DNA from: Tenacibaculum sp. MAR_2010_89
GTDB lineage: Bacteria; Bacteroidota; Bacteroidia; Flavobacteriales; Flavobacteriaceae
DNA length: 64,000 bases
Assembly: GCF_900105985.1 (NCBI RefSeq)
Contig: NZ_FNUB01000004.1
Coordinates: 471,501-535,500, forward strand
Reading direction: 5' to 3'
Shown here: positions 1 through 64,000 of the stretch, in pieces
Layout of the letters: each line of letters starts with the position of its first letter
How positions within the stretch are numbered: position 1 is the stretch's first letter
Position numbers and translations under genes: made by a program
Notes under the pieces: model-generated
The model's database searches: none
What the model saw: the letters and a program-made list of their open reading frames with translations, nothing else
Told to the model about the DNA's origin: nothing

Positions 1-10
1 ATTTTTTTTA

Positions 11-18
11 TATATTTG
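11..18 (+). promoter_or_regulatory. Promoter -7 box for the MarR/beta-oxidation operon
   Basis: TATATTTG matches the Bacteroidota -7 consensus TAnnTTTG and lies 7 bases before the start codon at 26. The -33 element would fall at or beyond the window edge. The leader would be very short, so the transcript may be almost leaderless. Confidence 0.55.
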
Positions 19-25
19 ACCCAGT

Positions 26-487
26 ATGGAAAAAAACAAATCAATAGATCATCAATTAAGAGCTACATGGCAAGCAGTTGCTAAAATGTATAATGAGCAA
101 GCTGCAAAGCATAATAGCACTATGGCTACAGCTTTTGTTCTACTTAATATTGATTTTGAAGATGGAACTCCCTCTACCGCGCTAGGACCTCTTATGGGTA
201 TGGAACCTACTAGTCTTTCTCGTTTATTAAAAACAATGGAAGATAAAAAAATGATTTTCAGGAAAAAAAACCCAAACGACGGTAGAAGTGTTATCATTAA
301 ACTAACTGATTACGGTAAAGAAATGCGTGAAGTATCTAAAGGGCACGTATATCAATTTAATAATGAAGTAAGAAAACATATTACTGATGAAGAACTAGAA
401 AACTTCTTTAAAGTAACAAGAACTATAAATCAACTTATTACAGACAAATTGATTTATGGTGATGATATAAATAAACAAGCTGTATAA
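26..487 (+). CDS. MarR family transcriptional regulator
   Basis: A 153-residue protein of normal MarR length. The winged-helix core runs from about residue 30 to 110. The stretch around TSLSRLLKTMEDKKMI (about 62-77) is the recognition helix, followed by the wing with the DGR turn (NPNDGRSV) found in most MarR proteins. It is the first gene of an apparent operon with the multifunctional beta-oxidation protein, thiolase and acyl-CoA dehydrogenase. The next gene starts 12 bases downstream. By position it probably controls this fatty-acid degradation operon, perhaps sensing an acyl-CoA. That role is inference; the family call is firm. Confidence 0.9.
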   Translation: MEKNKSIDHQLRATWQAVAKMYNEQAAKHNSTMATAFVLLNIDFEDGTPSTALGPLMGMEPTSLSRLLKTMEDKKMIFRKKNPNDGRSVIIKLTDYGKEMREVSKGHVYQFNNEVRKHITDEELENFFKVTRTINQLITDKLIYGDDINKQAV

Positions 488-499
488 AACATTAAACTA

Positions 500-2905
500 A
501 TGACAAGAAGAATTAAAAAAGTAGCGATTATAGGTTCTGGAATTATGGGATCTGGTATTGCATGTCATTTTGCTAATATTGGCGTTGAAGTATTATTATT
601 AGATATAGTTCCTCGTGAACTTAATGACAAAGAAAAAGCAAAAGGATTGACTTTAGAAGACAAAGCTGTACGTAACCGTTTGGTTAACGATGCACTAACC
701 GCTTCTTTAAAATCAAAACCATCTCCTATTTACAGTAAAAAATTTGCAGATAGAATTACCACTGGTAATATTGATGACGATTTACATAAAATTAAAGATG
801 TAGATTGGATAATGGAGGTTGTTGTTGAACGCTTAGACATAAAACAAAGTGTTTTTGAACAAGTTGAAAAACACCGTACTCCTGGTACTATTATCTCTTC
901 AAATACTTCAGGAATTCCTATCAAGTTTATGAATGAAGGAAGAAGTGAAGATTTTCAAAAACATTTTGCAGTAACTCACTTTTTTAATCCTCCTCGTTAT
1001 TTAAAATTATTTGAAGTTGTTCCTGGTCCTCAATGTAAACAAGAAGTTACTGACTTCTTAATGGATTATGGTTCTAAGTTTTTAGGAAAAACTTCTGTTT
1101 TAGCTAAAGATACTCCAGCTTTTATAGGAAATAGAATTGGAATTTTCGGAATTCAATCTTTATTTCATCAAGTAAAAGAATTAGGATTAACTATTGAAGA
1201 AGTTGATAAATTAACTGGTCCTGTAATTGGTCGCCCAAAATCGGCTACTTTTAGAACTGTTGATGTTGTAGGTCTTGATACTTTAGTACATGTTGCTAAT
1301 GGTATTTATGAAAACTGCCCAAATGATGAAGCTCATAATTTATTTAAGCTTCCTGATTTCATCAACACCATGATGGAAAACAAATGGTTAGGTAGTAAAA
1401 CCAAACAAGGTTTCTACAAAAAATCAGTGAATGCTGAAGGTAAAAAAGAAATTTTATCATTAGACTTAGACACGATGGAATATCGTTCTAAAAAACGTGC
1501 AAAGTTTGCTACTTTAGAATTAACAAAAACCATTGACAAACCAATTGATCGTTTTAAAGTATTAGTTGGAGGAAAAGATAAAGCGGGTGAATTTTACCGT
1601 AAGAATTTCGCAGCTATGTTTGCGTATGTTCAAAATAGAATTCCAGAGATATCTGACGAATTATACAAAATTGACGATGCCATGAAAGCTGGTTTCGGAT
1701 GGGAAAATGGACCTTTCGAAATTTGGGATGCTGTAGGAGTAGAAAAAGGTATCGAATTAATGAAAGCTGAAGGTAAAGAGCCTGCTGCTTGGGTTGTTGA
1801 AATGTTAGCAAAAGGTTCGTCTTCTTTCTATTCAGTTAAAGAAGGAGCAACTTATTACTATGATGTAAATGCAAAAGTTCAAACCAAAAAACCAGGCCAA
1901 GATTCATTTATCATCTTAGATAATATTCGTAAAACAAATGAGGTATTTAAAAACTCAGGAGTAGTTATTGAAGATATAGGAGGTGGTATTTTAAATTGTG
2001 AATTCCAATCTAAAATGAACACTATAGGTGGAGATGTTTTAGCTGGATTAAACAAAGCAATTGATTTAGCAGAAAAAGACTTTCAAGGATTAGTAGTTGG
2101 TAATCAAGCGGCAAACTTCTCAGTAGGTGCTAACATAGGAATGATTTTTATGATGGCAGTTGAGCAAGAGTATGATGAATTAAATATGGCTATTAAGTAT
2201 TTCCAAGATACTATGATGCGTATGCGTTATTCATCAATCCCAACAATTTCTGCACCTCATGGAATGGCTTTAGGTGGTGGATGTGAATTATCATTACATG
2301 CTGATAAAGTAGTTGCTGCTGCTGAAACATACATGGGATTAGTTGAGTTTGGAGTTGGAGTTATCCCTGGTGGAGGTGGTTCTAAAGAGATGGCTTTAAG
2401 AGCATCAGACACTTTCCGTACAGGAGATGTACAATTAAATGTACTTCAAGAATATTTCTTAACTATAGGTATGGCAAAAGTATCAACTTCAGCTTATGAA
2501 GCTTTTGACTTAGGCTTATTACAAAAAGGAAAAGATGTTGTTGTTGTAAATAAAGAACGTCAAATTGCACAAGCTAAAAAGCATGCTGTTTTATTAGCAG
2601 AAGCTGGTTATACACAACCCGTAAAACGTGAAGATGTTTTAGTATTAGGTAAACAAGCTTTAGGTGCATTTATGGTTGCTACCGATTCAATGCAAGCTAG
2701 TAAGTTTATCTCTGAGCATGACCAAAAAATTGCCAATAAGTTAGCTTATGTAATGGCAGGTGGAGATTTATCAGAACCAACAAAAGTTTCTGAACAATAT
2801 TTATTAAACATAGAGCGTGAAGCGTTCTTAAGTTTATGTACAGAGCGCAAAACATTAGAGCGTATTCAGCACATGTTAAAAACTGGTAAACCATTAAGAA
2901 ACTAA
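500..2905 (+). CDS. 3-hydroxyacyl-CoA dehydrogenase / enoyl-CoA hydratase fusion
   Basis: An 801-residue bifunctional beta-oxidation enzyme. The N-terminus has the NAD-binding Rossmann motif GSGIMGSG (residues 12-19), followed by the 3HCDH domains: NPPRYLKLFEVVPG, then a C-terminal helical domain containing KPSPI and GFGWENGPFEIWD. The C-terminal part from about residue 530 is a crotonase fold with the oxyanion-hole region GMALGGGCE (about 588) and GVGVIPGGGG. This order (dehydrogenase first, hydratase last) is opposite to E. coli FadB, so I give no gene symbol. It should hydrate enoyl-CoA and oxidise 3-hydroxyacyl-CoA, feeding the thiolase encoded 5 bases downstream. Confidence 0.93.
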   Translation: MTRRIKKVAIIGSGIMGSGIACHFANIGVEVLLLDIVPRELNDKEKAKGLTLEDKAVRNRLVNDALTASLKSKPSPIYSKKFADRITTGNIDDDLHKIKDVDWIMEVVVERLDIKQSVFEQVEKHRTPGTIISSNTSGIPIKFMNEGRSEDFQKHFAVTHFFNPPRYLKLFEVVPGPQCKQEVTDFLMDYGSKFLGKTSVLAKDTPAFIGNRIGIFGIQSLFHQVKELGLTIEEVDKLTGPVIGRPKSATFRTVDVVGLDTLVHVANGIYENCPNDEAHNLFKLPDFINTMMENKWLGSKTKQGFYKKSVNAEGKKEILSLDLDTMEYRSKKRAKFATLELTKTIDKPIDRFKVLVGGKDKAGEFYRKNFAAMFAYVQNRIPEISDELYKIDDAMKAGFGWENGPFEIWDAVGVEKGIELMKAEGKEPAAWVVEMLAKGSSSFYSVKEGATYYYDVNAKVQTKKPGQDSFIILDNIRKTNEVFKNSGVVIEDIGGGILNCEFQSKMNTIGGDVLAGLNKAIDLAEKDFQGLVVGNQAANFSVGANIGMIFMMAVEQEYDELNMAIKYFQDTMMRMRYSSIPTISAPHGMALGGGCELSLHADKVVAAAETYMGLVEFGVGVIPGGGGSKEMALRASDTFRTGDVQLNVLQEYFLTIGMAKVSTSAYEAFDLGLLQKGKDVVVVNKERQIAQAKKHAVLLAEAGYTQPVKREDVLVLGKQALGAFMVATDSMQASKFISEHDQKIANKLAYVMAGGDLSEPTKVSEQYLLNIEREAFLSLCTERKTLERIQHMLKTGKPLRN

Positions 2906-2910
2906 GAAAA

Positions 2911-4101
2911 ATGAAAACAGCATATATAGTAAAAGGATATAGAACCGCCGTAGGAAAATCTAAAAGAGGTGCGTTCAGATTTAAAAGAGCTGATGAATTA
3001 GCTGCTGAAACTATCGAATATATGATGGAGCAGTTACCTGAGTTCGATAAAAAACGTATTGATGATGTAATTGTTGGTAATGCAATGCCAGAAGGTTCTC
3101 AAGGTTTAAATATGGCTCGTTTAATTTCTTTAATGGGTTTAAAAATTGAAGACGTTCCAGGTGTTACCGTTAATCGTTTTTGTTCTTCAGGATTAGAAAC
3201 TATTGGTATGGCAGTTGCAAAAATTCAATCAGGAATGGCTGATTGTGTGATTGCTGGTGGAGCAGAAAGTATGAGTTCTGTACCAATGACAGGGTTTAAA
3301 CCAGAATTAAATTACGATACAGTAGCTGCTGGTCATGCTGATTATTATTGGGGAATGGGTAATACTGCTGAAGAAGTTGCTCAGAAATACAATATCTCTC
3401 GTAAAGATCAAGATGAATTTGCTTTAAACTCACATTTAAAAGCATTAAAAGCTCAAGAAGAAAATCGTTTTCAAGACCAAATTGTTCCTATAGAAGTTGA
3501 AGAAACTTATATAGATGCTAAAGGTAAAAGAGCAACAAGAAAATATACAGTAACTAAAGACGAAGGACCTCGTAAAGGTTCAAACATTGCTGGTTTAGAG
3601 CGTTTACGTCCAGTATTTGCTACTAATGGTAGTGTTACTGCTGGTAACTCTTCTCAAACTAGTGATGGTGCTGCTTTTGTAATGGTAATGAGCGAAGAAA
3701 TGGTTAAGGAATTAAACCTAAAACCAATTGCTCGTATGGTTAGTTATGCTGCCGCTGGGGTACCTCCTAGAATTATGGGAATTGGACCAGTTGCTGCTAT
3801 TCCAAAAGCATTAAAACAAGCAGGATTAAAACAAGAAGATATTAGCTTAATTGAATTAAATGAAGCATTTGCTTCTCAATCATTAGCTGTAATTCGTGAA
3901 TTAGGATTAAATGCAGACATCATTAATGTAAATGGTGGTGCAATTGCATTAGGACATCCTTTAGGTTGTACTGGAGCTAAATTATCAGTTCAATTATTTG
4001 ATGAAATGCGTAAGCGTAACATGCAAGGAAAATACGGAATGGTAACTATGTGCGTAGGAACTGGACAAGGTGCAGCAGGTATTTTTGAATTCTTAAACTA
4101 A
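2911..4101 (+). CDS. Acetyl-CoA acyltransferase (thiolase)
   Basis: A 396-residue thiolase II family protein. The acyl-accepting cysteine is Cys91 in NRFCSSG. The C-terminal catalytic pair is His349 in [11 protein letters not shown] and Cys381 in MCVGTGQG. Length and motif order are those of degradative 3-ketoacyl-CoA thiolases (FadA type). It lies between the multifunctional beta-oxidation protein (5-base gap) and an acyl-CoA dehydrogenase (14-base gap), so it should carry out the last, acetyl-CoA releasing step. A biosynthetic acetyl-CoA acetyltransferase is less likely in this context. Confidence 0.93.
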
Positions 4102-4115
4102 AAAAACAAAACAAA

Positions 4116-5912
4116 ATGTCAGATTTATTAAGAGGTGGGCAATTCCTAGTAAAAGAAACTAATTGCGAAGATATATTTACTCCTGAAGATTTTTCTGAGG
4201 AGCAGAGAATGATGAAAGAGGCCGTTATGGAATTTAACGATCGTGAAATCATTCCACATAAAACTCGTTTCGAGGCTAAAGATTATGCTTTAACTGAAGA
4301 AACTATGCGTAAAGCTGGTGAATTAGGTTTCTTAGGAGTATCTGTTCCTGAAGCTTACGGAGGCTTAGGAATGGGCTTTGTTTCTACAATGCTTACTTGT
4401 GACTATATTTCTAGTGGAACTGGATCTTTTAGTACTGCTTTTGGTGCGCATACTGGTATTGGTACTATGCCTATTACCTTATACGGTACTGAAGAACAAA
4501 AACAAAAATTTGTTCCTGCTTTAGCAATGGGTGAGCGTTTTGGTGCTTACTGTTTAACTGAGCCTGGTGCTGGATCAGATGCAAACTCTGGAAAAACCAC
4601 TGCTGAATTAACAGAAGATGGTAAAAACTATAAAATTAACGGTCAAAAAATGTGGATTTCAAATGCAGGTTTTGCTGAAATCTTTATCGTTTTTGCTCGT
4701 ATTGGTGATGATAAAAACATTACTGGTTTTATATTAGAATATGATAAAAACAACCCTAATGGTGTAACATTAGGTGAAGAAGAGCATAAATTAGGTATTC
4801 GTGCTTCTTCAACACGTCAAGTATTTTTTAATGATACTTTAGTACCAGTTGAAAACATGTTATCTGTTCGTGGTGGTGGATTTAAAATTGCCATGAATGC
4901 GTTAAATGTAGGGCGAATTAAATTAGCTGCTGCTTGTTTAGATTCTCAACGTAGAATCATTACTGAAGGTGTAAAATACGCTAACGAACGTAAGCAATTT
5001 AAAACTCCTATTTCTGAGTTTGGAGCTATCAAATCTAAGTTAGCTGAAATGGCTACTAATGCATATGTTGGTGAATCTGCATCATACAGAGCTGCTAAAA
5101 ACATTGAAGATAGAATTACTATTCGTGAATCAGAAGGAAATACTCATCAAGAAGCTGAATTAAAAGGTGTAGAAGAGTATGCTATAGAATGTTCTATTTT
5201 AAAAGTTGCTGTTTCTGAAGACGTACAAAATTGTGCTGATGAAGGAATTCAAATTTTTGGAGGTATGGGATTCTCAGAAGAAACTCCTATGGAGTCTGCT
5301 TGGAGAGATGCTCGTATTGCTCGTATTTATGAAGGAACTAATGAAATTAACAGATTACTTTCTGTTGGAATGTTAGTTAAAAAAGCAATGAAAGGTCATG
5401 TAGATTTATTAAATCCTGCTATGGCTGTTGGTGAAGAGTTATTAGGTATTCCTTCTTTTGATACACCTGATTATTCTGAATTATTTGCTGAAGAGAAAGA
5501 GATTATTGGTAAATTAAAGAAAGTATTCTTAATGGTTGCTGGTGCTGCTATCCAAAAATTTGGACCAGAATTAGAGCAACATCAACAATTATTAACAGCT
5601 GCTTCAAATATTTTAATTGAAACATACATGGCAGAGTCTGCTATTTTGAGAACTGAGAAAAACGTGAAACGTTCTGGTGAAGCTTCTCAAAAAGAACAAA
5701 TTGCTATGACTCAATTATATTTATACAATGCTGTTGACATTATTACTAAAAATGCTAAAGAAGGAATCATTTCTTTTGCTGAAGGTGATGAGCAACGCAT
5801 GATGTTAATGGGATTAAAACGTTTTACAAAATATGCTAACTACCCTAATATCGTTGAATTACGTAATATAATAGCAGAAAAATTAAAAGCAGAAAATAAA
5901 TACTGCTTCTAA
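4116..5912 (+). CDS. Acyl-CoA dehydrogenase (long form)
   Basis: A 598-residue flavoprotein, much longer than the 380-residue short/medium-chain enzymes. It resembles VLCAD-type proteins with an extra C-terminal helical domain. The N-terminal helical domain contains FSEEQRMMKEAV. The middle beta domain contains YCLTEPGAGSDANS and KMWISNAGFAEIF, which contact FAD and substrate. The C-terminal domain carries QIFGGMGFSEE and YEGTNEINR. It is the last gene of the operon and introduces the double bond that the fusion enzyme upstream then hydrates. A hairpin with a T-run follows at about 5986. Confidence 0.93.
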   Translation: MSDLLRGGQFLVKETNCEDIFTPEDFSEEQRMMKEAVMEFNDREIIPHKTRFEAKDYALTEETMRKAGELGFLGVSVPEAYGGLGMGFVSTMLTCDYISSGTGSFSTAFGAHTGIGTMPITLYGTEEQKQKFVPALAMGERFGAYCLTEPGAGSDANSGKTTAELTEDGKNYKINGQKMWISNAGFAEIFIVFARIGDDKNITGFILEYDKNNPNGVTLGEEEHKLGIRASSTRQVFFNDTLVPVENMLSVRGGGFKIAMNALNVGRIKLAAACLDSQRRIITEGVKYANERKQFKTPISEFGAIKSKLAEMATNAYVGESASYRAAKNIEDRITIRESEGNTHQEAELKGVEEYAIECSILKVAVSEDVQNCADEGIQIFGGMGFSEETPMESAWRDARIARIYEGTNEINRLLSVGMLVKKAMKGHVDLLNPAMAVGEELLGIPSFDTPDYSELFAEEKEIIGKLKKVFLMVAGAAIQKFGPELEQHQQLLTAASNILIETYMAESAILRTEKNVKRSGEASQKEQIAMTQLYLYNAVDIITKNAKEGIISFAEGDEQRMMLMGLKRFTKYANYPNIVELRNIIAEKLKAENKYCF

Positions 5913-5985
5913 AAATATTTACTCGAAAGAGTATAAAAACCTTCTTTAACTTTCATAGGTTTTAGAATTTAGTTGTTTGTTTAAA

Positions 5986-6018
5986 AGATCGTTAAATTAG
6001 TTTTTGACGGTCTTTTTT
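5986..6018 (+). terminator. Intrinsic terminator of the beta-oxidation operon
   Basis: An 8-bp stem AGATCGTT/GACGGTCT with two G-U pairs, a 12-base loop and a following T-run, located 74 bases after the acyl-CoA dehydrogenase stop. Confidence 0.65.
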
Positions 6019-6030
6019 CTTATAAATATT

Positions 6031-6038
6031 TATCTTTG
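6031..6038 (+). promoter_or_regulatory. Promoter -7 box for the rhomboid protease gene
   Basis: TATCTTTG fits TAnnTTTG and lies 62 bases before the start codon. No good TTTG -33 element is seen at 19-20 bases upstream. A small hairpin TATGGG/CCCATA follows in the leader at about 6041-6062. Confidence 0.45.
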
Positions 6039-6099
6039 AATATGGGTTTTACATAGCCCATAAAATCATTGGAAATAACTAAAAAAACAAATACAAATA

Positions 6100-6945
6100 A
6101 TGCCAGATATTGGAACTGTCGGATTACTTATATTAATTGCTAATGGCTTTGTTTCTTATCAAGGTTTTGAAAATTGGCAATTTTTAAATACCTATAAATT
6201 TCAGGTTGACAAAATATTAATCAACAAAGATTATAAAAGGCTAATAAGTTCTGGTTTTTTACATGTAAACTGGACTCACCTTATCTTTAACATGTTTAGT
6301 TTATATTCTTTTGGAGCGAGTTTAGAACTTCGATTAGGATCTATTTACTTTGCTTTAATATACTTTACTAGCTTACTTGCAGGGAATTTATTCGCTTTAT
6401 TGATTCATAAAAACCATGGAAAGTATAGTGCTGTAGGTGCTTCTGGAGCTGTTTGTGGAGTTATATTTGCTTCAATAGCTTTAATTCCTAACATTCGAGT
6501 AGGTATTTTATTTTTACCGGTATCAATTCCTGGTTGGTTATTTGGTCTTTTATACATTAGCTATACAATTTATGGTATTAAATCTAATAATGATAATATA
6601 GGGCATGAAGCTCATTTAGGAGGAGCAGTAATAGGAATGATTACAGCAATTATAATTAGCCCTAGTTCATTAACCCAAAACTACATCCCTATTCTACTTT
6701 CTCTTGTACCAACATTAATCTTTATCTTTTTTATTTTGGTAAAACCTCATTTATTACTCGTTGATAATCCTTTTAAAACTCAAAAAAAGCCTCAAACTAT
6801 TGATGAGAAATACAACGAAGAAAGAGCACTAAATAAAAAAGAATTTAATCTTTTACTTGAAAAAATCCATAAAAAAGGTATTGACAAACTAACTGCAAAA
6901 GAAAAAGAAAAATTAGACGAATACTCAAAAGCAAATAGAAAATAA
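6100..6945 (+). CDS. Rhomboid family intramembrane serine protease
   Basis: A 281-residue polytopic membrane protein with about six membrane segments. The rhomboid landmarks are visible: the HxxxN-like motif in HVNWTHLIFNMFSLYSFG, the catalytic serine in VGASGAVCG, and the catalytic histidine in IGHEAHLGGAVIGM. A cytosolic, lysine-rich C-terminal tail of about 60 residues follows the last segment. It cleaves substrates within the membrane. It stands alone between a terminator and a convergent Lrp-family gene 5 bases away, so context gives no substrate. Confidence 0.9.
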   Translation: MPDIGTVGLLILIANGFVSYQGFENWQFLNTYKFQVDKILINKDYKRLISSGFLHVNWTHLIFNMFSLYSFGASLELRLGSIYFALIYFTSLLAGNLFALLIHKNHGKYSAVGASGAVCGVIFASIALIPNIRVGILFLPVSIPGWLFGLLYISYTIYGIKSNNDNIGHEAHLGGAVIGMITAIIISPSSLTQNYIPILLSLVPTLIFIFFILVKPHLLLVDNPFKTQKKPQTIDEKYNEERALNKKEFNLLLEKIHKKGIDKLTAKEKEKLDEYSKANRK

Positions 6946-6950
6946 TAATT

Positions 6951-7403
6951 TTATAAATCAAACACTGTAGTGTCTTTAAAAGAATTCATAACAAATGAGC
7001 TTTGTATAGTTGAGATTCCTTCAAATACCGAAAGTTTCTCGTTAATTAATCCTTGAAATTGGTTCATATCATTTACTGCTACTTTTAATAAGAAATCAAA
7101 ATTACCAGATACATGGTGACACTCCATTACTTCTGGAAGACTTAAAATATTTTCCTTAAAAGAATCAATCAACTCTTTTTGATGTTTGAATAATGTAATT
7201 TGACAATAAGCTATTATTTGTTTACCAATAAGATTTCTATCTAATAAAGCAACATATTTTTTTACATAACCACTTTGCTCTAACTTTTTAATTCTTTCAT
7301 AGGTTGGTGTTACCGTTAAGCCAATTTTTGTGGCTATTTCTTTCGTATTCTGCTTTGCATTTTCTTGCAAATGCATTAGTATTTCTCTGTCTATTCTATC
7401 CAT
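6951..7403 (-). CDS. Lrp/AsnC family transcriptional regulator
   Basis: A 150-residue protein with an N-terminal AsnC-type helix-turn-helix (DREILMHLQENAKQNTKEIA, then VTPTYERIKKLEQSGYV) and a C-terminal RAM (ligand-binding alpha/beta) domain from about residue 65 (YCQITLFKHQ, VSGNFDFLLKV). Such proteins sense amino acids and related small molecules. It is divergent from the histidine decarboxylase gene across a 167-base AT-rich intergenic region, so it could regulate that gene. This is inferred from position only. Confidence 0.9.
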   Translation of the reverse strand: MDRIDREILMHLQENAKQNTKEIATKIGLTVTPTYERIKKLEQSGYVKKYVALLDRNLIGKQIIAYCQITLFKHQKELIDSFKENILSLPEVMECHHVSGNFDFLLKVAVNDMNQFQGLINEKLSVFEGISTIQSSFVMNSFKDTTVFDL

Positions 7404-7530
7404 AAAAGAACTCTTTTCTAAATCTAATAATTTTCGACCTCTTCAAAAGTAATAATAATCTTTATAAATAAATATAAAAGATTTATTTTCTTAATTAAAA
7501 CTATAACTAGATTAAAATTCTAATAAACTA

Positions 7531-7538
7531 TAGATTTG
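7531..7538 (+). promoter_or_regulatory. Promoter -7 box for histidine decarboxylase
   Basis: TAGATTTG matches TAnnTTTG, 32 bases before the start codon. It sits in the AT-rich divergent region shared with the Lrp/AsnC gene. Confidence 0.5.
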
Positions 7539-7570
7539 CATGAAAACAAAAACACATAAAATTAATAATC

Positions 7571-8713
7571 ATGAAAGCTACTACACAACAAGAACGTCTT
7601 AACCAGCTTTTAGAGAAGATTACTAAAGCTAGAGATACTTTTTTAGGCTATCCAGTATCTAAAGATTTTGATTATTCAGAACTTTACGAGTTTTTAAAAT
7701 ACCCTATTAATAATCTTGGAGATCCATTTGAAGACAGTACCTACAAAGTACAAACTCATGAAATTGAACGAGAAGTTGTAAATTTTTTCGCAAAATTGTT
7801 TAGAGCAAATCCAAAAGATTACTGGGGATATGTTACCAATGGAGGATCGGAAAGTAATTTGTATGGTTTATATATTGCTAGAGAAATGTACCCAAAAGCG
7901 ATGGTTTATTACTCAGAATCTACGCATTATAGTGTTAAAAAGAATATCCATTTATTAAATATCCCAAGTATTGTTATTCGCTCACAAGAAAATGGAGAAA
8001 TAGATTATAACGATTTAGAAGAAACTTTAAAATTTAACAGACATAAGCCTGCAATTGTTTTAACCACTTACGGTACTACAATGAAAGAAGCAAAGGATGA
8101 TGTATCTAAAGTAAAGGGTATCTTAAAAAAATTAGCTATTCAAGATCATTATATTCATTGTGATGGAGCACTTGCCGGATCATTTGGAGCATTTGTTGAA
8201 CCAAAAATTCCTTTTGATTTTATGGATGGTGCTGATAGTATTTCAATTAGCGGGCATAAATTTATAGGCTCACCAATACCTGCTGGAGTTATTGTTACCA
8301 GGCGCTCTTTACGTGATCGTGTATCAAAAGGTATTTCATATATTGGCTCTTTAGATACAACTATAACAGGCTCAAGAAACGGACATAGTCCATTATTTTT
8401 ATGGTATGCAATAAATAAACTTGGCATAGATGGTTTGAAAGCTAGATATAATCACAGTTTAGAAGTTGCCAAATATTGTAATCAAGAATTACTTAAAATT
8501 GGTGTTAATGCATGGAGAAATCCAGGAGCTATAACTGTTGTATTACCTAAAATGTCTAATACTATCAAAGAAAAATGGCAATTAGCTACTGAAGATGATA
8601 TTACACATATAATTTGTATGCCTAATGTTACTAAAGATCAAATAGATCATTTTATTAAAGATGTAGCTTTTTCATTACATGAAAAAGAAGAAGAAGAACT
8701 TGCTTATTTTTAA
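7571..8713 (+). CDS. hdc: Histidine decarboxylase, PLP-dependent
   Basis: A 380-residue group II PLP decarboxylase, the usual length of bacterial PLP-type histidine decarboxylases (about 378-383). The PLP lysine is K230 in SISGHKFIG. H119 in ESTHYS should stack on the cofactor, and D198 in HCDGALAG should bind its ring nitrogen. The N-terminus (FLGYPVSKDFDYSELY) and NNLGDPF are typical of the histidine-specific subgroup. The product would be histamine plus CO2. There is no histidine/histamine antiporter or siderophore gene next to it. Its neighbours are a divergent Lrp-type regulator and, downstream, an unrelated J-domain protein. A related amino-acid decarboxylase is possible but less likely. 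Confidence 0.85.
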   Translation: MKATTQQERLNQLLEKITKARDTFLGYPVSKDFDYSELYEFLKYPINNLGDPFEDSTYKVQTHEIEREVVNFFAKLFRANPKDYWGYVTNGGSESNLYGLYIAREMYPKAMVYYSESTHYSVKKNIHLLNIPSIVIRSQENGEIDYNDLEETLKFNRHKPAIVLTTYGTTMKEAKDDVSKVKGILKKLAIQDHYIHCDGALAGSFGAFVEPKIPFDFMDGADSISISGHKFIGSPIPAGVIVTRRSLRDRVSKGISYIGSLDTTITGSRNGHSPLFLWYAINKLGIDGLKARYNHSLEVAKYCNQELLKIGVNAWRNPGAITVVLPKMSNTIKEKWQLATEDDITHIICMPNVTKDQIDHFIKDVAFSLHEKEEEELAYF

Positions 8714-8772
8714 TAACTAAACTTTTTTAGCATAAACAATAAAAAAACATACTATAATTTATTTAATACCAG

Positions 8773-8780
8773 TACTTTTG
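8773..8780 (+). promoter_or_regulatory. Promoter -7 box for the KTSC-domain gene
   Basis: TACTTTTG fits TAnnTTTG, 26 bases before the start codon at 8807. This suggests the gene is transcribed apart from hdc. Confidence 0.5.
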
Positions 8781-8806
8781 CACGCAATTCTGAAAACAGA
8801 ACAATC

Positions 8807-9253
8807 ATGAAGCGAATTAAAGAATATAAGAAGTTATTTAAAGTAGAAGGAGCCATTAATTTAAAAGAATTAAAAACTACCTACAGAGGGTTAGTAAAAG
8901 AATGGCACCCTGATAAATTTCAAGACGAAGATAAAAAAGAAGAGGCTGGAGAAATGAGTACTAAAATAATTGATGCTTATCATTTTTTAGTGAGTATTGC
9001 TCCTGAGACTAAAGAAGCTAATTTAGAGGCTTATAAAACCACTATTACAGAATTCCAAGTTGCAGACTACCAACACAAAAGTATGCGTTTGGAAGTTACT
9101 TTCACTGACGGAAACACATACGAATACTTTGGTGTTAATCGTATACTTTTTGGGAAATTTATAAATGCCAAATCAATAAACAACTTTGGTAAAAGAAATA
9201 TTTTTAATTCTTTTTTATATAGAAAATCAATGAAAGCTTCAGTTACAGCTTAA
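8807..9253 (+). CDS. J-domain protein with C-terminal KTSC domain
   Basis: A 148-residue protein. Residues 1-70 form a small DnaJ-like domain with the hallmark HPD motif (KEWHPDKF), which in DnaJ proteins stimulates Hsp70 ATPase. Residues about 85-140 match a KTSC domain (HKSMRLEVTFTDGNTYEYFGV, then a short F-x-x-F/NA-x-S region). KTSC domains occur in phage and bacterial proteins and their role is unclear. There are no Cys-rich or peptide-binding DnaJ domains, so it is not a full co-chaperone. It has its own promoter-like box and a bidirectional terminator after it. Confidence 0.8.
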   Translation: MKRIKEYKKLFKVEGAINLKELKTTYRGLVKEWHPDKFQDEDKKEEAGEMSTKIIDAYHFLVSIAPETKEANLEAYKTTITEFQVADYQHKSMRLEVTFTDGNTYEYFGVNRILFGKFINAKSINNFGKRNIFNSFLYRKSMKASVTA

Positions 9254-9280
9254 TTCTGATTTTACTTTTTACATAACAAA

Positions 9281-9315
9281 AAAGAGATTGCTATAAAAGC
9301 AATCTCTTTTTTTGC
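9281..9315. terminator. Bidirectional terminator
   Basis: A perfect 12-bp stem AAAGAGATTGCT/AGCAATCTCTTT with a 5-base loop, flanked by an A-run and a T-run. It lies between the convergent KTSC gene (+) and DUF4097 gene (-). Confidence 0.8.
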
Positions 9316-9335
9316 ATATAACCTTAATTATTAAC

Positions 9336-10160
9336 TTAGTTAGCTCTAATAATAACATCTCCATTAAAGTTCTTAAATAAAAACTCTGGTCCTCCTCCAT
9401 TGATAGATCCTTTAATCCATTTTTCAACTTTCACACGATATGCATTTCCTCGCTTAGAGTTTCCTTTTGTAACTTTTGCTTTAGATGGTTTTGCTTTTAA
9501 ATCAAAATCGGTATAAATTTCACCTCTATCTGATTTAATTTTTATATCTGCTTTAATTTTTTTAGGAAAAGTAACATCTATATCTCCATTTAAACTACTA
9601 AACGCCATTGCTGTATTTGGAGTTACTTTTAAAAAATTAACTACAATGTCTTTATTTAAAGCATCTGCGCTTACAGAACCACTAACATCTTTTAATGTAA
9701 TTTTTCCATTTACGTTACTAATATCCATAGAGCCATTTACATTCTCTACTAAAATAAATCCTCTATTTATAGTTGATATTTTTAATGAAAAATTCCTAGG
9801 TACCTGTATTTCAAAATCTGTTGTTCCTTGTGGCGAACTATTTACTCGTACTATATTATCAAACTCTTCTGCACTAAACTCTAAAGAAGAATTAGATATT
9901 CTTTTTAACCCTTTTTTAGAACTCTTTCTTTTATGTCTCGATCCATGACGGATATCTCCTTCCTTTTTTGTTCCTTTTATAATGACTTCTTTACTAGATG
10001 TTCCTTTTACAGTAATTGATCCATTAATAATTCCCATTTTTAAAACTCCTGGTTTCCCTGGGTTTGTTAAGGGAACTCTAACAGTTTCTTGAGCTATAAT
10101 ATTCGTTGTTAATAAAAACAACATACTAACAAGTACTAATTTTATATTTTTTGTATTCAT
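9336..10160 (-). CDS. DUF4097 family protein (second of two), exported
   Basis: A 274-residue protein with a signal peptide (hydrophobic stretch KLVLVSMLFLLTTNIIAQ). The rest is made of repeated short beta strands of the DUF4097 type: INGSITVKG, VNGSMDISNVNGKITLKDVSG, ALNKDIVVNF, SLNGDIDVTF, FNGDVIIRAN. The repeated N-G-D/S-I pattern suggests a right-handed beta-solenoid. It starts 4 bases after its paralogue ends. The operon is headed by an ECF sigma factor and an anti-sigma-like HEAT protein, so it may be part of an envelope-stress response. Molecular function is unknown. Confidence 0.8.
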   Translation of the reverse strand: MNTKNIKLVLVSMLFLLTTNIIAQETVRVPLTNPGKPGVLKMGIINGSITVKGTSSKEVIIKGTKKEGDIRHGSRHKRKSSKKGLKRISNSSLEFSAEEFDNIVRVNSSPQGTTDFEIQVPRNFSLKISTINRGFILVENVNGSMDISNVNGKITLKDVSGSVSADALNKDIVVNFLKVTPNTAMAFSSLNGDIDVTFPKKIKADIKIKSDRGEIYTDFDLKAKPSKAKVTKGNSKRGNAYRVKVEKWIKGSINGGGPEFLFKNFNGDVIIRAN

Positions 10161-10164
10161 TTTT

Positions 10165-11079
10165 TTATTTTTTTACGATTGCGTCTCCGTTTAACTGATT
10201 AAAATGTAAATGCACATTTCCTTTTCCAATTTTAAAATGCGAATTCGAATCTATTTTATACTTTACTTTTTTTCTTTTACTTTCTTTGATTTTCTTAATT
10301 TTTGGTACTGTTTTTTCAACATCAAAATTCGTATAAAACTTTCCATTCATCGTCTTGTAACTAATTGTTGCATCTAAATCTTTTATAAACTTTATAGTAA
10401 TATCACCATTTAAAGAACGATACCAACTTTCTTCTTTAGGGTTCTCTGCATAGGTTATATCTATATTTTTATTCAAGGCATTTACATCAGTTTTTCCTGA
10501 TACATTTTGTAAACTAATTGCTCCATTAATATTATGAGCAATCAATAATTTTCCATGTACATTTTCTACAGTTATATTTCCTTTATTAATAGCTTTTAAA
10601 TCTACACTTGCCTTTTTCGGTATTTTAATTTTAAAATTTAAAACGTACTTATACATTCTCTTAGTTCTATGCTTGTAGCTTCGCCTATTATTAAAATTAA
10701 ATTCTCTATGCTCAAAATTACCAGTTTCAATATCAAAGTGAGAATAAGGAGAATCTAAATACACATAAATTGCATTTCCTTTTTTAGACGATTTAATTCC
10801 TATTTCTTTTTCACCTTTTTTTAAATCTTCTTCATTATCAGCATAAACTGTTCTAGTAGCTTCAACCTGAATTGTAGAACCATTATATCCTTCTACATCG
10901 ATAGATCCGTATACATTATCTACAACCAATATATTTTCTAAAGAGGCGGTTGTAAATTGTAATTCTTTTTTTAAAGTATGCGTACTTTTTAGTTTTTTAT
11001 TACTTTTTTGTTTTTGTCCCAACATTGCATTTGAGCAACATAAAATGACAGTAATTGTAATTAGTTTTAAAAATTTCAT
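10165..11079 (-). CDS. DUF4097 family protein (first of two), exported
   Basis: An exported beta-repeat protein of 304 residues from the start I prefer. The open frame extends 22 codons further upstream, but the clear signal peptide begins at the methionine at 11079 (MKFLKLITITVILCCSNAML). Repeats such as VYGSIDVEGYNGS, VHGKLLIAHNINGAISLQNVSG and SLNGDITIKF have the same N-G-x-I pattern as the paralogue downstream. A basic loop rich in Arg/Lys/Tyr lies between two repeat blocks (around EHREFNFNNRRSYKHRTKR). It belongs to the sigma/HEAT operon. Function unknown. Confidence 0.8.
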   Translation of the reverse strand: MKFLKLITITVILCCSNAMLGQKQKSNKKLKSTHTLKKELQFTTASLENILVVDNVYGSIDVEGYNGSTIQVEATRTVYADNEEDLKKGEKEIGIKSSKKGNAIYVYLDSPYSHFDIETGNFEHREFNFNNRRSYKHRTKRMYKYVLNFKIKIPKKASVDLKAINKGNITVENVHGKLLIAHNINGAISLQNVSGKTDVNALNKNIDITYAENPKEESWYRSLNGDITIKFIKDLDATISYKTMNGKFYTNFDVEKTVPKIKKIKESKRKKVKYKIDSNSHFKIGKGNVHLHFNQLNGDAIVKK

Positions 11080-11172
11080 ATTTATTCGTTTTTTGATGAA
11101 TGACTTTTGGGTATTTCTGTAAAAAGCTTGCCTAGGATATGCCATCTACATCAATCTTATAAATATTTTATA

Positions 11173-11964
11173 TTAAATAATTTGTTGAATACTTTCTTTC
11201 ATTTTTTCTTTTGCACTTTCATTTACATCTTCTTTTTCTATCAGTTTTTTAAATGATTTTACAGCTTTTTTCTCTTGTAAAATTACCATTAAATCTGCTA
11301 AAGCTATTTGTACTAAAGGTGCTTTTTGAAGTGAAATTGATGCTATTAATCCTTCTCTTACTATTGGTATATCGGTATAATTACCCAATGCTTCAACAGC
11401 TGATAATCTTACATTTACATTTGTATCATTATTCAGTGTAGAAAACAATGCTTTTATTATAGTTTCTGTTACCTCATTGAGCTTATTAGCCTCATTTACT
11501 GCTTGTAATCGTTTATTTGCAGACGGTTGCTCTAGTAATGCTAACACCAATTGTGAACGTACATTTTCTGTTTCTTTTTGCGCATATTTTATTGAGTCTT
11601 CTGATACTCCTGAAGAACTAGTCATTTCTTTACCAATAAAAAAACCTGCAACCAAAATCACCACTGTATATGCGAGTTGTTTTGTTACGCTCCCTAATAA
11701 AAAAGTTTCTATTCTTTTTAAAAGTGATACACTTTCTTTCTTCTGCTCTTCAGCATTTAACATTGTATAGAATTTCACATCCATTGCTGTGCTAGGTTCT
11801 GGAGTAGATTCTTCAATACTCCAAAATGACTTCATCTGATCAAATTCTTCTCTATGCTGCGGATTCACCTTAAGAAAGCTCTCAAACTCATGTTTTTTAA
11901 CTTCAGATAAATTTTCTGATAAATAATCTATAATTGTATTTTTATATTCTTTATAATCCATCAT
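11173..11964 (-). CDS. HEAT-repeat membrane protein, probable anti-sigma factor
   Basis: A 263-residue protein starting one base after the sigma factor ends. An N-terminal cytosolic part of about 100 residues resembles anti-sigma factors (YLSENLSEVKKHEFESFLKVNPQHREEFDQMKSFW) but has no zinc-binding HxxxCxxC motif. One membrane segment follows (LAYTVVILVAGFFIG, about 110-127). The outside part has HEAT-like helices (VNVRLSAVEALGNY, PLVQIALADLMVILQEKKAV). Position right after an ECF-type sigma gene, plus this topology, suggests it holds the sigma factor at the membrane. That function is inferred. Confidence 0.65.
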   Translation of the reverse strand: MMDYKEYKNTIIDYLSENLSEVKKHEFESFLKVNPQHREEFDQMKSFWSIEESTPEPSTAMDVKFYTMLNAEEQKKESVSLLKRIETFLLGSVTKQLAYTVVILVAGFFIGKEMTSSSGVSEDSIKYAQKETENVRSQLVLALLEQPSANKRLQAVNEANKLNEVTETIIKALFSTLNNDTNVNVRLSAVEALGNYTDIPIVREGLIASISLQKAPLVQIALADLMVILQEKKAVKSFKKLIEKEDVNESAKEKMKESIQQII

Positions 11965-11965
11965 C

Positions 11966-12517
11966 TTATCTTTTATCTAAGGTTAAATAAACTTCTTTTA
12001 ATTCTTGTAAAGCTCTATGAACTTTTGTTCTAGCCGCTCCTTCAGTACACCCCATTATTTGTCCAACCTCTTTATATTTCAATTCTTTAAACTTACTTAA
12101 AGTTAAAAACTCTCTTTTTTCATTAGATAATAATTGCATTGCTTTTTTTAAAATAAATGTGTTTTCTGATGTTTCTATATCTTTTTGTATGTCATCATAA
12201 CCATTTAATGTATAATCTACTTCTTCTATATTTTTATGTTGGTGTTTTTTGATTTTTTTAAAATTATCGTAGTTTACATTTCTTGCTATTTGAAATATCC
12301 AGGTAATAAACTTACTTTCTTCTGTATAGGTATGCTTATATTTTAAAACCCTAATAAATACATTTTGCACTAAATCTTCACTTAAACTAGCATCCTTGTT
12401 CATTTGATAAAAAAAACCAAATAATCGTCTTTTATACCTTTCATACAACAATCCTAGTTTATGGTTTTCACCATGTTTCACCTTCAGCATTAATGAATTA
12501 TCTGATAATGTTTCCAA
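11966..12517 (-). CDS. RNA polymerase sigma factor, sigma-70/ECF family
   Basis: A 183-residue ECF-length sigma factor. Region 2 spans about residues 20-90 (LGLLYERYKRRLFGFFYQM, ASLSEDLVQNVFIRV, FITWIFQIARNVNYDNFKK). Region 4 spans about 125-178, with the helix-turn-helix FKELKYKEVGQIMGCTEGAARTKVHRAL. It heads a four-gene minus operon with a membrane HEAT protein and two DUF4097 proteins. The upstream region carries TTTGTAACGT (minus strand, 12571-12580), which could be the -35 of an autoregulated ECF promoter, but this is weak. Confidence 0.88.
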   Translation of the reverse strand: METLSDNSLMLKVKHGENHKLGLLYERYKRRLFGFFYQMNKDASLSEDLVQNVFIRVLKYKHTYTEESKFITWIFQIARNVNYDNFKKIKKHQHKNIEEVDYTLNGYDDIQKDIETSENTFILKKAMQLLSNEKREFLTLSKFKELKYKEVGQIMGCTEGAARTKVHRALQELKEVYLTLDKR

Positions 12518-12644
12518 GTTATAATTGTGTTAGTTGATTTTACAAACTGATAAACTCTGTTTTTTTAAAAACGTTACAAATTAATTGTTTTTTTTAAACA
12601 TTCATTTAATTTCACGATGAGGAAGACCTTTTAATTAAAAAATC

Positions 12645-12680
12645 TAACAAAAAAAAAGATTGCTTTCCAGCAATCTCTTT
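12645..12680 (-). terminator. Intrinsic terminator of trxB
   Basis: On the minus strand an 8-bp stem AGATTGCT/AGCAATCT is followed by a run of nine Ts. It lies 27 bases past the trxB stop. The stem core is the same AGATTGCT sequence as in the 9281-9315 terminator. Confidence 0.75.
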
Positions 12681-12706
12681 CTTCTTAATATCTTATATAC
12701 TTTTTA

Positions 12707-13645
12707 TTATTCTAAAGCACCTAAATAACGTTCAGCATCTAAGGCTGCCATACAACCAGTACCTGCAGCAGTTACAGCTTGCCTGTATTCTTTATCTTGA
12801 ACATCACCTGCAGCAAATACTCCAGGCATATTTGTTTTTGTTGATTTTCCGTTAGTAATTAAATATCCTGTATCATCCATATCTAATACTCCTTTAAAAA
12901 TACCCGTATTAGGTTTATGGCCAATTGCAATAAACACTCCAGTAACAGAAATATCAGTTTTATCACCAGTTTGATTATTTACAGCTCTTACACCTTCAAC
13001 AACATTATCACCTAAAACCTCGTCAATTTCAGTATTATATAAAACAGTAATATTTTCTGTTTTATTAACACGGTGTTGCATCGCTTTAGAAGCTCTCATA
13101 TAGTCTTTACGAACCAAAATAGTTACTTTACTACAAATATTAGCTAAATATGTTGCTTCTTCTGCTGCAGTATCTCCTGCACCAACTACAACAACATCTT
13201 GCCCTTTATAAAAGAAACCATCACAAGTTGCACAAGCAGAAACTCCACCGCCTATTAAACGTTGTTCACTTTCTAATCCTAAATATTTAGCCGTAGCTCC
13301 AGTAGAAATAATTACAGTTTCTGCTTCAATTTCTGTAGTTTCATCTACAATAACTTTATGAATACCTCCTTCTTTATCAGAAAACTCTACACTTGTTACC
13401 ATACCAAAACGAACCTCAGTTCCAAATCTTTCAGCTTGACTTTTTAAATCTTCCATCATAGCAGTTCCATCAGTACCATTAGGGTAACCAGGAAAATTAT
13501 CAACTTCAGTAGTAGTAGTTAATTGACCTCCCATTTGCATACCTGTATACATTACTGGTTTCATATCTGCTCTAGCTGCGTAAATTGCTGCTGTATATCC
13601 TGCTGGTCCAGAACCAATGATTAAACATTTTATTTTTTCTGCCAT
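12707..13645 (-). CDS. trxB: Thioredoxin-disulfide reductase
   Basis: A 312-residue flavoprotein of standard length. FAD-binding GSGPAGYTAA is at residues 11-20. The redox-active pair CATC is at 138-141. The NADPH-binding GAGDTAAEEA lies in the middle, and the C-terminal FAD motif is GVFAAGDVQD. It reduces thioredoxin with NADPH. A -7 box (TACATTTG, minus strand, 13669-13676) precedes it, and a hairpin terminator follows. It is monocistronic. Confidence 0.95.
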   Translation of the reverse strand: MAEKIKCLIIGSGPAGYTAAIYAARADMKPVMYTGMQMGGQLTTTTEVDNFPGYPNGTDGTAMMEDLKSQAERFGTEVRFGMVTSVEFSDKEGGIHKVIVDETTEIEAETVIISTGATAKYLGLESEQRLIGGGVSACATCDGFFYKGQDVVVVGAGDTAAEEATYLANICSKVTILVRKDYMRASKAMQHRVNKTENITVLYNTEIDEVLGDNVVEGVRAVNNQTGDKTDISVTGVFIAIGHKPNTGIFKGVLDMDDTGYLITNGKSTKTNMPGVFAAGDVQDKEYRQAVTAAGTGCMAALDAERYLGALE

Positions 13646-13668
13646 ATCTATGTATTATTTAGTAACTA

Positions 13669-13676
13669 CAAATGTA
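13669..13676 (-). promoter_or_regulatory. Promoter -7 box for trxB
   Basis: Minus-strand TACATTTG, 23 bases before the trxB start, fits TAnnTTTG. No TTTG -33 element is evident. Confidence 0.45.
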
Positions 13677-13766
13677 GTAGTTTTTTGTTTTTTATCCTCT
13701 TAGTATTATATATTTTGATTATAAGTCGATAAAGAATAAAAATATTACATTTTTATATGTTTTTTA

Positions 13767-13796
13767 TTTGTTGTTTACTTTTTTTTTATAAATTTG
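13767..13796 (+). promoter_or_regulatory. Promoter of tRNA-Pro(TGG)
   Basis: TTTG at 13767-13770, an 18-base spacer, then TAAATTTG at 13789-13796: close to the full Bacteroidota housekeeping promoter. The tRNA begins 16 bases further on. Confidence 0.7.
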
Positions 13797-13811
13797 CAGT
13801 CCGAAATAATT

Positions 13812-13886
13812 CGGGGTGTAGCGTAGCCCGGTCATCGCGCCTCGTTTGGGACGAGGAGGTCGCAGGTTCGAATCCTGCCACCCCGA
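13812..13886 (+). tRNA. tRNA-Pro, anticodon TGG
   Basis: A 75-base cloverleaf. The acceptor stem CGGGGTG/CACCCCG is fully paired with discriminator A. The anticodon stem CCTCG/CGAGG holds the loop TTTGGGA, giving anticodon TGG. The T-loop is GGTTCGAATCC. The CCA end is not encoded. A long hairpin terminator follows. An open reading frame running through this tRNA (13757-13981) is not a gene. Confidence 0.95.
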
Positions 13887-13899
13887 CTATATCAAATCA

Positions 13900-13940
13900 A
13901 AAACCTTGTAAATTCTATACGTTTACAAGGTTTTATTTTT
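13900..13940 (+). terminator. Terminator after tRNA-Pro(TGG)
   Basis: A perfect 13-bp stem AAAACCTTGTAAA/TTTACAAGGTTTT with a 9-base loop and a T-rich tail, 13 bases past the tRNA. Confidence 0.8.
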
Positions 13941-13991
13941 TACATTATTTTTTAATAATTAAGAATAATAACTTTTTGTAACTTCGTATTT

Positions 13992-14603
13992 ATGGAATTA
14001 CTTTTTTTAGGTTTGGCTGGAGGAGCTATTGCTTCTTATTTTATATTTCAAAAATTTGCACTAAGTAGTAAAAAAAATCTAACACAAAAACAATCTGTTG
14101 TTTTGTTAGATAAAATTAAAAAAGTTTCAAAACTAATAACTGTTGAAGGAGAATTCGCAGAAATATACCATCATGAAAACTCCCAAGAAAAGTTCCTTGG
14201 ACTTTTTACCAGTAAAAAGAAAGCTATTATATTAATTAACGCTAAAGTTCTTATTGGCTTTGATTTTAGAAAAATTAAAATGTTAGCAGATACTAAAAGC
14301 AAAACAATTTCATTATCTGAATTTCCTCAACCTGAAATTTTCTCAATAGAGCCTTCTATTCGTTTTTATGATATTCAAAATGGTTTTTTAAATAAATTTA
14401 GTTCAGATGATTTAACCAAGGTTAACGCTGAAGCCAAAGATCACATTTCTCAAAAAGTACCAGAAAGTAACCTAATGCAAACTGCCAATAGAGAAGCCTT
14501 AGAAGCAATTATGCTAATGAATAGCCTAGTAGAAACCATTGGCTGGAAATTAGACTACTCTTCATTGGAACTTCCTAATGAAAAAATAACGTTAATTGAT
14601 TAA
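13992..14603 (+). CDS. DUF4230 domain-containing protein
   Basis: A 203-residue protein with an N-terminal membrane anchor (LLFLGLAGGAIASYFIF) and a DUF4230-like domain (KLITVEGEFAEIYHHE, KAIILINAKVLIGFDF, ISLSEFPQPEIFSIEPS, DIQNGFLNKFSSDD). Function is unknown; the family is common in Bacteroidota. It opens a compact cluster: the next frame overlaps its end by 8 bases. TAACTTCG at about 13979 could be a -7 box, which would make the mRNA nearly leaderless. Confidence 0.75.
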   Translation: MELLFLGLAGGAIASYFIFQKFALSSKKNLTQKQSVVLLDKIKKVSKLITVEGEFAEIYHHENSQEKFLGLFTSKKKAIILINAKVLIGFDFRKIKMLADTKSKTISLSEFPQPEIFSIEPSIRFYDIQNGFLNKFSSDDLTKVNAEAKDHISQKVPESNLMQTANREALEAIMLMNSLVETIGWKLDYSSLELPNEKITLID

Positions 14604-14865
14604 CAATACTCCCAACCTTAATAAAAAAATATTTTTAATAATAGTAGCAATTTTATCTTTTGCTACTTATTACTTTATTGAAACTTCAAAACAACTAGTA
14701 AATTGGCAGAGAAAAATTGAAAATTCAGATATTTCTGACGGTTTTGCTTTGTTTATCACTATTAACATAGTCAAATACTTTTTACTTATTTTTGGTATAA
14801 CATCTACAATCTTTTTAATCGTTACCATTTTAAAAAATAAATATGAACATAGAACAACTACATAA
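14596..14865 (+). CDS. Small two-pass membrane protein, unknown
   Basis: An 89-residue hypothetical protein starting at TTG inside the last codons of the DUF4230 gene. Two hydrophobic segments are visible: IFLIIVAILSFATYYFI and a second from about ALFITINIVKYFLL to IFLIVTIL. Its 3' end overlaps the start of the MmcQ-like gene by 23 bases, so the three are probably co-translated. I recognise no family. It is plausible as a real gene because it fills an otherwise unexplained gap in a tight operon. Confidence 0.55.
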   Translation: MINNTPNLNKKIFLIIVAILSFATYYFIETSKQLVNWQRKIENSDISDGFALFITINIVKYFLLIFGITSTIFLIVTILKNKYEHRTTT

Positions 14866-15208
14866 TTACTGTAATTCTAAAAAGGGAGTAACAGAACACT
14901 TTCCTTTTGATGATGTTACTTTAGTATTTAAAGTTATGGGAAAAATGTATGCTCTCATAGGTTTAGATAAGTGGGAAAATGGAGACCAGAAAATAAACTT
15001 AAAATGTAATCCTGAATGGAGCGAAGAATTACGTACTAATTACGATAGTATAAACCCAGGATTTCATATGAATAAAAAACACTGGAACACTGTTATTTTA
15101 AACAATGATGTTTCTGATAATTTTGCCTTTGAATTGATTGACCATTCATATAACCTAGTAGTTAAAGGACTTACAAAAAAACTAAAAACCGAATTAGACA
15201 CCTTATAG
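14843..15208 (+). CDS. MmcQ/YjbR family protein
   Basis: A 121-residue protein matching the small MmcQ/YjbR family (CyaY-like fold). It begins MNIEQLHNYCNSKKGVTEHFPFDD, with the conserved FPFDD..TLVFKVMGKMYAL strand region and the C-terminal PGFHMNKKHWNTV. Members are often called DNA-binding on structural grounds; the true role is not established. It sits between the small membrane protein, which it overlaps, and 5-formyl-THF cyclo-ligase, 4 bases on. Confidence 0.85.
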   Translation: MNIEQLHNYCNSKKGVTEHFPFDDVTLVFKVMGKMYALIGLDKWENGDQKINLKCNPEWSEELRTNYDSINPGFHMNKKHWNTVILNNDVSDNFAFELIDHSYNLVVKGLTKKLKTELDTL

Positions 15209-15212
15209 TACT

Positions 15213-15761
15213 ATGAAAAAAAATGATTTAAGAATTCAATACAAACAAAGAAGAAAAGATTTATCGAATGTTCAAAAAGAAGAGCTAGAGCAAAATATTT
15301 ACCAACAAGTTTTTAATATAAAGATAACAAATATTAAGAATGTTCATTTATTTTTATCAATGGAAAAGTTTAATGAAATCAACACTACTCCTATCATTAA
15401 ATTCTTCAGAGACCTTGATAAAAAGATAATTGTAAGTCGATGCAATTTTCATGACGACTCTTTAACGCATTACTTATTAGATGAGAATACAAAACTTGAA
15501 CTTAACAAATTTGGTGTTCCTGAGCCTGTTAATGCTAAAGAAATAAATGTAAAAGAAATTGATTTAGTTTTTGTTCCTTTATTAATTTCTGATGCAAAAA
15601 AATATAGAGTTGGCTACGGAAAAGGGTTTTATGATCGTTTTTTGGCTTCCTGTAAAAAAGATGTAAAAACTATAGGTCTCAATTTTTTTAAACCCATTGA
15701 CACTATAGAAGACATTAATGAATTTGACATTCCTTTAGATAAAGTTATTTACCCTCAATAA
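15213..15761 (+). CDS. 5-formyltetrahydrofolate cyclo-ligase
   Basis: A 182-residue protein of usual length for this family. The N-terminal KNDLRIQYKQRRKDLS carries the ATP-binding Arg/Lys region. The C-terminal signature YRVGYGKGFYDRFL (GxGKGxYD) is diagnostic. It converts 5-formyl-THF to 5,10-methenyl-THF with ATP. It is the last gene of the cluster and is followed by a bidirectional terminator shared with rho. Confidence 0.92.
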   Translation: MKKNDLRIQYKQRRKDLSNVQKEELEQNIYQQVFNIKITNIKNVHLFLSMEKFNEINTTPIIKFFRDLDKKIIVSRCNFHDDSLTHYLLDENTKLELNKFGVPEPVNAKEINVKEIDLVFVPLLISDAKKYRVGYGKGFYDRFLASCKKDVKTIGLNFFKPIDTIEDINEFDIPLDKVIYPQ

Positions 15762-15787
15762 AAAATCCTGCATTTTGCAGGATTTTT
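15761..15787. terminator. Bidirectional terminator between cyclo-ligase and rho
   Basis: A perfect 12-bp stem AAAAATCCTGCA/TGCAGGATTTTT with a 3-base loop, overlapping the cyclo-ligase stop. It serves both the plus gene and the minus rho gene. Confidence 0.85.
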
Positions 15788-15813
15788 AAATATATAATAT
15801 TGTATTTCTATAA

Positions 15814-17556
15814 CTATCCGTTCATAGAAATTAAGAACTCATCATTATTTATAGATGTTTTTATTCGTTGCTGAATAAATTCCATGGCTTCTATTGGGTT
15901 CATATCAGCTAAATACTTACGTAATACCCACATACGTTTTACTGTTTTCTCATCTAATAATAAATCATCTCTACGTGTACTTGATTTTATTAAATCAATT
16001 GCAGGGTAAATTCTACGATTAGAAATATTACGATCTAACTGAAGCTCCATATTACCAGTACCTTTAAACTCTTCAAAGATAACTTCATCCATTTTAGATC
16101 CAGTTTCAGTAAGTGCCGTAGCTATAATGGTTAAAGACCCTCCATTTTCTATATTACGAGCTGCTCCAAAGAAACGCTTTGGCTTATGTAATGCATTAGC
16201 ATCAATACCTCCAGATAATATTTTACCCGAAGCTGGTGCTACAGTATTATAAGCTCTTGCTAAACGTGTAATAGAATCTAATAAAATTACTACGTCATGA
16301 CCACATTCAACTAAACGTTTTGCTTTTTCTAAAACTATATTAGCAACTCGTACATGCTTATCAGCTGGCTCATCAAAAGTAGATGCTACAACTTCTCCAC
16401 GTACATTACGTTTCATATCAGTAACCTCTTCAGGACGCTCATCAATTAATAAAACTATTTGATAAACTTCTGGGTGATTCGCTGCAATAGCATTTGCCAC
16501 ATCTTTCAACAACATTGTTTTACCCGTTTTTGGCTGTGCTACGATCATACCACGTTGCCCTTTACCTATTGGTGAAAACAAATCAATTATTCTTGTTGAA
16601 AGTGAACTTCCTCTTTCTGCTAAATTAAATTTCTCATTTGCAAAAAGTGGTGTTAAATGTTCAAAAGACACTCTATCACGTACAATATTCGGACTTAATC
16701 CATTTATTTTTGACACTCTGATTAAAGGAAAGTATTTTTCTCCTTCTTTCGGAGGACGCACATTACCTAAAACAGTATCTCCAGTTTTTAAACCGAATAA
16801 TTTTATTTGTGATTGTGATACATAAATATCATCAGGTGATGATAAATAGTTATAATCAGATGAACGTAAAAAACCGTATCCATCTGGCATCATTTCTAAT
16901 ACACCTTCACTTTCTATAATTCCATCAAACTCAAAATCAGGATCGCGGTATTTATTACCACTCTTGTGATGATGCTTGTTGTTATTATTTTTATTTTGAT
17001 GATGTTTATTGTTGTTATTATTATTGTTGTTCTTATTCTGAGTATTTCTTTGAGGCCTATTATTTTGAGCATGTTGCGGCTTTCTATCGTCCGTTCTTTT
17101 AACCTCTTCAGTTTTACTTCTTTCTCTTGGTTTTGGAGCCTCTTTACCTCTATTATTAGTTCCTTTAGGCTTTACAACTTCCTTGTTCACTGTTTTTTCA
17201 ACAACTACCTCTTTTTTATCTACAGCTACTTCTTTCTTAGGAGTGTTTTCTACTTTTGGAGCCTTTTCAACTTTTTTAGGAACAACTTGTTCTTCTTGCT
17301 TATTTACAACAACTTCCTCTTTCTTTTCTTGAGAAACTGGTGCATTTTTGGCAATTCTTTTTCTTTTTGGCTTTTCTTTTGGAGCTTCTTTTTTTGCCGG
17401 CTTTTCTTCTTTACTAGTAGCTTCAGCCTGAGCATCCAAAATTTTGTAAACTAAATCTAACTTTTTTAACTGACTCGTTTTAGTTAACCCAATTTTCTTG
17501 GCTACTTCTTGTAAATCAGTAAGTTTCTTAGCTTTTAATTCCGAAATCTCGAACAT
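15814..17556 (-). CDS. rho: Transcription termination factor Rho with a long disordered insert
   Basis: A 580-residue Rho, about 160 residues longer than the E. coli protein. Residues 1-43 are the Rho N-terminal helical domain ([20 protein letters not shown]). Residues about 45-207 are a low-complexity linker: first Lys/Glu/Val-rich, then Arg/Pro-rich, then Asn/His-rich (Asn run at 176-183). An RNA-binding cold-shock-like domain follows ([15 protein letters not shown], from 218). The ATPase has Walker A AQPKTGKT at about 339-346, [10 protein letters not shown] and [10 protein letters not shown]. Such inserts are typical of Bacteroidota Rho. A -7 box lies 130 bases upstream, leaving a long leader. 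Confidence 0.95.
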
Positions 17557-17686
17557 TCGTTAAAATATTTGGTTAAAATCCTCTCACTTTGTATAAGTAA
17601 AGAATTTAAAAAGTTATTGTTTGTTTTATAATCTGATTGTTAGTTATATGAAGTATATAACAATTAATGTGTAGTTACTTACAAGG

Positions 17687-17694
17687 CAAATATA
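17687..17694 (-). promoter_or_regulatory. Promoter -7 box for rho
   Basis: Minus-strand TATATTTG, about 130 bases before the rho start. The resulting leader is long and would suit feedback control of rho, as known in other bacteria, but no structure in it was proven. Confidence 0.4.
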
Positions 17695-17740
17695 TACAAA
17701 TAATTTAACTTGGAATATTTCTTTTTAAAAAAAGAAATGT

Positions 17741-17748
17741 TATTTTTG
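17741..17748 (+). promoter_or_regulatory. Promoter -7 box for the DUF4293 gene
   Basis: TATTTTTG fits TAnnTTTG and lies 17 bases before the start codon at 17766. Confidence 0.5.
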
Positions 17749-17765
17749 CCTTCCAATTTGGAAAA

Positions 17766-18203
17766 ATGATACAAAGAATACAATCAATATATCTTTTATT
17801 AGCAGGTGCTATTTCTGGAGGATTAACTTTATTAGTTAATTTATGGATACAAGCTAAAGAAAATACACCTATATATATAATAGACTTATTTACTAGTGAT
17901 TCTATTTCTCAAAAAACAGTTCCTGTATTATTTTTCACCTCTGCTATAATATCAATTGTTACTATATTTTTATTTAAAAATAGACAGTTACAATTTGTAT
18001 TAGGTAGATTAAATATGTTGACAAACCTTTTTTTATTAGGATTATTGATTTATTTATCGCTAACATTACCTGGAGAAAATACTGTTTCTGAGAAAGGTAT
18101 TGGGATGTTCTTACCTGTTATTGTTATTTTGCTAGTAGTTTTAGCTAATAAAGCAATTAAAAAGGACGAAGATCTTGTAAAATCTGTTGATAGATTACGA
18201 TAA
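17766..18203 (+). CDS. DUF4293 family membrane protein
   Basis: A 145-residue protein with four predicted membrane segments (IYLLLAGAISGGLTLLVNL, VLFFTSAIISIVTIFLF, MLTNLFLLGLLIYLSLT, MFLPVIVILLVVLANKAI). The start MIQRIQSIYLLLA is typical of DUF4293 proteins, which are often encoded beside rho in Flavobacteriia. Function unknown. It has its own -7 box and a strong terminator. Confidence 0.8.
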   Translation: MIQRIQSIYLLLAGAISGGLTLLVNLWIQAKENTPIYIIDLFTSDSISQKTVPVLFFTSAIISIVTIFLFKNRQLQFVLGRLNMLTNLFLLGLLIYLSLTLPGENTVSEKGIGMFLPVIVILLVVLANKAIKKDEDLVKSVDRLR

Positions 18204-18233
18204 GCCTAACATCTTAGTATATTTTAGTGCGAT

Positions 18234-18261
18234 AAAACCGAGAATTTATTCTCGGTTTTTT
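18234..18261 (+). terminator. Terminator of the DUF4293 gene
   Basis: A perfect 11-bp stem AAAACCGAGAA/TTCTCGGTTTT with a 4-base loop and T-run, 31 bases after the stop codon. Confidence 0.85.
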
Positions 18262-18570
18262 ATTTACTTTTTTTTGCAAGCATATAACTTTTTCTCTTTT
18301 TTAGTTTTAATATAAAAGTTTCTTTAATAAGAATAATAAAATTTATAATTTTAAATGCTTTTTGATACATTATTTTAGTTAAACTTGTACAAAAAACAAA
18401 GCTAAAAAACTATGCAAACACCTAAAAAACAACAAATTAACCTTCAAATGTTAAAGTGTATCTAAGGGTTTACCCTGATACCGTTAGTAAAAACCCTGAA
18501 ACACCGTTTAGGGGTATTGAGTATTGTGAGAACTCTGCTTCTCCCATAAATTTGTAAACGTAAACAACAA
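18262..18570 (+). other. Intergenic region with G/C-tract motifs before the response regulator
   Basis: No gene is seen in these 309 bases. The first 160 are AT-rich. From 18455 to 18520 the composition changes: AAGGGTTTACCCT (a palindrome, 18463-18475), AAAACCCTGAAACACC and TTTAGGGGTATTGAG. These precede a promoter at 18523-18554. They may be operators for the response regulator or another factor. Confidence 0.5.
18523..18554 (+). promoter_or_regulatory. Promoter of the NarL-type response regulator gene
   Basis: ATTG at 18523-18526, a 20-base spacer, then TAAATTTG at 18547-18554, giving a good -33/-7 pair. The start codon is 16 bases downstream. Confidence 0.6.
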
Positions 18571-19224
18571 ATGAGTTACAAGATTAAAGTTCATATAGCC
18601 GATGATCATAAGATCCTTATAGAAGGAGTGATAGCGCTAATAAATATCGAAGATGACATTGAAGTCGAAGGCTTTTCTTTAACAGGAAGAGAAGTGATAA
18701 ACTGGTCTAAAAAAAACACTGCTGATATATTGATATTAGATATTAATATGCCAGAGATGGATGGAATAGATGTTTTAAAAACGTTTCAACAACGTGATAC
18801 AAAAATTAAAACAATTATTTTATCTAGCTTAAGTGATCCAAAGCTTGTACAAGAAATGATTGTACTTGGTGCAAATGGATTTTTAGAAAAAAGTTCTGCT
18901 AGCGAACATATTGTAGACGCTATTAGAGCTGTAAATAAAGGGTTGCAATATTTTAATGAAGATATTAAAAGCAAACTTTTTAATTTATACGTTACCGGTT
19001 CAAAAAATAAAATCAAACGAGAGGAATCTCACAAAGATCTAACTGAACGAGAGTTAGAAGTATTAACATTGATTGCCCAAGAAAAAAGTTCATCTGAAAT
19101 AGCCGATAAGTTAAGAATAAGTGTAAAAACTGTTGAAACATATCGCAGAAGCCTATATAAAAAACTAAAAGTGAAAAATGTAGTAGGTTTAGCGATGTAT
19201 GCAGTTAGGAACAATATAGTATAA
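18571..19224 (+). CDS. NarL/LuxR-type response regulator
   Basis: A 217-residue protein. The receiver domain is residues 1-125, with acidic pair D11-D12, phospho-acceptor D57 in ILDINMPEMDG, and the Ser/Lys positions in LSSLS and FLEKSS. The DNA-binding domain runs from about 150 to 215 (LTEREVLTLIA-like LTERELEVLTLIAQ, SSSEIADKLRISVKTVETYR). It lies 5' of a lipoprotein gene and a histidine kinase of the matching NarX/DesK type, so these are likely partners. Confidence 0.93.
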   Translation: MSYKIKVHIADDHKILIEGVIALINIEDDIEVEGFSLTGREVINWSKKNTADILILDINMPEMDGIDVLKTFQQRDTKIKTIILSSLSDPKLVQEMIVLGANGFLEKSSASEHIVDAIRAVNKGLQYFNEDIKSKLFNLYVTGSKNKIKREESHKDLTERELEVLTLIAQEKSSSEIADKLRISVKTVETYRRSLYKKLKVKNVVGLAMYAVRNNIV

Positions 19225-19510
19225 TCCTTTCATTCTATTTTTTCTTTGCCCCCAAAGAAAACTCCCCCAAAACCTATAAATTCCTAATTAATTACGTCGC
19301 TAAAAACTACAACAATCAAAATATATCTGGCGATGTACGTGTTATTATATAACATAGTTTAGAAAACCCCTTCATTTTGTTTTCTTTATCCCCTAATTTA
19401 TGAGAACGTCCCCCGTATCTCCATTAATCTATACTAAGTACGTCGCCTTTTTTTTAAAATTAAACTCTTAAACAAATTTCCTTAAATCATTAACCTTAAA
19501 AAATGCAAGC
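19225..19510 (+). other. Intergenic region with duplicated C-tract block
   Basis: Two related blocks of about 60 bases lie at 19241-19300 and 19381-19446. Each runs TTTCTTT, a C-run, a second TCCCCC tract, and ends in TACGTCGC. No clear TAnnTTTG box or hairpin terminator is seen. C-runs of five are rare in this AT-rich sequence. Confidence 0.5.
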
Positions 19511-20191
19511 ATGAATAAAATTACCCCACTTTTCCTAGCTCTTACTCTTATTTTTGCATCATGTTCATCTACTGAAAATGACGCTGAATTATTGCAAAAA
19601 AACGAAACAAAATTAAAATCATATACATTAAAAAGAGATGCTAATGGTAGGTACTCTATTGATTTTGATGTAAAAGAAAACACAGAAGTTAACACCTTTA
19701 AAAACTCTGATCAATCTAATGAAATAGTATTATCAGAAGCTGTACAAAAACAAGCTCAAAAGCATAGCAATAACTTCAATCTTGAAAATGACCTTTTAAA
19801 AATTGGTTTTTTAGAAGAAAACAATGGTAAAAAAACACAGATTACTGTTGAAGATGAAAACATTACCTTTGCTAAAAAAGGAGTTACTGAGTTTTTAAAT
19901 AATTATAGTGTTACTAAAAATGAAGACGGTACTTTTACTCTTGATTTTCAGGTAAATGAAAATGTACAAACTGAATTTATTTATAATGACACTAAAGAAA
20001 TTTATGAGGTACATTTATCAAGTGGTTTAACTAAAAACCACAATTTCTCAAGAACCATAGAAGTACCTCAGAGTAATATTTTAAAAATTGATTTTGTAAA
20101 TCATAAATATTCAGCAAGGAGTCAATCAGAGGCTGCAGTTAGAAAACCTAACGTAGTTATTGATGACTTAGCTTCTAGCGATTACTTTTAA
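19511..20191 (+). CDS. Lipoprotein with two tandem repeats, unknown
   Basis: A 226-residue lipoprotein with signal peptide and lipobox (LTLIFASCSS, Cys18). The mature part has two homologous units of about 70 residues. Unit 1 runs from LKSYTLKRDANGRYSIDFDV to LLKIGFLEE. Unit 2 runs from LNNYSVTKNEDGTFTLDFQV to ILKIDFVNH. Each has the pattern Y-x-(L/V)-x-(K/R)-x-x-(D/E)-G-x-(Y/F)-x-(I/L)-D-F. No known family is recognised. It is 21 bases upstream of the histidine kinase gene and so may act as its envelope sensor or output. That is inference. Confidence 0.7.
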   Translation: MNKITPLFLALTLIFASCSSTENDAELLQKNETKLKSYTLKRDANGRYSIDFDVKENTEVNTFKNSDQSNEIVLSEAVQKQAQKHSNNFNLENDLLKIGFLEENNGKKTQITVEDENITFAKKGVTEFLNNYSVTKNEDGTFTLDFQVNENVQTEFIYNDTKEIYEVHLSSGLTKNHNFSRTIEVPQSNILKIDFVNHKYSARSQSEAAVRKPNVVIDDLASSDYF

Positions 20192-20212
20192 AAAACATCA
20201 ATTTTAAAATAT

Positions 20213-22105
20213 ATGAAATATAAAAAAATTTTATTTTTTTTATTTTACACCTTAACATTCATTAATATAATTAATGCAAAAAATAAATTTGTAAAAATAG
20301 CCTTGAACAAGGCTATTTTTTTCACATATACAAATTCGGATACCATACCATTGGTTAAAAAATATATCATAGCTAAAGATAATTTTAAAAATGAGCTCTA
20401 TGGTAAAACATTAACAGAAGCGTTAATTTTATTTCATGAAATCAACAACAATAAAAATAATGACACAATTTCTTATTTAGTTCCCGAATTAATAGCTTCA
20501 GTATATAATAAAACAAATAAAAATAAAAAAGCAATTAAATATTATAAGTTTGCTCTTCATAACTTTATTTTTGCGCAAAAGGATATTACTTTAGACAAAA
20601 AAGACATTTCGAGAGAAATAAATAATTCAGACATAGAAAGTGAACTCGGGAAATATTACCTTAAAATTGGAAGTTTATATTTCAAACAATTTAAAAACAC
20701 TTCCAACTCACTAATAGCTAAAAAAAAAACTTCCTCTAACAATAAGTTAAATCTATATAGAGATAGTGCTCTTTTTTATTCTTCAAAATTAGATAAATTA
20801 AAGTTTACAAATAGCACAATCGAAAAATATAAAGCTATCTCATATACAAATTTATCAGCCTTGTACTTTCTTGATACTATCTATGATAAAGCTGAATTTT
20901 TTGCTCTTAAAGCAGTTAAGTTTCATCAAAAAAGTGGTGAAAGAATAAGAATAGCTGGCGCTTTAAATAACTTGGGAAGTGTTTATTTCTCACAAGAAAA
21001 ATACTTTGAAGCAAAAAAGACATATAACAAGGCTATTGAAGTTATAAAAAATCAAAAAAGTTTTAAAGCAATTCGTTTTAAAGTATCTCTTTATGAAAAC
21101 TTAGCTTGGGTAATGAGAAATTTAGGGGAAGTCGAAGCTTATGACAACCTTGAAACATCCTATGAATTAGGAGATACAATAAGAAATAGAAACTGGAAAG
21201 CAGTAATAAAACAGGCAGAGAACAAACATAATGAAACTATCAAAGAATTAGAAAATGAAAGAGAAATAGCTATTGCTAAGGCTGAATTAGAAAAAGAAAA
21301 CACAGATAAAATGCTAGCCGGATTAAGTTTACTTATACTTATTGTTTCTGGTGTTGTTATTTATAATTACAGATTACGTCAAAATAATCTTCAATTAAAA
21401 TTATCTCAAAATAAATTAATAGAGAAACAAAACATTAATCGAATTAAATCAGAATCTCAAATTAAAATTTTAAATGCTACTTTAGACGGTAAAGAAACTG
21501 AGCGAAAACAAATTGCAGAAACTCTTCACGACAGTGTAAGTGCTTTACTTTCTTCTGCCAACATGCATTTACGTGCTACAAAAAAACAATTTAACGGTAA
21601 TACTCCTGTTGAATTAGAAAAAACGCAACAAATTATTTTAGAAGCGTCACAAAAAGTTAGAGATCTTTCTCATAATTTAGTTTCGTCTATTCTTTTAAAA
21701 TTTGGTTTAGGATATGCCATAAAAGATATTGGTAGCAAATATTCAAATTCTGAACTTCATTTTCATACAAACATTAGTAACATTAGTAGGTATAATCAAG
21801 AATTTGAAATAAAACTATACAATGTTATTCACGAATTGATTAATAATATTTTAAAACATAGTAAAGCTAGTAATGCTCATATTGTTTTAGAAGATAAAAA
21901 TGGATTTCTTTCTGTTTTAATTGAAGACGATGGTATTGGTTTTAATTATAAAGACAATAAAATAAAAACAGGATTAGGCTTAAATCAAATAGAAGCTAGA
22001 ATTCAAATGATGAATGGAAATTTTTTAATAGAATCTGCCAAAGAAAAAGGAACAAAAGCTACTATAACTGTTCCTATAAAAAATAGAAGTTTGGTTACCG
22101 CTTAG
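20213..22105 (+). CDS. TPR sensor histidine kinase (HisKA_3 type)
   Basis: A 630-residue kinase. The N-terminus is a signal segment (ILFFLFYTLTFINIINA). An extracytoplasmic TPR region follows, clearest at about 200-285 (AISYTNLSALYFLDTIYDKAE, GALNNLGSVYFSQEKYFEAK). A coiled coil (ELENEREIAIAKAELEKEN) precedes one membrane segment at about 366-385. The phospho-acceptor is His439 in ETERKQIAETLHDSVSALL (HisKA_3). The ATPase has HELINNILKHSKAS and GLGLNQIEARIQMMNG. It should phosphorylate the NarL-type regulator at 18571. Its end overlaps the convergent phosphoesterase gene by 11 bases. Confidence 0.92.
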   Translation: MKYKKILFFLFYTLTFINIINAKNKFVKIALNKAIFFTYTNSDTIPLVKKYIIAKDNFKNELYGKTLTEALILFHEINNNKNNDTISYLVPELIASVYNKTNKNKKAIKYYKFALHNFIFAQKDITLDKKDISREINNSDIESELGKYYLKIGSLYFKQFKNTSNSLIAKKKTSSNNKLNLYRDSALFYSSKLDKLKFTNSTIEKYKAISYTNLSALYFLDTIYDKAEFFALKAVKFHQKSGERIRIAGALNNLGSVYFSQEKYFEAKKTYNKAIEVIKNQKSFKAIRFKVSLYENLAWVMRNLGEVEAYDNLETSYELGDTIRNRNWKAVIKQAENKHNETIKELENEREIAIAKAELEKENTDKMLAGLSLLILIVSGVVIYNYRLRQNNLQLKLSQNKLIEKQNINRIKSESQIKILNATLDGKETERKQIAETLHDSVSALLSSANMHLRATKKQFNGNTPVELEKTQQIILEASQKVRDLSHNLVSSILLKFGLGYAIKDIGSKYSNSELHFHTNISNISRYNQEFEIKLYNVIHELINNILKHSKASNAHIVLEDKNGFLSVLIEDDGIGFNYKDNKIKTGLGLNQIEARIQMMNGNFLIESAKEKGTKATITVPIKNRSLVTA

Positions 22106-22589
22106 CTAACTCAACAATTTCTAAATTTTTTATATCACCTTTTTCTAATTCAAATCGTAACATAGTTCGTACTTGATGAAATCCGTGCTTACCAGCTGCC
22201 CCAGGATTTAAATGTAGTAAGTTTAGTTTTTTATCAAACTGAACTTTTAAAATATGAGAATGCCCACATATAAATAATTTAGGAGGGTCATTTTTTAAAG
22301 CCTCTCTAACTCTTTGATTATATTTATTCGGGTAGCCACCTATATGTGTTATCCAAACAGAAACTCCTTCAACCATGAATTTAGCATCTAACGGAAATTC
22401 AGCTCTGGCATCTTTATCATCTATATTTCCATAAACAGCTCTTAAAGGCTTGTACTTTTTTAAGGTATCTGTAACCTCTAAATTACCGATGTCTCCAGCA
22501 TGCCAAACTTCATCGGCCTGTTTTACAAATTTTAGTATTTGCTCATCAATAAAACTATGGGTATCTGATAACAATAAGACTTTTTTCAT
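22095..22589 (-). CDS. YfcE/MJ0936 family metallophosphoesterase
   Basis: A 164-residue phosphodiesterase-like protein with all metal-binding motifs: LLSDTHSFID, WHAGDIGN, VYGNIDD, ICGHSHILK and HLNPGAAG. It is of usual length for the YfcE family, which hydrolyses phosphodiesters with Mn in vitro; the natural substrate is unknown. It is convergent with the histidine kinase. A terminator-like hairpin lies immediately upstream of its start, which is unusual. Confidence 0.9.
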   Translation of the reverse strand: MKKVLLLSDTHSFIDEQILKFVKQADEVWHAGDIGNLEVTDTLKKYKPLRAVYGNIDDKDARAEFPLDAKFMVEGVSVWITHIGGYPNKYNQRVREALKNDPPKLFICGHSHILKVQFDKKLNLLHLNPGAAGKHGFHQVRTMLRFELEKGDIKNLEIVELAKR

Positions 22590-22599
22590 AATGGCGCAA

Positions 22600-22647
22600 T
22601 TTATTATTAAAAAAGCAAACCCGCAATATATAAATATATTGCGGGTT
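22600..22647 (-). terminator. Terminator-like hairpin upstream of the phosphoesterase gene
   Basis: A perfect 13-bp stem AACCCGCAATATA/TATATTGCGGGTT with a 4-base loop (22618-22647). Read on the minus strand it is followed by TGC and a T-run, ending about 15 bases before the phosphoesterase start codon. There is no minus-strand gene upstream, so it could end a small RNA or attenuate the phosphoesterase mRNA. Confidence 0.6.
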
Positions 22648-22861
22648 CAATATCTTAAGGGGTCAGACTTACGGGGGGACTTATTGTCTTATACCCTAAA
22701 GATACTAAAAAAAAACCATTAGACCATCATAAAAACATAAATTTTTGTATATATTTTTATGTTTAATATAATTTATCAATATTCCAATTTAAATTAACTT
22801 TTCCTTTTTCTAAATCATGCGGTTAAAATTCCATAATTTAGCTATTTAAAACATTATTTTT

Positions 22862-23602
22862 TTGAGGTATTTTATTGAGCTTTCATACAATGGAAAAAAC
22901 TACCATGGCTGGCAAATTCAACCAGATGCTATAAGCGTACAAGAAGAAATTAATAACGCAATAAATAAAATTTTACAAAGTAATATTGCTGTTGTAGGTG
23001 CAGGTAGAACAGATGCTGGAGTTCATGCATCACAAATGTATGCTCATTTTGATACATCAAAAATTATTGATGCTAATTTTACCTATAAATTAAATGTTGT
23101 TTTACCTAATGATATTGTTATTTACAATACCATACCTGTTGAAGAAGATGCTCATGCAAGATTTGATGCTGTTAGCAGAAGTTATGAATACAAAATTTGG
23201 CTTGGAAGGAATCCTTTTTTATTAGATACTACTTGGCAACTGCATCATAAATACAAGAATATTAATGTTGAACTTATGAATGAAGCAGCTACGATATTGC
23301 TTGAATATGAAGACTTTGAATGCTTTTCAAAAGTAAAAACAGATGTTCATACTTTTATTTGTGAAATAAGTAATGCTAAGTGGGTACTTAATGAAAATGA
23401 ATTAACCTTTCATATCACTGCCAATCGATTTTTAAGGAATATGGTACGTGCAATTGTAGGTACTTTATTAGATGTTGGAATGGGTAAAATATCAGTTAAT
23501 GATTTTAAAAAAATTATTGAGAGTAAAAACAGAAGTAATGCAGGACTTTCAGTTCCAGCAAAAGGATTATTTTTAACAAACGTAGCATATAATTATATAT
23601 AG
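22862..23602 (+). CDS. truA: tRNA pseudouridine(38-40) synthase TruA
   Basis: A 246-residue protein of standard TruA length. Catalytic D51 is in GAGRTDAGVHA. RYFIELSYNGKNYHGWQ at the N-terminus and FLRNMVRAIVGTLLDVG near the C-terminus are typical. The start is TTG at 22862, directly giving MRYFIELSY; there is no ATG in reach. It modifies uridines 38-40 of the tRNA anticodon arm. Its stop codon overlaps the GTG start of the ABC transporter by one base, so the two are coupled. Confidence 0.93.
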   Translation: MRYFIELSYNGKNYHGWQIQPDAISVQEEINNAINKILQSNIAVVGAGRTDAGVHASQMYAHFDTSKIIDANFTYKLNVVLPNDIVIYNTIPVEEDAHARFDAVSRSYEYKIWLGRNPFLLDTTWQLHHKYKNINVELMNEAATILLEYEDFECFSKVKTDVHTFICEISNAKWVLNENELTFHITANRFLRNMVRAIVGTLLDVGMGKISVNDFKKIIESKNRSNAGLSVPAKGLFLTNVAYNYI

Positions 23603-25368
23603 TGAGTACAGAATCAGGAAAAGCATTTGATCTAAAAATTTTTGTAAGACTAATGAGTTTTGCAAAACAGTACCGATTAAAATTTGGTACAGCTGTAATT
23701 TCAACAATATTATTAGCTATTGCATCAGCGGCAAGCCCGTATGTTTTAATGCATGCTGTAAATGATTTTACAACAACAAAAAACCTTAATCAGTTACTGA
23801 ACTACACAGTAATAATGTTAGTTATTTTATTAATACAAGTTGCCTTGCAATTTTTGTTTATATACTATGCTAACTGGGTTGGACAACACATTATTAGAGA
23901 CATAAGAGCAACTGTTTTTAAAAAAATAATGGACTTTAAAATGGGTTACTTTGATACAACTTCGGTTGGTAGACTAGTAACCAGAGTAGTTTCTGATATT
24001 GAAACTATAGCCAATTTTTTTACACAAGGTGTTTTTATGATTGTAAGTGATATTTTAAAAATGCTTGTTGTTATTGTAGTTATGCTAGTTATTAATTGGA
24101 AATTAGCACTTATAGCTCTTGCTGTTTTACCAATTTTAATTTACGCCACTAAGCTTTTTCAAATTGCAATAAAAGCAACTTTTCAAGATGTTAGAAACCA
24201 GGTTGCTAACCTAAATGGTTTTGTACAAGAAAGGGTAACAGGTATGAAAATTGTTCAACTTTTTAATCGTGAAAAAATAGAATATAAAAATTTTGTTGGA
24301 ATTAATGACAAACATAAAAAAGCACATATAAAAACAGTATGGTACTATTCAATATTTTTTCCTATTGCTGAAATTTTATCATCTATAGCTATAGGTTTAA
24401 TTGTTTGGTATGGAGGTTTTCAAGTGGTAGAAAATAGCACAGTAACTGTTGGTGCTATTATTGGATTTATAAAAATGGCACAAATGTTATTTCGCCCTTT
24501 GCGTCAAATTGCCGATAAATTTAACCAATTACAAATGGGAATTGTATCTGGTGAAAGAGTTTTTGCAGTAATAGACACTGAAAGTTCTATTGATAAAAAA
24601 GGAACTATTGAAGCTACTAATTTAAAAGGAAATATAACTTTTAATGATGTGCATTTTAGCTATATTAAAGGTGAAGAAGTACTTAAAGGAATTAGTTTTG
24701 ATGTTAAAAAAGGGGAAACAGTAGCTATTGTAGGTGCTACAGGCGCTGGAAAGTCTACCATTATTAATTTAATTAGTAGGTTTTACGAAATAGATAGTGG
24801 TGAAATTGCCGTAGACACCATTCCTGTAGAACAGTATAATATTAGCTCGCTAAGAAAAAAAGTAGCTGTAGTTTTACAAGATGTTTTTTTGTTTTCTGAT
24901 ACTATTCATAACAATATTACTTTAAATGATACTACCATTTCAGCTGAAGAAGTAATAACTGCTGCTAAACAAATTGGTATTCATGATTTTATTATGAGCT
25001 TACCTAATGGCTATAGTTATAATGTAAAAGAAAGAGGTGCTATGCTATCATCTGGACAACGCCAATTAATTGCATTTTTAAGAGCTTATGTTAGTAAACC
25101 TAGTATTTTAATTTTGGATGAAGCTACCTCATCGGTAGATTCTCATTCAGAACAAATGATACAAGATGCAACTGATTTAATTACAAAAAATAGAACCTCT
25201 ATTGTTATTGCACATCGATTAGCAACTATCCAAAAAGCAGACACGATAATTGTAATGGATAAAGGCTTAATTGTAGAGCAAGGTAGCCACAAAAATTTAT
25301 TACAGAAAAAAGATGGCTTTTACAGAAACTTATATGACAAACAATTTAGTGATGAAAGCACTGAATAA
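23602..25368 (+). CDS. ABC transporter, fused membrane and ATPase domains
   Basis: A 588-residue half-size exporter of the MsbA/LmrA-like class, starting at GTG. The N-terminal six-helix membrane domain covers about residues 1-320. The ATPase has Walker A GATGAGKST at about 377, signature LSSGQRQLIAFLRA at about 483 and Walker B ILILDEATSSVDS at about 502, then the H-loop IAHRL. It probably works as a homodimer in the inner membrane. The substrate is not shown by the sequence; MsbA-like lipid or multidrug export are both possible. Confidence 0.9.
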   Translation: MSTESGKAFDLKIFVRLMSFAKQYRLKFGTAVISTILLAIASAASPYVLMHAVNDFTTTKNLNQLLNYTVIMLVILLIQVALQFLFIYYANWVGQHIIRDIRATVFKKIMDFKMGYFDTTSVGRLVTRVVSDIETIANFFTQGVFMIVSDILKMLVVIVVMLVINWKLALIALAVLPILIYATKLFQIAIKATFQDVRNQVANLNGFVQERVTGMKIVQLFNREKIEYKNFVGINDKHKKAHIKTVWYYSIFFPIAEILSSIAIGLIVWYGGFQVVENSTVTVGAIIGFIKMAQMLFRPLRQIADKFNQLQMGIVSGERVFAVIDTESSIDKKGTIEATNLKGNITFNDVHFSYIKGEEVLKGISFDVKKGETVAIVGATGAGKSTIINLISRFYEIDSGEIAVDTIPVEQYNISSLRKKVAVVLQDVFLFSDTIHNNITLNDTTISAEEVITAAKQIGIHDFIMSLPNGYSYNVKERGAMLSSGQRQLIAFLRAYVSKPSILILDEATSSVDSHSEQMIQDATDLITKNRTSIVIAHRLATIQKADTIIVMDKGLIVEQGSHKNLLQKKDGFYRNLYDKQFSDESTE

Positions 25369-25434
25369 GTTTGATTACAAACTTCAAAATGTTACATTTG
25401 TTACTCAATCTTAAAAACTAAAAATCATAAAACG

Positions 25435-25881
25435 ATGAAAAAAGTAATTTTATCTGCGTTTGTTGTTGCTTCATTATTAGCAACTTCATGTAAAAAAGCA
25501 AAAGAGGAAGCAAAAGAAGCAACTGTAGAAGCTACTGAAAAAGTTACTGAAGCTACAAAAGAAGCTGCTACTAAAGTAGTTGAAAAAGCTGAAGAAACTG
25601 TTGATAAAGCTGCTGAAGCTGTACAATCTGCTTTAGAAGGTATTTCTATTCCTAGTTTTGATAACGAAAAAGTAGAGCAACATTTAAAAGATTACGCTAC
25701 TTATGCTAAAGATTATATTGCTGCTAAAGGTGATGTTCTAAAAAGCTCTAAATTAGCTACTAAAGGTGTTGAATTAGCTACTAAAGGTGCTGAGTTAGTA
25801 AAAACTTTAGATGCTGATGGTGTTAAGAAATTTAACAGCGTAATGAGTGCTATTCAATCAAAAATGGCACCAGCTAAATAA
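25435..25881 (+). CDS. Small helical lipoprotein
   Basis: A 148-residue protein with signal peptide and lipobox (VVASLLATSCKK, Cys19). A long Ala/Lys/Glu/Thr helix of heptad-like repeats follows (KEATVEATEKVTEATKEAA, VVEKAEETVDKAAEAV), resembling LEA or apolipoprotein-like helices. The C-terminal half contains a near-repeat LATKGVELATKGAELV. No enzymatic family is recognised. A bidirectional terminator follows. Confidence 0.75.
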   Translation: MKKVILSAFVVASLLATSCKKAKEEAKEATVEATEKVTEATKEAATKVVEKAEETVDKAAEAVQSALEGISIPSFDNEKVEQHLKDYATYAKDYIAAKGDVLKSSKLATKGVELATKGAELVKTLDADGVKKFNSVMSAIQSKMAPAK

Positions 25882-25904
25882 GCATATTTAACTATATTTA
25901 GTTA

Positions 25905-25939
25905 TAAAAAAGGTTCTTCATATTGAAGAATCTTTTTTT
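25905..25939. terminator. Bidirectional terminator
   Basis: A 10-bp stem AGGTTCTTCA/TGAAGAATCT with a 3-base loop, flanked by an A-run and a T-run. It lies between the helical lipoprotein and the convergent cdaA gene and touches the cdaA stop. Confidence 0.8.
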
Positions 25940-26714
25940 ATTCCATTACGTCTTTTTGGAGTTTTTTTGATAATTCCTCTAAGCTGTTGTATAGCTCAAA
26001 ACCTCCATCTTTTATATATGAAATTTCCCCTGTTTCTTCAGAAACTAACATACAAATAGCATCCGTTTTCTCTGAAACTCCTATTGCTGCCCTATGACGT
26101 AAACCAAAACGAGAAGGTATTTGAGAATTATCAGAAATTGGTAAAATCACACGAGTTGCTACCACATAATTATCTCTAATTATTGTAGCTCCATCATGTA
26201 AAGGGCTGTTTTTATAAAAAATACTTTCAAGAATTGCTTCGTTTACTAAGGCATTCATTTTATCACCTGTACTTACTAAAAAATCTAAATTATTAGTTCG
26301 TTCAATTACAATTAATGCTCCTGTTTTAGTTTTTGATAAGTTAACACAAGCCTTTAAAATCACCTCAGTATCAACCTCAAAACTAATCTCAGATTGTAAA
26401 AACTTTAACTGAGTTAAAAAACCTCTTTTAGTTGAAAAATTAGTAGTTCCTATCATTAATAAAAACTTTCTTATTTCTTGCTGAAATACAATAATTAAAG
26501 CAATAACTCCACCAGATAATAAGTACCCTAAAATACCACTAAGCATTTCCATATTTAGTGCTTGAGTCATCTTCCATATTATAAAAATAAATGCAATACC
26601 TATTACGATATTTATAGCTACTGTACCTTTTAATAACTTGTATATATAATATAAAAGAGCAGCTACTAAAATAATATCTAATACATCTAAAAAAGAAAAA
26701 TCAATAAAATCCAA
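25938..26714 (-). CDS. cdaA: Diadenylate cyclase CdaA
   Basis: A 258-residue membrane cyclase with three N-terminal membrane segments (LDIILVAALLYYIYKLL, AINIVIGIAFIFIIWKM, LSGGVIALIIVFQQEI). The DAC catalytic domain has the conserved DGA (174-176, in SPLHDGATII) and RHR (206-208, in FGLRHRAAIG). It makes c-di-AMP from two ATP. It is last in the minus operon LOG-folP-phosphoesterase-cdaA. The folP-cdaA association is common in Bacteroidota; here a phosphoesterase gene lies between them. Confidence 0.93.
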   Translation of the reverse strand: MDFIDFSFLDVLDIILVAALLYYIYKLLKGTVAINIVIGIAFIFIIWKMTQALNMEMLSGILGYLLSGGVIALIIVFQQEIRKFLLMIGTTNFSTKRGFLTQLKFLQSEISFEVDTEVILKACVNLSKTKTGALIVIERTNNLDFLVSTGDKMNALVNEAILESIFYKNSPLHDGATIIRDNYVVATRVILPISDNSQIPSRFGLRHRAAIGVSEKTDAICMLVSEETGEISYIKDGGFELYNSLEELSKKLQKDVME

Positions 26715-26769
26715 ATCTATGTTTTTAGTAGAGTTTTTGTAAATGTACTAATTTTTAAAACAACACTTT

Positions 26770-27612
26770 TTAAGCATTTGTTAGTTCAAAAACAGTTATT
26801 TCTGGCCTTACATTAAATCGCACTTGCCATAAATGTCCCACTGCTCTATTTATGTACAAAGTTCTACCATCTTCTAAATCAATTTCGCCTGAAGAATACT
26901 TTTTATTTTTAACAGGAAGCATAGGTGGTGGTAAAAAAGGAGCTTTACATTGCCCTCCATGAGTATGCCCGGAAAGTATCCAGCTATTGAACCCCCTCCA
27001 TATATCTATATCGCATACATCAGGGTTATGACACAATGCTACATTCGCTTTGTTTATATCAAAAGTAGTCATCGCCTTTTCAGGATTAAAATTAAGCCCC
27101 CAATAATCATCAAATCCTATAAAATTTAAACCAGCTACTTCTTTATGAGTATTACTTAAAATGGTAACTCCAGATTGTTCAAGTAAACTTGTTATTTTAT
27201 CTGCTACATTTTGTTCTAGCCAATTATGTCCATAATCATGATTTCCTAAAACCCCTACTGTTCCTAAATTTCCTTTTACTACATGTTTTAAAACAGTTTC
27301 TAACTGAGTAAATTGTTCTTCATTCTCATAACTAACATAATCTCCTGTATATACTACAAAATCAGGGTTGTATTCTTGCGCTTTTTTAAAACTATCTATG
27401 ATGTACTGATAGTCAAATCTGTTACCAATATGCACATCGCTTATTTGCATTAATGTTTTCCCTTCTAATGCGGAAGGTAAATTTTTAATTGGCATTTTTT
27501 TCTTAACAAACTCTAACCAAAAAGGTTCTATTTGCCATGTATACAAACCAGTCAACAATCCTAAGCCTATAGTACCGAAAATAGATTTTTTTAAAAATTT
27601 TCTTCTTTTCAT
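26770..27612 (-). CDS. Membrane-anchored metallophosphoesterase (YaeI-like)
   Basis: A 280-residue protein. The N-terminus has a basic RRKFLKKS followed by a hydrophobic helix (IFGTIGLGLLTGLYTW), giving a Tat-like signal or anchor. The calcineurin-like motifs are ISDVHIG, YTGDYV, LGNHDYGHN, CHNPDV and SGHTHGGQ. Relatives act on lipid or envelope phosphoesters such as UDP-diacylglucosamine. It sits between folP (13-base gap) and cdaA. It has no DHH/DHHA1 domain, so it is not a typical c-di-AMP phosphodiesterase. Confidence 0.85.
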   Translation of the reverse strand: MKRRKFLKKSIFGTIGLGLLTGLYTWQIEPFWLEFVKKKMPIKNLPSALEGKTLMQISDVHIGNRFDYQYIIDSFKKAQEYNPDFVVYTGDYVSYENEEQFTQLETVLKHVVKGNLGTVGVLGNHDYGHNWLEQNVADKITSLLEQSGVTILSNTHKEVAGLNFIGFDDYWGLNFNPEKAMTTFDINKANVALCHNPDVCDIDIWRGFNSWILSGHTHGGQCKAPFLPPPMLPVKNKKYSSGEIDLEDGRTLYINRAVGHLWQVRFNVRPEITVFELTNA

Positions 27613-27625
27613 TACATTTAATTTT

Positions 27626-28444
27626 CTACAATTGATTAAAAATAGTAACAGCTTCTACAGCTTCTTTCACATCATGTACACGCAATATATGTGTACCATT
27701 CATTAAGGCAACTGTATTCGCCACTGTAGTAGCGTTTAATGCCTCTTTAACTGAACAACCTAAGGTTTTATATAGCATAGATTTTCTAGAGATACCTGTT
27801 AATATAGGTGCATCTAAGTTTTTGAATAATTCTAATTTTTTTAATAATTCAAAATTATGAGCTATTGTTTTTCCAAAACCAAAACCAACATCAATAATAA
27901 CATCATTCACTTTTTTTTCTTTAAGTTTAAATAACTGCGCCGCAAAAAAAGAAATCACTTCTTTTACTATATTATCATACTGCGGATTGGCTTGCATGTT
28001 TTGTGGAGTACCCTGCATGTGCATTATTATGTAAGGTACTTGTAATTTTGCAATTGTTGTAAACATATTAGCATCCATTGCACCTCCTGAGATATCATTG
28101 ATAATTGCACCTCCTTTTAAAATTGTTTCTTCAGCTACTTTACTCCTAAAAGTATCAATTGAAATAAGAATTTCAGGGAATTCTTTCGTTAACAACTCTA
28201 TTACTGGTACAATTCGTTGTAATTCTTCTTGTTCAGAAATATGCTTTGCACCCGGCCTAGACGAATAAGCGCCGACATCAATAAAAGTAGCACCTTCGCT
28301 CAACATTTTTTCTACTTGGTGTATTATATCTTTCTCTGAATTATATTTTCCACCATCAAAAAACGAATCTGGAGTAATATTTAAAATCCCCATAACTTTT
28401 GGAGATGATAGATCTATTAAATTTCCTTTACAATTAATCGTCAT
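27626..28444 (-). CDS. folP: Dihydropteroate synthase
   Basis: A 272-residue TIM-barrel enzyme with both family signatures: PKVMGILNITPDSFFDGG near the N-terminus and GATFIDVGAYSSRPGA. The later strands SIDTFRSKVAEE, INDISGG, IMHMQGTPQNMQ and DVGFGFGKT also match. It joins p-aminobenzoate to hydroxymethyl-pterin diphosphate in folate synthesis. It starts directly against the stop of the LOG-family gene. Confidence 0.94.
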   Translation of the reverse strand: MTINCKGNLIDLSSPKVMGILNITPDSFFDGGKYNSEKDIIHQVEKMLSEGATFIDVGAYSSRPGAKHISEQEELQRIVPVIELLTKEFPEILISIDTFRSKVAEETILKGGAIINDISGGAMDANMFTTIAKLQVPYIIMHMQGTPQNMQANPQYDNIVKEVISFFAAQLFKLKEKKVNDVIIDVGFGFGKTIAHNFELLKKLELFKNLDAPILTGISRKSMLYKTLGCSVKEALNATTVANTVALMNGTHILRVHDVKEAVEAVTIFNQL

Positions 28445-29032
28445 TTAGCTTACAACTTTATTAATTACATGTGTTTTTTCAGGAGCTGTATAATTTTTCA
28501 TCTTCTCCATTAATCCGTCTATAGTCTCATCAATTAACAATAAAGCTCTATTTTCAGGTTTCAAAAATCCTTCTTTAACCATAAAATCTAACTGTTTAAT
28601 TGTAGCATCAAAAAAACCATTCACATTTAATACTCCAACAGGTTTTTGTTCAATATGTAACTGTTGTAACGTTAAAGCTTCAAAAAGCTCATCTAAAGTA
28701 CCAAATCCTCCTGGCAATGTTATATAACCATCAATCATTTTGCTCATTATTACTTTACGCTCACTCATTGTTTTAGTAATAATAATTTTTGTAATATTAG
28801 AATGTACTACTTCTTCCTTCTTTAATAAATCAGGAATTACCCCAACAACCTTACCTCTTTTTTCAATAATTTCACTGGCTATAGCACCCATCATTCCTAT
28901 TTTACCACCACCATAAACTAGGGTAATATTATTTTTTGCAAAATAACTACCTAAATTAACTGCAATATTTTTATAGACTTCATTGAAGCCCAGACTAGAA
29001 CCACAAAAAACAACAATGTTATTTAATTTCAT
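28445..29032 (-). CDS. LOG family protein (TIGR00730)
   Basis: A 195-residue Rossmann-like protein with the diagnostic PGGFGTLDELFE motif and YGGGKIGMMGAIA. Characterised members are cytokinin riboside 5'-monophosphate phosphoribohydrolases, releasing a base from a nucleotide monophosphate; many bacterial members act more broadly on nucleotides. It is first in the operon with folP, phosphoesterase and cdaA, and divergent from the DUF1599 gene across a palindromic intergenic region. Confidence 0.9.
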   Translation of the reverse strand: MKLNNIVVFCGSSLGFNEVYKNIAVNLGSYFAKNNITLVYGGGKIGMMGAIASEIIEKRGKVVGVIPDLLKKEEVVHSNITKIIITKTMSERKVIMSKMIDGYITLPGGFGTLDELFEALTLQQLHIEQKPVGVLNVNGFFDATIKQLDFMVKEGFLKPENRALLLIDETIDGLMEKMKNYTAPEKTHVINKVVS

Positions 29033-29051
29033 ACTCTAAAAATAAATTATT

Positions 29052-29095
29052 AGGTAAAAATAAAGGAAAACCTAATGGTTTTATTATTTTTACCT
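29052..29095. repeat. Nested palindrome between LOG and DUF1599 genes
   Basis: Outer arms AGGTAAAAATAA (29052-29063) and TTATTTTTACCT (29084-29095) are perfectly complementary. Inner arms AAAACC/GGTTTT (29067-29072, 29077-29082) enclose TAAT. A -7-like TATTTTTA is present on each strand, so the two divergent genes may share mirrored promoters or an operator. Confidence 0.6.
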
Positions 29096-29116
29096 TATTA
29101 TTTCAGAAAACAAAAA

Positions 29117-29662
29117 ATGCAAAATACCTCAAAACAGTACGACTTAGTTATTGATGAATGTAGAAGTTTATTTGTTAAAAAAATGTCTGACTATGGCAGT
29201 GCTTGGAGAATTTTAAGGTTACCTTCTCTTACAGATCAAATTTTTATTAAAGCTCAACGTATACGTCAATTACAGGAAAATACTGTTCGTAAAGTTGATG
29301 AAGGAGAGAAATCTGAATTTATAGGAATTATCAATTACTCTATCATGGCTTTGATACAGTTAGAACTGGGTATTGTAGATCAACCAGATCTATCAACTGA
29401 AAAAGCTGGTGAATTATACGATAAACATTCAAACATTACTAAAGAGTTAATGGAAAACAAAAATCATGATTATGGTGAAGCTTGGAGAGACATGCGTATT
29501 TCATCATTAACAGATTTAATTTTGCAAAAATTACTTCGAGTAAAGCAGATTGAAGATAATAAAGGAAAAACATTAGTTTCTGAAGGAATTGACGCAAATT
29601 ATCAAGATATGATAAATTATGCTATTTTTGCTTTAATTCATCACTCAGAATTAGACAGTTAA
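29117..29662 (+). CDS. DUF1599 (nucleotide modification associated domain 1) protein
   Basis: A 181-residue protein from the ATG at 29117; the open frame begins earlier at 29075, but the preceding 14 residues are not typical of the family. It holds two tandem DUF1599 units: DYGSAWRILRLPSLTDQIF...RIRQLQEN and DYGEAWRDMRISSLTDLIL...RVKQIEDN. The domain has been linked to nucleotide or DNA modification by comparative genomics. The molecular role is unproven. The DoxX-family gene follows after 24 bases. Confidence 0.82.
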   Translation: MQNTSKQYDLVIDECRSLFVKKMSDYGSAWRILRLPSLTDQIFIKAQRIRQLQENTVRKVDEGEKSEFIGIINYSIMALIQLELGIVDQPDLSTEKAGELYDKHSNITKELMENKNHDYGEAWRDMRISSLTDLILQKLLRVKQIEDNKGKTLVSEGIDANYQDMINYAIFALIHHSELDS

Positions 29663-29686
29663 CAATATTAAAAAACACCCTTAATT

Positions 29687-30688
29687 ATGATATTAAAATT
29701 ACTAACTCATATTTCAAGAATACTAGTAGGTCTTTTATTTATTTATTCTGGATTTGTAAAATTAGTTGACCCAATAGGGTCTCAATATAAATTTGAAGAA
29801 TATTTTAGTGAAGGAGTTTTAAATTTAGAATTTTTAATTCCAGTTGCACTGCCTTTTGCCATTCTTTTAATAGTTTCTGAATTAGTTTTAGGTGTTATGC
29901 TGTTAGTTGGTTTTAAACCTAAGTTTACTGTTTGGAGTTTATTTGGTTTAAATTTAATCTTCTTATTTTTAACTTGGTATTCATATACATACAACAAAGT
30001 AACTGACTGTGGTTGTTTTGGTGACGCTATAAAGCTAACTCCTAAAGAAACCTTTTACAAGAATGTTATTTTTATGGTGTTTATTGTAATTTTAATTTTA
30101 GGCATAAAATTTATTAAACCCTTAATATCAAATAAAATAGCTTCATTATCTACTTATATTTCTGTTTTCATTTCTTTAATTATTGCTTATTATGTTTTAA
30201 ACCATTTACCAATTGTTGATTTTAGAGCCTATGCTATAGGAACAAATATTGAACAAGGTATGCAATATCAAGAAGGAAGTGATGATGCTCCTCCTATTCA
30301 TGATTTTGAAATTAGTACAGCAGATGGTGATAAATTAGAGGAAATGCTTTCTAAAGACAAAGCAATGCTAATTCTTATGACCACTACAGAAAAAGTTAAC
30401 AAAGAAGGTATGCTTGAAATTTCAAAGGTTGCTGCAAAAGCTAAGAGCAGTGGTTATGAAATTTATGTTCTAACATCAGATATGATGATGGCTGATGTTA
30501 TTTATGAAGAAAATTACGATGCTTTAAATGCTTTCAAAAAAGAATACAATTTACCATATACTTTTGGTAGTTGTGATGAGAAAGCTATAAAAACTGTAAT
30601 TAGAGCTAACCCAGGAATAGTAACTGTTAAAAAAGGTATTATTGATGGTAAATGGAATTGGACAGATGCTGATGATGTAGAATTATAA
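29687..30688 (+). CDS. DoxX/MauE-type membrane protein (BT_3928 family)
   Basis: A 333-residue protein. The N-terminal part is a four-helix DoxX/MauE-like domain (ILVGLLFIYSGFVKLVDP, VALPFAILLIVSELVLGVMLLVG) with the conserved redox-type motif DCGCFGDAI. The C-terminal part after a further membrane segment is soluble and thioredoxin-like in layout (KAMLILMTTTEKVNKEGM, YEIYVLTSD) but lacks a clear CxxC. It may take part in disulfide or redox traffic in the membrane. Followed by a strong terminator. Confidence 0.82.
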   Translation: MILKLLTHISRILVGLLFIYSGFVKLVDPIGSQYKFEEYFSEGVLNLEFLIPVALPFAILLIVSELVLGVMLLVGFKPKFTVWSLFGLNLIFLFLTWYSYTYNKVTDCGCFGDAIKLTPKETFYKNVIFMVFIVILILGIKFIKPLISNKIASLSTYISVFISLIIAYYVLNHLPIVDFRAYAIGTNIEQGMQYQEGSDDAPPIHDFEISTADGDKLEEMLSKDKAMLILMTTTEKVNKEGMLEISKVAAKAKSSGYEIYVLTSDMMMADVIYEENYDALNAFKKEYNLPYTFGSCDEKAIKTVIRANPGIVTVKKGIIDGKWNWTDADDVEL

Positions 30689-30720
30689 CATTAAAATAAA
30701 ACAACTTTTTATAGATACTT

Positions 30721-30750
30721 AAAACCTCACAGATTTTGTGAGGTTTTATT
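30721..30750 (+). terminator. Terminator of the DUF1599-DoxX unit
   Basis: A perfect 10-bp stem AAAACCTCAC/GTGAGGTTTT with a 6-base loop, then a T-rich tail. Confidence 0.75.
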
Positions 30751-30757
30751 ATATTCG
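30750..30757 (+). promoter_or_regulatory. Promoter -7 box for crcB
   Basis: TATATTCG, one base off TAnnTTTG, lies 6 bases before the crcB start and directly after the terminator. It implies a very short leader. No fluoride riboswitch fits in the space. Confidence 0.4.
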
Positions 30758-30763
30758 CATATA

Positions 30764-31135
30764 ATGAAACAACTGCTATTAATTTTTATAGGTGGAGGAG
30801 CTGGAAGCGTATTAAGATACTTAGTAGGTAAACTTTTAAACAATTCTCAAACTGGTATTCCTTACGGTACTTTTGTTGCTAATATTTTAGGTAGTTTATT
30901 AATTGGTATCATTTTAGGGTTTGCTGCAAAAAACGAAACCTTAACTCAAAACCATACGCTTTTACTAGCTACAGGTTTTTGTGGAGGATTTACTACATTT
31001 TCAACCTTTGCATACGAAAATCATGTGTTTTTAAAAGCTGGAGATTTTACAACCTTTGCCATATACACAATAGCTAGTTTTATTATTGGATTCTTGGCCG
31101 TTTTTGGCGGGATCTTTTTAACTAAATTTTTATAA
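30764..31135 (+). CDS. crcB: Fluoride efflux channel CrcB/FluC
   Basis: A 123-residue protein with four membrane segments and the family motifs GGGAGSVLRYLVG, YGTFVANILGSLLIG and TGFCGGFTTFSTFAYE, which line the dual-topology channel pore. It exports fluoride. The crotonase gene starts 2 bases after its stop, so the two are probably co-transcribed. Confidence 0.92.
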   Translation: MKQLLLIFIGGGAGSVLRYLVGKLLNNSQTGIPYGTFVANILGSLLIGIILGFAAKNETLTQNHTLLLATGFCGGFTTFSTFAYENHVFLKAGDFTTFAIYTIASFIIGFLAVFGGIFLTKFL

Positions 31136-31137
31136 TA

Positions 31138-31842
31138 ATGACCAATTTAACAGAGTATAAAGAAGAAGAACACTATGCAATTATTACCTTAAATAACGGT
31201 AAAGTAAATGCTATTTCTCATGAAGTTATTGATAATCTAAACCTATGCTTAGATAAAGCCGAAAACAATAAAAAGGTTGTTATATTAACTGGAAAACCTG
31301 GAGTTTTCTCAGGAGGGTACGATTTAAAATCTATGACTGCATCTCCTAAATCAGCACTAGACCTTGTTACCAAAGGATCAAAATTATCACTTAGAATGCT
31401 TTCTTTCCCTATGCCAATTATAATAGCTTGTAACGGTCATGCTATAGCAAAAGGAGCTTTTTTATTATTATCCGCTGATTATCGTTTAGGTACTGATGGT
31501 GATTTTAAAATAGGGTTAAATGAAGTAATGATTGGAATGACTATGCATAATGCAGGAATAGAAATTGCAAAAGCTCGTTTAACTCCAGTATCTCTTAATC
31601 GTAGTGTAAATAACTCAGAAATCTACACTCCTAAAGATGCTATTTCCGCTGGTTTTTTAGACAAAATTGTTCCACAAGAACATTTATTACCAACTGCAAT
31701 TAAAATTGCTGAAATGTTTACACAATTAAACCCTAAAGCACATGCAGCTACGAAACTAAAAGTAAGACAAACTTCTTTAGAAAAGATAGAAAAAGCTATA
31801 CAACAAGACATAAAAGAAGGTTTAACTCCTCCTTCTAAATAA
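31138..31842 (+). CDS. Crotonase/enoyl-CoA hydratase family protein
   Basis: A 234-residue crotonase-fold protein, slightly shorter than typical enoyl-CoA hydratases (about 260). The first oxyanion-hole region is TGKPGVFSGGYDLKSM and the second is CNGHAIAKGAFLLLSADYRLG. The Glu in EVMIGMTMHNAG lies where a catalytic Glu may sit. It is not in the beta-oxidation operon at the window start. The exact reaction (hydratase, isomerase or hydrolase) cannot be read from the sequence. Confidence 0.85.
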   Translation: MTNLTEYKEEEHYAIITLNNGKVNAISHEVIDNLNLCLDKAENNKKVVILTGKPGVFSGGYDLKSMTASPKSALDLVTKGSKLSLRMLSFPMPIIIACNGHAIAKGAFLLLSADYRLGTDGDFKIGLNEVMIGMTMHNAGIEIAKARLTPVSLNRSVNNSEIYTPKDAISAGFLDKIVPQEHLLPTAIKIAEMFTQLNPKAHAATKLKVRQTSLEKIEKAIQQDIKEGLTPPSK

Positions 31843-31857
31843 TTATATAAAAAAACT

Positions 31858-31890
31858 AAAAGTAAAGAAGTTTAAAACTTCTTTACTTTT
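31858..31890. terminator. Bidirectional terminator
   Basis: A perfect 15-bp stem AAAAGTAAAGAAGTT/AACTTCTTTACTTTT with a 3-base loop between the crotonase gene and the convergent DUF1684 gene. It overlaps the last bases of the latter. Confidence 0.85.
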
Positions 31891-32491
31891 TATAAGCTTT
31901 TACTCCTGCTTTTATTTCGATGTCTAAATAATTATCTCTTGGAGTTATTGGGCAAGAATACCTATCACTATAAGCACAATATGGATTATACGCTTTATTA
32001 AAATCAATCACTATAGTACCGTCTTTTTGTTCATCGGTAGTTAATACATCAATAAATCTTCCTCCACCATACGAAGTTGTTCCATTTGTTTTATCTAAGA
32101 AAGGTAAGAATAAATGGTTTTTATATTTTTCTGTTGAAAATTTATTTTTATAAATAGCTAATTTTAATTCTTTATTTTCTATTGTAAAAGTAATTACTCC
32201 ATACTTTTCATATACAGCCACCCTATCTGTTGTTGTTGGAAAATTAAAAGTAGGCGAATCTGGAGTCTTTTCTATCTTTGCTTTTACCTTATAAGTTTCA
32301 TTTACTGGGTAAAAATCTAACCCTGTAAAACTTTTCAATCCTTTTTTTGTTAACGGAGAAGTTGTAGCATCTTTAAATTTAGAATTTAATGACTTTTGAA
32401 AATCAGTTTTACCAAGTTGTTTTCTTTTTCCTTGAGAATTACATGATACCATTGTTATCATAGTAATAAATACAAAAAAATGTTTCATCAA
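31883..32491 (-). CDS. DUF1684 domain lipoprotein
   Basis: A 202-residue lipoprotein (signal peptide with TMVSCNS lipobox, Cys17). The mature part matches DUF1684: KKGLKSFTGLDFYPVN, IENKELKLAIYKN, TSYGGGRFIDV and the Cys-containing NPYCAYSDRYSCPITP near the C-terminus. The family role is unknown. It is monocistronic and convergent with the crotonase gene. Confidence 0.85.
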   Translation of the reverse strand: MMKHFFVFITMITMVSCNSQGKRKQLGKTDFQKSLNSKFKDATTSPLTKKGLKSFTGLDFYPVNETYKVKAKIEKTPDSPTFNFPTTTDRVAVYEKYGVITFTIENKELKLAIYKNKFSTEKYKNHLFLPFLDKTNGTTSYGGGRFIDVLTTDEQKDGTIVIDFNKAYNPYCAYSDRYSCPITPRDNYLDIEIKAGVKAYKK

Positions 32492-33193
32492 TTTATGTTT
32501 AATAAGTTCAATTATTGGTGAAGATACTAGAGTTAAATTATGTTACAATAACTTTTTTTAAAATTAACAAATTCCACTTTATCAATATATAAACATCTAT
32601 TTTAAATAGAGTAATTGTTTAAAAATCACCAAGGACAATCTCTTTGCTTTTCAACAAGAAACATACATTATAAACATTTAAATACCAAATACATAACACA
32701 AACTAAGATTTCTTTTTTTTAAAAAAAACTTGTTTATACTTAAAAATAAATTCTACATACTATTTTTTTCTTTGTGCTATTTACTTATATAGCCTAACTT
32801 CATTACATTTTTCACATAAAAAAACAATATTAAACATCAAATCTTATTAATCTTATAAAAAAAACATTTAATTCTTTTTTGAAAAATTAACAAGTTTTAT
32901 TATATTTGGTTAAATACCTACTAATTTATAGCATTATAAGTGGTAAAAAAACGAGTTTATCTTCCTAAATAAGAAAAACTTATAAAAAAATAATATATTT
33001 TGATTGTTTTTTAACATATAAAACCGTAAATAACGCTATATTTGACCCCCAGTTTTTTATTACAATATTGTTATAAAAAAATTAATGAGATGTCTTAAAT
33101 AGACTATAAGAGTTATATCTTTTTCAATTTTAAATCAACACCAAACCTAAATTGTAAAGATTATTTTAATTTAAAACGAAAGAAGCACTTAAT
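32492..33193 (+). other. 700-base AT-rich region without a recognisable gene
   Basis: No open frame of convincing coding character is found on either strand. It holds a full consensus promoter at 32878-32908 and a second -7 box TATATTTG at 33037-33044 followed by a short C-run (GACCCCC). Both point to the small gene at 33194. The left 380 bases hold the DUF1684 promoter region and otherwise nothing I can identify. Confidence 0.5.
32878..32908 (+). promoter_or_regulatory. Consensus Bacteroidota promoter
   Basis: TTTG at 32878-32881, exactly 19 bases, then TATATTTG at 32901-32908: a complete match to the -33/-7 consensus. Transcription would start near 32915, leaving about 280 bases before the 76-residue gene. 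Confidence 0.65.
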
Positions 33194-33424
33194 ATGAATT
33201 CAGAGTTAATTAGTAAAGGAGAAGAGTTTGAAACCAGAAAATTCAAATTTGTTACTACTAGTGATAGAATATTAGCTTCAAGAGAAGCTAAAGCGTTAAT
33301 TTTAGAAATTAATGAAGTTTATAAAGAAACTAAAGATAGTAACTTAATGGACTTAATGAAACGTTTAACAGTTGTTAAACAACGTATAGACAAACGTTTA
33401 AAAGGAAAACCATTAACGGCCTAA
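33194..33424 (+). CDS. Small conserved-looking protein, unknown
   Basis: A 76-residue, highly charged, helical protein with no signal peptide or membrane segment (ASREAKALILEINEVYKET, LMKRLTVVKQRIDKRLKG). I recognise no named family, but its layout (own promoter, purine-rich AAAGAAG upstream, strong terminator after) supports a real, well-expressed gene. The basic C-terminus could bind nucleic acid or the ribosome; this is only a guess. Confidence 0.65.
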   Translation: MNSELISKGEEFETRKFKFVTTSDRILASREAKALILEINEVYKETKDSNLMDLMKRLTVVKQRIDKRLKGKPLTA

Positions 33425-33510
33425 TACTTTTTCCTAAAAAAGCACGTTATAAAATTAAGGGTGCTATAATTAATTATCTAAACCCTTAAATATGATATTT
33501 ATTCTTGATA

Positions 33511-33548
33511 AAAATTCTAGGTCTTTTCCTAGAATTTTTTTTTAGTTT
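33511..33548 (+). terminator. Terminator of the 76-residue gene
   Basis: A perfect 11-bp stem AAAATTCTAGG/CCTAGAATTTT with a 6-base loop and a run of Ts. The -7 box TAGTTTTG for the following tRNA (33543-33550) starts inside the T-run. Confidence 0.85.
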
Positions 33549-33570
33549 TGTATACTAACCAAATTAAACT

Positions 33571-33645
33571 CGGGATGTAGCTTAGTCCGGTTAAAGTGCT
33601 GGTCTGGGGGACCAGAGATCGGAGGTTCGAATCCTCTCATCCCGA
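33571..33645 (+). tRNA. tRNA-Pro, anticodon GGG
   Basis: A 75-base cloverleaf with acceptor stem CGGGATG/CATCCCG and discriminator A. The anticodon stem CTGGT/ACCAG encloses CTGGGGG, giving anticodon GGG. The T-arm contains GGTTCGAATCC. CCA is not encoded. A TAnnTTTG box lies 20 bases upstream. The accessory-looking genes begin right after it; no direct repeat of the tRNA 3' end was seen downstream. Confidence 0.94.
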
Positions 33646-33682
33646 CTTTCAACTCCTCTCTTAAATTCTAAAAATCAATAAT

Positions 33683-34465
33683 TTAAGATATATTACTTGA
33701 AGGAGGAAGAATAAGTTTGTTTAAAAACCTTTCTTTAAATCCAATAATATTGGGGTTCGTTTGATCAAGGTCAAATTCTTCATTCACTTGCTCTCCACTT
33801 GCATATTGCCTCAAAAAAACTGGTATTGATGAGTTTTGTATTAATTTAGGCACTGCAAAATTCTCATTCCATGAAGGCCATTTTTCAGGAGAACTGTGAT
33901 ACCTAGCAATCCATAAACCATAGCATGTTATTTCACCTTTAATTAATATTGAAAATGTAGTATTATCATGATAATTTGCATAAACACATGGAAGAATATT
34001 TACAGAATTTTCACTTTTTTCCTTACTATAGGAAATTAAAGTCTCTGACCAACCTCTATAGTACTCTTCAGATATGGAGCCATTACTTCCACTTACATTT
34101 CCTTCAACATCTAAAAAAAAGAAAAACTCACTCCCTTGTGACTTCCAATAATTGACAGTAAAGGTAGAAAAAAGATCATTTACTCCTTGCTTAGCATCTG
34201 TTACCCCCTGTGAATAAGAACCTCCTACATGGTTTGTATGCCTTGCAATAGGTAGTAGTTTTATATTATTTTCATGTAAAGTATTATTTTCTAAATTATG
34301 CGAATACTCCACAGGGTAACCAGTAGTAAAATACCTTCCCCATGCAATTGGCATTTCATTATAATAAGAATATACTTTATCTATTAAATCATTTGCGGGT
34401 TGAGAACTGTCTACAATTTTAAATGAACCTTTGTTAATGTTTGATTTTATCATCTTTTTATTCAT
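33683..34465 (-). CDS. Glycoside-hydrolase-like protein (DUF1906/Rv2525c-like)
   Basis: A 260-residue protein with no signal peptide. It resembles the Rv2525c-like, GH25-related TIM-barrel family: an early FKIVDSSQP strand, WGRYFTTG, the acidic strand FFFFLDVEG (putative catalytic DxE), YYRGWSETL, ILPCVYANY, LWIARYHS and a late FLRQYASG. This family includes exported lysozyme-like proteins, but here no export signal is seen. Its start codon lies inside a perfect 31-bp inverted repeat. Recognition is by pattern only. A second in-frame Met is at codon 5. Confidence 0.55.
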   Translation of the reverse strand: MNKKMIKSNINKGSFKIVDSSQPANDLIDKVYSYYNEMPIAWGRYFTTGYPVEYSHNLENNTLHENNIKLLPIARHTNHVGGSYSQGVTDAKQGVNDLFSTFTVNYWKSQGSEFFFFLDVEGNVSGSNGSISEEYYRGWSETLISYSKEKSENSVNILPCVYANYHDNTTFSILIKGEITCYGLWIARYHSSPEKWPSWNENFAVPKLIQNSSIPVFLRQYASGEQVNEEFDLDQTNPNIIGFKERFLNKLILPPSSNIS

Positions 34466-34622
34466 GTCTCTTTTTTATAAGAATAGTTGATCTATAAACT
34501 AATTAATTGGTGAAACAAAACGAAGCATAGTTAAAAAAAATACTCAAAATCTAGTTTTTTAACACGTTAAAACTATTTAAATTTACAATAAATCAACTAT
34601 TCTTATAAAAAAGAGACATGAA
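34461..34622. repeat. Perfect 31-bp inverted repeat around a 100-base spacer
   Basis: The left arm 34461-34491 is the exact reverse complement of the right arm 34592-34622. Each arm, read outward, contains ACTATTCTTATAAAAAAGAG, then ACATGAA, so each carries the same leader and an ATG. On the left the ATG starts the glycoside-hydrolase-like gene. On the right it opens a frame that stops after four codons (ATG AAC GTT TTT TAA). The spacer 34492-34591 holds weak promoter-like boxes in both directions (for example TAAATTTA at 34578-34585). Confidence 0.9.
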
Positions 34623-34853
34623 CGTTTTTTAATTAAGTATGGACGTAGCAAAATCACCATACACCTATAAATTTTTCTTTTTTGACACTTAAATTTAGTG
34701 CTTTGTAAACTTAAGTCACATAAAATAAATTGCTAATGCAAGCCTACTTACGAAAATCCTCACGGACTTTCTATCTGTGATTTATTTATTAAATTTAGTG
34801 TTTAAAATACGCAACTAATCTTACACAAACACTTAGTGCATACATAAAAATCG
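34623..34853 (+). other. Non-coding stretch before the HEPN gene
   Basis: No gene is seen. Related short words recur: AAATTTAGTGCTTTGTAAA at about 34692, AAATTTAGTGTTTAAAA at about 34793 and ACACTTAGTGCATAC at about 34830. A locally GC-richer piece (34735-34780, with CTACTTACGAAAATCC and TCACGGACTTTC) looks like a remnant of something else, but I cannot name it. Confidence 0.4.
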
Positions 34854-36155
34854 ATGAATAATAATCATATCAGATATCTTAGTCAAAATCACATTCTTTT
34901 TAAAGAAGCAATAATTGCATTTTCAAAAGAAAGAGCCGAAAAGGCTTCTACCTTAGTTAAATTATATAAAACAACTGCAGACAAAAGAATTTATGGTTAT
35001 TTAGTTCTAGATTTCAGTTTGTCAGAAGATATTGTTTGTGGTGATTTAACAATATTTAAATCTGAAAAAATAGATTTTGATTTAAAAGACACTTTTGGTC
35101 AACAAATATCTTGGACATATATATCAGCCGTAAGAATGCCCGAGTATGTAAATTTTCTTAATTCATCTTTATATACATTAGCTTTAAGTTCAATTTGTTC
35201 ATTTGCTTTTGAACGACCAGTATATTCAGCAACCGAATACACATATGAAAAGCATTTGGAAAAAAAAGCTAGCTTAGAAGAGTTAAAACATATTGGAATG
35301 TCATTCCCTATTCTTTCCTTGGGAAATGACGGTACTGAATCAAGAGTTCATTCTTCTATAATTTCTCAATGGATAAAAAATTTCAAAGAAATATATAAAG
35401 TAGTAAACACGTTTTCTGAAACTGATAATTCGAACTCAAAGCTAACTTTCTATTCTTTTTTTCAAATAATGAGATTGGTTCAATTATCTCTTCAAAATAA
35501 AAAAAATGATTTTGATTTATCCTTTAGTTTATTGATAGCTGCAATTGAAAGTGCAGCTACATTTTACTCTATGCCTATAAGCCCAACAAAACCAAAGGAG
35601 CATAAACAATGGTTGAAATTAAGAAAAAGTGGAGATCCAATAATTAATAATCTAGCAAATAAATATGAAGAGTTATGGGCTAAATTTTCGCAAGTAGAAA
35701 AAGACTCTCAGCTATCCTCTAGGTTTATAAAGTTTATTTTTGAATGCGCTCCCAAAGAGACTTGGGAAGAAACTATTGATAATGATTTGTTAAGAGATGG
35801 GATTAACTATAGACAAAAATACCCTCACGAAGTAAGTCTCCAGTCTGAATTGACTCCTTTTACATTATCTGATGAACAGCTAGAAGAGGTCATAAAAAAG
35901 ACTTATTCATATAGATCAAATTTTTTTCATAAAGGAATATCAACCCCTCATCAAGAGCATAAAAATTCGAATAGAAATAGATTTTTTGAAAAGACACTAA
36001 ATATGTCCCGATACAATAAAAAAAAGAAAGAAACTCATCTGAACATTGAATCTTTATATAATTTACACGCAAAATACGAATTAATGAGCTGTATTGCCCG
36101 AGTTTCGATAACTGAAAATGCAAAGCGTACTACAACAAAACCTAAACTGCCTTAA
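34854..36155 (+). CDS. Uncharacterised protein with C-terminal HEPN-like domain
   Basis: A 433-residue protein. The C-terminal half looks like an ApeA-type HEPN domain: helices with FDLSFSLLIAAIESAATFY, then the motif YSYRSNFFHKG at 351-361. This contains the HEPN RNase signature R-x4-H (Arg354, His359) followed by Gly. The N-terminal 190 residues are mixed alpha/beta and match nothing I know. HEPN proteins often act in toxin-antitoxin or phage-defence systems, cutting RNA. No partner nucleotidyltransferase or antitoxin gene is adjacent. It lies between a tRNA-linked variable region and the nag locus. Confidence 0.6.
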   Translation: MNNNHIRYLSQNHILFKEAIIAFSKERAEKASTLVKLYKTTADKRIYGYLVLDFSLSEDIVCGDLTIFKSEKIDFDLKDTFGQQISWTYISAVRMPEYVNFLNSSLYTLALSSICSFAFERPVYSATEYTYEKHLEKKASLEELKHIGMSFPILSLGNDGTESRVHSSIISQWIKNFKEIYKVVNTFSETDNSNSKLTFYSFFQIMRLVQLSLQNKKNDFDLSFSLLIAAIESAATFYSMPISPTKPKEHKQWLKLRKSGDPIINNLANKYEELWAKFSQVEKDSQLSSRFIKFIFECAPKETWEETIDNDLLRDGINYRQKYPHEVSLQSELTPFTLSDEQLEEVIKKTYSYRSNFFHKGISTPHQEHKNSNRNRFFEKTLNMSRYNKKKKETHLNIESLYNLHAKYELMSCIARVSITENAKRTTTKPKLP

Positions 36156-36191
36156 AACTCAATTTAACCAAACCGTTGGCAAAATGTAAAC

Positions 36192-36231
36192 TACACAACA
36201 ACATCATTAAAATTATTTCATTGGTTGTGTA
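36192..36231. terminator. Possible weak hairpin between convergent genes
   Basis: An 8-bp inverted repeat TACACAAC/GTTGTGTA with a 24-base loop lies between the HEPN gene and the convergent kinase gene. It has no clear T-run, so it is only a candidate terminator. CCGTTGGC just upstream may be a cassette-type remnant. Confidence 0.3.
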
Positions 36232-36246
36232 TCCTTCATATTTACT

Positions 36247-37125
36247 TTACACTACCTCTTTTAAGAAGAGCCTATCTTCTTTAATAGATTCAATAAAAGC
36301 TTTCAAAGGTCTCCTTATGAAGTTTTCGGGAGATCTCATTTTTCTTTTTCTTAGTTCTTCATTAATAATATCTCTTGCATGATATCCTACAGAGCCAATA
36401 AAATAAAGGGGGACTTCATTTAATTCGTTCTTATAATTAACTAATTGTTTATCTATAAAGTTCCCTATACAAGAACTTATCATTTCTTTTGCGTAAGGAT
36501 GCTCAATATTCTCAAATAAAAAACGTGCAAATTGCGCTAAATATTTATTAGGCATTTTTGACCCATAGAGTTTTGATAAAACCATATCATCATCTAGCTT
36601 AAACTCTTTTTCCAAAGAAAACTTAAGGTCTTCTGGTAAACTTCTATAATAATAACTTTTTAAGAGTTCTTTTCCTAAATGATTACCACTTCCTTCATCC
36701 ATTAAGATGTAGCCCATTGCTTTTACTTTTTGTTCAATTACTTTTCCATTAAAAAAACAACAATTAGACCCAGTACCCAATATGCAAACCACCGAAGGTT
36801 TACTTGAAGCAGCAAAAACAGCTAACATTAAATCTTCTTTAATAGCAATTTTTGATAGGTTGGTAAATTTTTTCTCAAAAATGTTCTTTATTTTATCACT
36901 CCCTTTTTTATTATTACACCCTGCTCCAAAAAAGTAAATAGTTGTTACTAACTTTTTATAAAACGATAATTCGCTACAGTTTTCAAGAATATTTTCTATA
37001 TCTTTTTTCTTTAAAACAGAAGGATTCACCCCTTTTGTTCTAATTCTTCTTACTATATTATAATCTAGGCTTTCTAACAAAATCCAATCGCATTTTGTTG
37101 ACCCACTATCTGCAATTAATATCAT
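36247..37125 (-). CDS. N-acetylglucosamine kinase-like protein (BadF/BadG family)
   Basis: A 292-residue ASKHA-fold kinase. The N-terminal phosphate loop is LIADSGSTKCDWILLE, the second ATP motif is ILGTGSNCCFF, and the region KAMGYILMDEGSGNHLGKELL is typical of bacterial and eukaryotic GlcNAc kinases. It should make GlcNAc-6-phosphate. It is the last gene of the minus arm, 5 bases after the LacI-family gene, so pathway context supports an amino-sugar substrate. Confidence 0.85.
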   Translation of the reverse strand: MILIADSGSTKCDWILLESLDYNIVRRIRTKGVNPSVLKKKDIENILENCSELSFYKKLVTTIYFFGAGCNNKKGSDKIKNIFEKKFTNLSKIAIKEDLMLAVFAASSKPSVVCILGTGSNCCFFNGKVIEQKVKAMGYILMDEGSGNHLGKELLKSYYYRSLPEDLKFSLEKEFKLDDDMVLSKLYGSKMPNKYLAQFARFLFENIEHPYAKEMISSCIGNFIDKQLVNYKNELNEVPLYFIGSVGYHARDIINEELRKRKMRSPENFIRRPLKAFIESIKEDRLFLKEVV

Positions 37126-37130
37126 TTTAT

Positions 37131-37727
37131 CTAAGAAACTTCTAACTGTAAATTATAATTTTTGATTTTACTAATCATATTACTTACTAAATCTTTACCT
37201 AATTTAAGTCCGTTATTAGACTGCTTTAACTGCGTATTTGTATACACAACATTATCAACCATTTTATTAATAACTATTATTGGTAAATGTCTTTCAGAAA
37301 GTTTGATCAGATATTTATTATCTTCAGCATGGCGTTCAGGAAATAATGAAGGTGATATAATTAAACCATCAATAATATTTTCAGATAATAATTTTGTGTA
37401 CGTAATTTCTTTTTCTGGGCTATTACACGTTTGATAAACCATAATTCTATGTTTTTTTTCACATGTTTCTTCAGTAATACCTACTAATAAGTTAGAAAAA
37501 AAATCATTTTTTAAATCAGGTAGTATAACTCCAATAATAAAGTTCGTTTTTCTTTTTAAATTCTTAGCAAAAAAATTAGGCCTGTAGTTTAATGACTTTG
37601 CTATTTTAGAAATCCTTTCTTTAGTTATACTACTAATTTCATGGCTATCATTTAATGCCTTAGAAACTGTTGACACTGATACTCCCGATTTTAATGCTAT
37701 TTCTTTTAATGTTACGTTATAATTCAT
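37131..37727 (-). CDS. LacI family regulator with an internal deletion
   Basis: A 198-residue protein, while the family is usually 330-345. Residues 4-50 are the intact LacI headpiece (VTLKEIALKSGVSVSTVSKAL, SLNYRPNFFAKNL). The first part of the sugar-binding domain follows (NFIIGVILPDLKNDFFSNL, IIDGLIISPS, LPIIVINKMVDNV). Near residue 163 it jumps to what looks like the family's C-terminal end (QLKQSNNGLKLGKDLVSNMI, compare the usual TTI-x-Q-P...G-K). About 140 residues of the effector domain are missing with the frame kept. DNA binding may persist, but ligand response is doubtful. Confidence 0.8.
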   Translation of the reverse strand: MNYNVTLKEIALKSGVSVSTVSKALNDSHEISSITKERISKIAKSLNYRPNFFAKNLKRKTNFIIGVILPDLKNDFFSNLLVGITEETCEKKHRIMVYQTCNSPEKEITYTKLLSENIIDGLIISPSLFPERHAEDNKYLIKLSERHLPIIVINKMVDNVVYTNTQLKQSNNGLKLGKDLVSNMISKIKNYNLQLEVS

Positions 37728-37834
37728 ATAATTAAGCTATTAATTTGGGGTTATATTAATTTTATAGATACTTTACTTATAAACCTATTGAAAATATTTA
37801 TTTGTCATAACTTTACGTCATAAATCCTTACTGT

Positions 37835-39865
37835 CTATTCATTCAAGAACTTTTCTATTACAGGTAAAATAATTAATTCAGTATCTACTAATGGTTCTTT
37901 TAGAACTTTTACACATTCATTTACCTCCTTTTTTACCTTTTTTGTAATCTTCTTACCATTAAGAACCTCAACGCAAACAAGTGATAACTCCTTAAGTTTC
38001 TTATAATGATTTTTTATTAAACCTATGTTAGGGTTTGACTGTAATTTTAAAAAGTCGTTATACCCTTTAATCCATTTATTAAAATAATTTATCAACTCTT
38101 TCTTTTTACTTACGCTAGTTCTTTTTAAATAAGAGTTCATTGTTTTTTTAAAGTTATACCCATCAATTGCATCAGCAAAACAAGCATCAGCAAAAAGCGT
38201 AAATGGTGAAAATGATTTATACTCTGTTCCTCCTTTATTTCTTGTATAGATCTCTACAGGTTCATAAACACCTGTTAAAACTTTTAAAGAACTTATATGA
38301 TTACTCTTAGTTATGTTTCTTAAAATGACATCTCTGTTTTTAAAATGACTAATTCCTAACTCTTCTAACTGAAGACTAATTGGACGCAGTCTTTTTCTCA
38401 TGTTTTCAAGATTTTTCACTTCTTTAACCGACCAAAATCTTTCTGCAATTGCTGCCGTTCTTGGCCATATTCTAGAATCTATAGTTAACGGAGTAACAAG
38501 TTCACTCCACATAGTTACTTCACCTCCTAAAACTCTTTTTTCTTCTTCTTTCGTAAGCTTTCCATTTCCTGCAGGATCAAATAAATAATGATGCTCAACC
38601 GATTGCATTCTATCAATATAGTAATCATTAGATAGCACTGCTTGGTATCCATTTTTTACAGCCTCAGTTAATGTTCCATTTTTAAAGCCTTCATTTACAC
38701 CTCTCCACGAATGAATAATAGCAGTTTTAGGCATGTCTTTAGTCATTATTTCATCCCACCCCATTAATTTCTTGTTGTATTTTTTTAATATCTCTTGTAA
38801 TTTGATATTAAAAAATGTTTGTAAATCATGATTACTATTTAAACCTTCTTTCTTCTTAAATTTTTGTACCTCATGATTTTCATCCCAATGCTTCCCTTCA
38901 TTTTCATCACCTCCTATATGGAAGTAATTATCAGGAAACAATGGCGTTAATTCAGCAAACAATTTGTCTAAAAAAACATATACTTCTGGATTAATGGGGT
39001 TTAATGTGGGATGAAAAACTCCAGAAAATCTTTCAATTTTATAATCATATCCTTTTTTACTTCCTAATTCAGGATATGCTGTTAATATTGCTGTAGCATG
39101 TCCAGGAACATCAATTTCAGGAACCACTCTTATACCTAATTTATTAGCATAAGAAACAATATCTTTAATATTTTCATGCGTATAATACTGACCATCAGAA
39201 CCTAGCTCGTGTAATTTAGGAAACACTTTTGACTCTACCCTAAACCCTTGATCATCTGATAAATGCCAATGAAAAACATTCATTTTCATAGACGCCATAG
39301 CATCTAAATTTCTTTTTAAAACACTTAATGGTTGATAATGCCTTGCAACGTCAATCATTAACCCTCTCCATATAAAACGTGGAGAATCTTTAATGGTAAC
39401 TCCTCCAACATAAAAAGAGTTTTCATTATATCTTATTAATTGTAATACTGTTTCTAATCCTCTTATAGCTCCTACATCAGTTTTAGCTAAAATCTCAACC
39501 TGTTTCCCTGTTACTAAAACCTCATATGATTCATCAACATTTAACTGAATATCAGCAACTTTATTAAAGGTAATTTTAATAGTTGCATTTTTTTTATTCA
39601 AAAAAGGAAAGCCTTCTTTTACAAAAACACCAGTTCTATTAGTCAGCCTTCTTATAAATTTTATAGCCGCCCCATGAACTCTTCCATCTTTATTATTAAT
39701 AGAAACAGTAAAGTCTTCATTAATATATACCTTATTATTATTTTCTTTTATTTCCTTTGGCCAAGGCATTAAATTATACGTTTCTGATAATTTATTTTGA
39801 CCATTAACCATTATAACACTAAATAATAAAATTGTTAATAGGTTATTTATTATTCTTTTTATCAT
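37835..39865 (-). CDS. Beta-N-acetylhexosaminidase, GH20
   Basis: A 676-residue exported enzyme with a signal peptide (ILLFSVIMVNGQ). The GH20b-like N-terminal domain covers about 30-160. The GH20 barrel begins at RFIWRGLMIDVARHY. The catalytic Asp-Glu pair is D320-E321 in HIGGDENEGKHW. HWHLSDDQGFR and VPEIDVPGHA are also hallmarks. The C-terminal 150 residues are helical. It removes terminal GlcNAc/GalNAc from oligosaccharides, probably in the periplasm, feeding the kinase and NagB in the same locus. Confidence 0.94.
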   Translation of the reverse strand: MIKRIINNLLTILLFSVIMVNGQNKLSETYNLMPWPKEIKENNNKVYINEDFTVSINNKDGRVHGAAIKFIRRLTNRTGVFVKEGFPFLNKKNATIKITFNKVADIQLNVDESYEVLVTGKQVEILAKTDVGAIRGLETVLQLIRYNENSFYVGGVTIKDSPRFIWRGLMIDVARHYQPLSVLKRNLDAMASMKMNVFHWHLSDDQGFRVESKVFPKLHELGSDGQYYTHENIKDIVSYANKLGIRVVPEIDVPGHATAILTAYPELGSKKGYDYKIERFSGVFHPTLNPINPEVYVFLDKLFAELTPLFPDNYFHIGGDENEGKHWDENHEVQKFKKKEGLNSNHDLQTFFNIKLQEILKKYNKKLMGWDEIMTKDMPKTAIIHSWRGVNEGFKNGTLTEAVKNGYQAVLSNDYYIDRMQSVEHHYLFDPAGNGKLTKEEEKRVLGGEVTMWSELVTPLTIDSRIWPRTAAIAERFWSVKEVKNLENMRKRLRPISLQLEELGISHFKNRDVILRNITKSNHISSLKVLTGVYEPVEIYTRNKGGTEYKSFSPFTLFADACFADAIDGYNFKKTMNSYLKRTSVSKKKELINYFNKWIKGYNDFLKLQSNPNIGLIKNHYKKLKELSLVCVEVLNGKKITKKVKKEVNECVKVLKEPLVDTELIILPVIEKFLNE

Positions 39866-39874
39866 ATAATATTT

Positions 39875-40303
39875 TTAAAGTTTTTTATAAACTTCTATAA
39901 TTTTGTTATCCACTCCTAGCTCTTCAATCTTCTCTACCCCTGTTATTATAAGAGTATCATTATTTATTTTAGCATTGAATTCAAAAACTTTCCCTTCCCA
40001 TTCTCTATAATTCAAATAATCAAGATATTCTTTATAGACACCTTTTTTATAGACATATCTTCCTCCTCCTGCTACATATACAGCTGAAGAATCTTTACCT
40101 TTATTTAAATCGTGTCTTAAAAAAGAAAAGTGAGTTTTATTAATAATTTTAATCATCTCCTGATTGGGCGATACTGTAGAAAAGGTAGAATCTTTTGTTA
40201 TAGTTTTTGCTGAAACTAGTTGCCAAGTTCCTTCTATTTTAGACTCTTCTTCAATGCCACACCCCAGTAATAGTAATAAAAAGATTAATACACTATATTT
40301 CAT
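39875..40303 (-). CDS. Small lipocalin-like lipoprotein
   Basis: A 142-residue protein from the start at 40303; the open frame runs 13 codons further but would overlap nagB, and the signal peptide starts here (MKYSVLIFLLLLLGCG, lipobox Cys). The mature part begins with the lipocalin-like IEGTWQLVSAK and continues with beta strands (MIKIINKTHFSFLR, FEFNAKINNDTLIITG). Such domains occur in Bacteroidota carbohydrate loci without a known role. It lies one base past the nagB stop and 9 bases before the GH20 gene. Confidence 0.75.
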   Translation of the reverse strand: MKYSVLIFLLLLLGCGIEEESKIEGTWQLVSAKTITKDSTFSTVSPNQEMIKIINKTHFSFLRHDLNKGKDSSAVYVAGGGRYVYKKGVYKEYLDYLNYREWEGKVFEFNAKINNDTLIITGVEKIEELGVDNKIIEVYKKL

Positions 40304-40304
40304 A

Positions 40305-42227
40305 TTAAAAGAAATAGCGTTTAAACGCCTCAATAGCTGCATAATCTGCCATACCCAAGTTACGATACTTTTCAGCAGTTAACTTGTTTCTATCTTCTGC
40401 CCTAACCCAAAACTCTCTCGCATCGTTTCCTTGAAACATTACTTTATCTTTTTGAGACTGGTGATAGAATATTGCATGTCTTTTTTTCACTACCTGATCA
40501 GGACTCATTGGAATAGCCATTTCTATTTCATGAGGTTGCCATTCAAACCAAGCTCCTCTATACAACCAAACCCAACAGTCATTCATGTATTTTTGATTTT
40601 TAAGAACCTCTAATGCTTCAAAAAGTGAATTTAAACATACTTTATGAGTTCCATGAGGATCTGCTAAATCTCCAGCTGCATAAATTTGATGTGGTTTAAT
40701 CTCTTCAATCAAAGCACACATGATATCAATATCTTCTTTTGATAAATTGTTTTTCTTAACCTTTCCTGTTTCATAAAACGGAAGATTCAAAAAATGAATA
40801 TTATCATCAGGAACACCTAAATATCTAGTTGCAGCCAATGATTCTGCTCTTCTAATCCCTCCTTTTAACTTCCTAACCTCAAGTGTATCTATTTCGTTTG
40901 CCTCTTTATTTAAAATAGAAGAAATAATATTTTCGGTATTATTAGAATTTGGATCAAACAATTTAAACACCTCAGCAAATTTTAACGCATCATCATCTGA
41001 AACTGCAATATTCCCTGATGTTTGATACGCTACATGAACTTCATGTCCTTGTTCAACTAACCTATCAAAAGTTCCTCCCATTGATATTACATCATCATCA
41101 GGGTGAGGACTAAATATAATTACTCGCTTTTTCTCTGGTGTACTTCTTTCTGGACGTCTTGAATCATCTGCACCTGGCTTTCCTCCTGGCCATCCAGTTA
41201 TTGTTCTTTGCAATGCATTAAATATTTTTATATTCAATTCATAAGAACTCCCTTCTTCTACCAACAAACTAGACATTCCATACTCGTTATAATCTTTATC
41301 TGTTAACTTAAGAATTGGTTTACCTACTTTATCACTTAGCCAGAAAATTGCTTTCTTTTTCAGCTCTTCTGTCCAAACACATGATGAAACTAACCAAGGT
41401 GATTTTATTCTTGTTAATTCAGAAGAAGCCTCTTTATCTAATACAAAAGTTGCATTAGTATGCTCTTGAAGATATGTTGCTGGAACTTGTGAAGTTATTT
41501 TCCCTTCAATCGTTTGTTGAATTACTTCAGCTTTATTAACACCCCAAGCAAGTAATATAACCCTTTTTGCTTTTTTTATGGTGTTAATTCCCATTGTTAT
41601 GGCTCTTTTAGGAACATTCTCTATTCCTAAAAAATCTGACGCAGCATCTTCTCTTGTTATATGATCTAAAGTTATACTTCTTGTACTAGAATTATAATGA
41701 GACCCTGGTTCATTAAAACCAATATGACCAGTTCTCCCAATTCCAAGTAATTGAAAATCTAATCCTCCAGCTTCTTTTATTTTTAATTCATAATCTACGC
41801 AATATTGATACACCTCTTCTGGTTGAATTGTTCCATCAGGTATATGAACACTTTCTGGAACTATATCAATATGATTAAATAAATGCTCATGCATAAAATG
41901 ATGATAACTTTGAATATCATCTGGTTGCATTGGCCAATATTCATCTAAATTAAAAGTAATTACATTAGAAAAACTTAACCCTTCTTCTTTATGCATTCTT
42001 ACTAACTCTTCATACACTTTAATCGGTGATGAACCCGTAGCTAAACCTAAAACACACTTTTGGTTTACACTAGCTTTTTGCTTTATAAGCTGAGCTATTT
42101 CTGAAGCAACTAATTTTGATGCTTCTAATGAGTTTTCAAATATTACGTTATGACTCTTTTCAAAACGTGTTTCTTCAAACTGTCCTGCTAGATGATATTT
42201 CATTTCTTTATTATTTGACATAACCAT
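40305..42227 (-). CDS. nagB: Glucosamine-6-phosphate deaminase fused to a PIG-L-like domain
   Basis: A protein of about 640 residues from the ATG at 42227 (another ATG is at 42221). The open frame extends to 42302, but the extra 25 residues do not look like the family. The N-terminal NagB domain has LGLATGSSPIKVYEELV, FNLDEYW and GIGRTGHIGFNEPGS, the isomerase/deaminase active site. The C-terminal LmbE/PIG-L domain has FSPHPDDDVISMGG and LADPHGTHK, the metal-binding deacetylase motifs. The second half may deacetylate GlcNAc-6-phosphate or related sugars, so one polypeptide may do two steps. Similar fusions are known in Bacteroidota. Confidence 0.92.
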   Translation of the reverse strand: MVMSNNKEMKYHLAGQFEETRFEKSHNVIFENSLEASKLVASEIAQLIKQKASVNQKCVLGLATGSSPIKVYEELVRMHKEEGLSFSNVITFNLDEYWPMQPDDIQSYHHFMHEHLFNHIDIVPESVHIPDGTIQPEEVYQYCVDYELKIKEAGGLDFQLLGIGRTGHIGFNEPGSHYNSSTRSITLDHITREDAASDFLGIENVPKRAITMGINTIKKAKRVILLAWGVNKAEVIQQTIEGKITSQVPATYLQEHTNATFVLDKEASSELTRIKSPWLVSSCVWTEELKKKAIFWLSDKVGKPILKLTDKDYNEYGMSSLLVEEGSSYELNIKIFNALQRTITGWPGGKPGADDSRRPERSTPEKKRVIIFSPHPDDDVISMGGTFDRLVEQGHEVHVAYQTSGNIAVSDDDALKFAEVFKLFDPNSNNTENIISSILNKEANEIDTLEVRKLKGGIRRAESLAATRYLGVPDDNIHFLNLPFYETGKVKKNNLSKEDIDIMCALIEEIKPHQIYAAGDLADPHGTHKVCLNSLFEALEVLKNQKYMNDCWVWLYRGAWFEWQPHEIEMAIPMSPDQVVKKRHAIFYHQSQKDKVMFQGNDAREFWVRAEDRNKLTAEKYRNLGMADYAAIEAFKRYFF

Positions 42228-42258
42228 GCTTACCTTAATCTTAAAATAAATTACTTTG

Positions 42259-42266
42259 TAAATGTA
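42259..42266 (-). promoter_or_regulatory. Possible -7 box for nagB
   Basis: Minus-strand TACATTTA, one base off TAnnTTTG, about 32 bases before the nagB start. Together with the terminator between susD and nagB it suggests that nagB can be transcribed on its own. Confidence 0.3.
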
Positions 42267-42320
42267 GAATACCAGTTCTCTCTTTGCGATTTTTTTCGAC
42301 AAATAGCCATAAAACTGCTA

Positions 42321-42358
42321 CTAAAAACAATCGAGAATGCATACTTACATCCCCGATT
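42321..42358 (-). terminator. Terminator between susD and nagB
   Basis: On the minus strand an 11-bp stem AATCGGGGATG/CATTCTCGATT (two G-U pairs) with an 8-base loop is followed by GTTTTTAG. It begins 21 bases after the SusD stop, so SusCD expression can be uncoupled from the enzymes downstream. Confidence 0.6.
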
Positions 42359-42379
42359 ATTTATAACAAAGTTTACTGG

Positions 42380-43972
42380 TTAAAAATTACTGCTTCCGGT
42401 ATCCCACCAAAGTCTGGTTCCTCCATTATCTAAACCTTTTAAGAAGCTAACTGCCTTTTGAACATTTGCTGAATTGGTGTTCTTCTCACTATCCACAAAA
42501 TTGATACGGCGTATTTGAATATTGGTATCTATTTCTCCTCCACTGTTATTAACTACAACAGGAAAAACTTTAGGATATCCTGTTCTTCTAAATTCACTCC
42601 ATGCTTCTTGACCATCAGGAAACATTGCAATCCATTTTTGAGTAATTATTTGCTCTAATTGCTCTTCATTTGTTCCTGCCTGATTGTAAGCTATTTTTAC
42701 ATCTGTTGAATATGCTACATTATTAGTTGCATTAATTGCATCAACAAAATCGTTTGGAGTACTCGTTGCATCTGCTAAATAAGTACTAGCCCCTGCAACA
42801 CCATGCTGTGTAAAAGAAGCCTTTACACCTTCTTCATAATTTACTTTAGCATTTCCTGCTCCAGCCCAGCCTCTTAACGCTGCTTCAGCTTTCAAAAAAT
42901 GAATTTCAGCAGTTGTCATCCATACTTTTTGAGTAGCTGTCATCACAACTTCTCCTAATAAAGAATGGCTACCATATTGAGATTTCGCATTAATATCAAT
43001 TCCTTGACGAATTCCTTTATAATTTCCTAATGCTGCATTTGCTGGTGCATTAAAATATTTAGAAATTCTTCCATCATTGAATCCTTTTAAAATCACTTCC
43101 ATTTCTGCACTCATACAAATATCTCCCCAAGTTCCACTAATAGTTGCTAATGGATGTGAAAAACCACCCATGTTTACTGTCATTGTGTTTGCTATAAATC
43201 CTGCATCACTAGCTAATGCTTTTTCTCCTTCAATTTTAGCCATAGCCTGATTTACTTTAGATACTCTAATAGCTAATCGTAATCGTATAGAATTAGCAAA
43301 TGCTCTCCATGAAGCAACATCTCCTGCTAAGTTTGACTCGTCAAACGGAACAAATTGCATGTCACCTTCATATTTTTTTAATCCTGTAATAGCATCATCT
43401 AAATCTTTAAAAAACGCTTTATAGGCATCTTCTTGAGAATCGTATTCACCTGTAGTACCGTAATCATTAAATTTTGAATAACGAATAGGTCCAAAAACAT
43501 CTGATACTCTATGCATTGCCATTACTTTTATAACATTGGCTAAGAAAACAAATTTCTCTCCTCCTTGTGAATTTGATAATTCTACTTGCTCTTTTATCTC
43601 TCTTGCATATGGCATTACTCCATTTCCGTTATTTGCATCATATGCATCGTTCCATATAAAACCATTCCACCCATTAACTAAAGCGTATGTTTGATTATTT
43701 ATATTTCCTGCAAATGGTGTTGGAGCTGTCATATATCCTGAAAAAACATCAGCATTTAAGTTCTGTTGTAACTGGTAGTTCCATGCAGGCTCTACACGAA
43801 TTATATTAGAAAACATTGGTGAAAACCTAGATCCAATATGGTTATTTTGCTGTGTTAAGCTTTCTTGTGAGATACCATGTGGATCGGTATTTATCTTAGC
43901 AAAATCTTCTGTACACGCATTAACAATTACTAAAATTATTAATAGTTGTATATATTTAAAAGTTCGTTTCAT
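42380..43972 (-). CDS. SusD/RagB family lipoprotein (SusD-like type 2)
   Basis: A 530-residue surface lipoprotein with lipobox LVIVNACTED (Cys20). DFAKINTDPHGIS after the anchor and the helical TPR-like layout (FVFLANVIKVMAMHRVSDVFG, WRAFANSIRLRLAIRVSKV, TAEIHFLKAEAALRGWAGA) are typical of the SusD_2 group. QIITQKWIAMFPDGQEAWSEFRRTGYP is the usual C-terminal signature. It caps the SusC channel and binds the glycan. It starts 3 bases after SusC ends. Confidence 0.93.
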   Translation of the reverse strand: MKRTFKYIQLLIILVIVNACTEDFAKINTDPHGISQESLTQQNNHIGSRFSPMFSNIIRVEPAWNYQLQQNLNADVFSGYMTAPTPFAGNINNQTYALVNGWNGFIWNDAYDANNGNGVMPYAREIKEQVELSNSQGGEKFVFLANVIKVMAMHRVSDVFGPIRYSKFNDYGTTGEYDSQEDAYKAFFKDLDDAITGLKKYEGDMQFVPFDESNLAGDVASWRAFANSIRLRLAIRVSKVNQAMAKIEGEKALASDAGFIANTMTVNMGGFSHPLATISGTWGDICMSAEMEVILKGFNDGRISKYFNAPANAALGNYKGIRQGIDINAKSQYGSHSLLGEVVMTATQKVWMTTAEIHFLKAEAALRGWAGAGNAKVNYEEGVKASFTQHGVAGASTYLADATSTPNDFVDAINATNNVAYSTDVKIAYNQAGTNEEQLEQIITQKWIAMFPDGQEAWSEFRRTGYPKVFPVVVNNSGGEIDTNIQIRRINFVDSEKNTNSANVQKAVSFLKGLDNGGTRLWWDTGSSNF

Positions 43973-43975
43973 TTC

Positions 43976-46900
43976 TTAAAAGTTTATATTAACATTAAAC
44001 CCTATACTTCTTGTTGATGGTTGATTGAATATATCAACACCTTGTAAACCTAAACCTGTACTTGCAGATATGTTTGGATCAAATGGAGCTTCTTTATAGA
44101 AAAAGAATAAATTATTTGCTATTAAAGACAATCTTACGCTTTTAAAGAACTCTCCTTTTACAGGTAACTTATACCCTATAGATAATTCTCTTAAACTAAC
44201 ATTAGTTGCATCGTATACATATTCACCTAACATTCCATCTCTACCTCCAATAGCATTATAGTAATCTTGAGCCGTTATTTGAGATGCAACACCTGCTTCA
44301 TTTACTACATTAATCATTCCGCCATTAGTATTTCTAGCGTCTGCTGTTGCTTGAGAAACACCATATTTATCGTTTACAGCCTCTGTAACACTTACTACAT
44401 CTCCTCCGAATTTACCATCAATTAAAAAACTAAAAGTAAAATTCTTGTAATCAAAACTATTACTCCATCCTAAAGTAAAATCAGGTTGAGCATGAGCTAC
44501 TGTTTTAAATTCCGTTGATTTTAAAGCTCCAGAAGTATTAATTACTGGCACACCATTTTGATTTCTCACTAATGATCTTGCTTTTATACTACCAAAATCT
44601 TCTCCTTCTATTAATGAAAACTCATAACCATTTACACCTCTAGCAGTAACAATAGCCTCTCCATCTTGTAATGAAGGATGAACTGAAACGACTTTGTTTT
44701 TATTTTGTGCAAAATTTAATACTGTATTCCAAGTAAAGTTTTCATTTCTTATTGGCTTTCCATTTAAAACTAACTCTATACCTTTATTAGAAATCTCTCC
44801 AGCATTTACAATGTTTTGAGAGTATCCATTTGGATTAGGCTCAGCTTGAATAAAAAATATTTGATTCAATGTTTTTGTACTATAGTACGTTAACTCAAAA
44901 CCTAAACGGTTGTTTAAAAATCTCCACTCAGTTCCAATTTCAAATGCCTTTTGTCTTTCTGGCTCTAATGTTTCTCCTTCAATTGGAGCAAAAGGCGCCG
45001 TACTAATACCTGTATTCGTTTGATTTATTTTATTTAATGGTAATGTAGCATATACAGGTATATCTTTACCCACCTCAGCATAAGAAACTCTAAGCTTTCC
45101 AAAATTAATTGACTCAGGCATTTCAAACATTTCTGAAAGAACCCCCGTTAAACCAATAGATGGATAGAAAAATGAAGTTGAATTTGTATTTACTAAGGTA
45201 GATGACCAATCTGTTCTTCCTGTTACATCTAAGAATAACATTTTTTTATACCCAAAATTTGCTGATCCAAATACAGATTGCACTTCTCTATTTCCAACTG
45301 ATTGCCTTATATTATTAGTTGTTTCAAAATTAGCAATAGTAAAAACATTTGGAAAGTTTAATCCTTTACCATCTCTACCAGAATCTAATAAAATTTGATC
45401 TCCAATAGAATATTTTGTTAAACTAGTTCCTAATAAACCTGTAAAAGTTAAATCTTCTGAAAAGTCTTTAGAATAATTAGCTATTAAATCAATGTATTGT
45501 TGTGTGTTTTCAGTTTTCTCTAAAACATACCTTCCATTATCTCCAGAATTTACAGGATCTGTTCCTGCATATTGCTTTTTATCAAATGTAAAAAATGACT
45601 TATCATAACTTACTCTCGACTGTAATGAGAAGTTATCTGTTACTTGATATTTAGCAGATACATTTGCTAATACTCTTTGTACAATATCTTGACTCGGGTT
45701 TCTGTTTATTAACCAATATGGATTTTGCTGAATGTTTTCATCAAAAGAAGAAGCATACTGATCCATCATATTAGTTGTTTGATTAAAATATTCAAATTTA
45801 TTTTTATAAATATCTCTATCAATTCCTACTGGATGTAAGTACACACCTGTTAACGCATTCGAGTACAAACCATTTGTAGGTCTATTCCATATTCTTTGAT
45901 CAGATAAATTAACACTTGCAGAAATATTTATTTTATCTTTTAAAAATTTAGCCGTTTCTCGTAATGTTACATTATTTCTAACTAGTCTATTTCCTGGAAC
46001 AACACCTTCAGCTAATGTATTAGCATATGAAAAATAGGTTTGTACTTTAGCATTTCCTGATGTTAAAGCTACAGAGTTTATTGCTGTATAACCTGTATTA
46101 AAAAAACTTTTAGCATCGTTACTTAATCCTTGAGCTTTTGCACCCCATGATTTAGGGTCAGTTACTCTACCATTTTCAGCTATTGGACTTCCCACTGAAG
46201 CTGATTGATATTCAGATTGCAATTTTGGTAAAGACATTACATTGTCAACTGTAAAACTAGATGAAACATTTACAGACAATCTACCTTCTTTTCCTTTTTT
46301 TGTTGTTACAAGAATTACACCATTTGCACCTTGACTTCCATATAAAGCAGAAGCTGACGCTCCTTTTAATACTGTTATAGATTCAACATCATCAGGATTA
46401 ATTAAAGACATAGCGTCTCCTCCATCTCTGTTCCCTGTTTGACTACCAAAAATATCAGTTCCTGGTTCTGAACCATTAGATCCATTTCCACTATTTAACA
46501 TTGGTACTCCATCAATAACATATAAAGGATCATTATTAGTAGTAGAAGAGTTACCTCTTAATACAACTTTTGCAGTTCCTCCTACACCAGACGAACTTCT
46601 TGTGATAGTTACCCCTGCTGATTTACCTGATAAACTGTTAATAGGATTTGTTTGTTTTACCTTTGTTAATTCATCTCCATTTACTTCCTGAGCTGAATAA
46701 GTAAGTGCCTTTTTTTCTTTTTTAATTCCTAAGGCAGTTACAACTACTTCATTTAAAACATTATCATCTTCTAATGCTATATTAATAGTTACTGACTGAT
46801 TGGTTACAGCTTTTGATTGTGCTTTCATACCTAAATAAGTAAAAAGCAAAACATCTCCTACTGAGGCTTTAATTTGATATTTCCCATCAAAGTCGGTTTC

Positions 46901-47062
46901 AACCCCTTTAGTAGTTCCTTTAATAATTACTCCTACCCCCGGAAGAGGTCCCCCCTCTGACTTCGAAGTCACTACCCCTTTTATTGTTTTTTCTTGACCT
47001 AAAGCCAGTTGTGTTACTAAAAAAGAAAAACAAAATAGTAGTAAAATTTTATTTTTTTTCAT
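43976..47062 (-). CDS. SusC/RagA family TonB-linked outer membrane transporter
   Basis: A 1028-residue TonB-dependent transporter. The signal peptide is LLLFCFSFLVTQLALG. A carboxypeptidase-D-like domain follows (KGVVTSKSEGGPLPGVGVII, about 27-105), then the plug with the SusC motif SSTTNNDPLYVIDGVP and VLKGASASALYGSQGANGV, then the barrel, ending with a terminal aromatic (Phe) strand. It imports oligosaccharides over the outer membrane with energy from TonB. The surrounding hexosaminidase, kinase and deaminase point to GlcNAc-containing oligomers. Confidence 0.95.
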   Translation of the reverse strand: MKKNKILLLFCFSFLVTQLALGQEKTIKGVVTSKSEGGPLPGVGVIIKGTTKGVETDFDGKYQIKASVGDVLLFTYLGMKAQSKAVTNQSVTINIALEDDNVLNEVVVTALGIKKEKKALTYSAQEVNGDELTKVKQTNPINSLSGKSAGVTITRSSSGVGGTAKVVLRGNSSTTNNDPLYVIDGVPMLNSGNGSNGSEPGTDIFGSQTGNRDGGDAMSLINPDDVESITVLKGASASALYGSQGANGVILVTTKKGKEGRLSVNVSSSFTVDNVMSLPKLQSEYQSASVGSPIAENGRVTDPKSWGAKAQGLSNDAKSFFNTGYTAINSVALTSGNAKVQTYFSYANTLAEGVVPGNRLVRNNVTLRETAKFLKDKINISASVNLSDQRIWNRPTNGLYSNALTGVYLHPVGIDRDIYKNKFEYFNQTTNMMDQYASSFDENIQQNPYWLINRNPSQDIVQRVLANVSAKYQVTDNFSLQSRVSYDKSFFTFDKKQYAGTDPVNSGDNGRYVLEKTENTQQYIDLIANYSKDFSEDLTFTGLLGTSLTKYSIGDQILLDSGRDGKGLNFPNVFTIANFETTNNIRQSVGNREVQSVFGSANFGYKKMLFLDVTGRTDWSSTLVNTNSTSFFYPSIGLTGVLSEMFEMPESINFGKLRVSYAEVGKDIPVYATLPLNKINQTNTGISTAPFAPIEGETLEPERQKAFEIGTEWRFLNNRLGFELTYYSTKTLNQIFFIQAEPNPNGYSQNIVNAGEISNKGIELVLNGKPIRNENFTWNTVLNFAQNKNKVVSVHPSLQDGEAIVTARGVNGYEFSLIEGEDFGSIKARSLVRNQNGVPVINTSGALKSTEFKTVAHAQPDFTLGWSNSFDYKNFTFSFLIDGKFGGDVVSVTEAVNDKYGVSQATADARNTNGGMINVVNEAGVASQITAQDYYNAIGGRDGMLGEYVYDATNVSLRELSIGYKLPVKGEFFKSVRLSLIANNLFFFYKEAPFDPNISASTGLGLQGVDIFNQPSTRSIGFNVNINF

Positions 47063-47157
47063 GAATAAGTTAATTAATTGTTTGCTTAAAGTTATGTACT
47101 TCTGAAAATGTTAAAAAAATATTATATACAAACAACATCAAATAGGCAATGAATGAC

Positions 47158-47196
47158 TCTATTTTATAGATTATCATAAATCAGTCTATTTTAGAT
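47158..47196. promoter_or_regulatory. Direct repeat between susC and the LytS-type kinase gene
   Basis: TCTATTTTATAGAT (47158-47171) and TCTATTTTAGAT (47185-47196) repeat in the same direction with starts 27 bases apart, in the divergent region. They could be binding sites for the LytTR regulator encoded next to them or for the LacI-type protein. Confidence 0.35.
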
Positions 47197-47208
47197 GTTA
47201 AGTCTTGT

Positions 47209-48318
47209 TTGGTACACCCAAAAAAATGGTATAAATTACACACTCAATTTACTTTAATTTTGAATTTTAGAAAAAATAAATACTCAAATAGAACCATAAA
47301 AAGAAAGTACCATATCCTTTTTTGGGCTGGCTATTTTCTTTTTAACGTTATTAGATGGGGAAGCTATTTTGATGATTATTGGTACTCATTAAAATCTAAC
47401 TTAATAGAATTCCCTCTACATATATTTATTGTTTATGCTAATTTGTATTTTTTTATTCCAAAATACCTAATACAAAAAAAGTATAAAAGATATATTACAT
47501 CATTATTTATATCACTAAGTTTTTTATACACTGCTAGAACAGCTCTTAATTATTTCCTAGTCACTAAAAACATATGGCCAGAATCTGAAGGATACCAAGA
47601 GGCCTTTACCTTTAATCATATTATAGCTGTTACACTGGGAGAACTATATGTTTTAGCTTTAGCTACAGCTATAAAACTAACAGTAGACTGGGTAAACCAA
47701 CGCAATAGAATAGAAAATTTAAAAAAAGAGCATTTAAAAAGTGAATTAAACTTTTTAAAAACCCAAATACAGCCACATTTTTTCTTTAACACATTAAACA
47801 ACCTGTATGCTTTAACTTTGGAAAAATCAGATTTAGCATCAACAGTCGTATTAAAACTATCTGATATAATGCAATACGTTATTTATGATGTAAAAGAACC
47901 CAAGGTAAAGCTTTTAAAAGAAATTGAATACATCCAAAACTATTTAGATTTAGAATTACTTCGTTGCAATAAAAATTCAACAGTAGATTTAAACATAAAA
48001 GGAAATATAGCCAACGCAAAAGTGCCTCCTTTAATTTTTTTATCATACATAGAAAACTGTTTTAAACATGGAAATAAAAATAATAATGATTTTTATATCT
48101 ATATTAGTTTCGAAATCACTCAAGAAAACAATTTAATTTTTAGTCTTAAAAATAGTTTCGAGCCTTCTTTAAATCAAAAGAAAAAAAGAGGGATCGGAAA
48201 TACAAATACGAAAAGAAGGCTTGATTTAATATTCAAAAAAAATTATAAACTTGATATTTCACAAGAAAATAATTTATATTCTGTTAATTTAGAGATTCCT
48301 CTAACCAAAAAACAATAA
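47209..48318 (+). CDS. LytS-type sensor histidine kinase
   Basis: A kinase of up to 369 residues with four membrane segments (HILFWAGYFLFNVI, FPLHIFIVYANLYFF, YITSLFISLSFLY, IAVTLGELYVLALATAI). A short coiled coil leads to the His_kinase box TQIQPHFFFNTLNNLYAL and the ATPase motif LIFLSYIENCFKHGNKN, then GIGNTNTKRRLDLIF. The start is uncertain: there is no ATG, and TTG at 47209 or TTG at 47260 are both possible. It is followed one base later by its LytTR response regulator and faces susC, so it probably senses or controls amino-sugar use. Confidence 0.88.
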   Translation: MVHPKKWYKLHTQFTLILNFRKNKYSNRTIKRKYHILFWAGYFLFNVIRWGSYFDDYWYSLKSNLIEFPLHIFIVYANLYFFIPKYLIQKKYKRYITSLFISLSFLYTARTALNYFLVTKNIWPESEGYQEAFTFNHIIAVTLGELYVLALATAIKLTVDWVNQRNRIENLKKEHLKSELNFLKTQIQPHFFFNTLNNLYALTLEKSDLASTVVLKLSDIMQYVIYDVKEPKVKLLKEIEYIQNYLDLELLRCNKNSTVDLNIKGNIANAKVPPLIFLSYIENCFKHGNKNNNDFYIYISFEITQENNLIFSLKNSFEPSLNQKKKRGIGNTNTKRRLDLIFKKNYKLDISQENNLYSVNLEIPLTKKQ

Positions 48319-48319
48319 A

Positions 48320-49027
48320 GTGAAAATTAATTGTGTTATTATAGATGACGAACCTTTAGCTATTAATGTTATAAAAAACCACCTACAAGAATTTCAAAAC
48401 ATAAATATTGTAGATACATTTAATAACCCTTTAGAAGCAATAAACACTCTTGAGAAAGACCCTATAGATGTTTTGTTTTTAGATATTAATATGCCAAAAA
48501 TGAACGGGTTAGAATTCTTAAAAAATATCCCTGTAAAACCACATGTAATCATTACAACTGCTTATCGAGAATTTGCTGCAGAAAGTTACGATCTAGATGT
48601 TCTTGATTACTTAGTAAAACCTATACCTTTTCCACGATTTTTAAAATCGATTAATAAACTTACTCAACAACTACATTTAAATCAAAATGTGAAAAATATT
48701 CATACAAATGAAGATTCTTATATTTTTTTAAAGGTAGACAAAAAACTAGTTAAGGTAAAATATGACAACCTCTTGTACATAGAAAGTTTAAAAGACTACA
48801 TAAAAGTTTGTACTACTGATGGAAACTACATCGTACATAAATCATTAACAAGTATAACAGAAGAACTACCAAGCAATAACTTTTTACGTATTCATAGATC
48901 ATATACAATTGCTATTGATAAAGTAAATTCTGTTGAAGGAAATTCAGTAGATATAAACAATAAAAGAATACCTATAGGTAGAAAATACATAAACAATACA
49001 AAACAAATTATTTTAAACAATAATTAA
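48320..49027 (+). CDS. LytTR family response regulator
   Basis: A 235-residue protein starting at GTG. The receiver domain has the acidic DDE at 9-11, phospho-acceptor D55 in LFLDINMPKMNG, and Lys in LVKPI. The LytTR DNA-binding domain covers about 135-233 (IFLKVDKKLVKVKYDNLLYIE, LPSNNFLRIHRSYTIAIDKV, IPIGRKYI). It is paired with the LytS-type kinase. Its targets may include susC or the symporter genes; this is inferred from position. Confidence 0.93.
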   Translation: MKINCVIIDDEPLAINVIKNHLQEFQNINIVDTFNNPLEAINTLEKDPIDVLFLDINMPKMNGLEFLKNIPVKPHVIITTAYREFAAESYDLDVLDYLVKPIPFPRFLKSINKLTQQLHLNQNVKNIHTNEDSYIFLKVDKKLVKVKYDNLLYIESLKDYIKVCTTDGNYIVHKSLTSITEELPSNNFLRIHRSYTIAIDKVNSVEGNSVDINNKRIPIGRKYINNTKQIILNNN

Positions 49028-49035
49028 TTAATGAA

Positions 49036-49065
49036 AATAAAGGCTTTTTGTCTTTGTTTTTATTT
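49036..49065 (+). terminator. Probable terminator of the LytS/LytTR pair
   Basis: A short stem AAAGGC/GTCTTT (one G-U pair) with a 5-base loop, followed by G and T-rich sequence, just after the regulator stop. Confidence 0.5.
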
Positions 49066-49154
49066 TGTTTATCAAAAAAAACATAGTTGTTGGTAGAATT
49101 AATTTACCATAAACCTTTCAATTTCATTAGATTTCAACTTTTAAAAACTAATTA

Positions 49155-50969
49155 ATGATTAACTTAAGCTCTCTTGATTACACTATAATCATATTATTTT
49201 TCACTATTGTATTGGCAATAGGTATATATGTATCTAAAAAATCTGGTAAAAATTCAGAAGAGTTTTTTTTATCTGGAAGAAACATGCCTTGGTGGTTATT
49301 AGGATTATCAATGGTAGCAACAACATTTTCAACTGATACACCTAACTTAGTTACAGATATAGTTAGAAAAAACGGAGTCTCTGGAAATTGGGTTTGGTGG
49401 GCTTTTCTAATAACAGGTTTACTAACAGTATTTGTTTACGCTAAACTTTGGCGAAAATCAAATGTAAATACAGACATTGAATTTTATGAACTGCGTTATG
49501 GTGGAAAACCTGCAAAATTTCTTAGAAAGCTACGTGCCGTATATCTTGGTGTCATATTCAATATAATGGCTATGGCTGCAGTAACACTTGCCGCTATAAA
49601 AATTGGTCAAATAATGCTTGGCTTAGAACCTTGGCAAACCATTGTATACGCAGGAGTAATTACAGTTATTTTCAGTGCTATAGGAGGATTCAAAGGTGTC
49701 GTTTATACAGATTTCTTATTGTTCTTTGTTGCAATGATTGGTGCAATTGGTGCTGCTTGGTATTTAGTTAGCTTACCAGAAATTGGAGGTTTAAAAAACT
49801 TAGTTACACATGAAAACGTTATAAATAAACTATCAATACTACCTGACTTTAGTAATACTGAAGCTGTTATTACCTTATTAGTAATACCTTTTGCTGTTCA
49901 ATGGTGGAGTGCCTGGTACCCAGGTGCTGAACCTGGTGGTGGTGGTTATATTGCTCAACGAATGCTTGCCGCAAAAAACGAAAATCATGCTATAGGTGCT
50001 ACATTCTTTTTTAATATTATGCATTACGCTTTACGCCCATGGCCATGGATCTTAGTTGCTTTAGCTTCTTTAGTTTTATACCCTGATTTAGCTAGTATAA
50101 AAGAGGCTTTTCCAAATGTAGCCGACAATAAGCTAGGGCATGATTTAGCATACTCTGCCATGTTAACAAAACTACCTAGTGGTTTATTAGGTATTGTTTT
50201 AGCTTCTCTGATAGCAGCATATATGAGTACTATTTCAACTCATTTAAACTGGGGAGCGTCTTATATAGTAAATGATTTTTACAAACAACAAATTAACCCA
50301 AATGCTTCGGAAAAAAAGCTAGTTCTAGTAGGTCGAGTTTCAACAGTTGTTTTAATGTTATTTAGTGCTTTATTCGCATTATTATTAACAAATGCCCTAC
50401 AGTTATTCGAAGTTATTTTAATGTTTGGAGCTGGTACAGGGCTAATATTTATTTTACGTTGGTTTTGGTGGCGTATTAATGCCTGGAGTGAAATTGCTGC
50501 AATGTTTTCTTCTGGTATAATTTCAATACTATTAAATTTCACTTCATTTGGCGAGGTTCTTTTTAATTCAGAAACAGGGGTGTTTCCTAGCTGGTTTAAA
50601 TTCCCGTTTATTGTACTTATAACAACTTTAGTATGGGTAATAACAACCTTTTTAACCTCTCCTGAAAAAGATAAAGTTTTATATAATTTTTATAAAAAAA
50701 TACAACCTGGGGGAAAAGGTTGGAAACATATTACAAACAAAGCTCAAAACGAAAACATCAACCTTATTAATTCAAATGAAAAATGGAGCGTTCCTAACGG
50801 AATATTAGCCATGCTTTTAGGCACTGTATTTATTTACAGCTGTATGTTCGCTACTGGTTACTGGATTTATGGTAAATATACCTTAGCACTTATTATTACA
50901 ACAATCGCTATTGTATTTGCCTATTTACTTATAAGAGTATGGAAAAAAATAAGCACAACTATTTTATAA
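49155..50969 (+). CDS. Sodium:solute symporter family protein
   Basis: A 604-residue SSS-family transporter with about 14 membrane segments. It begins with the typical LDYTIIILFFTIVLAIGIY, then EEFFLSGRNMPWWLLGLSMVATTFSTDTPN. The sodium-site helix region (SLIAAYMSTISTHLNWGASYIVND) is conserved. Relatives in Bacteroidota loci move sugars or glycosides across the inner membrane with Na+. It lies in the nag locus and lacks other transporter partners, so GlcNAc or its oligomers are the likely cargo; the substrate itself is inferred. Confidence 0.9.
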   Translation: MINLSSLDYTIIILFFTIVLAIGIYVSKKSGKNSEEFFLSGRNMPWWLLGLSMVATTFSTDTPNLVTDIVRKNGVSGNWVWWAFLITGLLTVFVYAKLWRKSNVNTDIEFYELRYGGKPAKFLRKLRAVYLGVIFNIMAMAAVTLAAIKIGQIMLGLEPWQTIVYAGVITVIFSAIGGFKGVVYTDFLLFFVAMIGAIGAAWYLVSLPEIGGLKNLVTHENVINKLSILPDFSNTEAVITLLVIPFAVQWWSAWYPGAEPGGGGYIAQRMLAAKNENHAIGATFFFNIMHYALRPWPWILVALASLVLYPDLASIKEAFPNVADNKLGHDLAYSAMLTKLPSGLLGIVLASLIAAYMSTISTHLNWGASYIVNDFYKQQINPNASEKKLVLVGRVSTVVLMLFSALFALLLTNALQLFEVILMFGAGTGLIFILRWFWWRINAWSEIAAMFSSGIISILLNFTSFGEVLFNSETGVFPSWFKFPFIVLITTLVWVITTFLTSPEKDKVLYNFYKKIQPGGKGWKHITNKAQNENINLINSNEKWSVPNGILAMLLGTVFIYSCMFATGYWIYGKYTLALIITTIAIVFAYLLIRVWKKISTTIL

Positions 50970-50982
50970 CAATATATTCTCT

Positions 50983-52074
50983 GTGAAACGATTACAATCA
51001 GTTGATACACTTAGAGGGCTAACTATAATTGCAATGATTCTAGTTAACAACCCAGGTACTTGGAGCTTTGTTTACCCTCCATTACTTCATGCTAAATGGC
51101 ATGGATTAACTCCAACTGATTTAATCTTTCCCTTTTTTTTATTTATCGTAGGAATATCAATAGCACTAGCTTATAAAAATAAGAACGCTAACAAAGCTAC
51201 TTATAAAAAAATAATTGTTAGAAGTTTAAAATTAGTTGGATTAGGTTTATTTATAAATATTTTTACTCCAAATTTTCCTTTTTTTGAGGAACTACAAACT
51301 ATAAGAATACCTGGTGTACTGCAAAGAATAGGAATTGTTTTTTTTGTTTCTTCAATATTATTTCTAAACCTAACTATAAAAAGTATTATCTCAGTAATCA
51401 TCTTTGTATTAATAGGGTATTTTTTATTTACAGGTTTTATACATTTACCTAATGGAGAACTCCCTTCTTTTGATAACAATTTAAACAATTGGTCAAATTA
51501 TACTGATTATAAAATTCTAGGAAAACATATGTGGAGAAGTACTTTTGATCCAGAAGGCCTACTTAGCACCATTCCGTCAATTGTAACTTGCTTGCTAGGT
51601 ATCGTTGCTGGTAAAATACTTACTTTCAAAAACAACTATAAAAAAGAACACCAATTACTTTTTTATGCTATAATTCTTTTTACTCTAGGCTACACTTGGA
51701 GTATTTGGTACCCTATAAATAAAACTATTTGGACAGGTAGCTTTGTTTTAGTTACGGCAGGCTGGGCTTCATTTGCCCTTTCTATTACTTATTATATTAA
51801 TGATATAAAAAACATTACACTAAGTAAAAAGCTTATATATGTTAGTAAAAATGCCATAACTATTTATTTTTTATCAATGGTAATAGCCAAAACATTTTAT
51901 TTAATTAAAGTAAATGATAATGAAAGTATACATTCTTGGTTATTTAATATTTTTTTCAACCATCATATTCAAATTACTGAGTTAGCCTCTTTGCTATATG
52001 CTCTTAGCGTTGTTTCTTTTTATCTTTTACTAAGTTACATTCTTTTTAAAAAGAATATTTTTTTTAAAGTATAA
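50983..52074 (+). CDS. NagX-like membrane acyltransferase (DUF5009/HGSNAT family)
   Basis: A 363-residue protein with about ten membrane segments, starting at GTG. The N-terminal RLQSVDTLRGLTIIAMILVN with LLHAKWHGLTPTDLIFPFFLFIVG is the signature of the COG4299 family, which includes heparan-alpha-glucosaminide N-acetyltransferase and the NagX proteins found in bacterial chitin/GlcNAc loci. It could move an acetyl group onto glucosamine across the membrane or act in transport. It starts 13 bases after the symporter, which supports a linked role. Confidence 0.85.
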   Translation: MKRLQSVDTLRGLTIIAMILVNNPGTWSFVYPPLLHAKWHGLTPTDLIFPFFLFIVGISIALAYKNKNANKATYKKIIVRSLKLVGLGLFINIFTPNFPFFEELQTIRIPGVLQRIGIVFFVSSILFLNLTIKSIISVIIFVLIGYFLFTGFIHLPNGELPSFDNNLNNWSNYTDYKILGKHMWRSTFDPEGLLSTIPSIVTCLLGIVAGKILTFKNNYKKEHQLLFYAIILFTLGYTWSIWYPINKTIWTGSFVLVTAGWASFALSITYYINDIKNITLSKKLIYVSKNAITIYFLSMVIAKTFYLIKVNDNESIHSWLFNIFFNHHIQITELASLLYALSVVSFYLLLSYILFKKNIFFKV

Positions 52075-52079
52075 CAATC

Positions 52080-52412
52080 ATGCTATCAACTAATCAATCA
52101 ATTCAAGAGAATAAATATTTTTCGAAATTAATTTATTCGAAATCTTATTATAGTACGTCATTTTCAGATAATATTTCTTTTTCTTTATATGAGAAATTTA
52201 AAAACTGGATAGTTGGTGAGTTTGATTTGTTCTTTAAAGAAGAAAATCATAACAGTTTAAATATATATTTTCCTAACGGAATAATAACAATAGAAATAAA
52301 GAACAACACAAAAATAAGTATCATTGTTAAAAACAAGAATAGTAAAAAATGTAAAAACATGATGCAAAAAGTTCTTAAACTGTATCTTTTCTCCTTACCA
52401 AAAATCACTTAA
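52080..52412 (+). CDS. Small uncharacterised protein
   Basis: A 110-residue soluble protein with no signal peptide, rich in Asn, Lys, Ser and Phe. Predicted beta strands are SLNIYFPNGIITIEI and KISIIVKN, and a helix follows (CKNMMQKVLKLYLFSL). It starts 5 bases after the NagX-like gene, so it probably belongs to that operon. I recognise no family. Confidence 0.5.
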   Translation: MLSTNQSIQENKYFSKLIYSKSYYSTSFSDNISFSLYEKFKNWIVGEFDLFFKEENHNSLNIYFPNGIITIEIKNNTKISIIVKNKNSKKCKNMMQKVLKLYLFSLPKIT

Positions 52413-52467
52413 AAAAAAGACTCTCAAACGATTAAAAAAATACATTTAAAAAAAGTAAAAAAAAGTT

Positions 52468-52497
52468 TTTGTAGTTTCGAAAATCATTATATATTTG
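52468..52497 (+). promoter_or_regulatory. Promoter of tRNA-Thr
   Basis: TTTG at 52468-52471, an 18-base spacer, then TATATTTG at 52490-52497. The tRNA begins 18 bases further on. Confidence 0.7.
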
Positions 52498-52515
52498 CCA
52501 CGCTTTAAAGCAAAA

Positions 52516-52589
52516 GCCGATGTAGCTCAGCTGGCTAGAGCAGCTGATTTGTAATCAGCAGGTCGTGGGTTCGAGTCCCTCCATCGGCT
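52516..52589 (+). tRNA. tRNA-Thr, anticodon TGT
   Basis: A 74-base cloverleaf with acceptor stem GCCGATG/CATCGGC and discriminator T. The anticodon stem GCTGA/TCAGC encloses TTTGTAA, giving anticodon TGT. The D-arm has AGCTCAGCTGGCTAGAGC and the T-arm GGTTCGAGTCC. CCA is not encoded. Confidence 0.95.
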
Positions 52590-52597
52590 CAAAAAAT

Positions 52598-52631
52598 AAA
52601 AAGTGCTAACAAATTTGTTAGCACTTTTTTT
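52598..52631 (+). terminator. Terminator after tRNA-Thr
   Basis: A 32-base perfect palindrome: AAAAAGTGCTAACAAA (52598-52613) is followed directly by its reverse complement (52614-52629), then more Ts. The central bases would form the loop. Confidence 0.85.
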
Positions 52632-52683
52632 ATGCACTATTTTTTCTAAATTTGCTAACTATAAAACTACTTAAGAATTTCTA

Positions 52684-53298
52684 ATGAAAAACATTTTTGT
52701 TATTGGTATTGCTGGTGGAACTGGAAGTGGAAAAACAACCGTAGTAAATCAAATAATTAATGAACTTCCTGCGGATGAGGTTTGTGTAATTTCTCAAGAC
52801 TCATATTACTGTAAAACTGATAATCTTACTTACGAAGAAAGAACAAAAATAAACTTTGACCATCCTAGAGCTATTGACTTTGACTTATTAGTTGAACACC
52901 TAAAACAACTAAAAAATAAGCAAATTATTGAACAACCAATATATTCATTTGTTGCACACAATAGAACGAAAGACTCTATCAAAACACACCCTAGAAAGGT
53001 TATAATAGTAGAAGGTATATTAATTTTCAACAGTAAAGAATTACGTGATTTATGCGATATAAAAGTTTTTGTACATGCAGATGCAGACGAGAGACTTATA
53101 AGAAGAGTTCGTAGAGATATTAAAGAACGTGGTAGAGACATTGATGAAGTTTTAAGTAGATACCAACACACACTAAAACCAATGCATCAGCAGTTTATTG
53201 AACCAACTAAAAATTTCGCTGATATTATTATACCTGGTGGTGGCCACAATAAAGTAGCTATAGATATTGTTAGAACTGTAATAAACGATCGCCTATAA
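52684..53298 (+). CDS. udk: Uridine kinase
   Basis: A 204-residue P-loop kinase of usual length. Walker A is GIAGGTGSGKTT at 9-20. SQDSYY, INFDHPRAIDFD and YSFVAHNRT are substrate-binding motifs, and RRVRRDIKERGR is the lid. It phosphorylates uridine and cytidine. The septum-formation gene follows after 2 bases. Confidence 0.94.
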   Translation: MKNIFVIGIAGGTGSGKTTVVNQIINELPADEVCVISQDSYYCKTDNLTYEERTKINFDHPRAIDFDLLVEHLKQLKNKQIIEQPIYSFVAHNRTKDSIKTHPRKVIIVEGILIFNSKELRDLCDIKVFVHADADERLIRRVRRDIKERGRDIDEVLSRYQHTLKPMHQQFIEPTKNFADIIIPGGGHNKVAIDIVRTVINDRL

Positions 53299-53300
53299 CT

Positions 53301-53618
53301 ATGAATTTAAAATCACTAAAAAATAAATCTCCATTTAAAATTATAACGAATATTTATATTCTTATTTTGACTGTCTTTATAATATGGATGCTTTTTTTAG
53401 ATGAAAATTCGTACCTTACCCATAGAGAGTTTAATGAAGAGATTAAAGAGCTCGAAACATGGATTGACTATCACAAACAAAAAATTGCAATAGACAAAGA
53501 AACAATAGAAAAACTGAAAGATTCTTTAGAACTTGAGCGCTATGCACGTGAAAAATATCTTATGAAAAAAGAAAACGAAGATTTATATATTATTGAATTT
53601 GATACTATAAAAAAATAA
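53301..53618 (+). CDS. Septum formation initiator family protein (DivIC/FtsB-like)
   Basis: A 105-residue single-pass membrane protein. A short basic cytosolic N-terminus leads to the membrane segment (IYILILTVFIIWMLFL) and a coiled coil (EEIKELETWIDYHKQKIAI, KDSLELERYAREKYLMKKEN). ERYAREKYLM and the following ENEDLYIIE are the family signature. It should act in the divisome with FtsL/FtsQ homologues. Its stop overlaps the mutase small-subunit start by one base (TAATG). Confidence 0.9.
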   Translation: MNLKSLKNKSPFKIITNIYILILTVFIIWMLFLDENSYLTHREFNEEIKELETWIDYHKQKIAIDKETIEKLKDSLELERYAREKYLMKKENEDLYIIEFDTIKK

Positions 53619-54934
53619 TGGATAATTATTTATTTAACGAATTTCAAGAGGTAACGTCTCAAGCTTGGAAAACTAAGATACAGGTAGACTTAAAAGGCGC
53701 TGACTATAACGATACTTTATTATGGAAAACTAATGAAGGAATCACCGTAAAACCCTTTTACACTAAAGAAGATAGAACTCAACAAAACATACATCTTCCC
53801 AAAAAAGAGTTCAATATTTGCCAATCAATCACTGTAGAAGACGAAAAAAAAGCAAACTCTTTAGCTAATGATTACTTAAAAAGAGGAGCCAACAGTATTG
53901 AATTCATAGTAAATAATCATTTAGATTACAAAACTCTTCTAATTAATATAGACCTTCAAAACACTGTTTTATATTTCAGATTTAAACACTTAAATTCAAA
54001 GCTAATTTCAGACATATCAGAATTCATCAATTCTGACAATTGCTATTTCAATATTGATATTATTGGTAATTTAGCAAGCACTGGAAACTGGCACAAAAGT
54101 CAAAATGAAGACCATACAGAAATTGAGTCTATTATAAAAAACGCTACAAATTCAATTTGCGTAAATACTTCTATCTATCAAAATTCAGGAGCAACAATCA
54201 CTCAACAGCTTGCTTACACTTTAGCACATGCTAACGAATACCTTAATCACTTTGATAAAGAAGCTGCTCATAAAATTCATTTTAATTTTTCTATTGGAAG
54301 TAATTATTTTTTTGAAATCGCAAAAACAAGAGCTTTCAGAATACTATGGAACTCTCTTCTAAAAGAATACGATGTAAAAGAAACAACAGCACATATTTTT
54401 TCACAACCTAGCTTGCGAAATAAAACTTTATACGATTATAACGTAAACATGCTTCGAACTACTTCAGAATGCATGAGCGCTATACTAGGAGGAGCTGACA
54501 CTATTACTAATTTATCTTATGATAAACTATTCCACAAACCAAATGAATTTGGTGAACGAATATCAAGAAATCAATTATTAGTACTAAAAGAAGAATGCGA
54601 ATTAGAAAGCGCACAACATATTGCTAATGGAACTTATTACATAGAATCATTAACAAACCAATTAGCACAACAAGCATTAGACATCTTTAAACAAATAGAA
54701 AATGGTGGCGGATTTCTAAAACAATTACAAGAAGGAACTATTCAACGCAAAATAGCCGAATCTGCAATAAAAGAGCAAGAACAATTTGATAATGGTTTAT
54801 TAGTTTTATTAGGCACTAATAAAATTCAAAATGAAAAAGATAAAATGAAGAGCGATATTGAAATTGATCCTTTCTTAAAAAAGCGAAATAAAAAAAACAC
54901 TAATACAGCCTATAATCCAAAAAAGACTAGCTGA
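53618..54934 (+). CDS. Methylmalonyl-CoA mutase, small subunit
   Basis: A 438-residue mutase-like subunit with a degenerate TIM barrel: FQEVTSQAWKTKIQVDLKGADY at the start, NTSIYQNSGATITQQLAYTLAHANEYL, FNFSIGSNYFFEIAKTRAFRILW and ECMSAILGGADTITNLSYD. It has no B12-binding domain. It is shorter than many small subunits (about 600), as in other Bacteroidota. It forms a heterodimer with the catalytic subunit encoded 26 bases downstream. Confidence 0.9.
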   Translation: MDNYLFNEFQEVTSQAWKTKIQVDLKGADYNDTLLWKTNEGITVKPFYTKEDRTQQNIHLPKKEFNICQSITVEDEKKANSLANDYLKRGANSIEFIVNNHLDYKTLLINIDLQNTVLYFRFKHLNSKLISDISEFINSDNCYFNIDIIGNLASTGNWHKSQNEDHTEIESIIKNATNSICVNTSIYQNSGATITQQLAYTLAHANEYLNHFDKEAAHKIHFNFSIGSNYFFEIAKTRAFRILWNSLLKEYDVKETTAHIFSQPSLRNKTLYDYNVNMLRTTSECMSAILGGADTITNLSYDKLFHKPNEFGERISRNQLLVLKEECELESAQHIANGTYYIESLTNQLAQQALDIFKQIENGGGFLKQLQEGTIQRKIAESAIKEQEQFDNGLLVLLGTNKIQNEKDKMKSDIEIDPFLKKRNKKNTNTAYNPKKTS

Positions 54935-54960
54935 AAAACTAGAACAAGAACGTTTAGAAA

Positions 54961-57024
54961 ATGAGTAGAAAAGATATATCAAATATTAAAATAGCTCAAG
55001 ATAAAACTTCAGAAGTTAACAGTTACAAACATGAAAGTTTTGTTGCAGGAATAGCACCCAATCTTAGAGGACCGTATTCAACCATGTATGTTCGAAGACC
55101 CTGGACTATTCGTCAATATGCAGGTTTCTCAACAGCAGAAGAAAGTAATGCTTTTTATAGAAGAAATTTAGCAGCAGGCCAAAAAGGATTATCTGTTGCT
55201 TTTGACCTAGCAACACATCGTGGATATGATTCTGATCATGAACGTGTACAAGGTGATGTAGGAAAAGCTGGAGTGGCAATTGACTCAGTTGAAGACATGA
55301 AGGTGTTATTTAACCAAATACCTTTGGATAAAATGTCTGTTTCAATGACCATGAACGGAGCTGTTTTACCTATACTCGCATTCTATATTGTTGCTGCTGA
55401 AGAACAAGGTGTTGCTCCTGAATTATTATCTGGAACTATTCAAAATGACATATTAAAAGAGTTCATGGTGCGAAATACTTATATCTACCCACCTACTCCT
55501 TCTATGAAAATAATTGCTGATATATTTAAATATACCAGTGACAACATGCCTAAATTTAATTCAATTTCAATCTCAGGATACCACATGCAAGAAGCTGGTG
55601 CTACTCCTGATATTGAATTAGCTTATACATTAGCTGACGGATTAGAATACATAAAAAAAGGATTAGAGGCAGGTATGGACATTGACACTTTTGCCCCACG
55701 CCTTTCTTTTTTCTGGGCAATTGGAATGAATCATTTCATGGAAATAGCCAAAATGAGAGCTGGTAGAATGCTATGGGCTAAAATTGTAAAACAATTCAAC
55801 CCTAAAAATCCAAAATCATTAGCTTTAAGAACTCACTGCCAAACAAGTGGTTGGAGCTTAACAGAACAAGACCCATTTAACAATGTTGCCAGAACAACTA
55901 TTGAAGCAATGGCCGCAGCTTTTGGAGGTACACAAAGCTTACACACTAATGCACTAGATGAAGCTATTGCTTTACCAACTGATTTTTCTGCTAGGATTGC
56001 CAGAAACACTCAAATATACCTACAACAAGAAACCAATATTACAAAAACCGTTGATCCTTGGGCAGGAAGCTATCATGTAGAAAAACTTACCGAAGACATT
56101 GCTGATAAAGCATGGAAACTCATGCAAGAAGTTGAAGAACTTGGAGGCATGACCAAAGCAATTGAGAAAGGAATCCCTAAAATGCGTATTGAAGAAGCTG
56201 CTGCTAAAAAACAAGCAAAAATTGACAGCAATCAAGATGTAATCGTAGGAGTAAACAAATACCAACTAGAAGAGGAAGACCCTTTACACATATTAGAGGT
56301 CGACAACGAAGCAGTTAGACAATCACAAATAGAACGCTTAAATAGCTTAAAAGCTAACAGAAACGAAGAAGCTGTAAAAAAATCACTAGAAAACATAACT
56401 CAATGCTCTAAAGATGGACTTGGGAATCTATTAGACCTAGCCGTTAAAGCAGCAAGAAATAGAGCTACTTTGGGTGAAATATCTGATGCTATGGAAAGCG
56501 TTTTCGGACGTCATAAAGCAGTACATAAAACCATATCTGGCGTGTATAGTAAAGAAATAAAGGATGACAAATTATTTAAAAAAGCTATTGAATTAGCCGA
56601 TAATTTTTCTGAATTAGAAGGTCGTAGACCAAGAATTATGATAGCAAAATTAGGTCAAGATGGTCATGATCGTGGCGCAAAAGTTGTTGCTACAGGATAC
56701 GCTGACTTAGGTTTTGATGTAGATATAGGCCCACTATTTCAAACACCAATAGAAGCCACTAAACAAGCTATTGAAAATGATGTACATATTTTAGGAATTT
56801 CTTCATTAGCCGCTGGTCACAAAACACTAGTTCCACAAGTAATTGCAGAATTAAAAAAATACGGTCGTGAAGATATTATGGTTATTGTAGGCGGTGTAAT
56901 TCCCGCACAAGATTATGAGTTTTTATTTGAAGCTGGAGCCGTAGGTGTTTTTGGTCCTGGAACCAAAATTGCTCAAGCCGCTATAGATATGCTTACCATA
57001 CTTATTGACAGTATAGAAGAATAA
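54961..57024 (+). CDS. scpA: Methylmalonyl-CoA mutase, catalytic large subunit
   Basis: A 687-residue B12 enzyme. The barrel has the substrate region [45 protein letters not shown] and [13 protein letters not shown] [14 protein letters not shown]. The C-terminal B12-binding domain has the base-off motif DxHxxG as DGHDRG with His569, then [15 protein letters not shown] and VIVGGVIP. It interconverts succinyl-CoA and (R)-methylmalonyl-CoA, linking propionate to the TCA cycle. Followed by a hairpin. Confidence 0.95.
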
Positions 57025-57037
57025 AAAATACACCAAT

Positions 57038-57074
57038 AGCCCTATTTATTTAGCACTACATAATAAATAGGGCT
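57038..57074 (+). terminator. Hairpin after the mutase genes
   Basis: A perfect 13-bp stem AGCCCTATTTATT/AATAAATAGGGCT with an 11-base loop, 13 bases past the stop. The tail (GTTAGGTTTT) has only a short T-run. Confidence 0.6.
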
Positions 57075-57148
57075 GTTAGGTTTTATATCAGCATGCTACT
57101 TATTAAAATATTATTACTTATTTTTAAATGAGTATCTCTTCAATTTTA

Positions 57149-57181
57149 AAACGTCTTTTTTTTATCTCTAAACGTCTTTTT
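57149..57181. repeat. Direct repeat before the sterol-desaturase gene
   Basis: AAACGTCTTTTT occurs at 57149-57160 and again at 57170-57181, starts exactly 21 bases (two helix turns) apart, 51 bases before the downstream start codon. Possible operator half-sites. Confidence 0.4.
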
Positions 57182-57231
57182 CTCTAGGTTACTTTCACTA
57201 AAATTACATTAAAAATAAAATTGATTTTGTA

Positions 57232-58131
57232 ATGTATTCGAATTTCGTAACCTTGCTAGAAAAAATATCTTCAATCACAACACCTTTATTATTTATTGTA
57301 ATAATAATTGAACTAACATTTCTTTTTATTGGAAAAAGAATAAAACTAAAAAAAGAAAGTCTTGTTAGCTTTTTATCTCTAGTGATTGGAACAATACCCT
57401 ACTTACTCTTTTATGCTTCTTTAGAACTAAACATAATGATATGGTTTTATGAAAACATAAGCCTTTGGACACTTAGCAACCAATGGTATATATGGTTATT
57501 ATGTTTTTTATCCTATGATTTCCTATGGTGGGCAGTCCATTATGCTGGACATAAAGTCAGAATTCTTTGGTGTATACACGGAGTTCATCATACCCCAAAA
57601 GAAATGAATATGAGTGTTGCTATTAGAGGTTCTCTTTTTGATTTTTTTCAATACTTTCACATATTAGTATGGCTACCAATCATAGGTTTAAATCCATATA
57701 TGATATTAACTGTAGATGTTATATCTCGATTATACGGTGTTTTCACCCATATAAACGAAACGAAATTTAGAAAAACCCCACTACTAAATAAACTACTTAT
57801 TACTCCAATGTTACATAGGGTTCATCATTCAAGTAACTCCATTTACCTTGACACTAACTTTTCAAATGTTTTTTCAATATGGGATAGGCTATTCAACACC
57901 TATCAAGAAGAATTAGATACCATTAAACCAATTTACGGTATTACTGAAAGTGAGAGTAAATCAATCAATACAGAAAACGTTTTTAGCAGCCAATTTGGGC
58001 TTTTAAAAGATTTATTTCATGACATAAGATCCACTCCAAGTATAAAAAACAAAATAAAATTTTTATTTATGCCTCCCGACTGGAAACCATCATCTAGCGC
58101 TAGAAAAAACACATATCAACATCAAATATGA
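57232..58131 (+). CDS. Sterol desaturase / fatty acid hydroxylase family protein
   Basis: A 299-residue membrane di-iron enzyme. It has about four hydrophobic segments and the histidine clusters HYAGH (HxxxH), HGVHHT (HxxHH) and HRVHHS near the C-terminus. These bind the two irons. Relatives hydroxylate or desaturate lipids. Which lipid is used here is not shown; hydroxylation of a fatty or sphingolipid-like chain is possible in Bacteroidota. It is alone between hairpins. Confidence 0.88.
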   Translation: MYSNFVTLLEKISSITTPLLFIVIIIELTFLFIGKRIKLKKESLVSFLSLVIGTIPYLLFYASLELNIMIWFYENISLWTLSNQWYIWLLCFLSYDFLWWAVHYAGHKVRILWCIHGVHHTPKEMNMSVAIRGSLFDFFQYFHILVWLPIIGLNPYMILTVDVISRLYGVFTHINETKFRKTPLLNKLLITPMLHRVHHSSNSIYLDTNFSNVFSIWDRLFNTYQEELDTIKPIYGITESESKSINTENVFSSQFGLLKDLFHDIRSTPSIKNKIKFLFMPPDWKPSSSARKNTYQHQI

Positions 58132-58229
58132 TTTACTTTTAAATCAAGCTAACAATTAAAAATAAGCTATCTTTTTATATTTAATAAAAGTAAAAACAAA
58201 ATATATAGTATTTTATTACTCTTGTTTTC

Positions 58230-58237
58230 TAACTTTG
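58230..58237 (+). promoter_or_regulatory. Promoter -7 box for phosphatidylserine decarboxylase
   Basis: TAACTTTG fits TAnnTTTG, 64 bases before the start codon. No clear -33 element. Confidence 0.45.
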
Positions 58238-58301
58238 TGTTTTAACAATTTCGGCAAATGTCTTTTTCAAAGTCAAATACCGTTTTAATAATTTTCTTCA
58301 A

Positions 58302-59180
58302 ATGAAAATTCAATTTATTGATAGAAAAACAGGTGAAACGCATACTGAAACTCCACCTGGCGAAGGTTTTTTAAAACTATTATACAATAATCCTTTTGGT
58401 AAAATTGCTCTACTACCTTTAGCAAAACGAAAGTTTTTATCTTCTTGGTACGGGAAACTCATGAGTAAACCAAACTCTATCAACAAAATAAAAGGCTTTG
58501 TAAAAGAGTTAAACATAAACATGGACGAAGCAGAAAAATCTATAGAAGACTACACCTCTTTTAATGATTTTTTCTACAGAAAACTTAAAAAAAGCGCCAG
58601 ACCTATCGAAAGTGATTTTATATCTCCTGGAGATGGTAAAATGTTAGCATTTGAAAATATTTCTGACGTACATAACTTTTTTATTAAAGGTAGAAAATTT
58701 ACTTTAGAAGAATTTCTAGGAGATAAGACACTCGCTAAAGAATATAAAAACTCTTCCTTAATTATTTTACGACTAGCTCCAAATGATTATCACAGGTATC
58801 ATTTCCCTTATGAAGGAACTCCTTCTAAAATGACAAAAATAAAAGGTGACTACTTTTCTGTTTCTCCTTATGCTTTAGCTTCAAATTTCACGAAAGTTTT
58901 TTGTGAAAATAAACGAGAGTACTGTATTCTTAAAACTAAAGAAAAAGGAAATATAGTAGTAGCTCCAGTTGGTGCAACTATGGTTGGAAGTATTATAGAT
59001 ACTTACAAACCTAACACGCAAATACAAAAAGGAGAAGAAATGGGATACTTTGCTTTTGGAGGTTCTACCATCGTTTTATTAGTTGATAAAAACAAACTAA
59101 AAATAGATAATGACATTATAAATAACACTAAAAATCATATAGAAACATTTGTTAAAATGGGAGAAAAAATAGGCAAATAA
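58302..59180 (+). CDS. psd: Phosphatidylserine decarboxylase proenzyme
   Basis: A 292-residue protein of the Psd type II-like length. The conserved His motif is APNDYHRYHFPYEG. The self-cleavage site is FAFGGSTIVLL, where cutting between Gly and Ser makes the pyruvoyl group on the small subunit. SPGDGKM, ISPGDG-like at about 108-114, and VGATMVGSI also match. It makes phosphatidylethanolamine, a main membrane lipid. It has its own promoter-like box. Confidence 0.93.
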   Translation: MKIQFIDRKTGETHTETPPGEGFLKLLYNNPFGKIALLPLAKRKFLSSWYGKLMSKPNSINKIKGFVKELNINMDEAEKSIEDYTSFNDFFYRKLKKSARPIESDFISPGDGKMLAFENISDVHNFFIKGRKFTLEEFLGDKTLAKEYKNSSLIILRLAPNDYHRYHFPYEGTPSKMTKIKGDYFSVSPYALASNFTKVFCENKREYCILKTKEKGNIVVAPVGATMVGSIIDTYKPNTQIQKGEEMGYFAFGGSTIVLLVDKNKLKIDNDIINNTKNHIETFVKMGEKIGK

Positions 59181-59253
59181 CTCATCAAAAACTTTAACAA
59201 AACTTCTCTCTTAAAAATGATTCAAATCATAATGTTGTTCAATCATTAATACG

Positions 59254-59261
59254 TAAATTTG
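59254..59261 (+). promoter_or_regulatory. Promoter -7 box for the ResB-CcsA gene
   Basis: TAAATTTG fits TAnnTTTG, 28 bases before the start codon. GTTG 16 bases upstream is a poor -33 candidate. Confidence 0.5.
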
Positions 59262-59289
59262 CTAAGTTTTACACTTATCAGATTTACAG

Positions 59290-62200
59290 ATGAAGAAAAT
59301 CTTAAATATCCTCTATTCTACACGTTTAACAGCTGTGTTATTTCTCGTATTTGCCGTAGCAATGGCAGTTGCTACTTTTGTTGAAAATGATTTTGGAACG
59401 CAAACATCGAAAGCACTTATATATAACACTTGGTGGTTCGAAGTTATCATGATCTTTTTTGCTATTAACTTTTTTGGAAACATCTTTAGATATCGTCTAT
59501 ATAAAAAGGAAAAATGGTCTGTTTTATTATTTCATGTTGCCTTTTTATTTATTATAATCGGTGCTGGTATTACTCGTTATATTAGTTATGAGGGAATTAT
59601 GATTATTGATGAAGGTGAGTCTACCGATACATTCTACTCTGAAACAAATTATTTAAATGTAGTTGTTGATAATAATGAGTTTCAAAAAACAACAGCAAAT
59701 AAATTATTACTTTCTGCTTGGGGTAAAAACTCAGCAAGTTTTACAGAAACTTTTCAACCTAAAAAAGCTGGAAAAGAACATAAAATAGAACTTAATTTGG
59801 TTAATTACATACCTTGGTCTGAAAGTAAATTAGTTTTAGATAAAAATGGAACCGAACACTTATTTTTTGTAGAAAGCTCAAGTGGTAGCAGACATGAGCA
59901 TTATATAAAGAGAGGTACTATACAAAACATACATAATATTTTAGTAGGTTTTGAAGCTCCAAACAACAACGCTTCTATTAACTTTTTTTATGAAGATAAC
60001 AATTTAAAACTAACATCAAAAAACGATGGTGACTGGTTAAGAATGGCTGATCAGAAACGTGGTAAAATAGTAAAAGATAGTACTCAAAATTTTCAACTAC
60101 TAACATTGCATACAATTAATGGAATGCAGTTCGTAGTTCCAAAATCTCCAGAAAAAGGAGAAATGAAAACTGTTAGTGGGAAAAAAGATCCGAAAAAATA
60201 TGACACAGTTATTTTTGATGTATCGGTTAATGGAGAAACAAAAAGAGTGAATTTTTATGGTGGTCAATACAATGTCGACAATCAAGAAAACTTTAGTATC
60301 GGTGGTTTAAATTTTAGAGCATGGTATGGTGCAAAACAATTACAAACCCCTTTTAAAGTTAAATTAAACGACTTTCAACTAGAAAAATATCCAGGATCAG
60401 AAAGTGCAGCTGCCTATGGTAGTGAGATAACTGTTATTACGCCAAAAGAAACTTTTGATTTTAGAATTTTTATGAATCATATTTTAGATTATAAAGGGTA
60501 TAAACTTTTTCAATCAAGTTATAAAATAGAAGAAGATAAAGAACAAACTCATTTATCTGTAAATCATGATTTTTGGGGAACTTGGGTTTCTTATATCGGA
60601 TACTTTTTATTGTTTTTTGGTTTAATTGCTTCCTTATTTTCAAAGAATACTCGTTTTGATTATTTAAAGAACTCTTTAAAAAAGGTTCAAAAGAAAAAAC
60701 TTACAATGTTTATTGTATTTGTTTTCCTTTTAACAAATACAATAAACGCTCAGCAACACAGTCAACATAAAAAACTTTCTAATCAACAAATAGATAGTAT
60801 TTTATCTGCAAACAAAGTTGATAAAAAACATGCTAAATCTTTCAGTAAATTAGTTATACAGGATGCTGGAGGAAGAATGAAACCTGCACATACTTTTGCT
60901 TCTGAATTGATTAGAAAAGTAGCACAAACTGAAAGCTTTAAAGGCATGACACCAAGTCAAGTTTTATTATCTATTGCTGAAAGCCCAAGGTTTTGGTTTG
61001 AAGTACCTGTAATTTATTTAGCTAAATCTGCTAATAAAGATATTCGTGAAGTTTTAGGTTTACCAGAAGATGCTAAATATGCAAGATTATCAGATTTTGT
61101 TACAGCAACTGGAGAATATAAAATTAAAGCAGCTGTAGAAGAATCTCAAAAAACAAAAATTAAAAATAAATTCCAAACAGATTTAATCAAAATTGATAGA
61201 AGGGTTGGATTACTGTATAGTGCAATTGGTGGTGGAATTTTAAAAATCTATCCAATTCCTGGTGATGAAAACAATAAATGGGTTTCTCAACCAGAAACAT
61301 TACATGCCGGTTTTAAAGGAACAGATTCAGTTTTTGTACGTCAATCTTTGCCTGTTTATTTAAAACTCCTACAAGCTTCAAAAAAATCTGGAAACTACAC
61401 AGAAACCAATAAAATTTTAGACGGAATTAAAAAGTTTCAAAAAAAATATGGAGCAGAAGTTATTCCTTCAGAAGACAAAGTAGATTTAGAGATTATTTAT
61501 AATAATATTAATATTTTTCAAAAGCTATCAAGATACTATGCTCTTGTTGGTCTTTTACTAGTTTTATTTGTGATTTTACAAATCTTCTATAATAAATCAA
61601 AAGTTTTAAATTATACAATAAAAGGATTCATTGGTTTAGCAATTTTACTATTTATTTTTCATGTTGTTGGTTTAGGTATGCGTTGGTACATAAGCGGGAA
61701 TGCACCTTGGAGTAACGCATATGAAAGCTTAATATTTGTTGCTTTTGCTACCATGTTATTTGGCTTATTGTTGGGTAAGAAATCTGCATTAACTATTGGA
61801 GCTAGTACATTTTTAGTTTCTGTTATTTTAATGTTTGCTGGTCAAAACTGGATAGATCCAGAAATTGCTAATTTACAACCAGTATTAAATTCTTGGTGGT
61901 TATTGGTTCATACTTCTATAATTGTTTCAGCTTATGGTCCATTTGGACTAGGAATGATTTTAGGTATTGTTACTTTATTCTTAATGGTATTTACTAACAA
62001 AAAGAATAAAAAGAAAATGGATTTACACATAAAAGAGTTAACCATTATTAATGAAATGGCTATAACTGTTGGTCTTATATTATTTACTGTTGGAAATTTC
62101 CTAGGCGGTATGTGGGCAAATGAAAGTTGGGGACGTTATTGGGGCTGGGACCCAAAAGAAACTTGGGCTTTAATATCTATTATGGTATATGCTTTTGTAT

Positions 62201-62439
62201 TACATATGCGTTTAATACCTGGTTTACGTGGAAGATTTACCTTTAATTTATGGTCTGTTATTGCATTTTACTCAGTTATGATGACCTATATGGGTGTGAA
62301 TTTCTATCTTTCTGGACTACACTCATATGCTAGTGGAGATAAGGTAATTACACCAACATCAGTATATTTATCTATAGCTTTTGTTTCTTTATTAGGAGTT
62401 ATTGCATGGTTTAAAAATCAAAAATTTTACAAGAAGTAA
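59290..62439 (+). CDS. ccsA: Cytochrome c biogenesis protein, ResB-CcsA fusion
   Basis: A 1049-residue membrane protein joining both parts of the system II heme lyase. The N-terminal ResB-like half has membrane segments (STRLTAVLFLVFAVAMAVATF, VLLFHVAFLFIIIGAGITRYI) and a large periplasmic domain. The C-terminal CcsA half starts at about residue 750. It has the tryptophan-rich WWD heme-binding motif WGRYWGWDPKETWALI and conserved His residues (LVHTSIIVSAYG, LHMRLIPGL). It carries heme out and attaches it to CxxCH of apocytochromes c. Such fusions are usual in this phylum. Confidence 0.93.
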   Translation: MKKILNILYSTRLTAVLFLVFAVAMAVATFVENDFGTQTSKALIYNTWWFEVIMIFFAINFFGNIFRYRLYKKEKWSVLLFHVAFLFIIIGAGITRYISYEGIMIIDEGESTDTFYSETNYLNVVVDNNEFQKTTANKLLLSAWGKNSASFTETFQPKKAGKEHKIELNLVNYIPWSESKLVLDKNGTEHLFFVESSSGSRHEHYIKRGTIQNIHNILVGFEAPNNNASINFFYEDNNLKLTSKNDGDWLRMADQKRGKIVKDSTQNFQLLTLHTINGMQFVVPKSPEKGEMKTVSGKKDPKKYDTVIFDVSVNGETKRVNFYGGQYNVDNQENFSIGGLNFRAWYGAKQLQTPFKVKLNDFQLEKYPGSESAAAYGSEITVITPKETFDFRIFMNHILDYKGYKLFQSSYKIEEDKEQTHLSVNHDFWGTWVSYIGYFLLFFGLIASLFSKNTRFDYLKNSLKKVQKKKLTMFIVFVFLLTNTINAQQHSQHKKLSNQQIDSILSANKVDKKHAKSFSKLVIQDAGGRMKPAHTFASELIRKVAQTESFKGMTPSQVLLSIAESPRFWFEVPVIYLAKSANKDIREVLGLPEDAKYARLSDFVTATGEYKIKAAVEESQKTKIKNKFQTDLIKIDRRVGLLYSAIGGGILKIYPIPGDENNKWVSQPETLHAGFKGTDSVFVRQSLPVYLKLLQASKKSGNYTETNKILDGIKKFQKKYGAEVIPSEDKVDLEIIYNNINIFQKLSRYYALVGLLLVLFVILQIFYNKSKVLNYTIKGFIGLAILLFIFHVVGLGMRWYISGNAPWSNAYESLIFVAFATMLFGLLLGKKSALTIGASTFLVSVILMFAGQNWIDPEIANLQPVLNSWWLLVHTSIIVSAYGPFGLGMILGIVTLFLMVFTNKKNKKKMDLHIKELTIINEMAITVGLILFTVGNFLGGMWANESWGRYWGWDPKETWALISIMVYAFVLHMRLIPGLRGRFTFNLWSVIAFYSVMMTYMGVNFYLSGLHSYASGDKVITPTSVYLSIAFVSLLGVIAWFKNQKFYKK

Positions 62440-62497
62440 AAACATTTTCATAAAAAATGTACTTTTGCTCATCATTAAAAAAGAATTATATTCAATT

Positions 62498-63013
62498 ATG
62501 TTTAATAAAAATATCAAATTAGTTTTAGCTGCTTTAATAACAATATGGTCTGTATATGAGTTTACTCAAGGACATATTATGAATGGAATTTCTATACTAC
62601 TATTAGCGGGTATTTTTATTTTATTCTATTTTAAAAACGAATTTATTTTATTAGCTTTTTTACAATTACGTAAACAAAATTTTGAAGGCGCTAAAAAGTG
62701 GTTAACTTATATTAAAAACCCTTCATCTGCATTAATTCAAAAGCAGGAAGGATATTATAACTATCTTCACGGTATTATGCTTTCTCAAACTAATATTACA
62801 CAAGCTGAGAAATTCTTAAAAAAAGCCGTTAAATTAGGTTTAGCTATGGATCATGACTTAGCTATGGCTAAATTGCAATTAGCAGGAATAGCAATGACTA
62901 AAAGACGCAAACGTGAAGCTACGAATTTGATGGCTGAAGCGAAAAAATTAGACAAACATGGAATGTTAAAAGAACAAATGCAAATGATGAAACAGCAGAT
63001 GAAAAAAATCTAG
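62498..63013 (+). CDS. Small membrane protein with TPR-like helices
   Basis: A 171-residue protein from the ATG at 62498. The open frame reaches back into ccsA, but those 32 residues are frame overlap. Two adjacent membrane segments come first (IKLVLAALITIWSVYEFT, IMNGISILLLAGIFILFYF). Then come repeat helices like TPRs (QNFEGAKKWLTYIKN, QEGYYNYLHGIMLSQTNI, QAEKFLKKAVKLGL, AKLQLAGIAMTKRRKREA). It ends in a Met/Lys-rich helix. The N-terminus resembles DUF2892-type inner membrane proteins. Function unknown. Confidence 0.75.
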   Translation: MFNKNIKLVLAALITIWSVYEFTQGHIMNGISILLLAGIFILFYFKNEFILLAFLQLRKQNFEGAKKWLTYIKNPSSALIQKQEGYYNYLHGIMLSQTNITQAEKFLKKAVKLGLAMDHDLAMAKLQLAGIAMTKRRKREATNLMAEAKKLDKHGMLKEQMQMMKQQMKKI

Positions 63014-63074
63014 TGATTGATCATTCCCTTTATTAAGTCTAAATTCCCCTCAAAAAGTATTAAATATTAATTTG

Positions 63075-63082
63075 TAATTTCG
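63075..63082 (+). promoter_or_regulatory. Possible -7 box for the CapD-type gene
   Basis: TAATTTCG, one base off TAnnTTTG, 22 bases before the start codon at 63105. Confidence 0.35.
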
Positions 63083-63104
63083 TAGATATCTCTACAATAT
63101 ATAA

Positions 63105-64000
63105 ATGATTAAAAATTTATTTCTTAAAATTATAGATAAATACGCTTCTAAGTGGATTGTTTTAACTATTGACATTATATTAATATGTATCTCATTCATA
63201 TTAGCGTATAGTGTTCGTTTTAACGCAAGTTTAAATTTTAATTTAGAAAGTTTATATATTCAAATTCCTTTTATCGCTATAGTAGCTCTAATAAGTTTCC
63301 TAGTAGTTGGATCCTACAGAGGTATTATTAGACATACTGGAACAAGGGATGCATTCAATGTTTTTGTCGGTGTTACATTGCTTTCAATGATCTCAATAAG
63401 TATTGTTTTATTAAATAATACCTTTAAAGTTATTCCAAACTTTACAATTCCAAAATCTATTATTATTATTCATTATTTAATTTCTATTTTAATTTTAATA
63501 GTTAGTAGATATGTTTTTAAGGCTTTTTTTGAAATAATCTCTTCAGAATTGGATGATATTACTAATGTTTTAATATATGGTGCTGGTGACTCAGGGTTAA
63601 TAACTTACGGGGCATTAAATAGGGATACTAAAAACAAATACCAAGTTGTTGGATTTATTGATGATGATCGAAAAAAGCTTGGAAAAAAAATAAATAGAAT
63701 AAAAATTTATGAGAAGAAAAAAATTGATAGTCAATTCATCAAGAAACAAGAAATTGATGAGATTATTATATCTATTCAAAATATAAAATCAGAAAAGCTA
63801 CTTTATTTAACTGATAAGTTACTTCAATTAGGTGTTAAAGTAAAGATAGTTCCTCCTTTATCAAAATGGATCGATGGGGATTTAGAGGCTAATCAAATTA
63901 AACAAGTAAAGATTGAAGATCTTCTAGACAGAAAACCTATTTCAATAGACAATCCTATTGTTAAAAGAGATGTAAACAATAAAGTAATATTGGTAACTGG
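63105..64000 (+). CDS. Polysaccharide biosynthesis nucleotide-sugar dehydratase/epimerase (CapD/FlaA1 family), partial
   Basis: The frame is open from ATG at 63105 to the window end (298 codons seen, no stop), so the gene is cut at its 3' side. The N-terminus has four membrane segments (WIVLTIDIILICISFILAYSV, IPFIAIVALISFLVVGSYRG and two more). A first nucleotide-binding domain follows (VLIYGAGDSGLIT, VVGFIDDDRKKLGK). The sequence stops at KVILVTG, the start of the second Rossmann motif that belongs to the catalytic SDR domain. Full proteins are about 620-650 residues and modify UDP-sugars for surface polysaccharide. A polysaccharide cluster may continue beyond the window. Confidence 0.9.
   Translation, partial: MIKNLFLKIIDKYASKWIVLTIDIILICISFILAYSVRFNASLNFNLESLYIQIPFIAIVALISFLVVGSYRGIIRHTGTRDAFNVFVGVTLLSMISISIVLLNNTFKVIPNFTIPKSIIIIHYLISILILIVSRYVFKAFFEIISSELDDITNVLIYGAGDSGLITYGALNRDTKNKYQVVGFIDDDRKKLGKKINRIKIYEKKKIDSQFIKKQEIDEIIISIQNIKSEKLLYLTDKLLQLGVKVKIVPPLSKWIDGDLEANQIKQVKIEDLLDRKPISIDNPIVKRDVNNKVILVT

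Follow-up and report, generated by a model that had tools for sequence, protein, structure and literature searches.

The window—the whole stretch of 64,000 nucleotides from Tenacibaculum sp. MAR_2010_89 that was analysed—carries near its middle a short insert with two genes, bordered by a tRNA gene and an ATPase-like gene:

33571..33646, plus strand: tRNA-Pro(GGG), bordering the insert on the left
33683..34465, minus strand: gene for a GH25/Rv2525c-like barrel protein of 260 (or 256) amino acids, found in one of 97 genomes of the genus (its own)
34854..36155, plus strand: gene for a 433-residue protein without a known family; its start lies 14 bp past an attC-like site
36247..37125, minus strand: BadF/BcrAD-type ATPase-like gene, bordering the insert on the right

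In Rfam searches, the tRNA alone attains the gathering score. The region was compared in two relatives (L117, L120): in G002 the tRNA-Pro and the BadF-like gene lie 77 bp apart, and in G067 they enclose another island, some 5.3 kb long. Hence, positions 33647-36246 are an insert at a place where DNA was taken up before. Neither insert gene occurs in any of the 96 other genomes of the genus searched, and the 433-residue gene is present in one of 97 genus and one of 397 family genomes, each time its own. Further right, positions 37131-37727 encode a LacI-family regulator of 198 amino acids that stops inside the sugar-binding domain; in three relatives its length is 192-198 amino acids.

The GH25-like protein matches Pfam GH25 at E 1.4e-4, which is under the family cut-off, and its predicted model (pLDDT 89.8) finds its best fold matches in 1SFS, GH26 enzymes, and Rv2525c. 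Its family counts 30 proteins in the protein collection, the window's own cluster included. Homologues with DNA context were found neither by peptide patterns in genome contigs and viral contigs nor by tblastn in phages and plasmids. For the 433-residue protein, Pfam, PADLOC, and NCBIfam all come up empty—PADLOC is likewise without a match for the GH25-like gene—and its predicted model (pLDDT 46) is unusable. Seventeen relatives of it are in the protein collection, one of them from Leeuwenhoekiella.

Between the two genes lies a perfect inverted repeat, whose parts are as follows:

34461..34491, minus strand: left arm, in which the GH25-like open reading frame has its leader and first ATG
34492..34591, no strand: spacer of 100 bp, not matched by the profile to the middle of a cassette site
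34516..34548, minus strand: best Bacteroidota-type promoter-like match, 9 of 10 positions at a spacing of 21, towards the GH25-like gene
34592..34622, plus strand: right arm of the same sequence, whose ATG runs into a stop after four codons

The initial annotation had described this repeat as perfect over 31 bp, with one leader and start codon in both arms, and this description holds. The arms are exact reverse complements, and if extended inward past one mismatch they gain three further pairs, so that 34 of 35 nucleotides (97%) are paired. In 300 dinucleotide shuffles of the surrounding 2 kb (spacers up to 300), the longest perfect arm is 15 bp; hence, the repeat is far beyond chance. ATGAA is present in both arms, and the right one goes on CGTTTTTTAA, which reads M-N-V-F-stop. 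The left ATG, which had been taken as the start of the GH25-like gene, does open the reading frame of the window. However, 19 of 20 aligned relatives (the near-identical P0001 aside) begin at residue 5 of this frame, and therefore translation of the gene may mainly begin elsewhere than at the ATG in the arm. Residue 5 (34453-34451, minus strand) is invariant in all 22 alignment rows; as to N-terminal extensions, P0001 bears the same MNKK as the window and P0015 another short one.

Within its genome, the repeat stands alone. The next longest arms in the window are 16 bp, with spacers of 0, 1, and 8, and 462,505 sampled bases of the genome hold 20 other inverted repeats of at least 16 bp, every one with a spacer of at most 12 nt—including one with a 30-bp arm and a spacer of 0—and none with a spacer beyond 12 nt. 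The search for further arm copies that had been proposed earlier finds, across the genome at up to three mismatches, only the two arms themselves. The 25-nt arm core matches three other places in 166 genus genomes (own genome, G071, and G113), all at three mismatches, and its reversed control likewise has three matches; viral contigs have none. Among the matches listed from a DNA search of the same 166 genomes with the repeat region (34455-34630; five candidates scored in each genome), there are only pieces of about 20-70 bp, the best non-self one at E 2.2e-5, and these short matches are taken as A+T-rich noise. A miniature transposable element (MITE) with 31-bp terminal inverted repeats would agree with the size of 162 bp and the long terminal repeats, but the single copy and the lack of a direct 3-9 nt target duplication at its flanks make this highly improbable.

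The spacer was scored against what we take to be the Bacteroidota promoter consensus. The match towards the GH25-like gene is equalled in 10 of 2000 mononucleotide shuffles; the opposite direction gives 6 of 10 positions, and outside the spacer, matches of 8 of 10 occur on both strands. Such a match would be expected of an invertible promoter, the reading put forward first in the initial annotation: a recombinase would flip 34492-34591 and thereby turn the GH25-like gene on or off, perhaps against the rightward 433-residue gene. Perfect arms around a short spacer with one promoter-like match directed at the gene in the present orientation suit this idea—inversion would point the match away—and a passage in PMC11892184 gives inverton arms of 10-40 nt. 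However, a linked recombinase, which the same annotation had proposed to look for, did not turn up: 57 of the 60 window reading frames of at least 100 amino acids (three overlapping ones left out) hold no Pfam domain of a tyrosine or serine recombinase or of a transposase, and the nearest tyrosine recombinase on the contig matched by TIGR02249 is about 97 kb off. The arm also has no recombinase-type dyad (best 6 of 8, equalled in 460 of 1000 shuffles), and neither the arm nor a comparable repeat recurs in the searches above. We hence regard a switch as very unlikely here.

The arms also bear on the RNA. A leader transcribed from the right folds at −55.4 kcal/mol (z −7.8), and none of 200 shuffles is as stable. 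As a likely consequence, also under the history favoured below, a transcript coming from the right would form a 31-bp stem hiding the leader and the first ATG, and a promoter in the spacer would yield an open leader. A second reading is that of a selected insulator hairpin: the repeat might be kept perfect so that read-through transcripts of an acquired gene are not translated, with the open form supplied by the spacer promoter. The stable stem over leader and ATG and the position of the promoter-like match speak for it; the second in-frame methionine, which is the usual start in the family, is not covered by the stem, and selection for insulation seems unlikely to us.

It had also been suggested that the repeat arose by inverted duplication with subsequent loss of the right-hand gene. 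The first half of this proposal is supported, as the leader indeed looks copied. For the second half, blastn detects no part of the GH25-like gene past the arm in 34592-34860, which instead contains two other features:

34674..34717, minus strand: IS110-family end joined to the left of the cassette site; the remaining insertion sequence was not found
34720..34839, plus strand: attC-like cassette recombination site, its R'' side replaced by the IS110 end

This site lies 97 bp to the right of the repeat and matches the site profile at E 9e-17, with a core of CACTTAG in which the G of GTT is absent. A DNA search of 59 genomes with 34380-34860 as the query shows 34720-34832 to be a dispersed repeat, present in 34 of them (own included; 31 of 36 in the genus and 3 of 23 others), often in same-strand clusters and with eight strong copies in the own genome. 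Its plasmid matches are confined to two Tenacibaculum finnmarkense records. Both the own genome and G035 have IS110 copies with an intact 323-residue transposase frame (PF01548, PF02371) that adjoin cassette sites, and one additional copy in the own genome adjoins no recognised site. The copies at L078 (~6023-7247), L077 (~6006-7240), and L082 (~4880-6107) carry a noncoding stretch of about 216 nt ahead of the transposase, and those in L078 and L082 adjoin attC-like sites at the identical position; presumably, target choice is guided by an RNA of the element. In addition, four sites of the own genome are followed by a common sequence, GACCCGTCCT...AAGGCTACATAA (near L077 12617, L079 5022, L080 4875, and L081 4915), which is perhaps the end of another mobile element. 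To the left of the GH25-like gene, no second IS110 end or half-site was seen, and the profile search for a site after the 433-residue gene (GTTGGCA, 36175-36181) was negative.

In relatives, sites of this kind form long arrays. The set considered here comprises 224 sites in 24 loci of nine relatives, with the loci picked because they held such sites and the sites found by a motif grammar that requires AAC and GTT; the array loci are L083-L086 and L178-L197 in relatives, and L077 in the own genome. Of the 224 sites, 221 have an L''-L' gap of 77-82, and the other three have gaps of 90, 99, and 99. Within every locus all sites point to one strand, and the single site of L189 is on the strand opposite to the remaining G033 sites. 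In 166 of 196 pairs of neighbours, the 4-mer just ahead of AAC pairs in full with the 4-mer that follows GTT in the previous site; the mean is 3.62 of 4 positions as compared with 1.8 in random pairing. Full R''-R' complementarity is found in 28 of 224 cases within a site and in 22 of 196 with the next one. This pairing of R'' with the previous R' reads as the trace of cassette circles exchanged at an integron-type core.

The arms of these sites are imperfect. The fewest L''/L' mismatches in any of the 224 is one—perfect pairing occurs in none—and 496 of 575 mismatches consist of an A where a G is needed, hence a mismatch in the top strand and a G.T wobble in the bottom strand. A consensus fold computed with RNA energies from 28 diverse sites (29 picked, the L189 site left out) has no pairs for the top strand and 20 for the bottom strand, 11 of them with two-sided changes, and the middles of these sites vary widely. 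Across the order, a sequence-only profile has matches in 117 of 395 genomes and 64 of 108 genera (E 0.001 per genome), whereby weak single matches among the 117 may be false.

Tyrosine recombinases of 371-397 amino acids precede arrays and point into them. Among five measured loci, the distance to the nearest array end with a detected site is 372-2387 bp in four and 10,756 in the fifth; the same test at L192 and L064 gave no recombinase frame. All nine recombinases tested fall under the integron integrase cut-off TIGR02249, and two of the nine reach that of NF040815, which is named XerA/integron integrase. One aligned to IntI4 has 24 residues where IntI4 has 67, and in the others the match to TIGR02249 is interrupted at roughly this point (175-181 to 233-240), which we take to be the location of the IntI-specific domain. 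By these alignments, the array recombinases lack the stretch that holds this domain. A passage in PMC9668308 treats the domain as defining. As for the distribution of integrons, a passage in PMC8618304 counts Bacteroidota among the carriers, and the text on IntegronFinder 2.0 in PMC9024848 mentions a complete integron in Salinibacter where earlier only In0 elements were known from Bacteroidetes. For one Tenacibaculum genome, integrons are given as absent in a passage of PMC10013915. Among the matches listed, titles and abstract openings of open-licence literature hold no description of such arrays.

The arms of the inverted repeat share one element with these sites:

34476..34489, minus strand: L' box CAACTATTCTTATA of the left arm
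34594..34607, plus strand: L' box CAACTATTCTTATA of the right arm

This 14-mer is exact in both arms, at their inner end and with the outward orientation of attC. Of the 224 array sites, 90 have it as their L' box, and most of these belong to one genome (G012). When 45 L' variants were searched in 464 kb of sampled own DNA, a sample that does not include the other cassette sites of the genome, none was found beyond the arms and the site at 34720, as compared with one in the reversed control; of 463,370 31-mers outside 34401-34900 none holds an L' variant, and 25 14-mers elsewhere in the sample come within one mismatch of one. Set against 59 sites with their 118 ends, the arm has a score of 16, which is reached by none of 300 shuffles and none of 1000 genomic 31-mers. 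The L' comparison is post hoc, made once a weak match had been noticed.

Other properties are less site-like. No GTT/AAC core is found at the R' and R'' positions of the repeat, and its L''-L' distance is 104 by coordinates. A GTT at 34624-34626, reached in the profile alignment through a 9-nt insertion, was considered as an R' core; it is followed by TTTT and was set aside, since the 15 commonest R' 7-mers have A or G where it has T. By profile, neither arm rises above background, with nhmmer giving E 4.8 and 9.8 in the window. With filters off, cmsearch gives the repeat 9.6 bits as against 9.1 bits for a match within the 433-residue gene, and on the 464 kb at default filters eight other matches of 9.1-13.0 bits are listed, with the repeat not among them. 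The unrelated spacer is no objection to descent from a site, as the middles of sites vary so widely.

From this, we infer a history in which the repeat is a decayed cassette site, the arm with the GH25-like leader having been copied onto the opposite one. An attC-like site with an imperfect hairpin would once have adjoined the GH25-like gene and would have lost its R' core, so that the L' box was now followed at once by the leader of the gene and its first ATG. Template switching within a hairpin during replication is known as quasipalindrome correction; such an event might have copied the leader-bearing arm over the other one and left the two identical. The side of the GH25-like gene should have been the donor, because a leader and an ATG make sense only there. 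The exact L' box, the neighbouring site, the absence of the insert from relatives, and the stable fold of the leader RNA count in favour of this history. Given the missing core, the gap of 104, and the background profile scores, we hold this descent at slightly below an even chance. It comes nearest to the earlier suggestion that the repeat is one end of a mobile cassette: the neighbouring site, the insert absent from relatives, and the L' box in the arms agree with that suggestion.

The main rival dispenses with the site. Replication template switching might have produced a plain inverted duplication of the GH25-like leader, with the likeness to L' a product of chance in A+T-rich DNA. This would account for an arm that contains the leader and ATG of the gene as well as for background profile scores and a spacing and cores unlike those of a site. 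It leaves to coincidence that an exact 14-mer shared with so many array sites and with none of the other sampled 31-mers occurs here, in site-like orientation and 97 bp from a real site; we consider it a doubtful but serious candidate. Descent from a cassette site can also be put more broadly, a version that we offer tentatively and well below even chance: the repeat would be a palindromised site of an undescribed integron class found widely in the order, with an XerA/IntI-like recombinase devoid of the IntI-specific domain, and the loss of strand asymmetry together with a leader at the R' position would be one way in which sites die.

Overall, the best explanation is that a cassette region has decayed here and left a one-off palindrome rather than a switch; the repeat itself is probably a dead structure. 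It cautions against reading each long inverted repeat of Bacteroidota as a switch. The arrays are the larger discovery, as they provide DNA evidence of ongoing cassette capture in this lineage, with an integron-type crossover and a recombinase devoid of the domain regarded as defining IntI. This raises the question whether the IntI-specific domain is required for recombination of folded sites, or whether there are other solutions—for instance, G.T wobbles that stabilise the bottom strand only.

Among known systems, quasipalindrome mutations by template switching are alike in that imperfect hairpin arms are made identical by copying, whereas here the ancestral imperfect state is not seen. Bacteroidota invertons likewise have inverted repeats that enclose a segment of about 100 bp ahead of a gene; they differ by their linked recombinase, arm family, and dyad. 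The IS1111-attC group, as described in part of PMC11187229, resembles the present case in an IS110-family DEDD transposase inserted near one attC-like end. However, the elements here have their longer noncoding region (about 216 nt) upstream of tnp, as in the IS110 type and unlike IS1111, the sites belong to a Flavobacteriales-type host, and only the end of the insertion sequence is left in the window. A further related system is the integron. The window site is broken in comparison with attC, and the arrays depart from integrons in a strand asymmetry that stems mostly from G.T wobbles, in recombinases that are transcribed towards the array, and in the lack in these enzymes of the stretch that holds the IntI-specific domain, along with scores below the family cut-off. 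The arrays are nevertheless integron-like in their one-strand sites with AAC/GTT cores and a bottom-strand consensus hairpin, in the complementarity of R'' to the previous R'—as for a crossover at the R' core—and in the recombinase at the array head.
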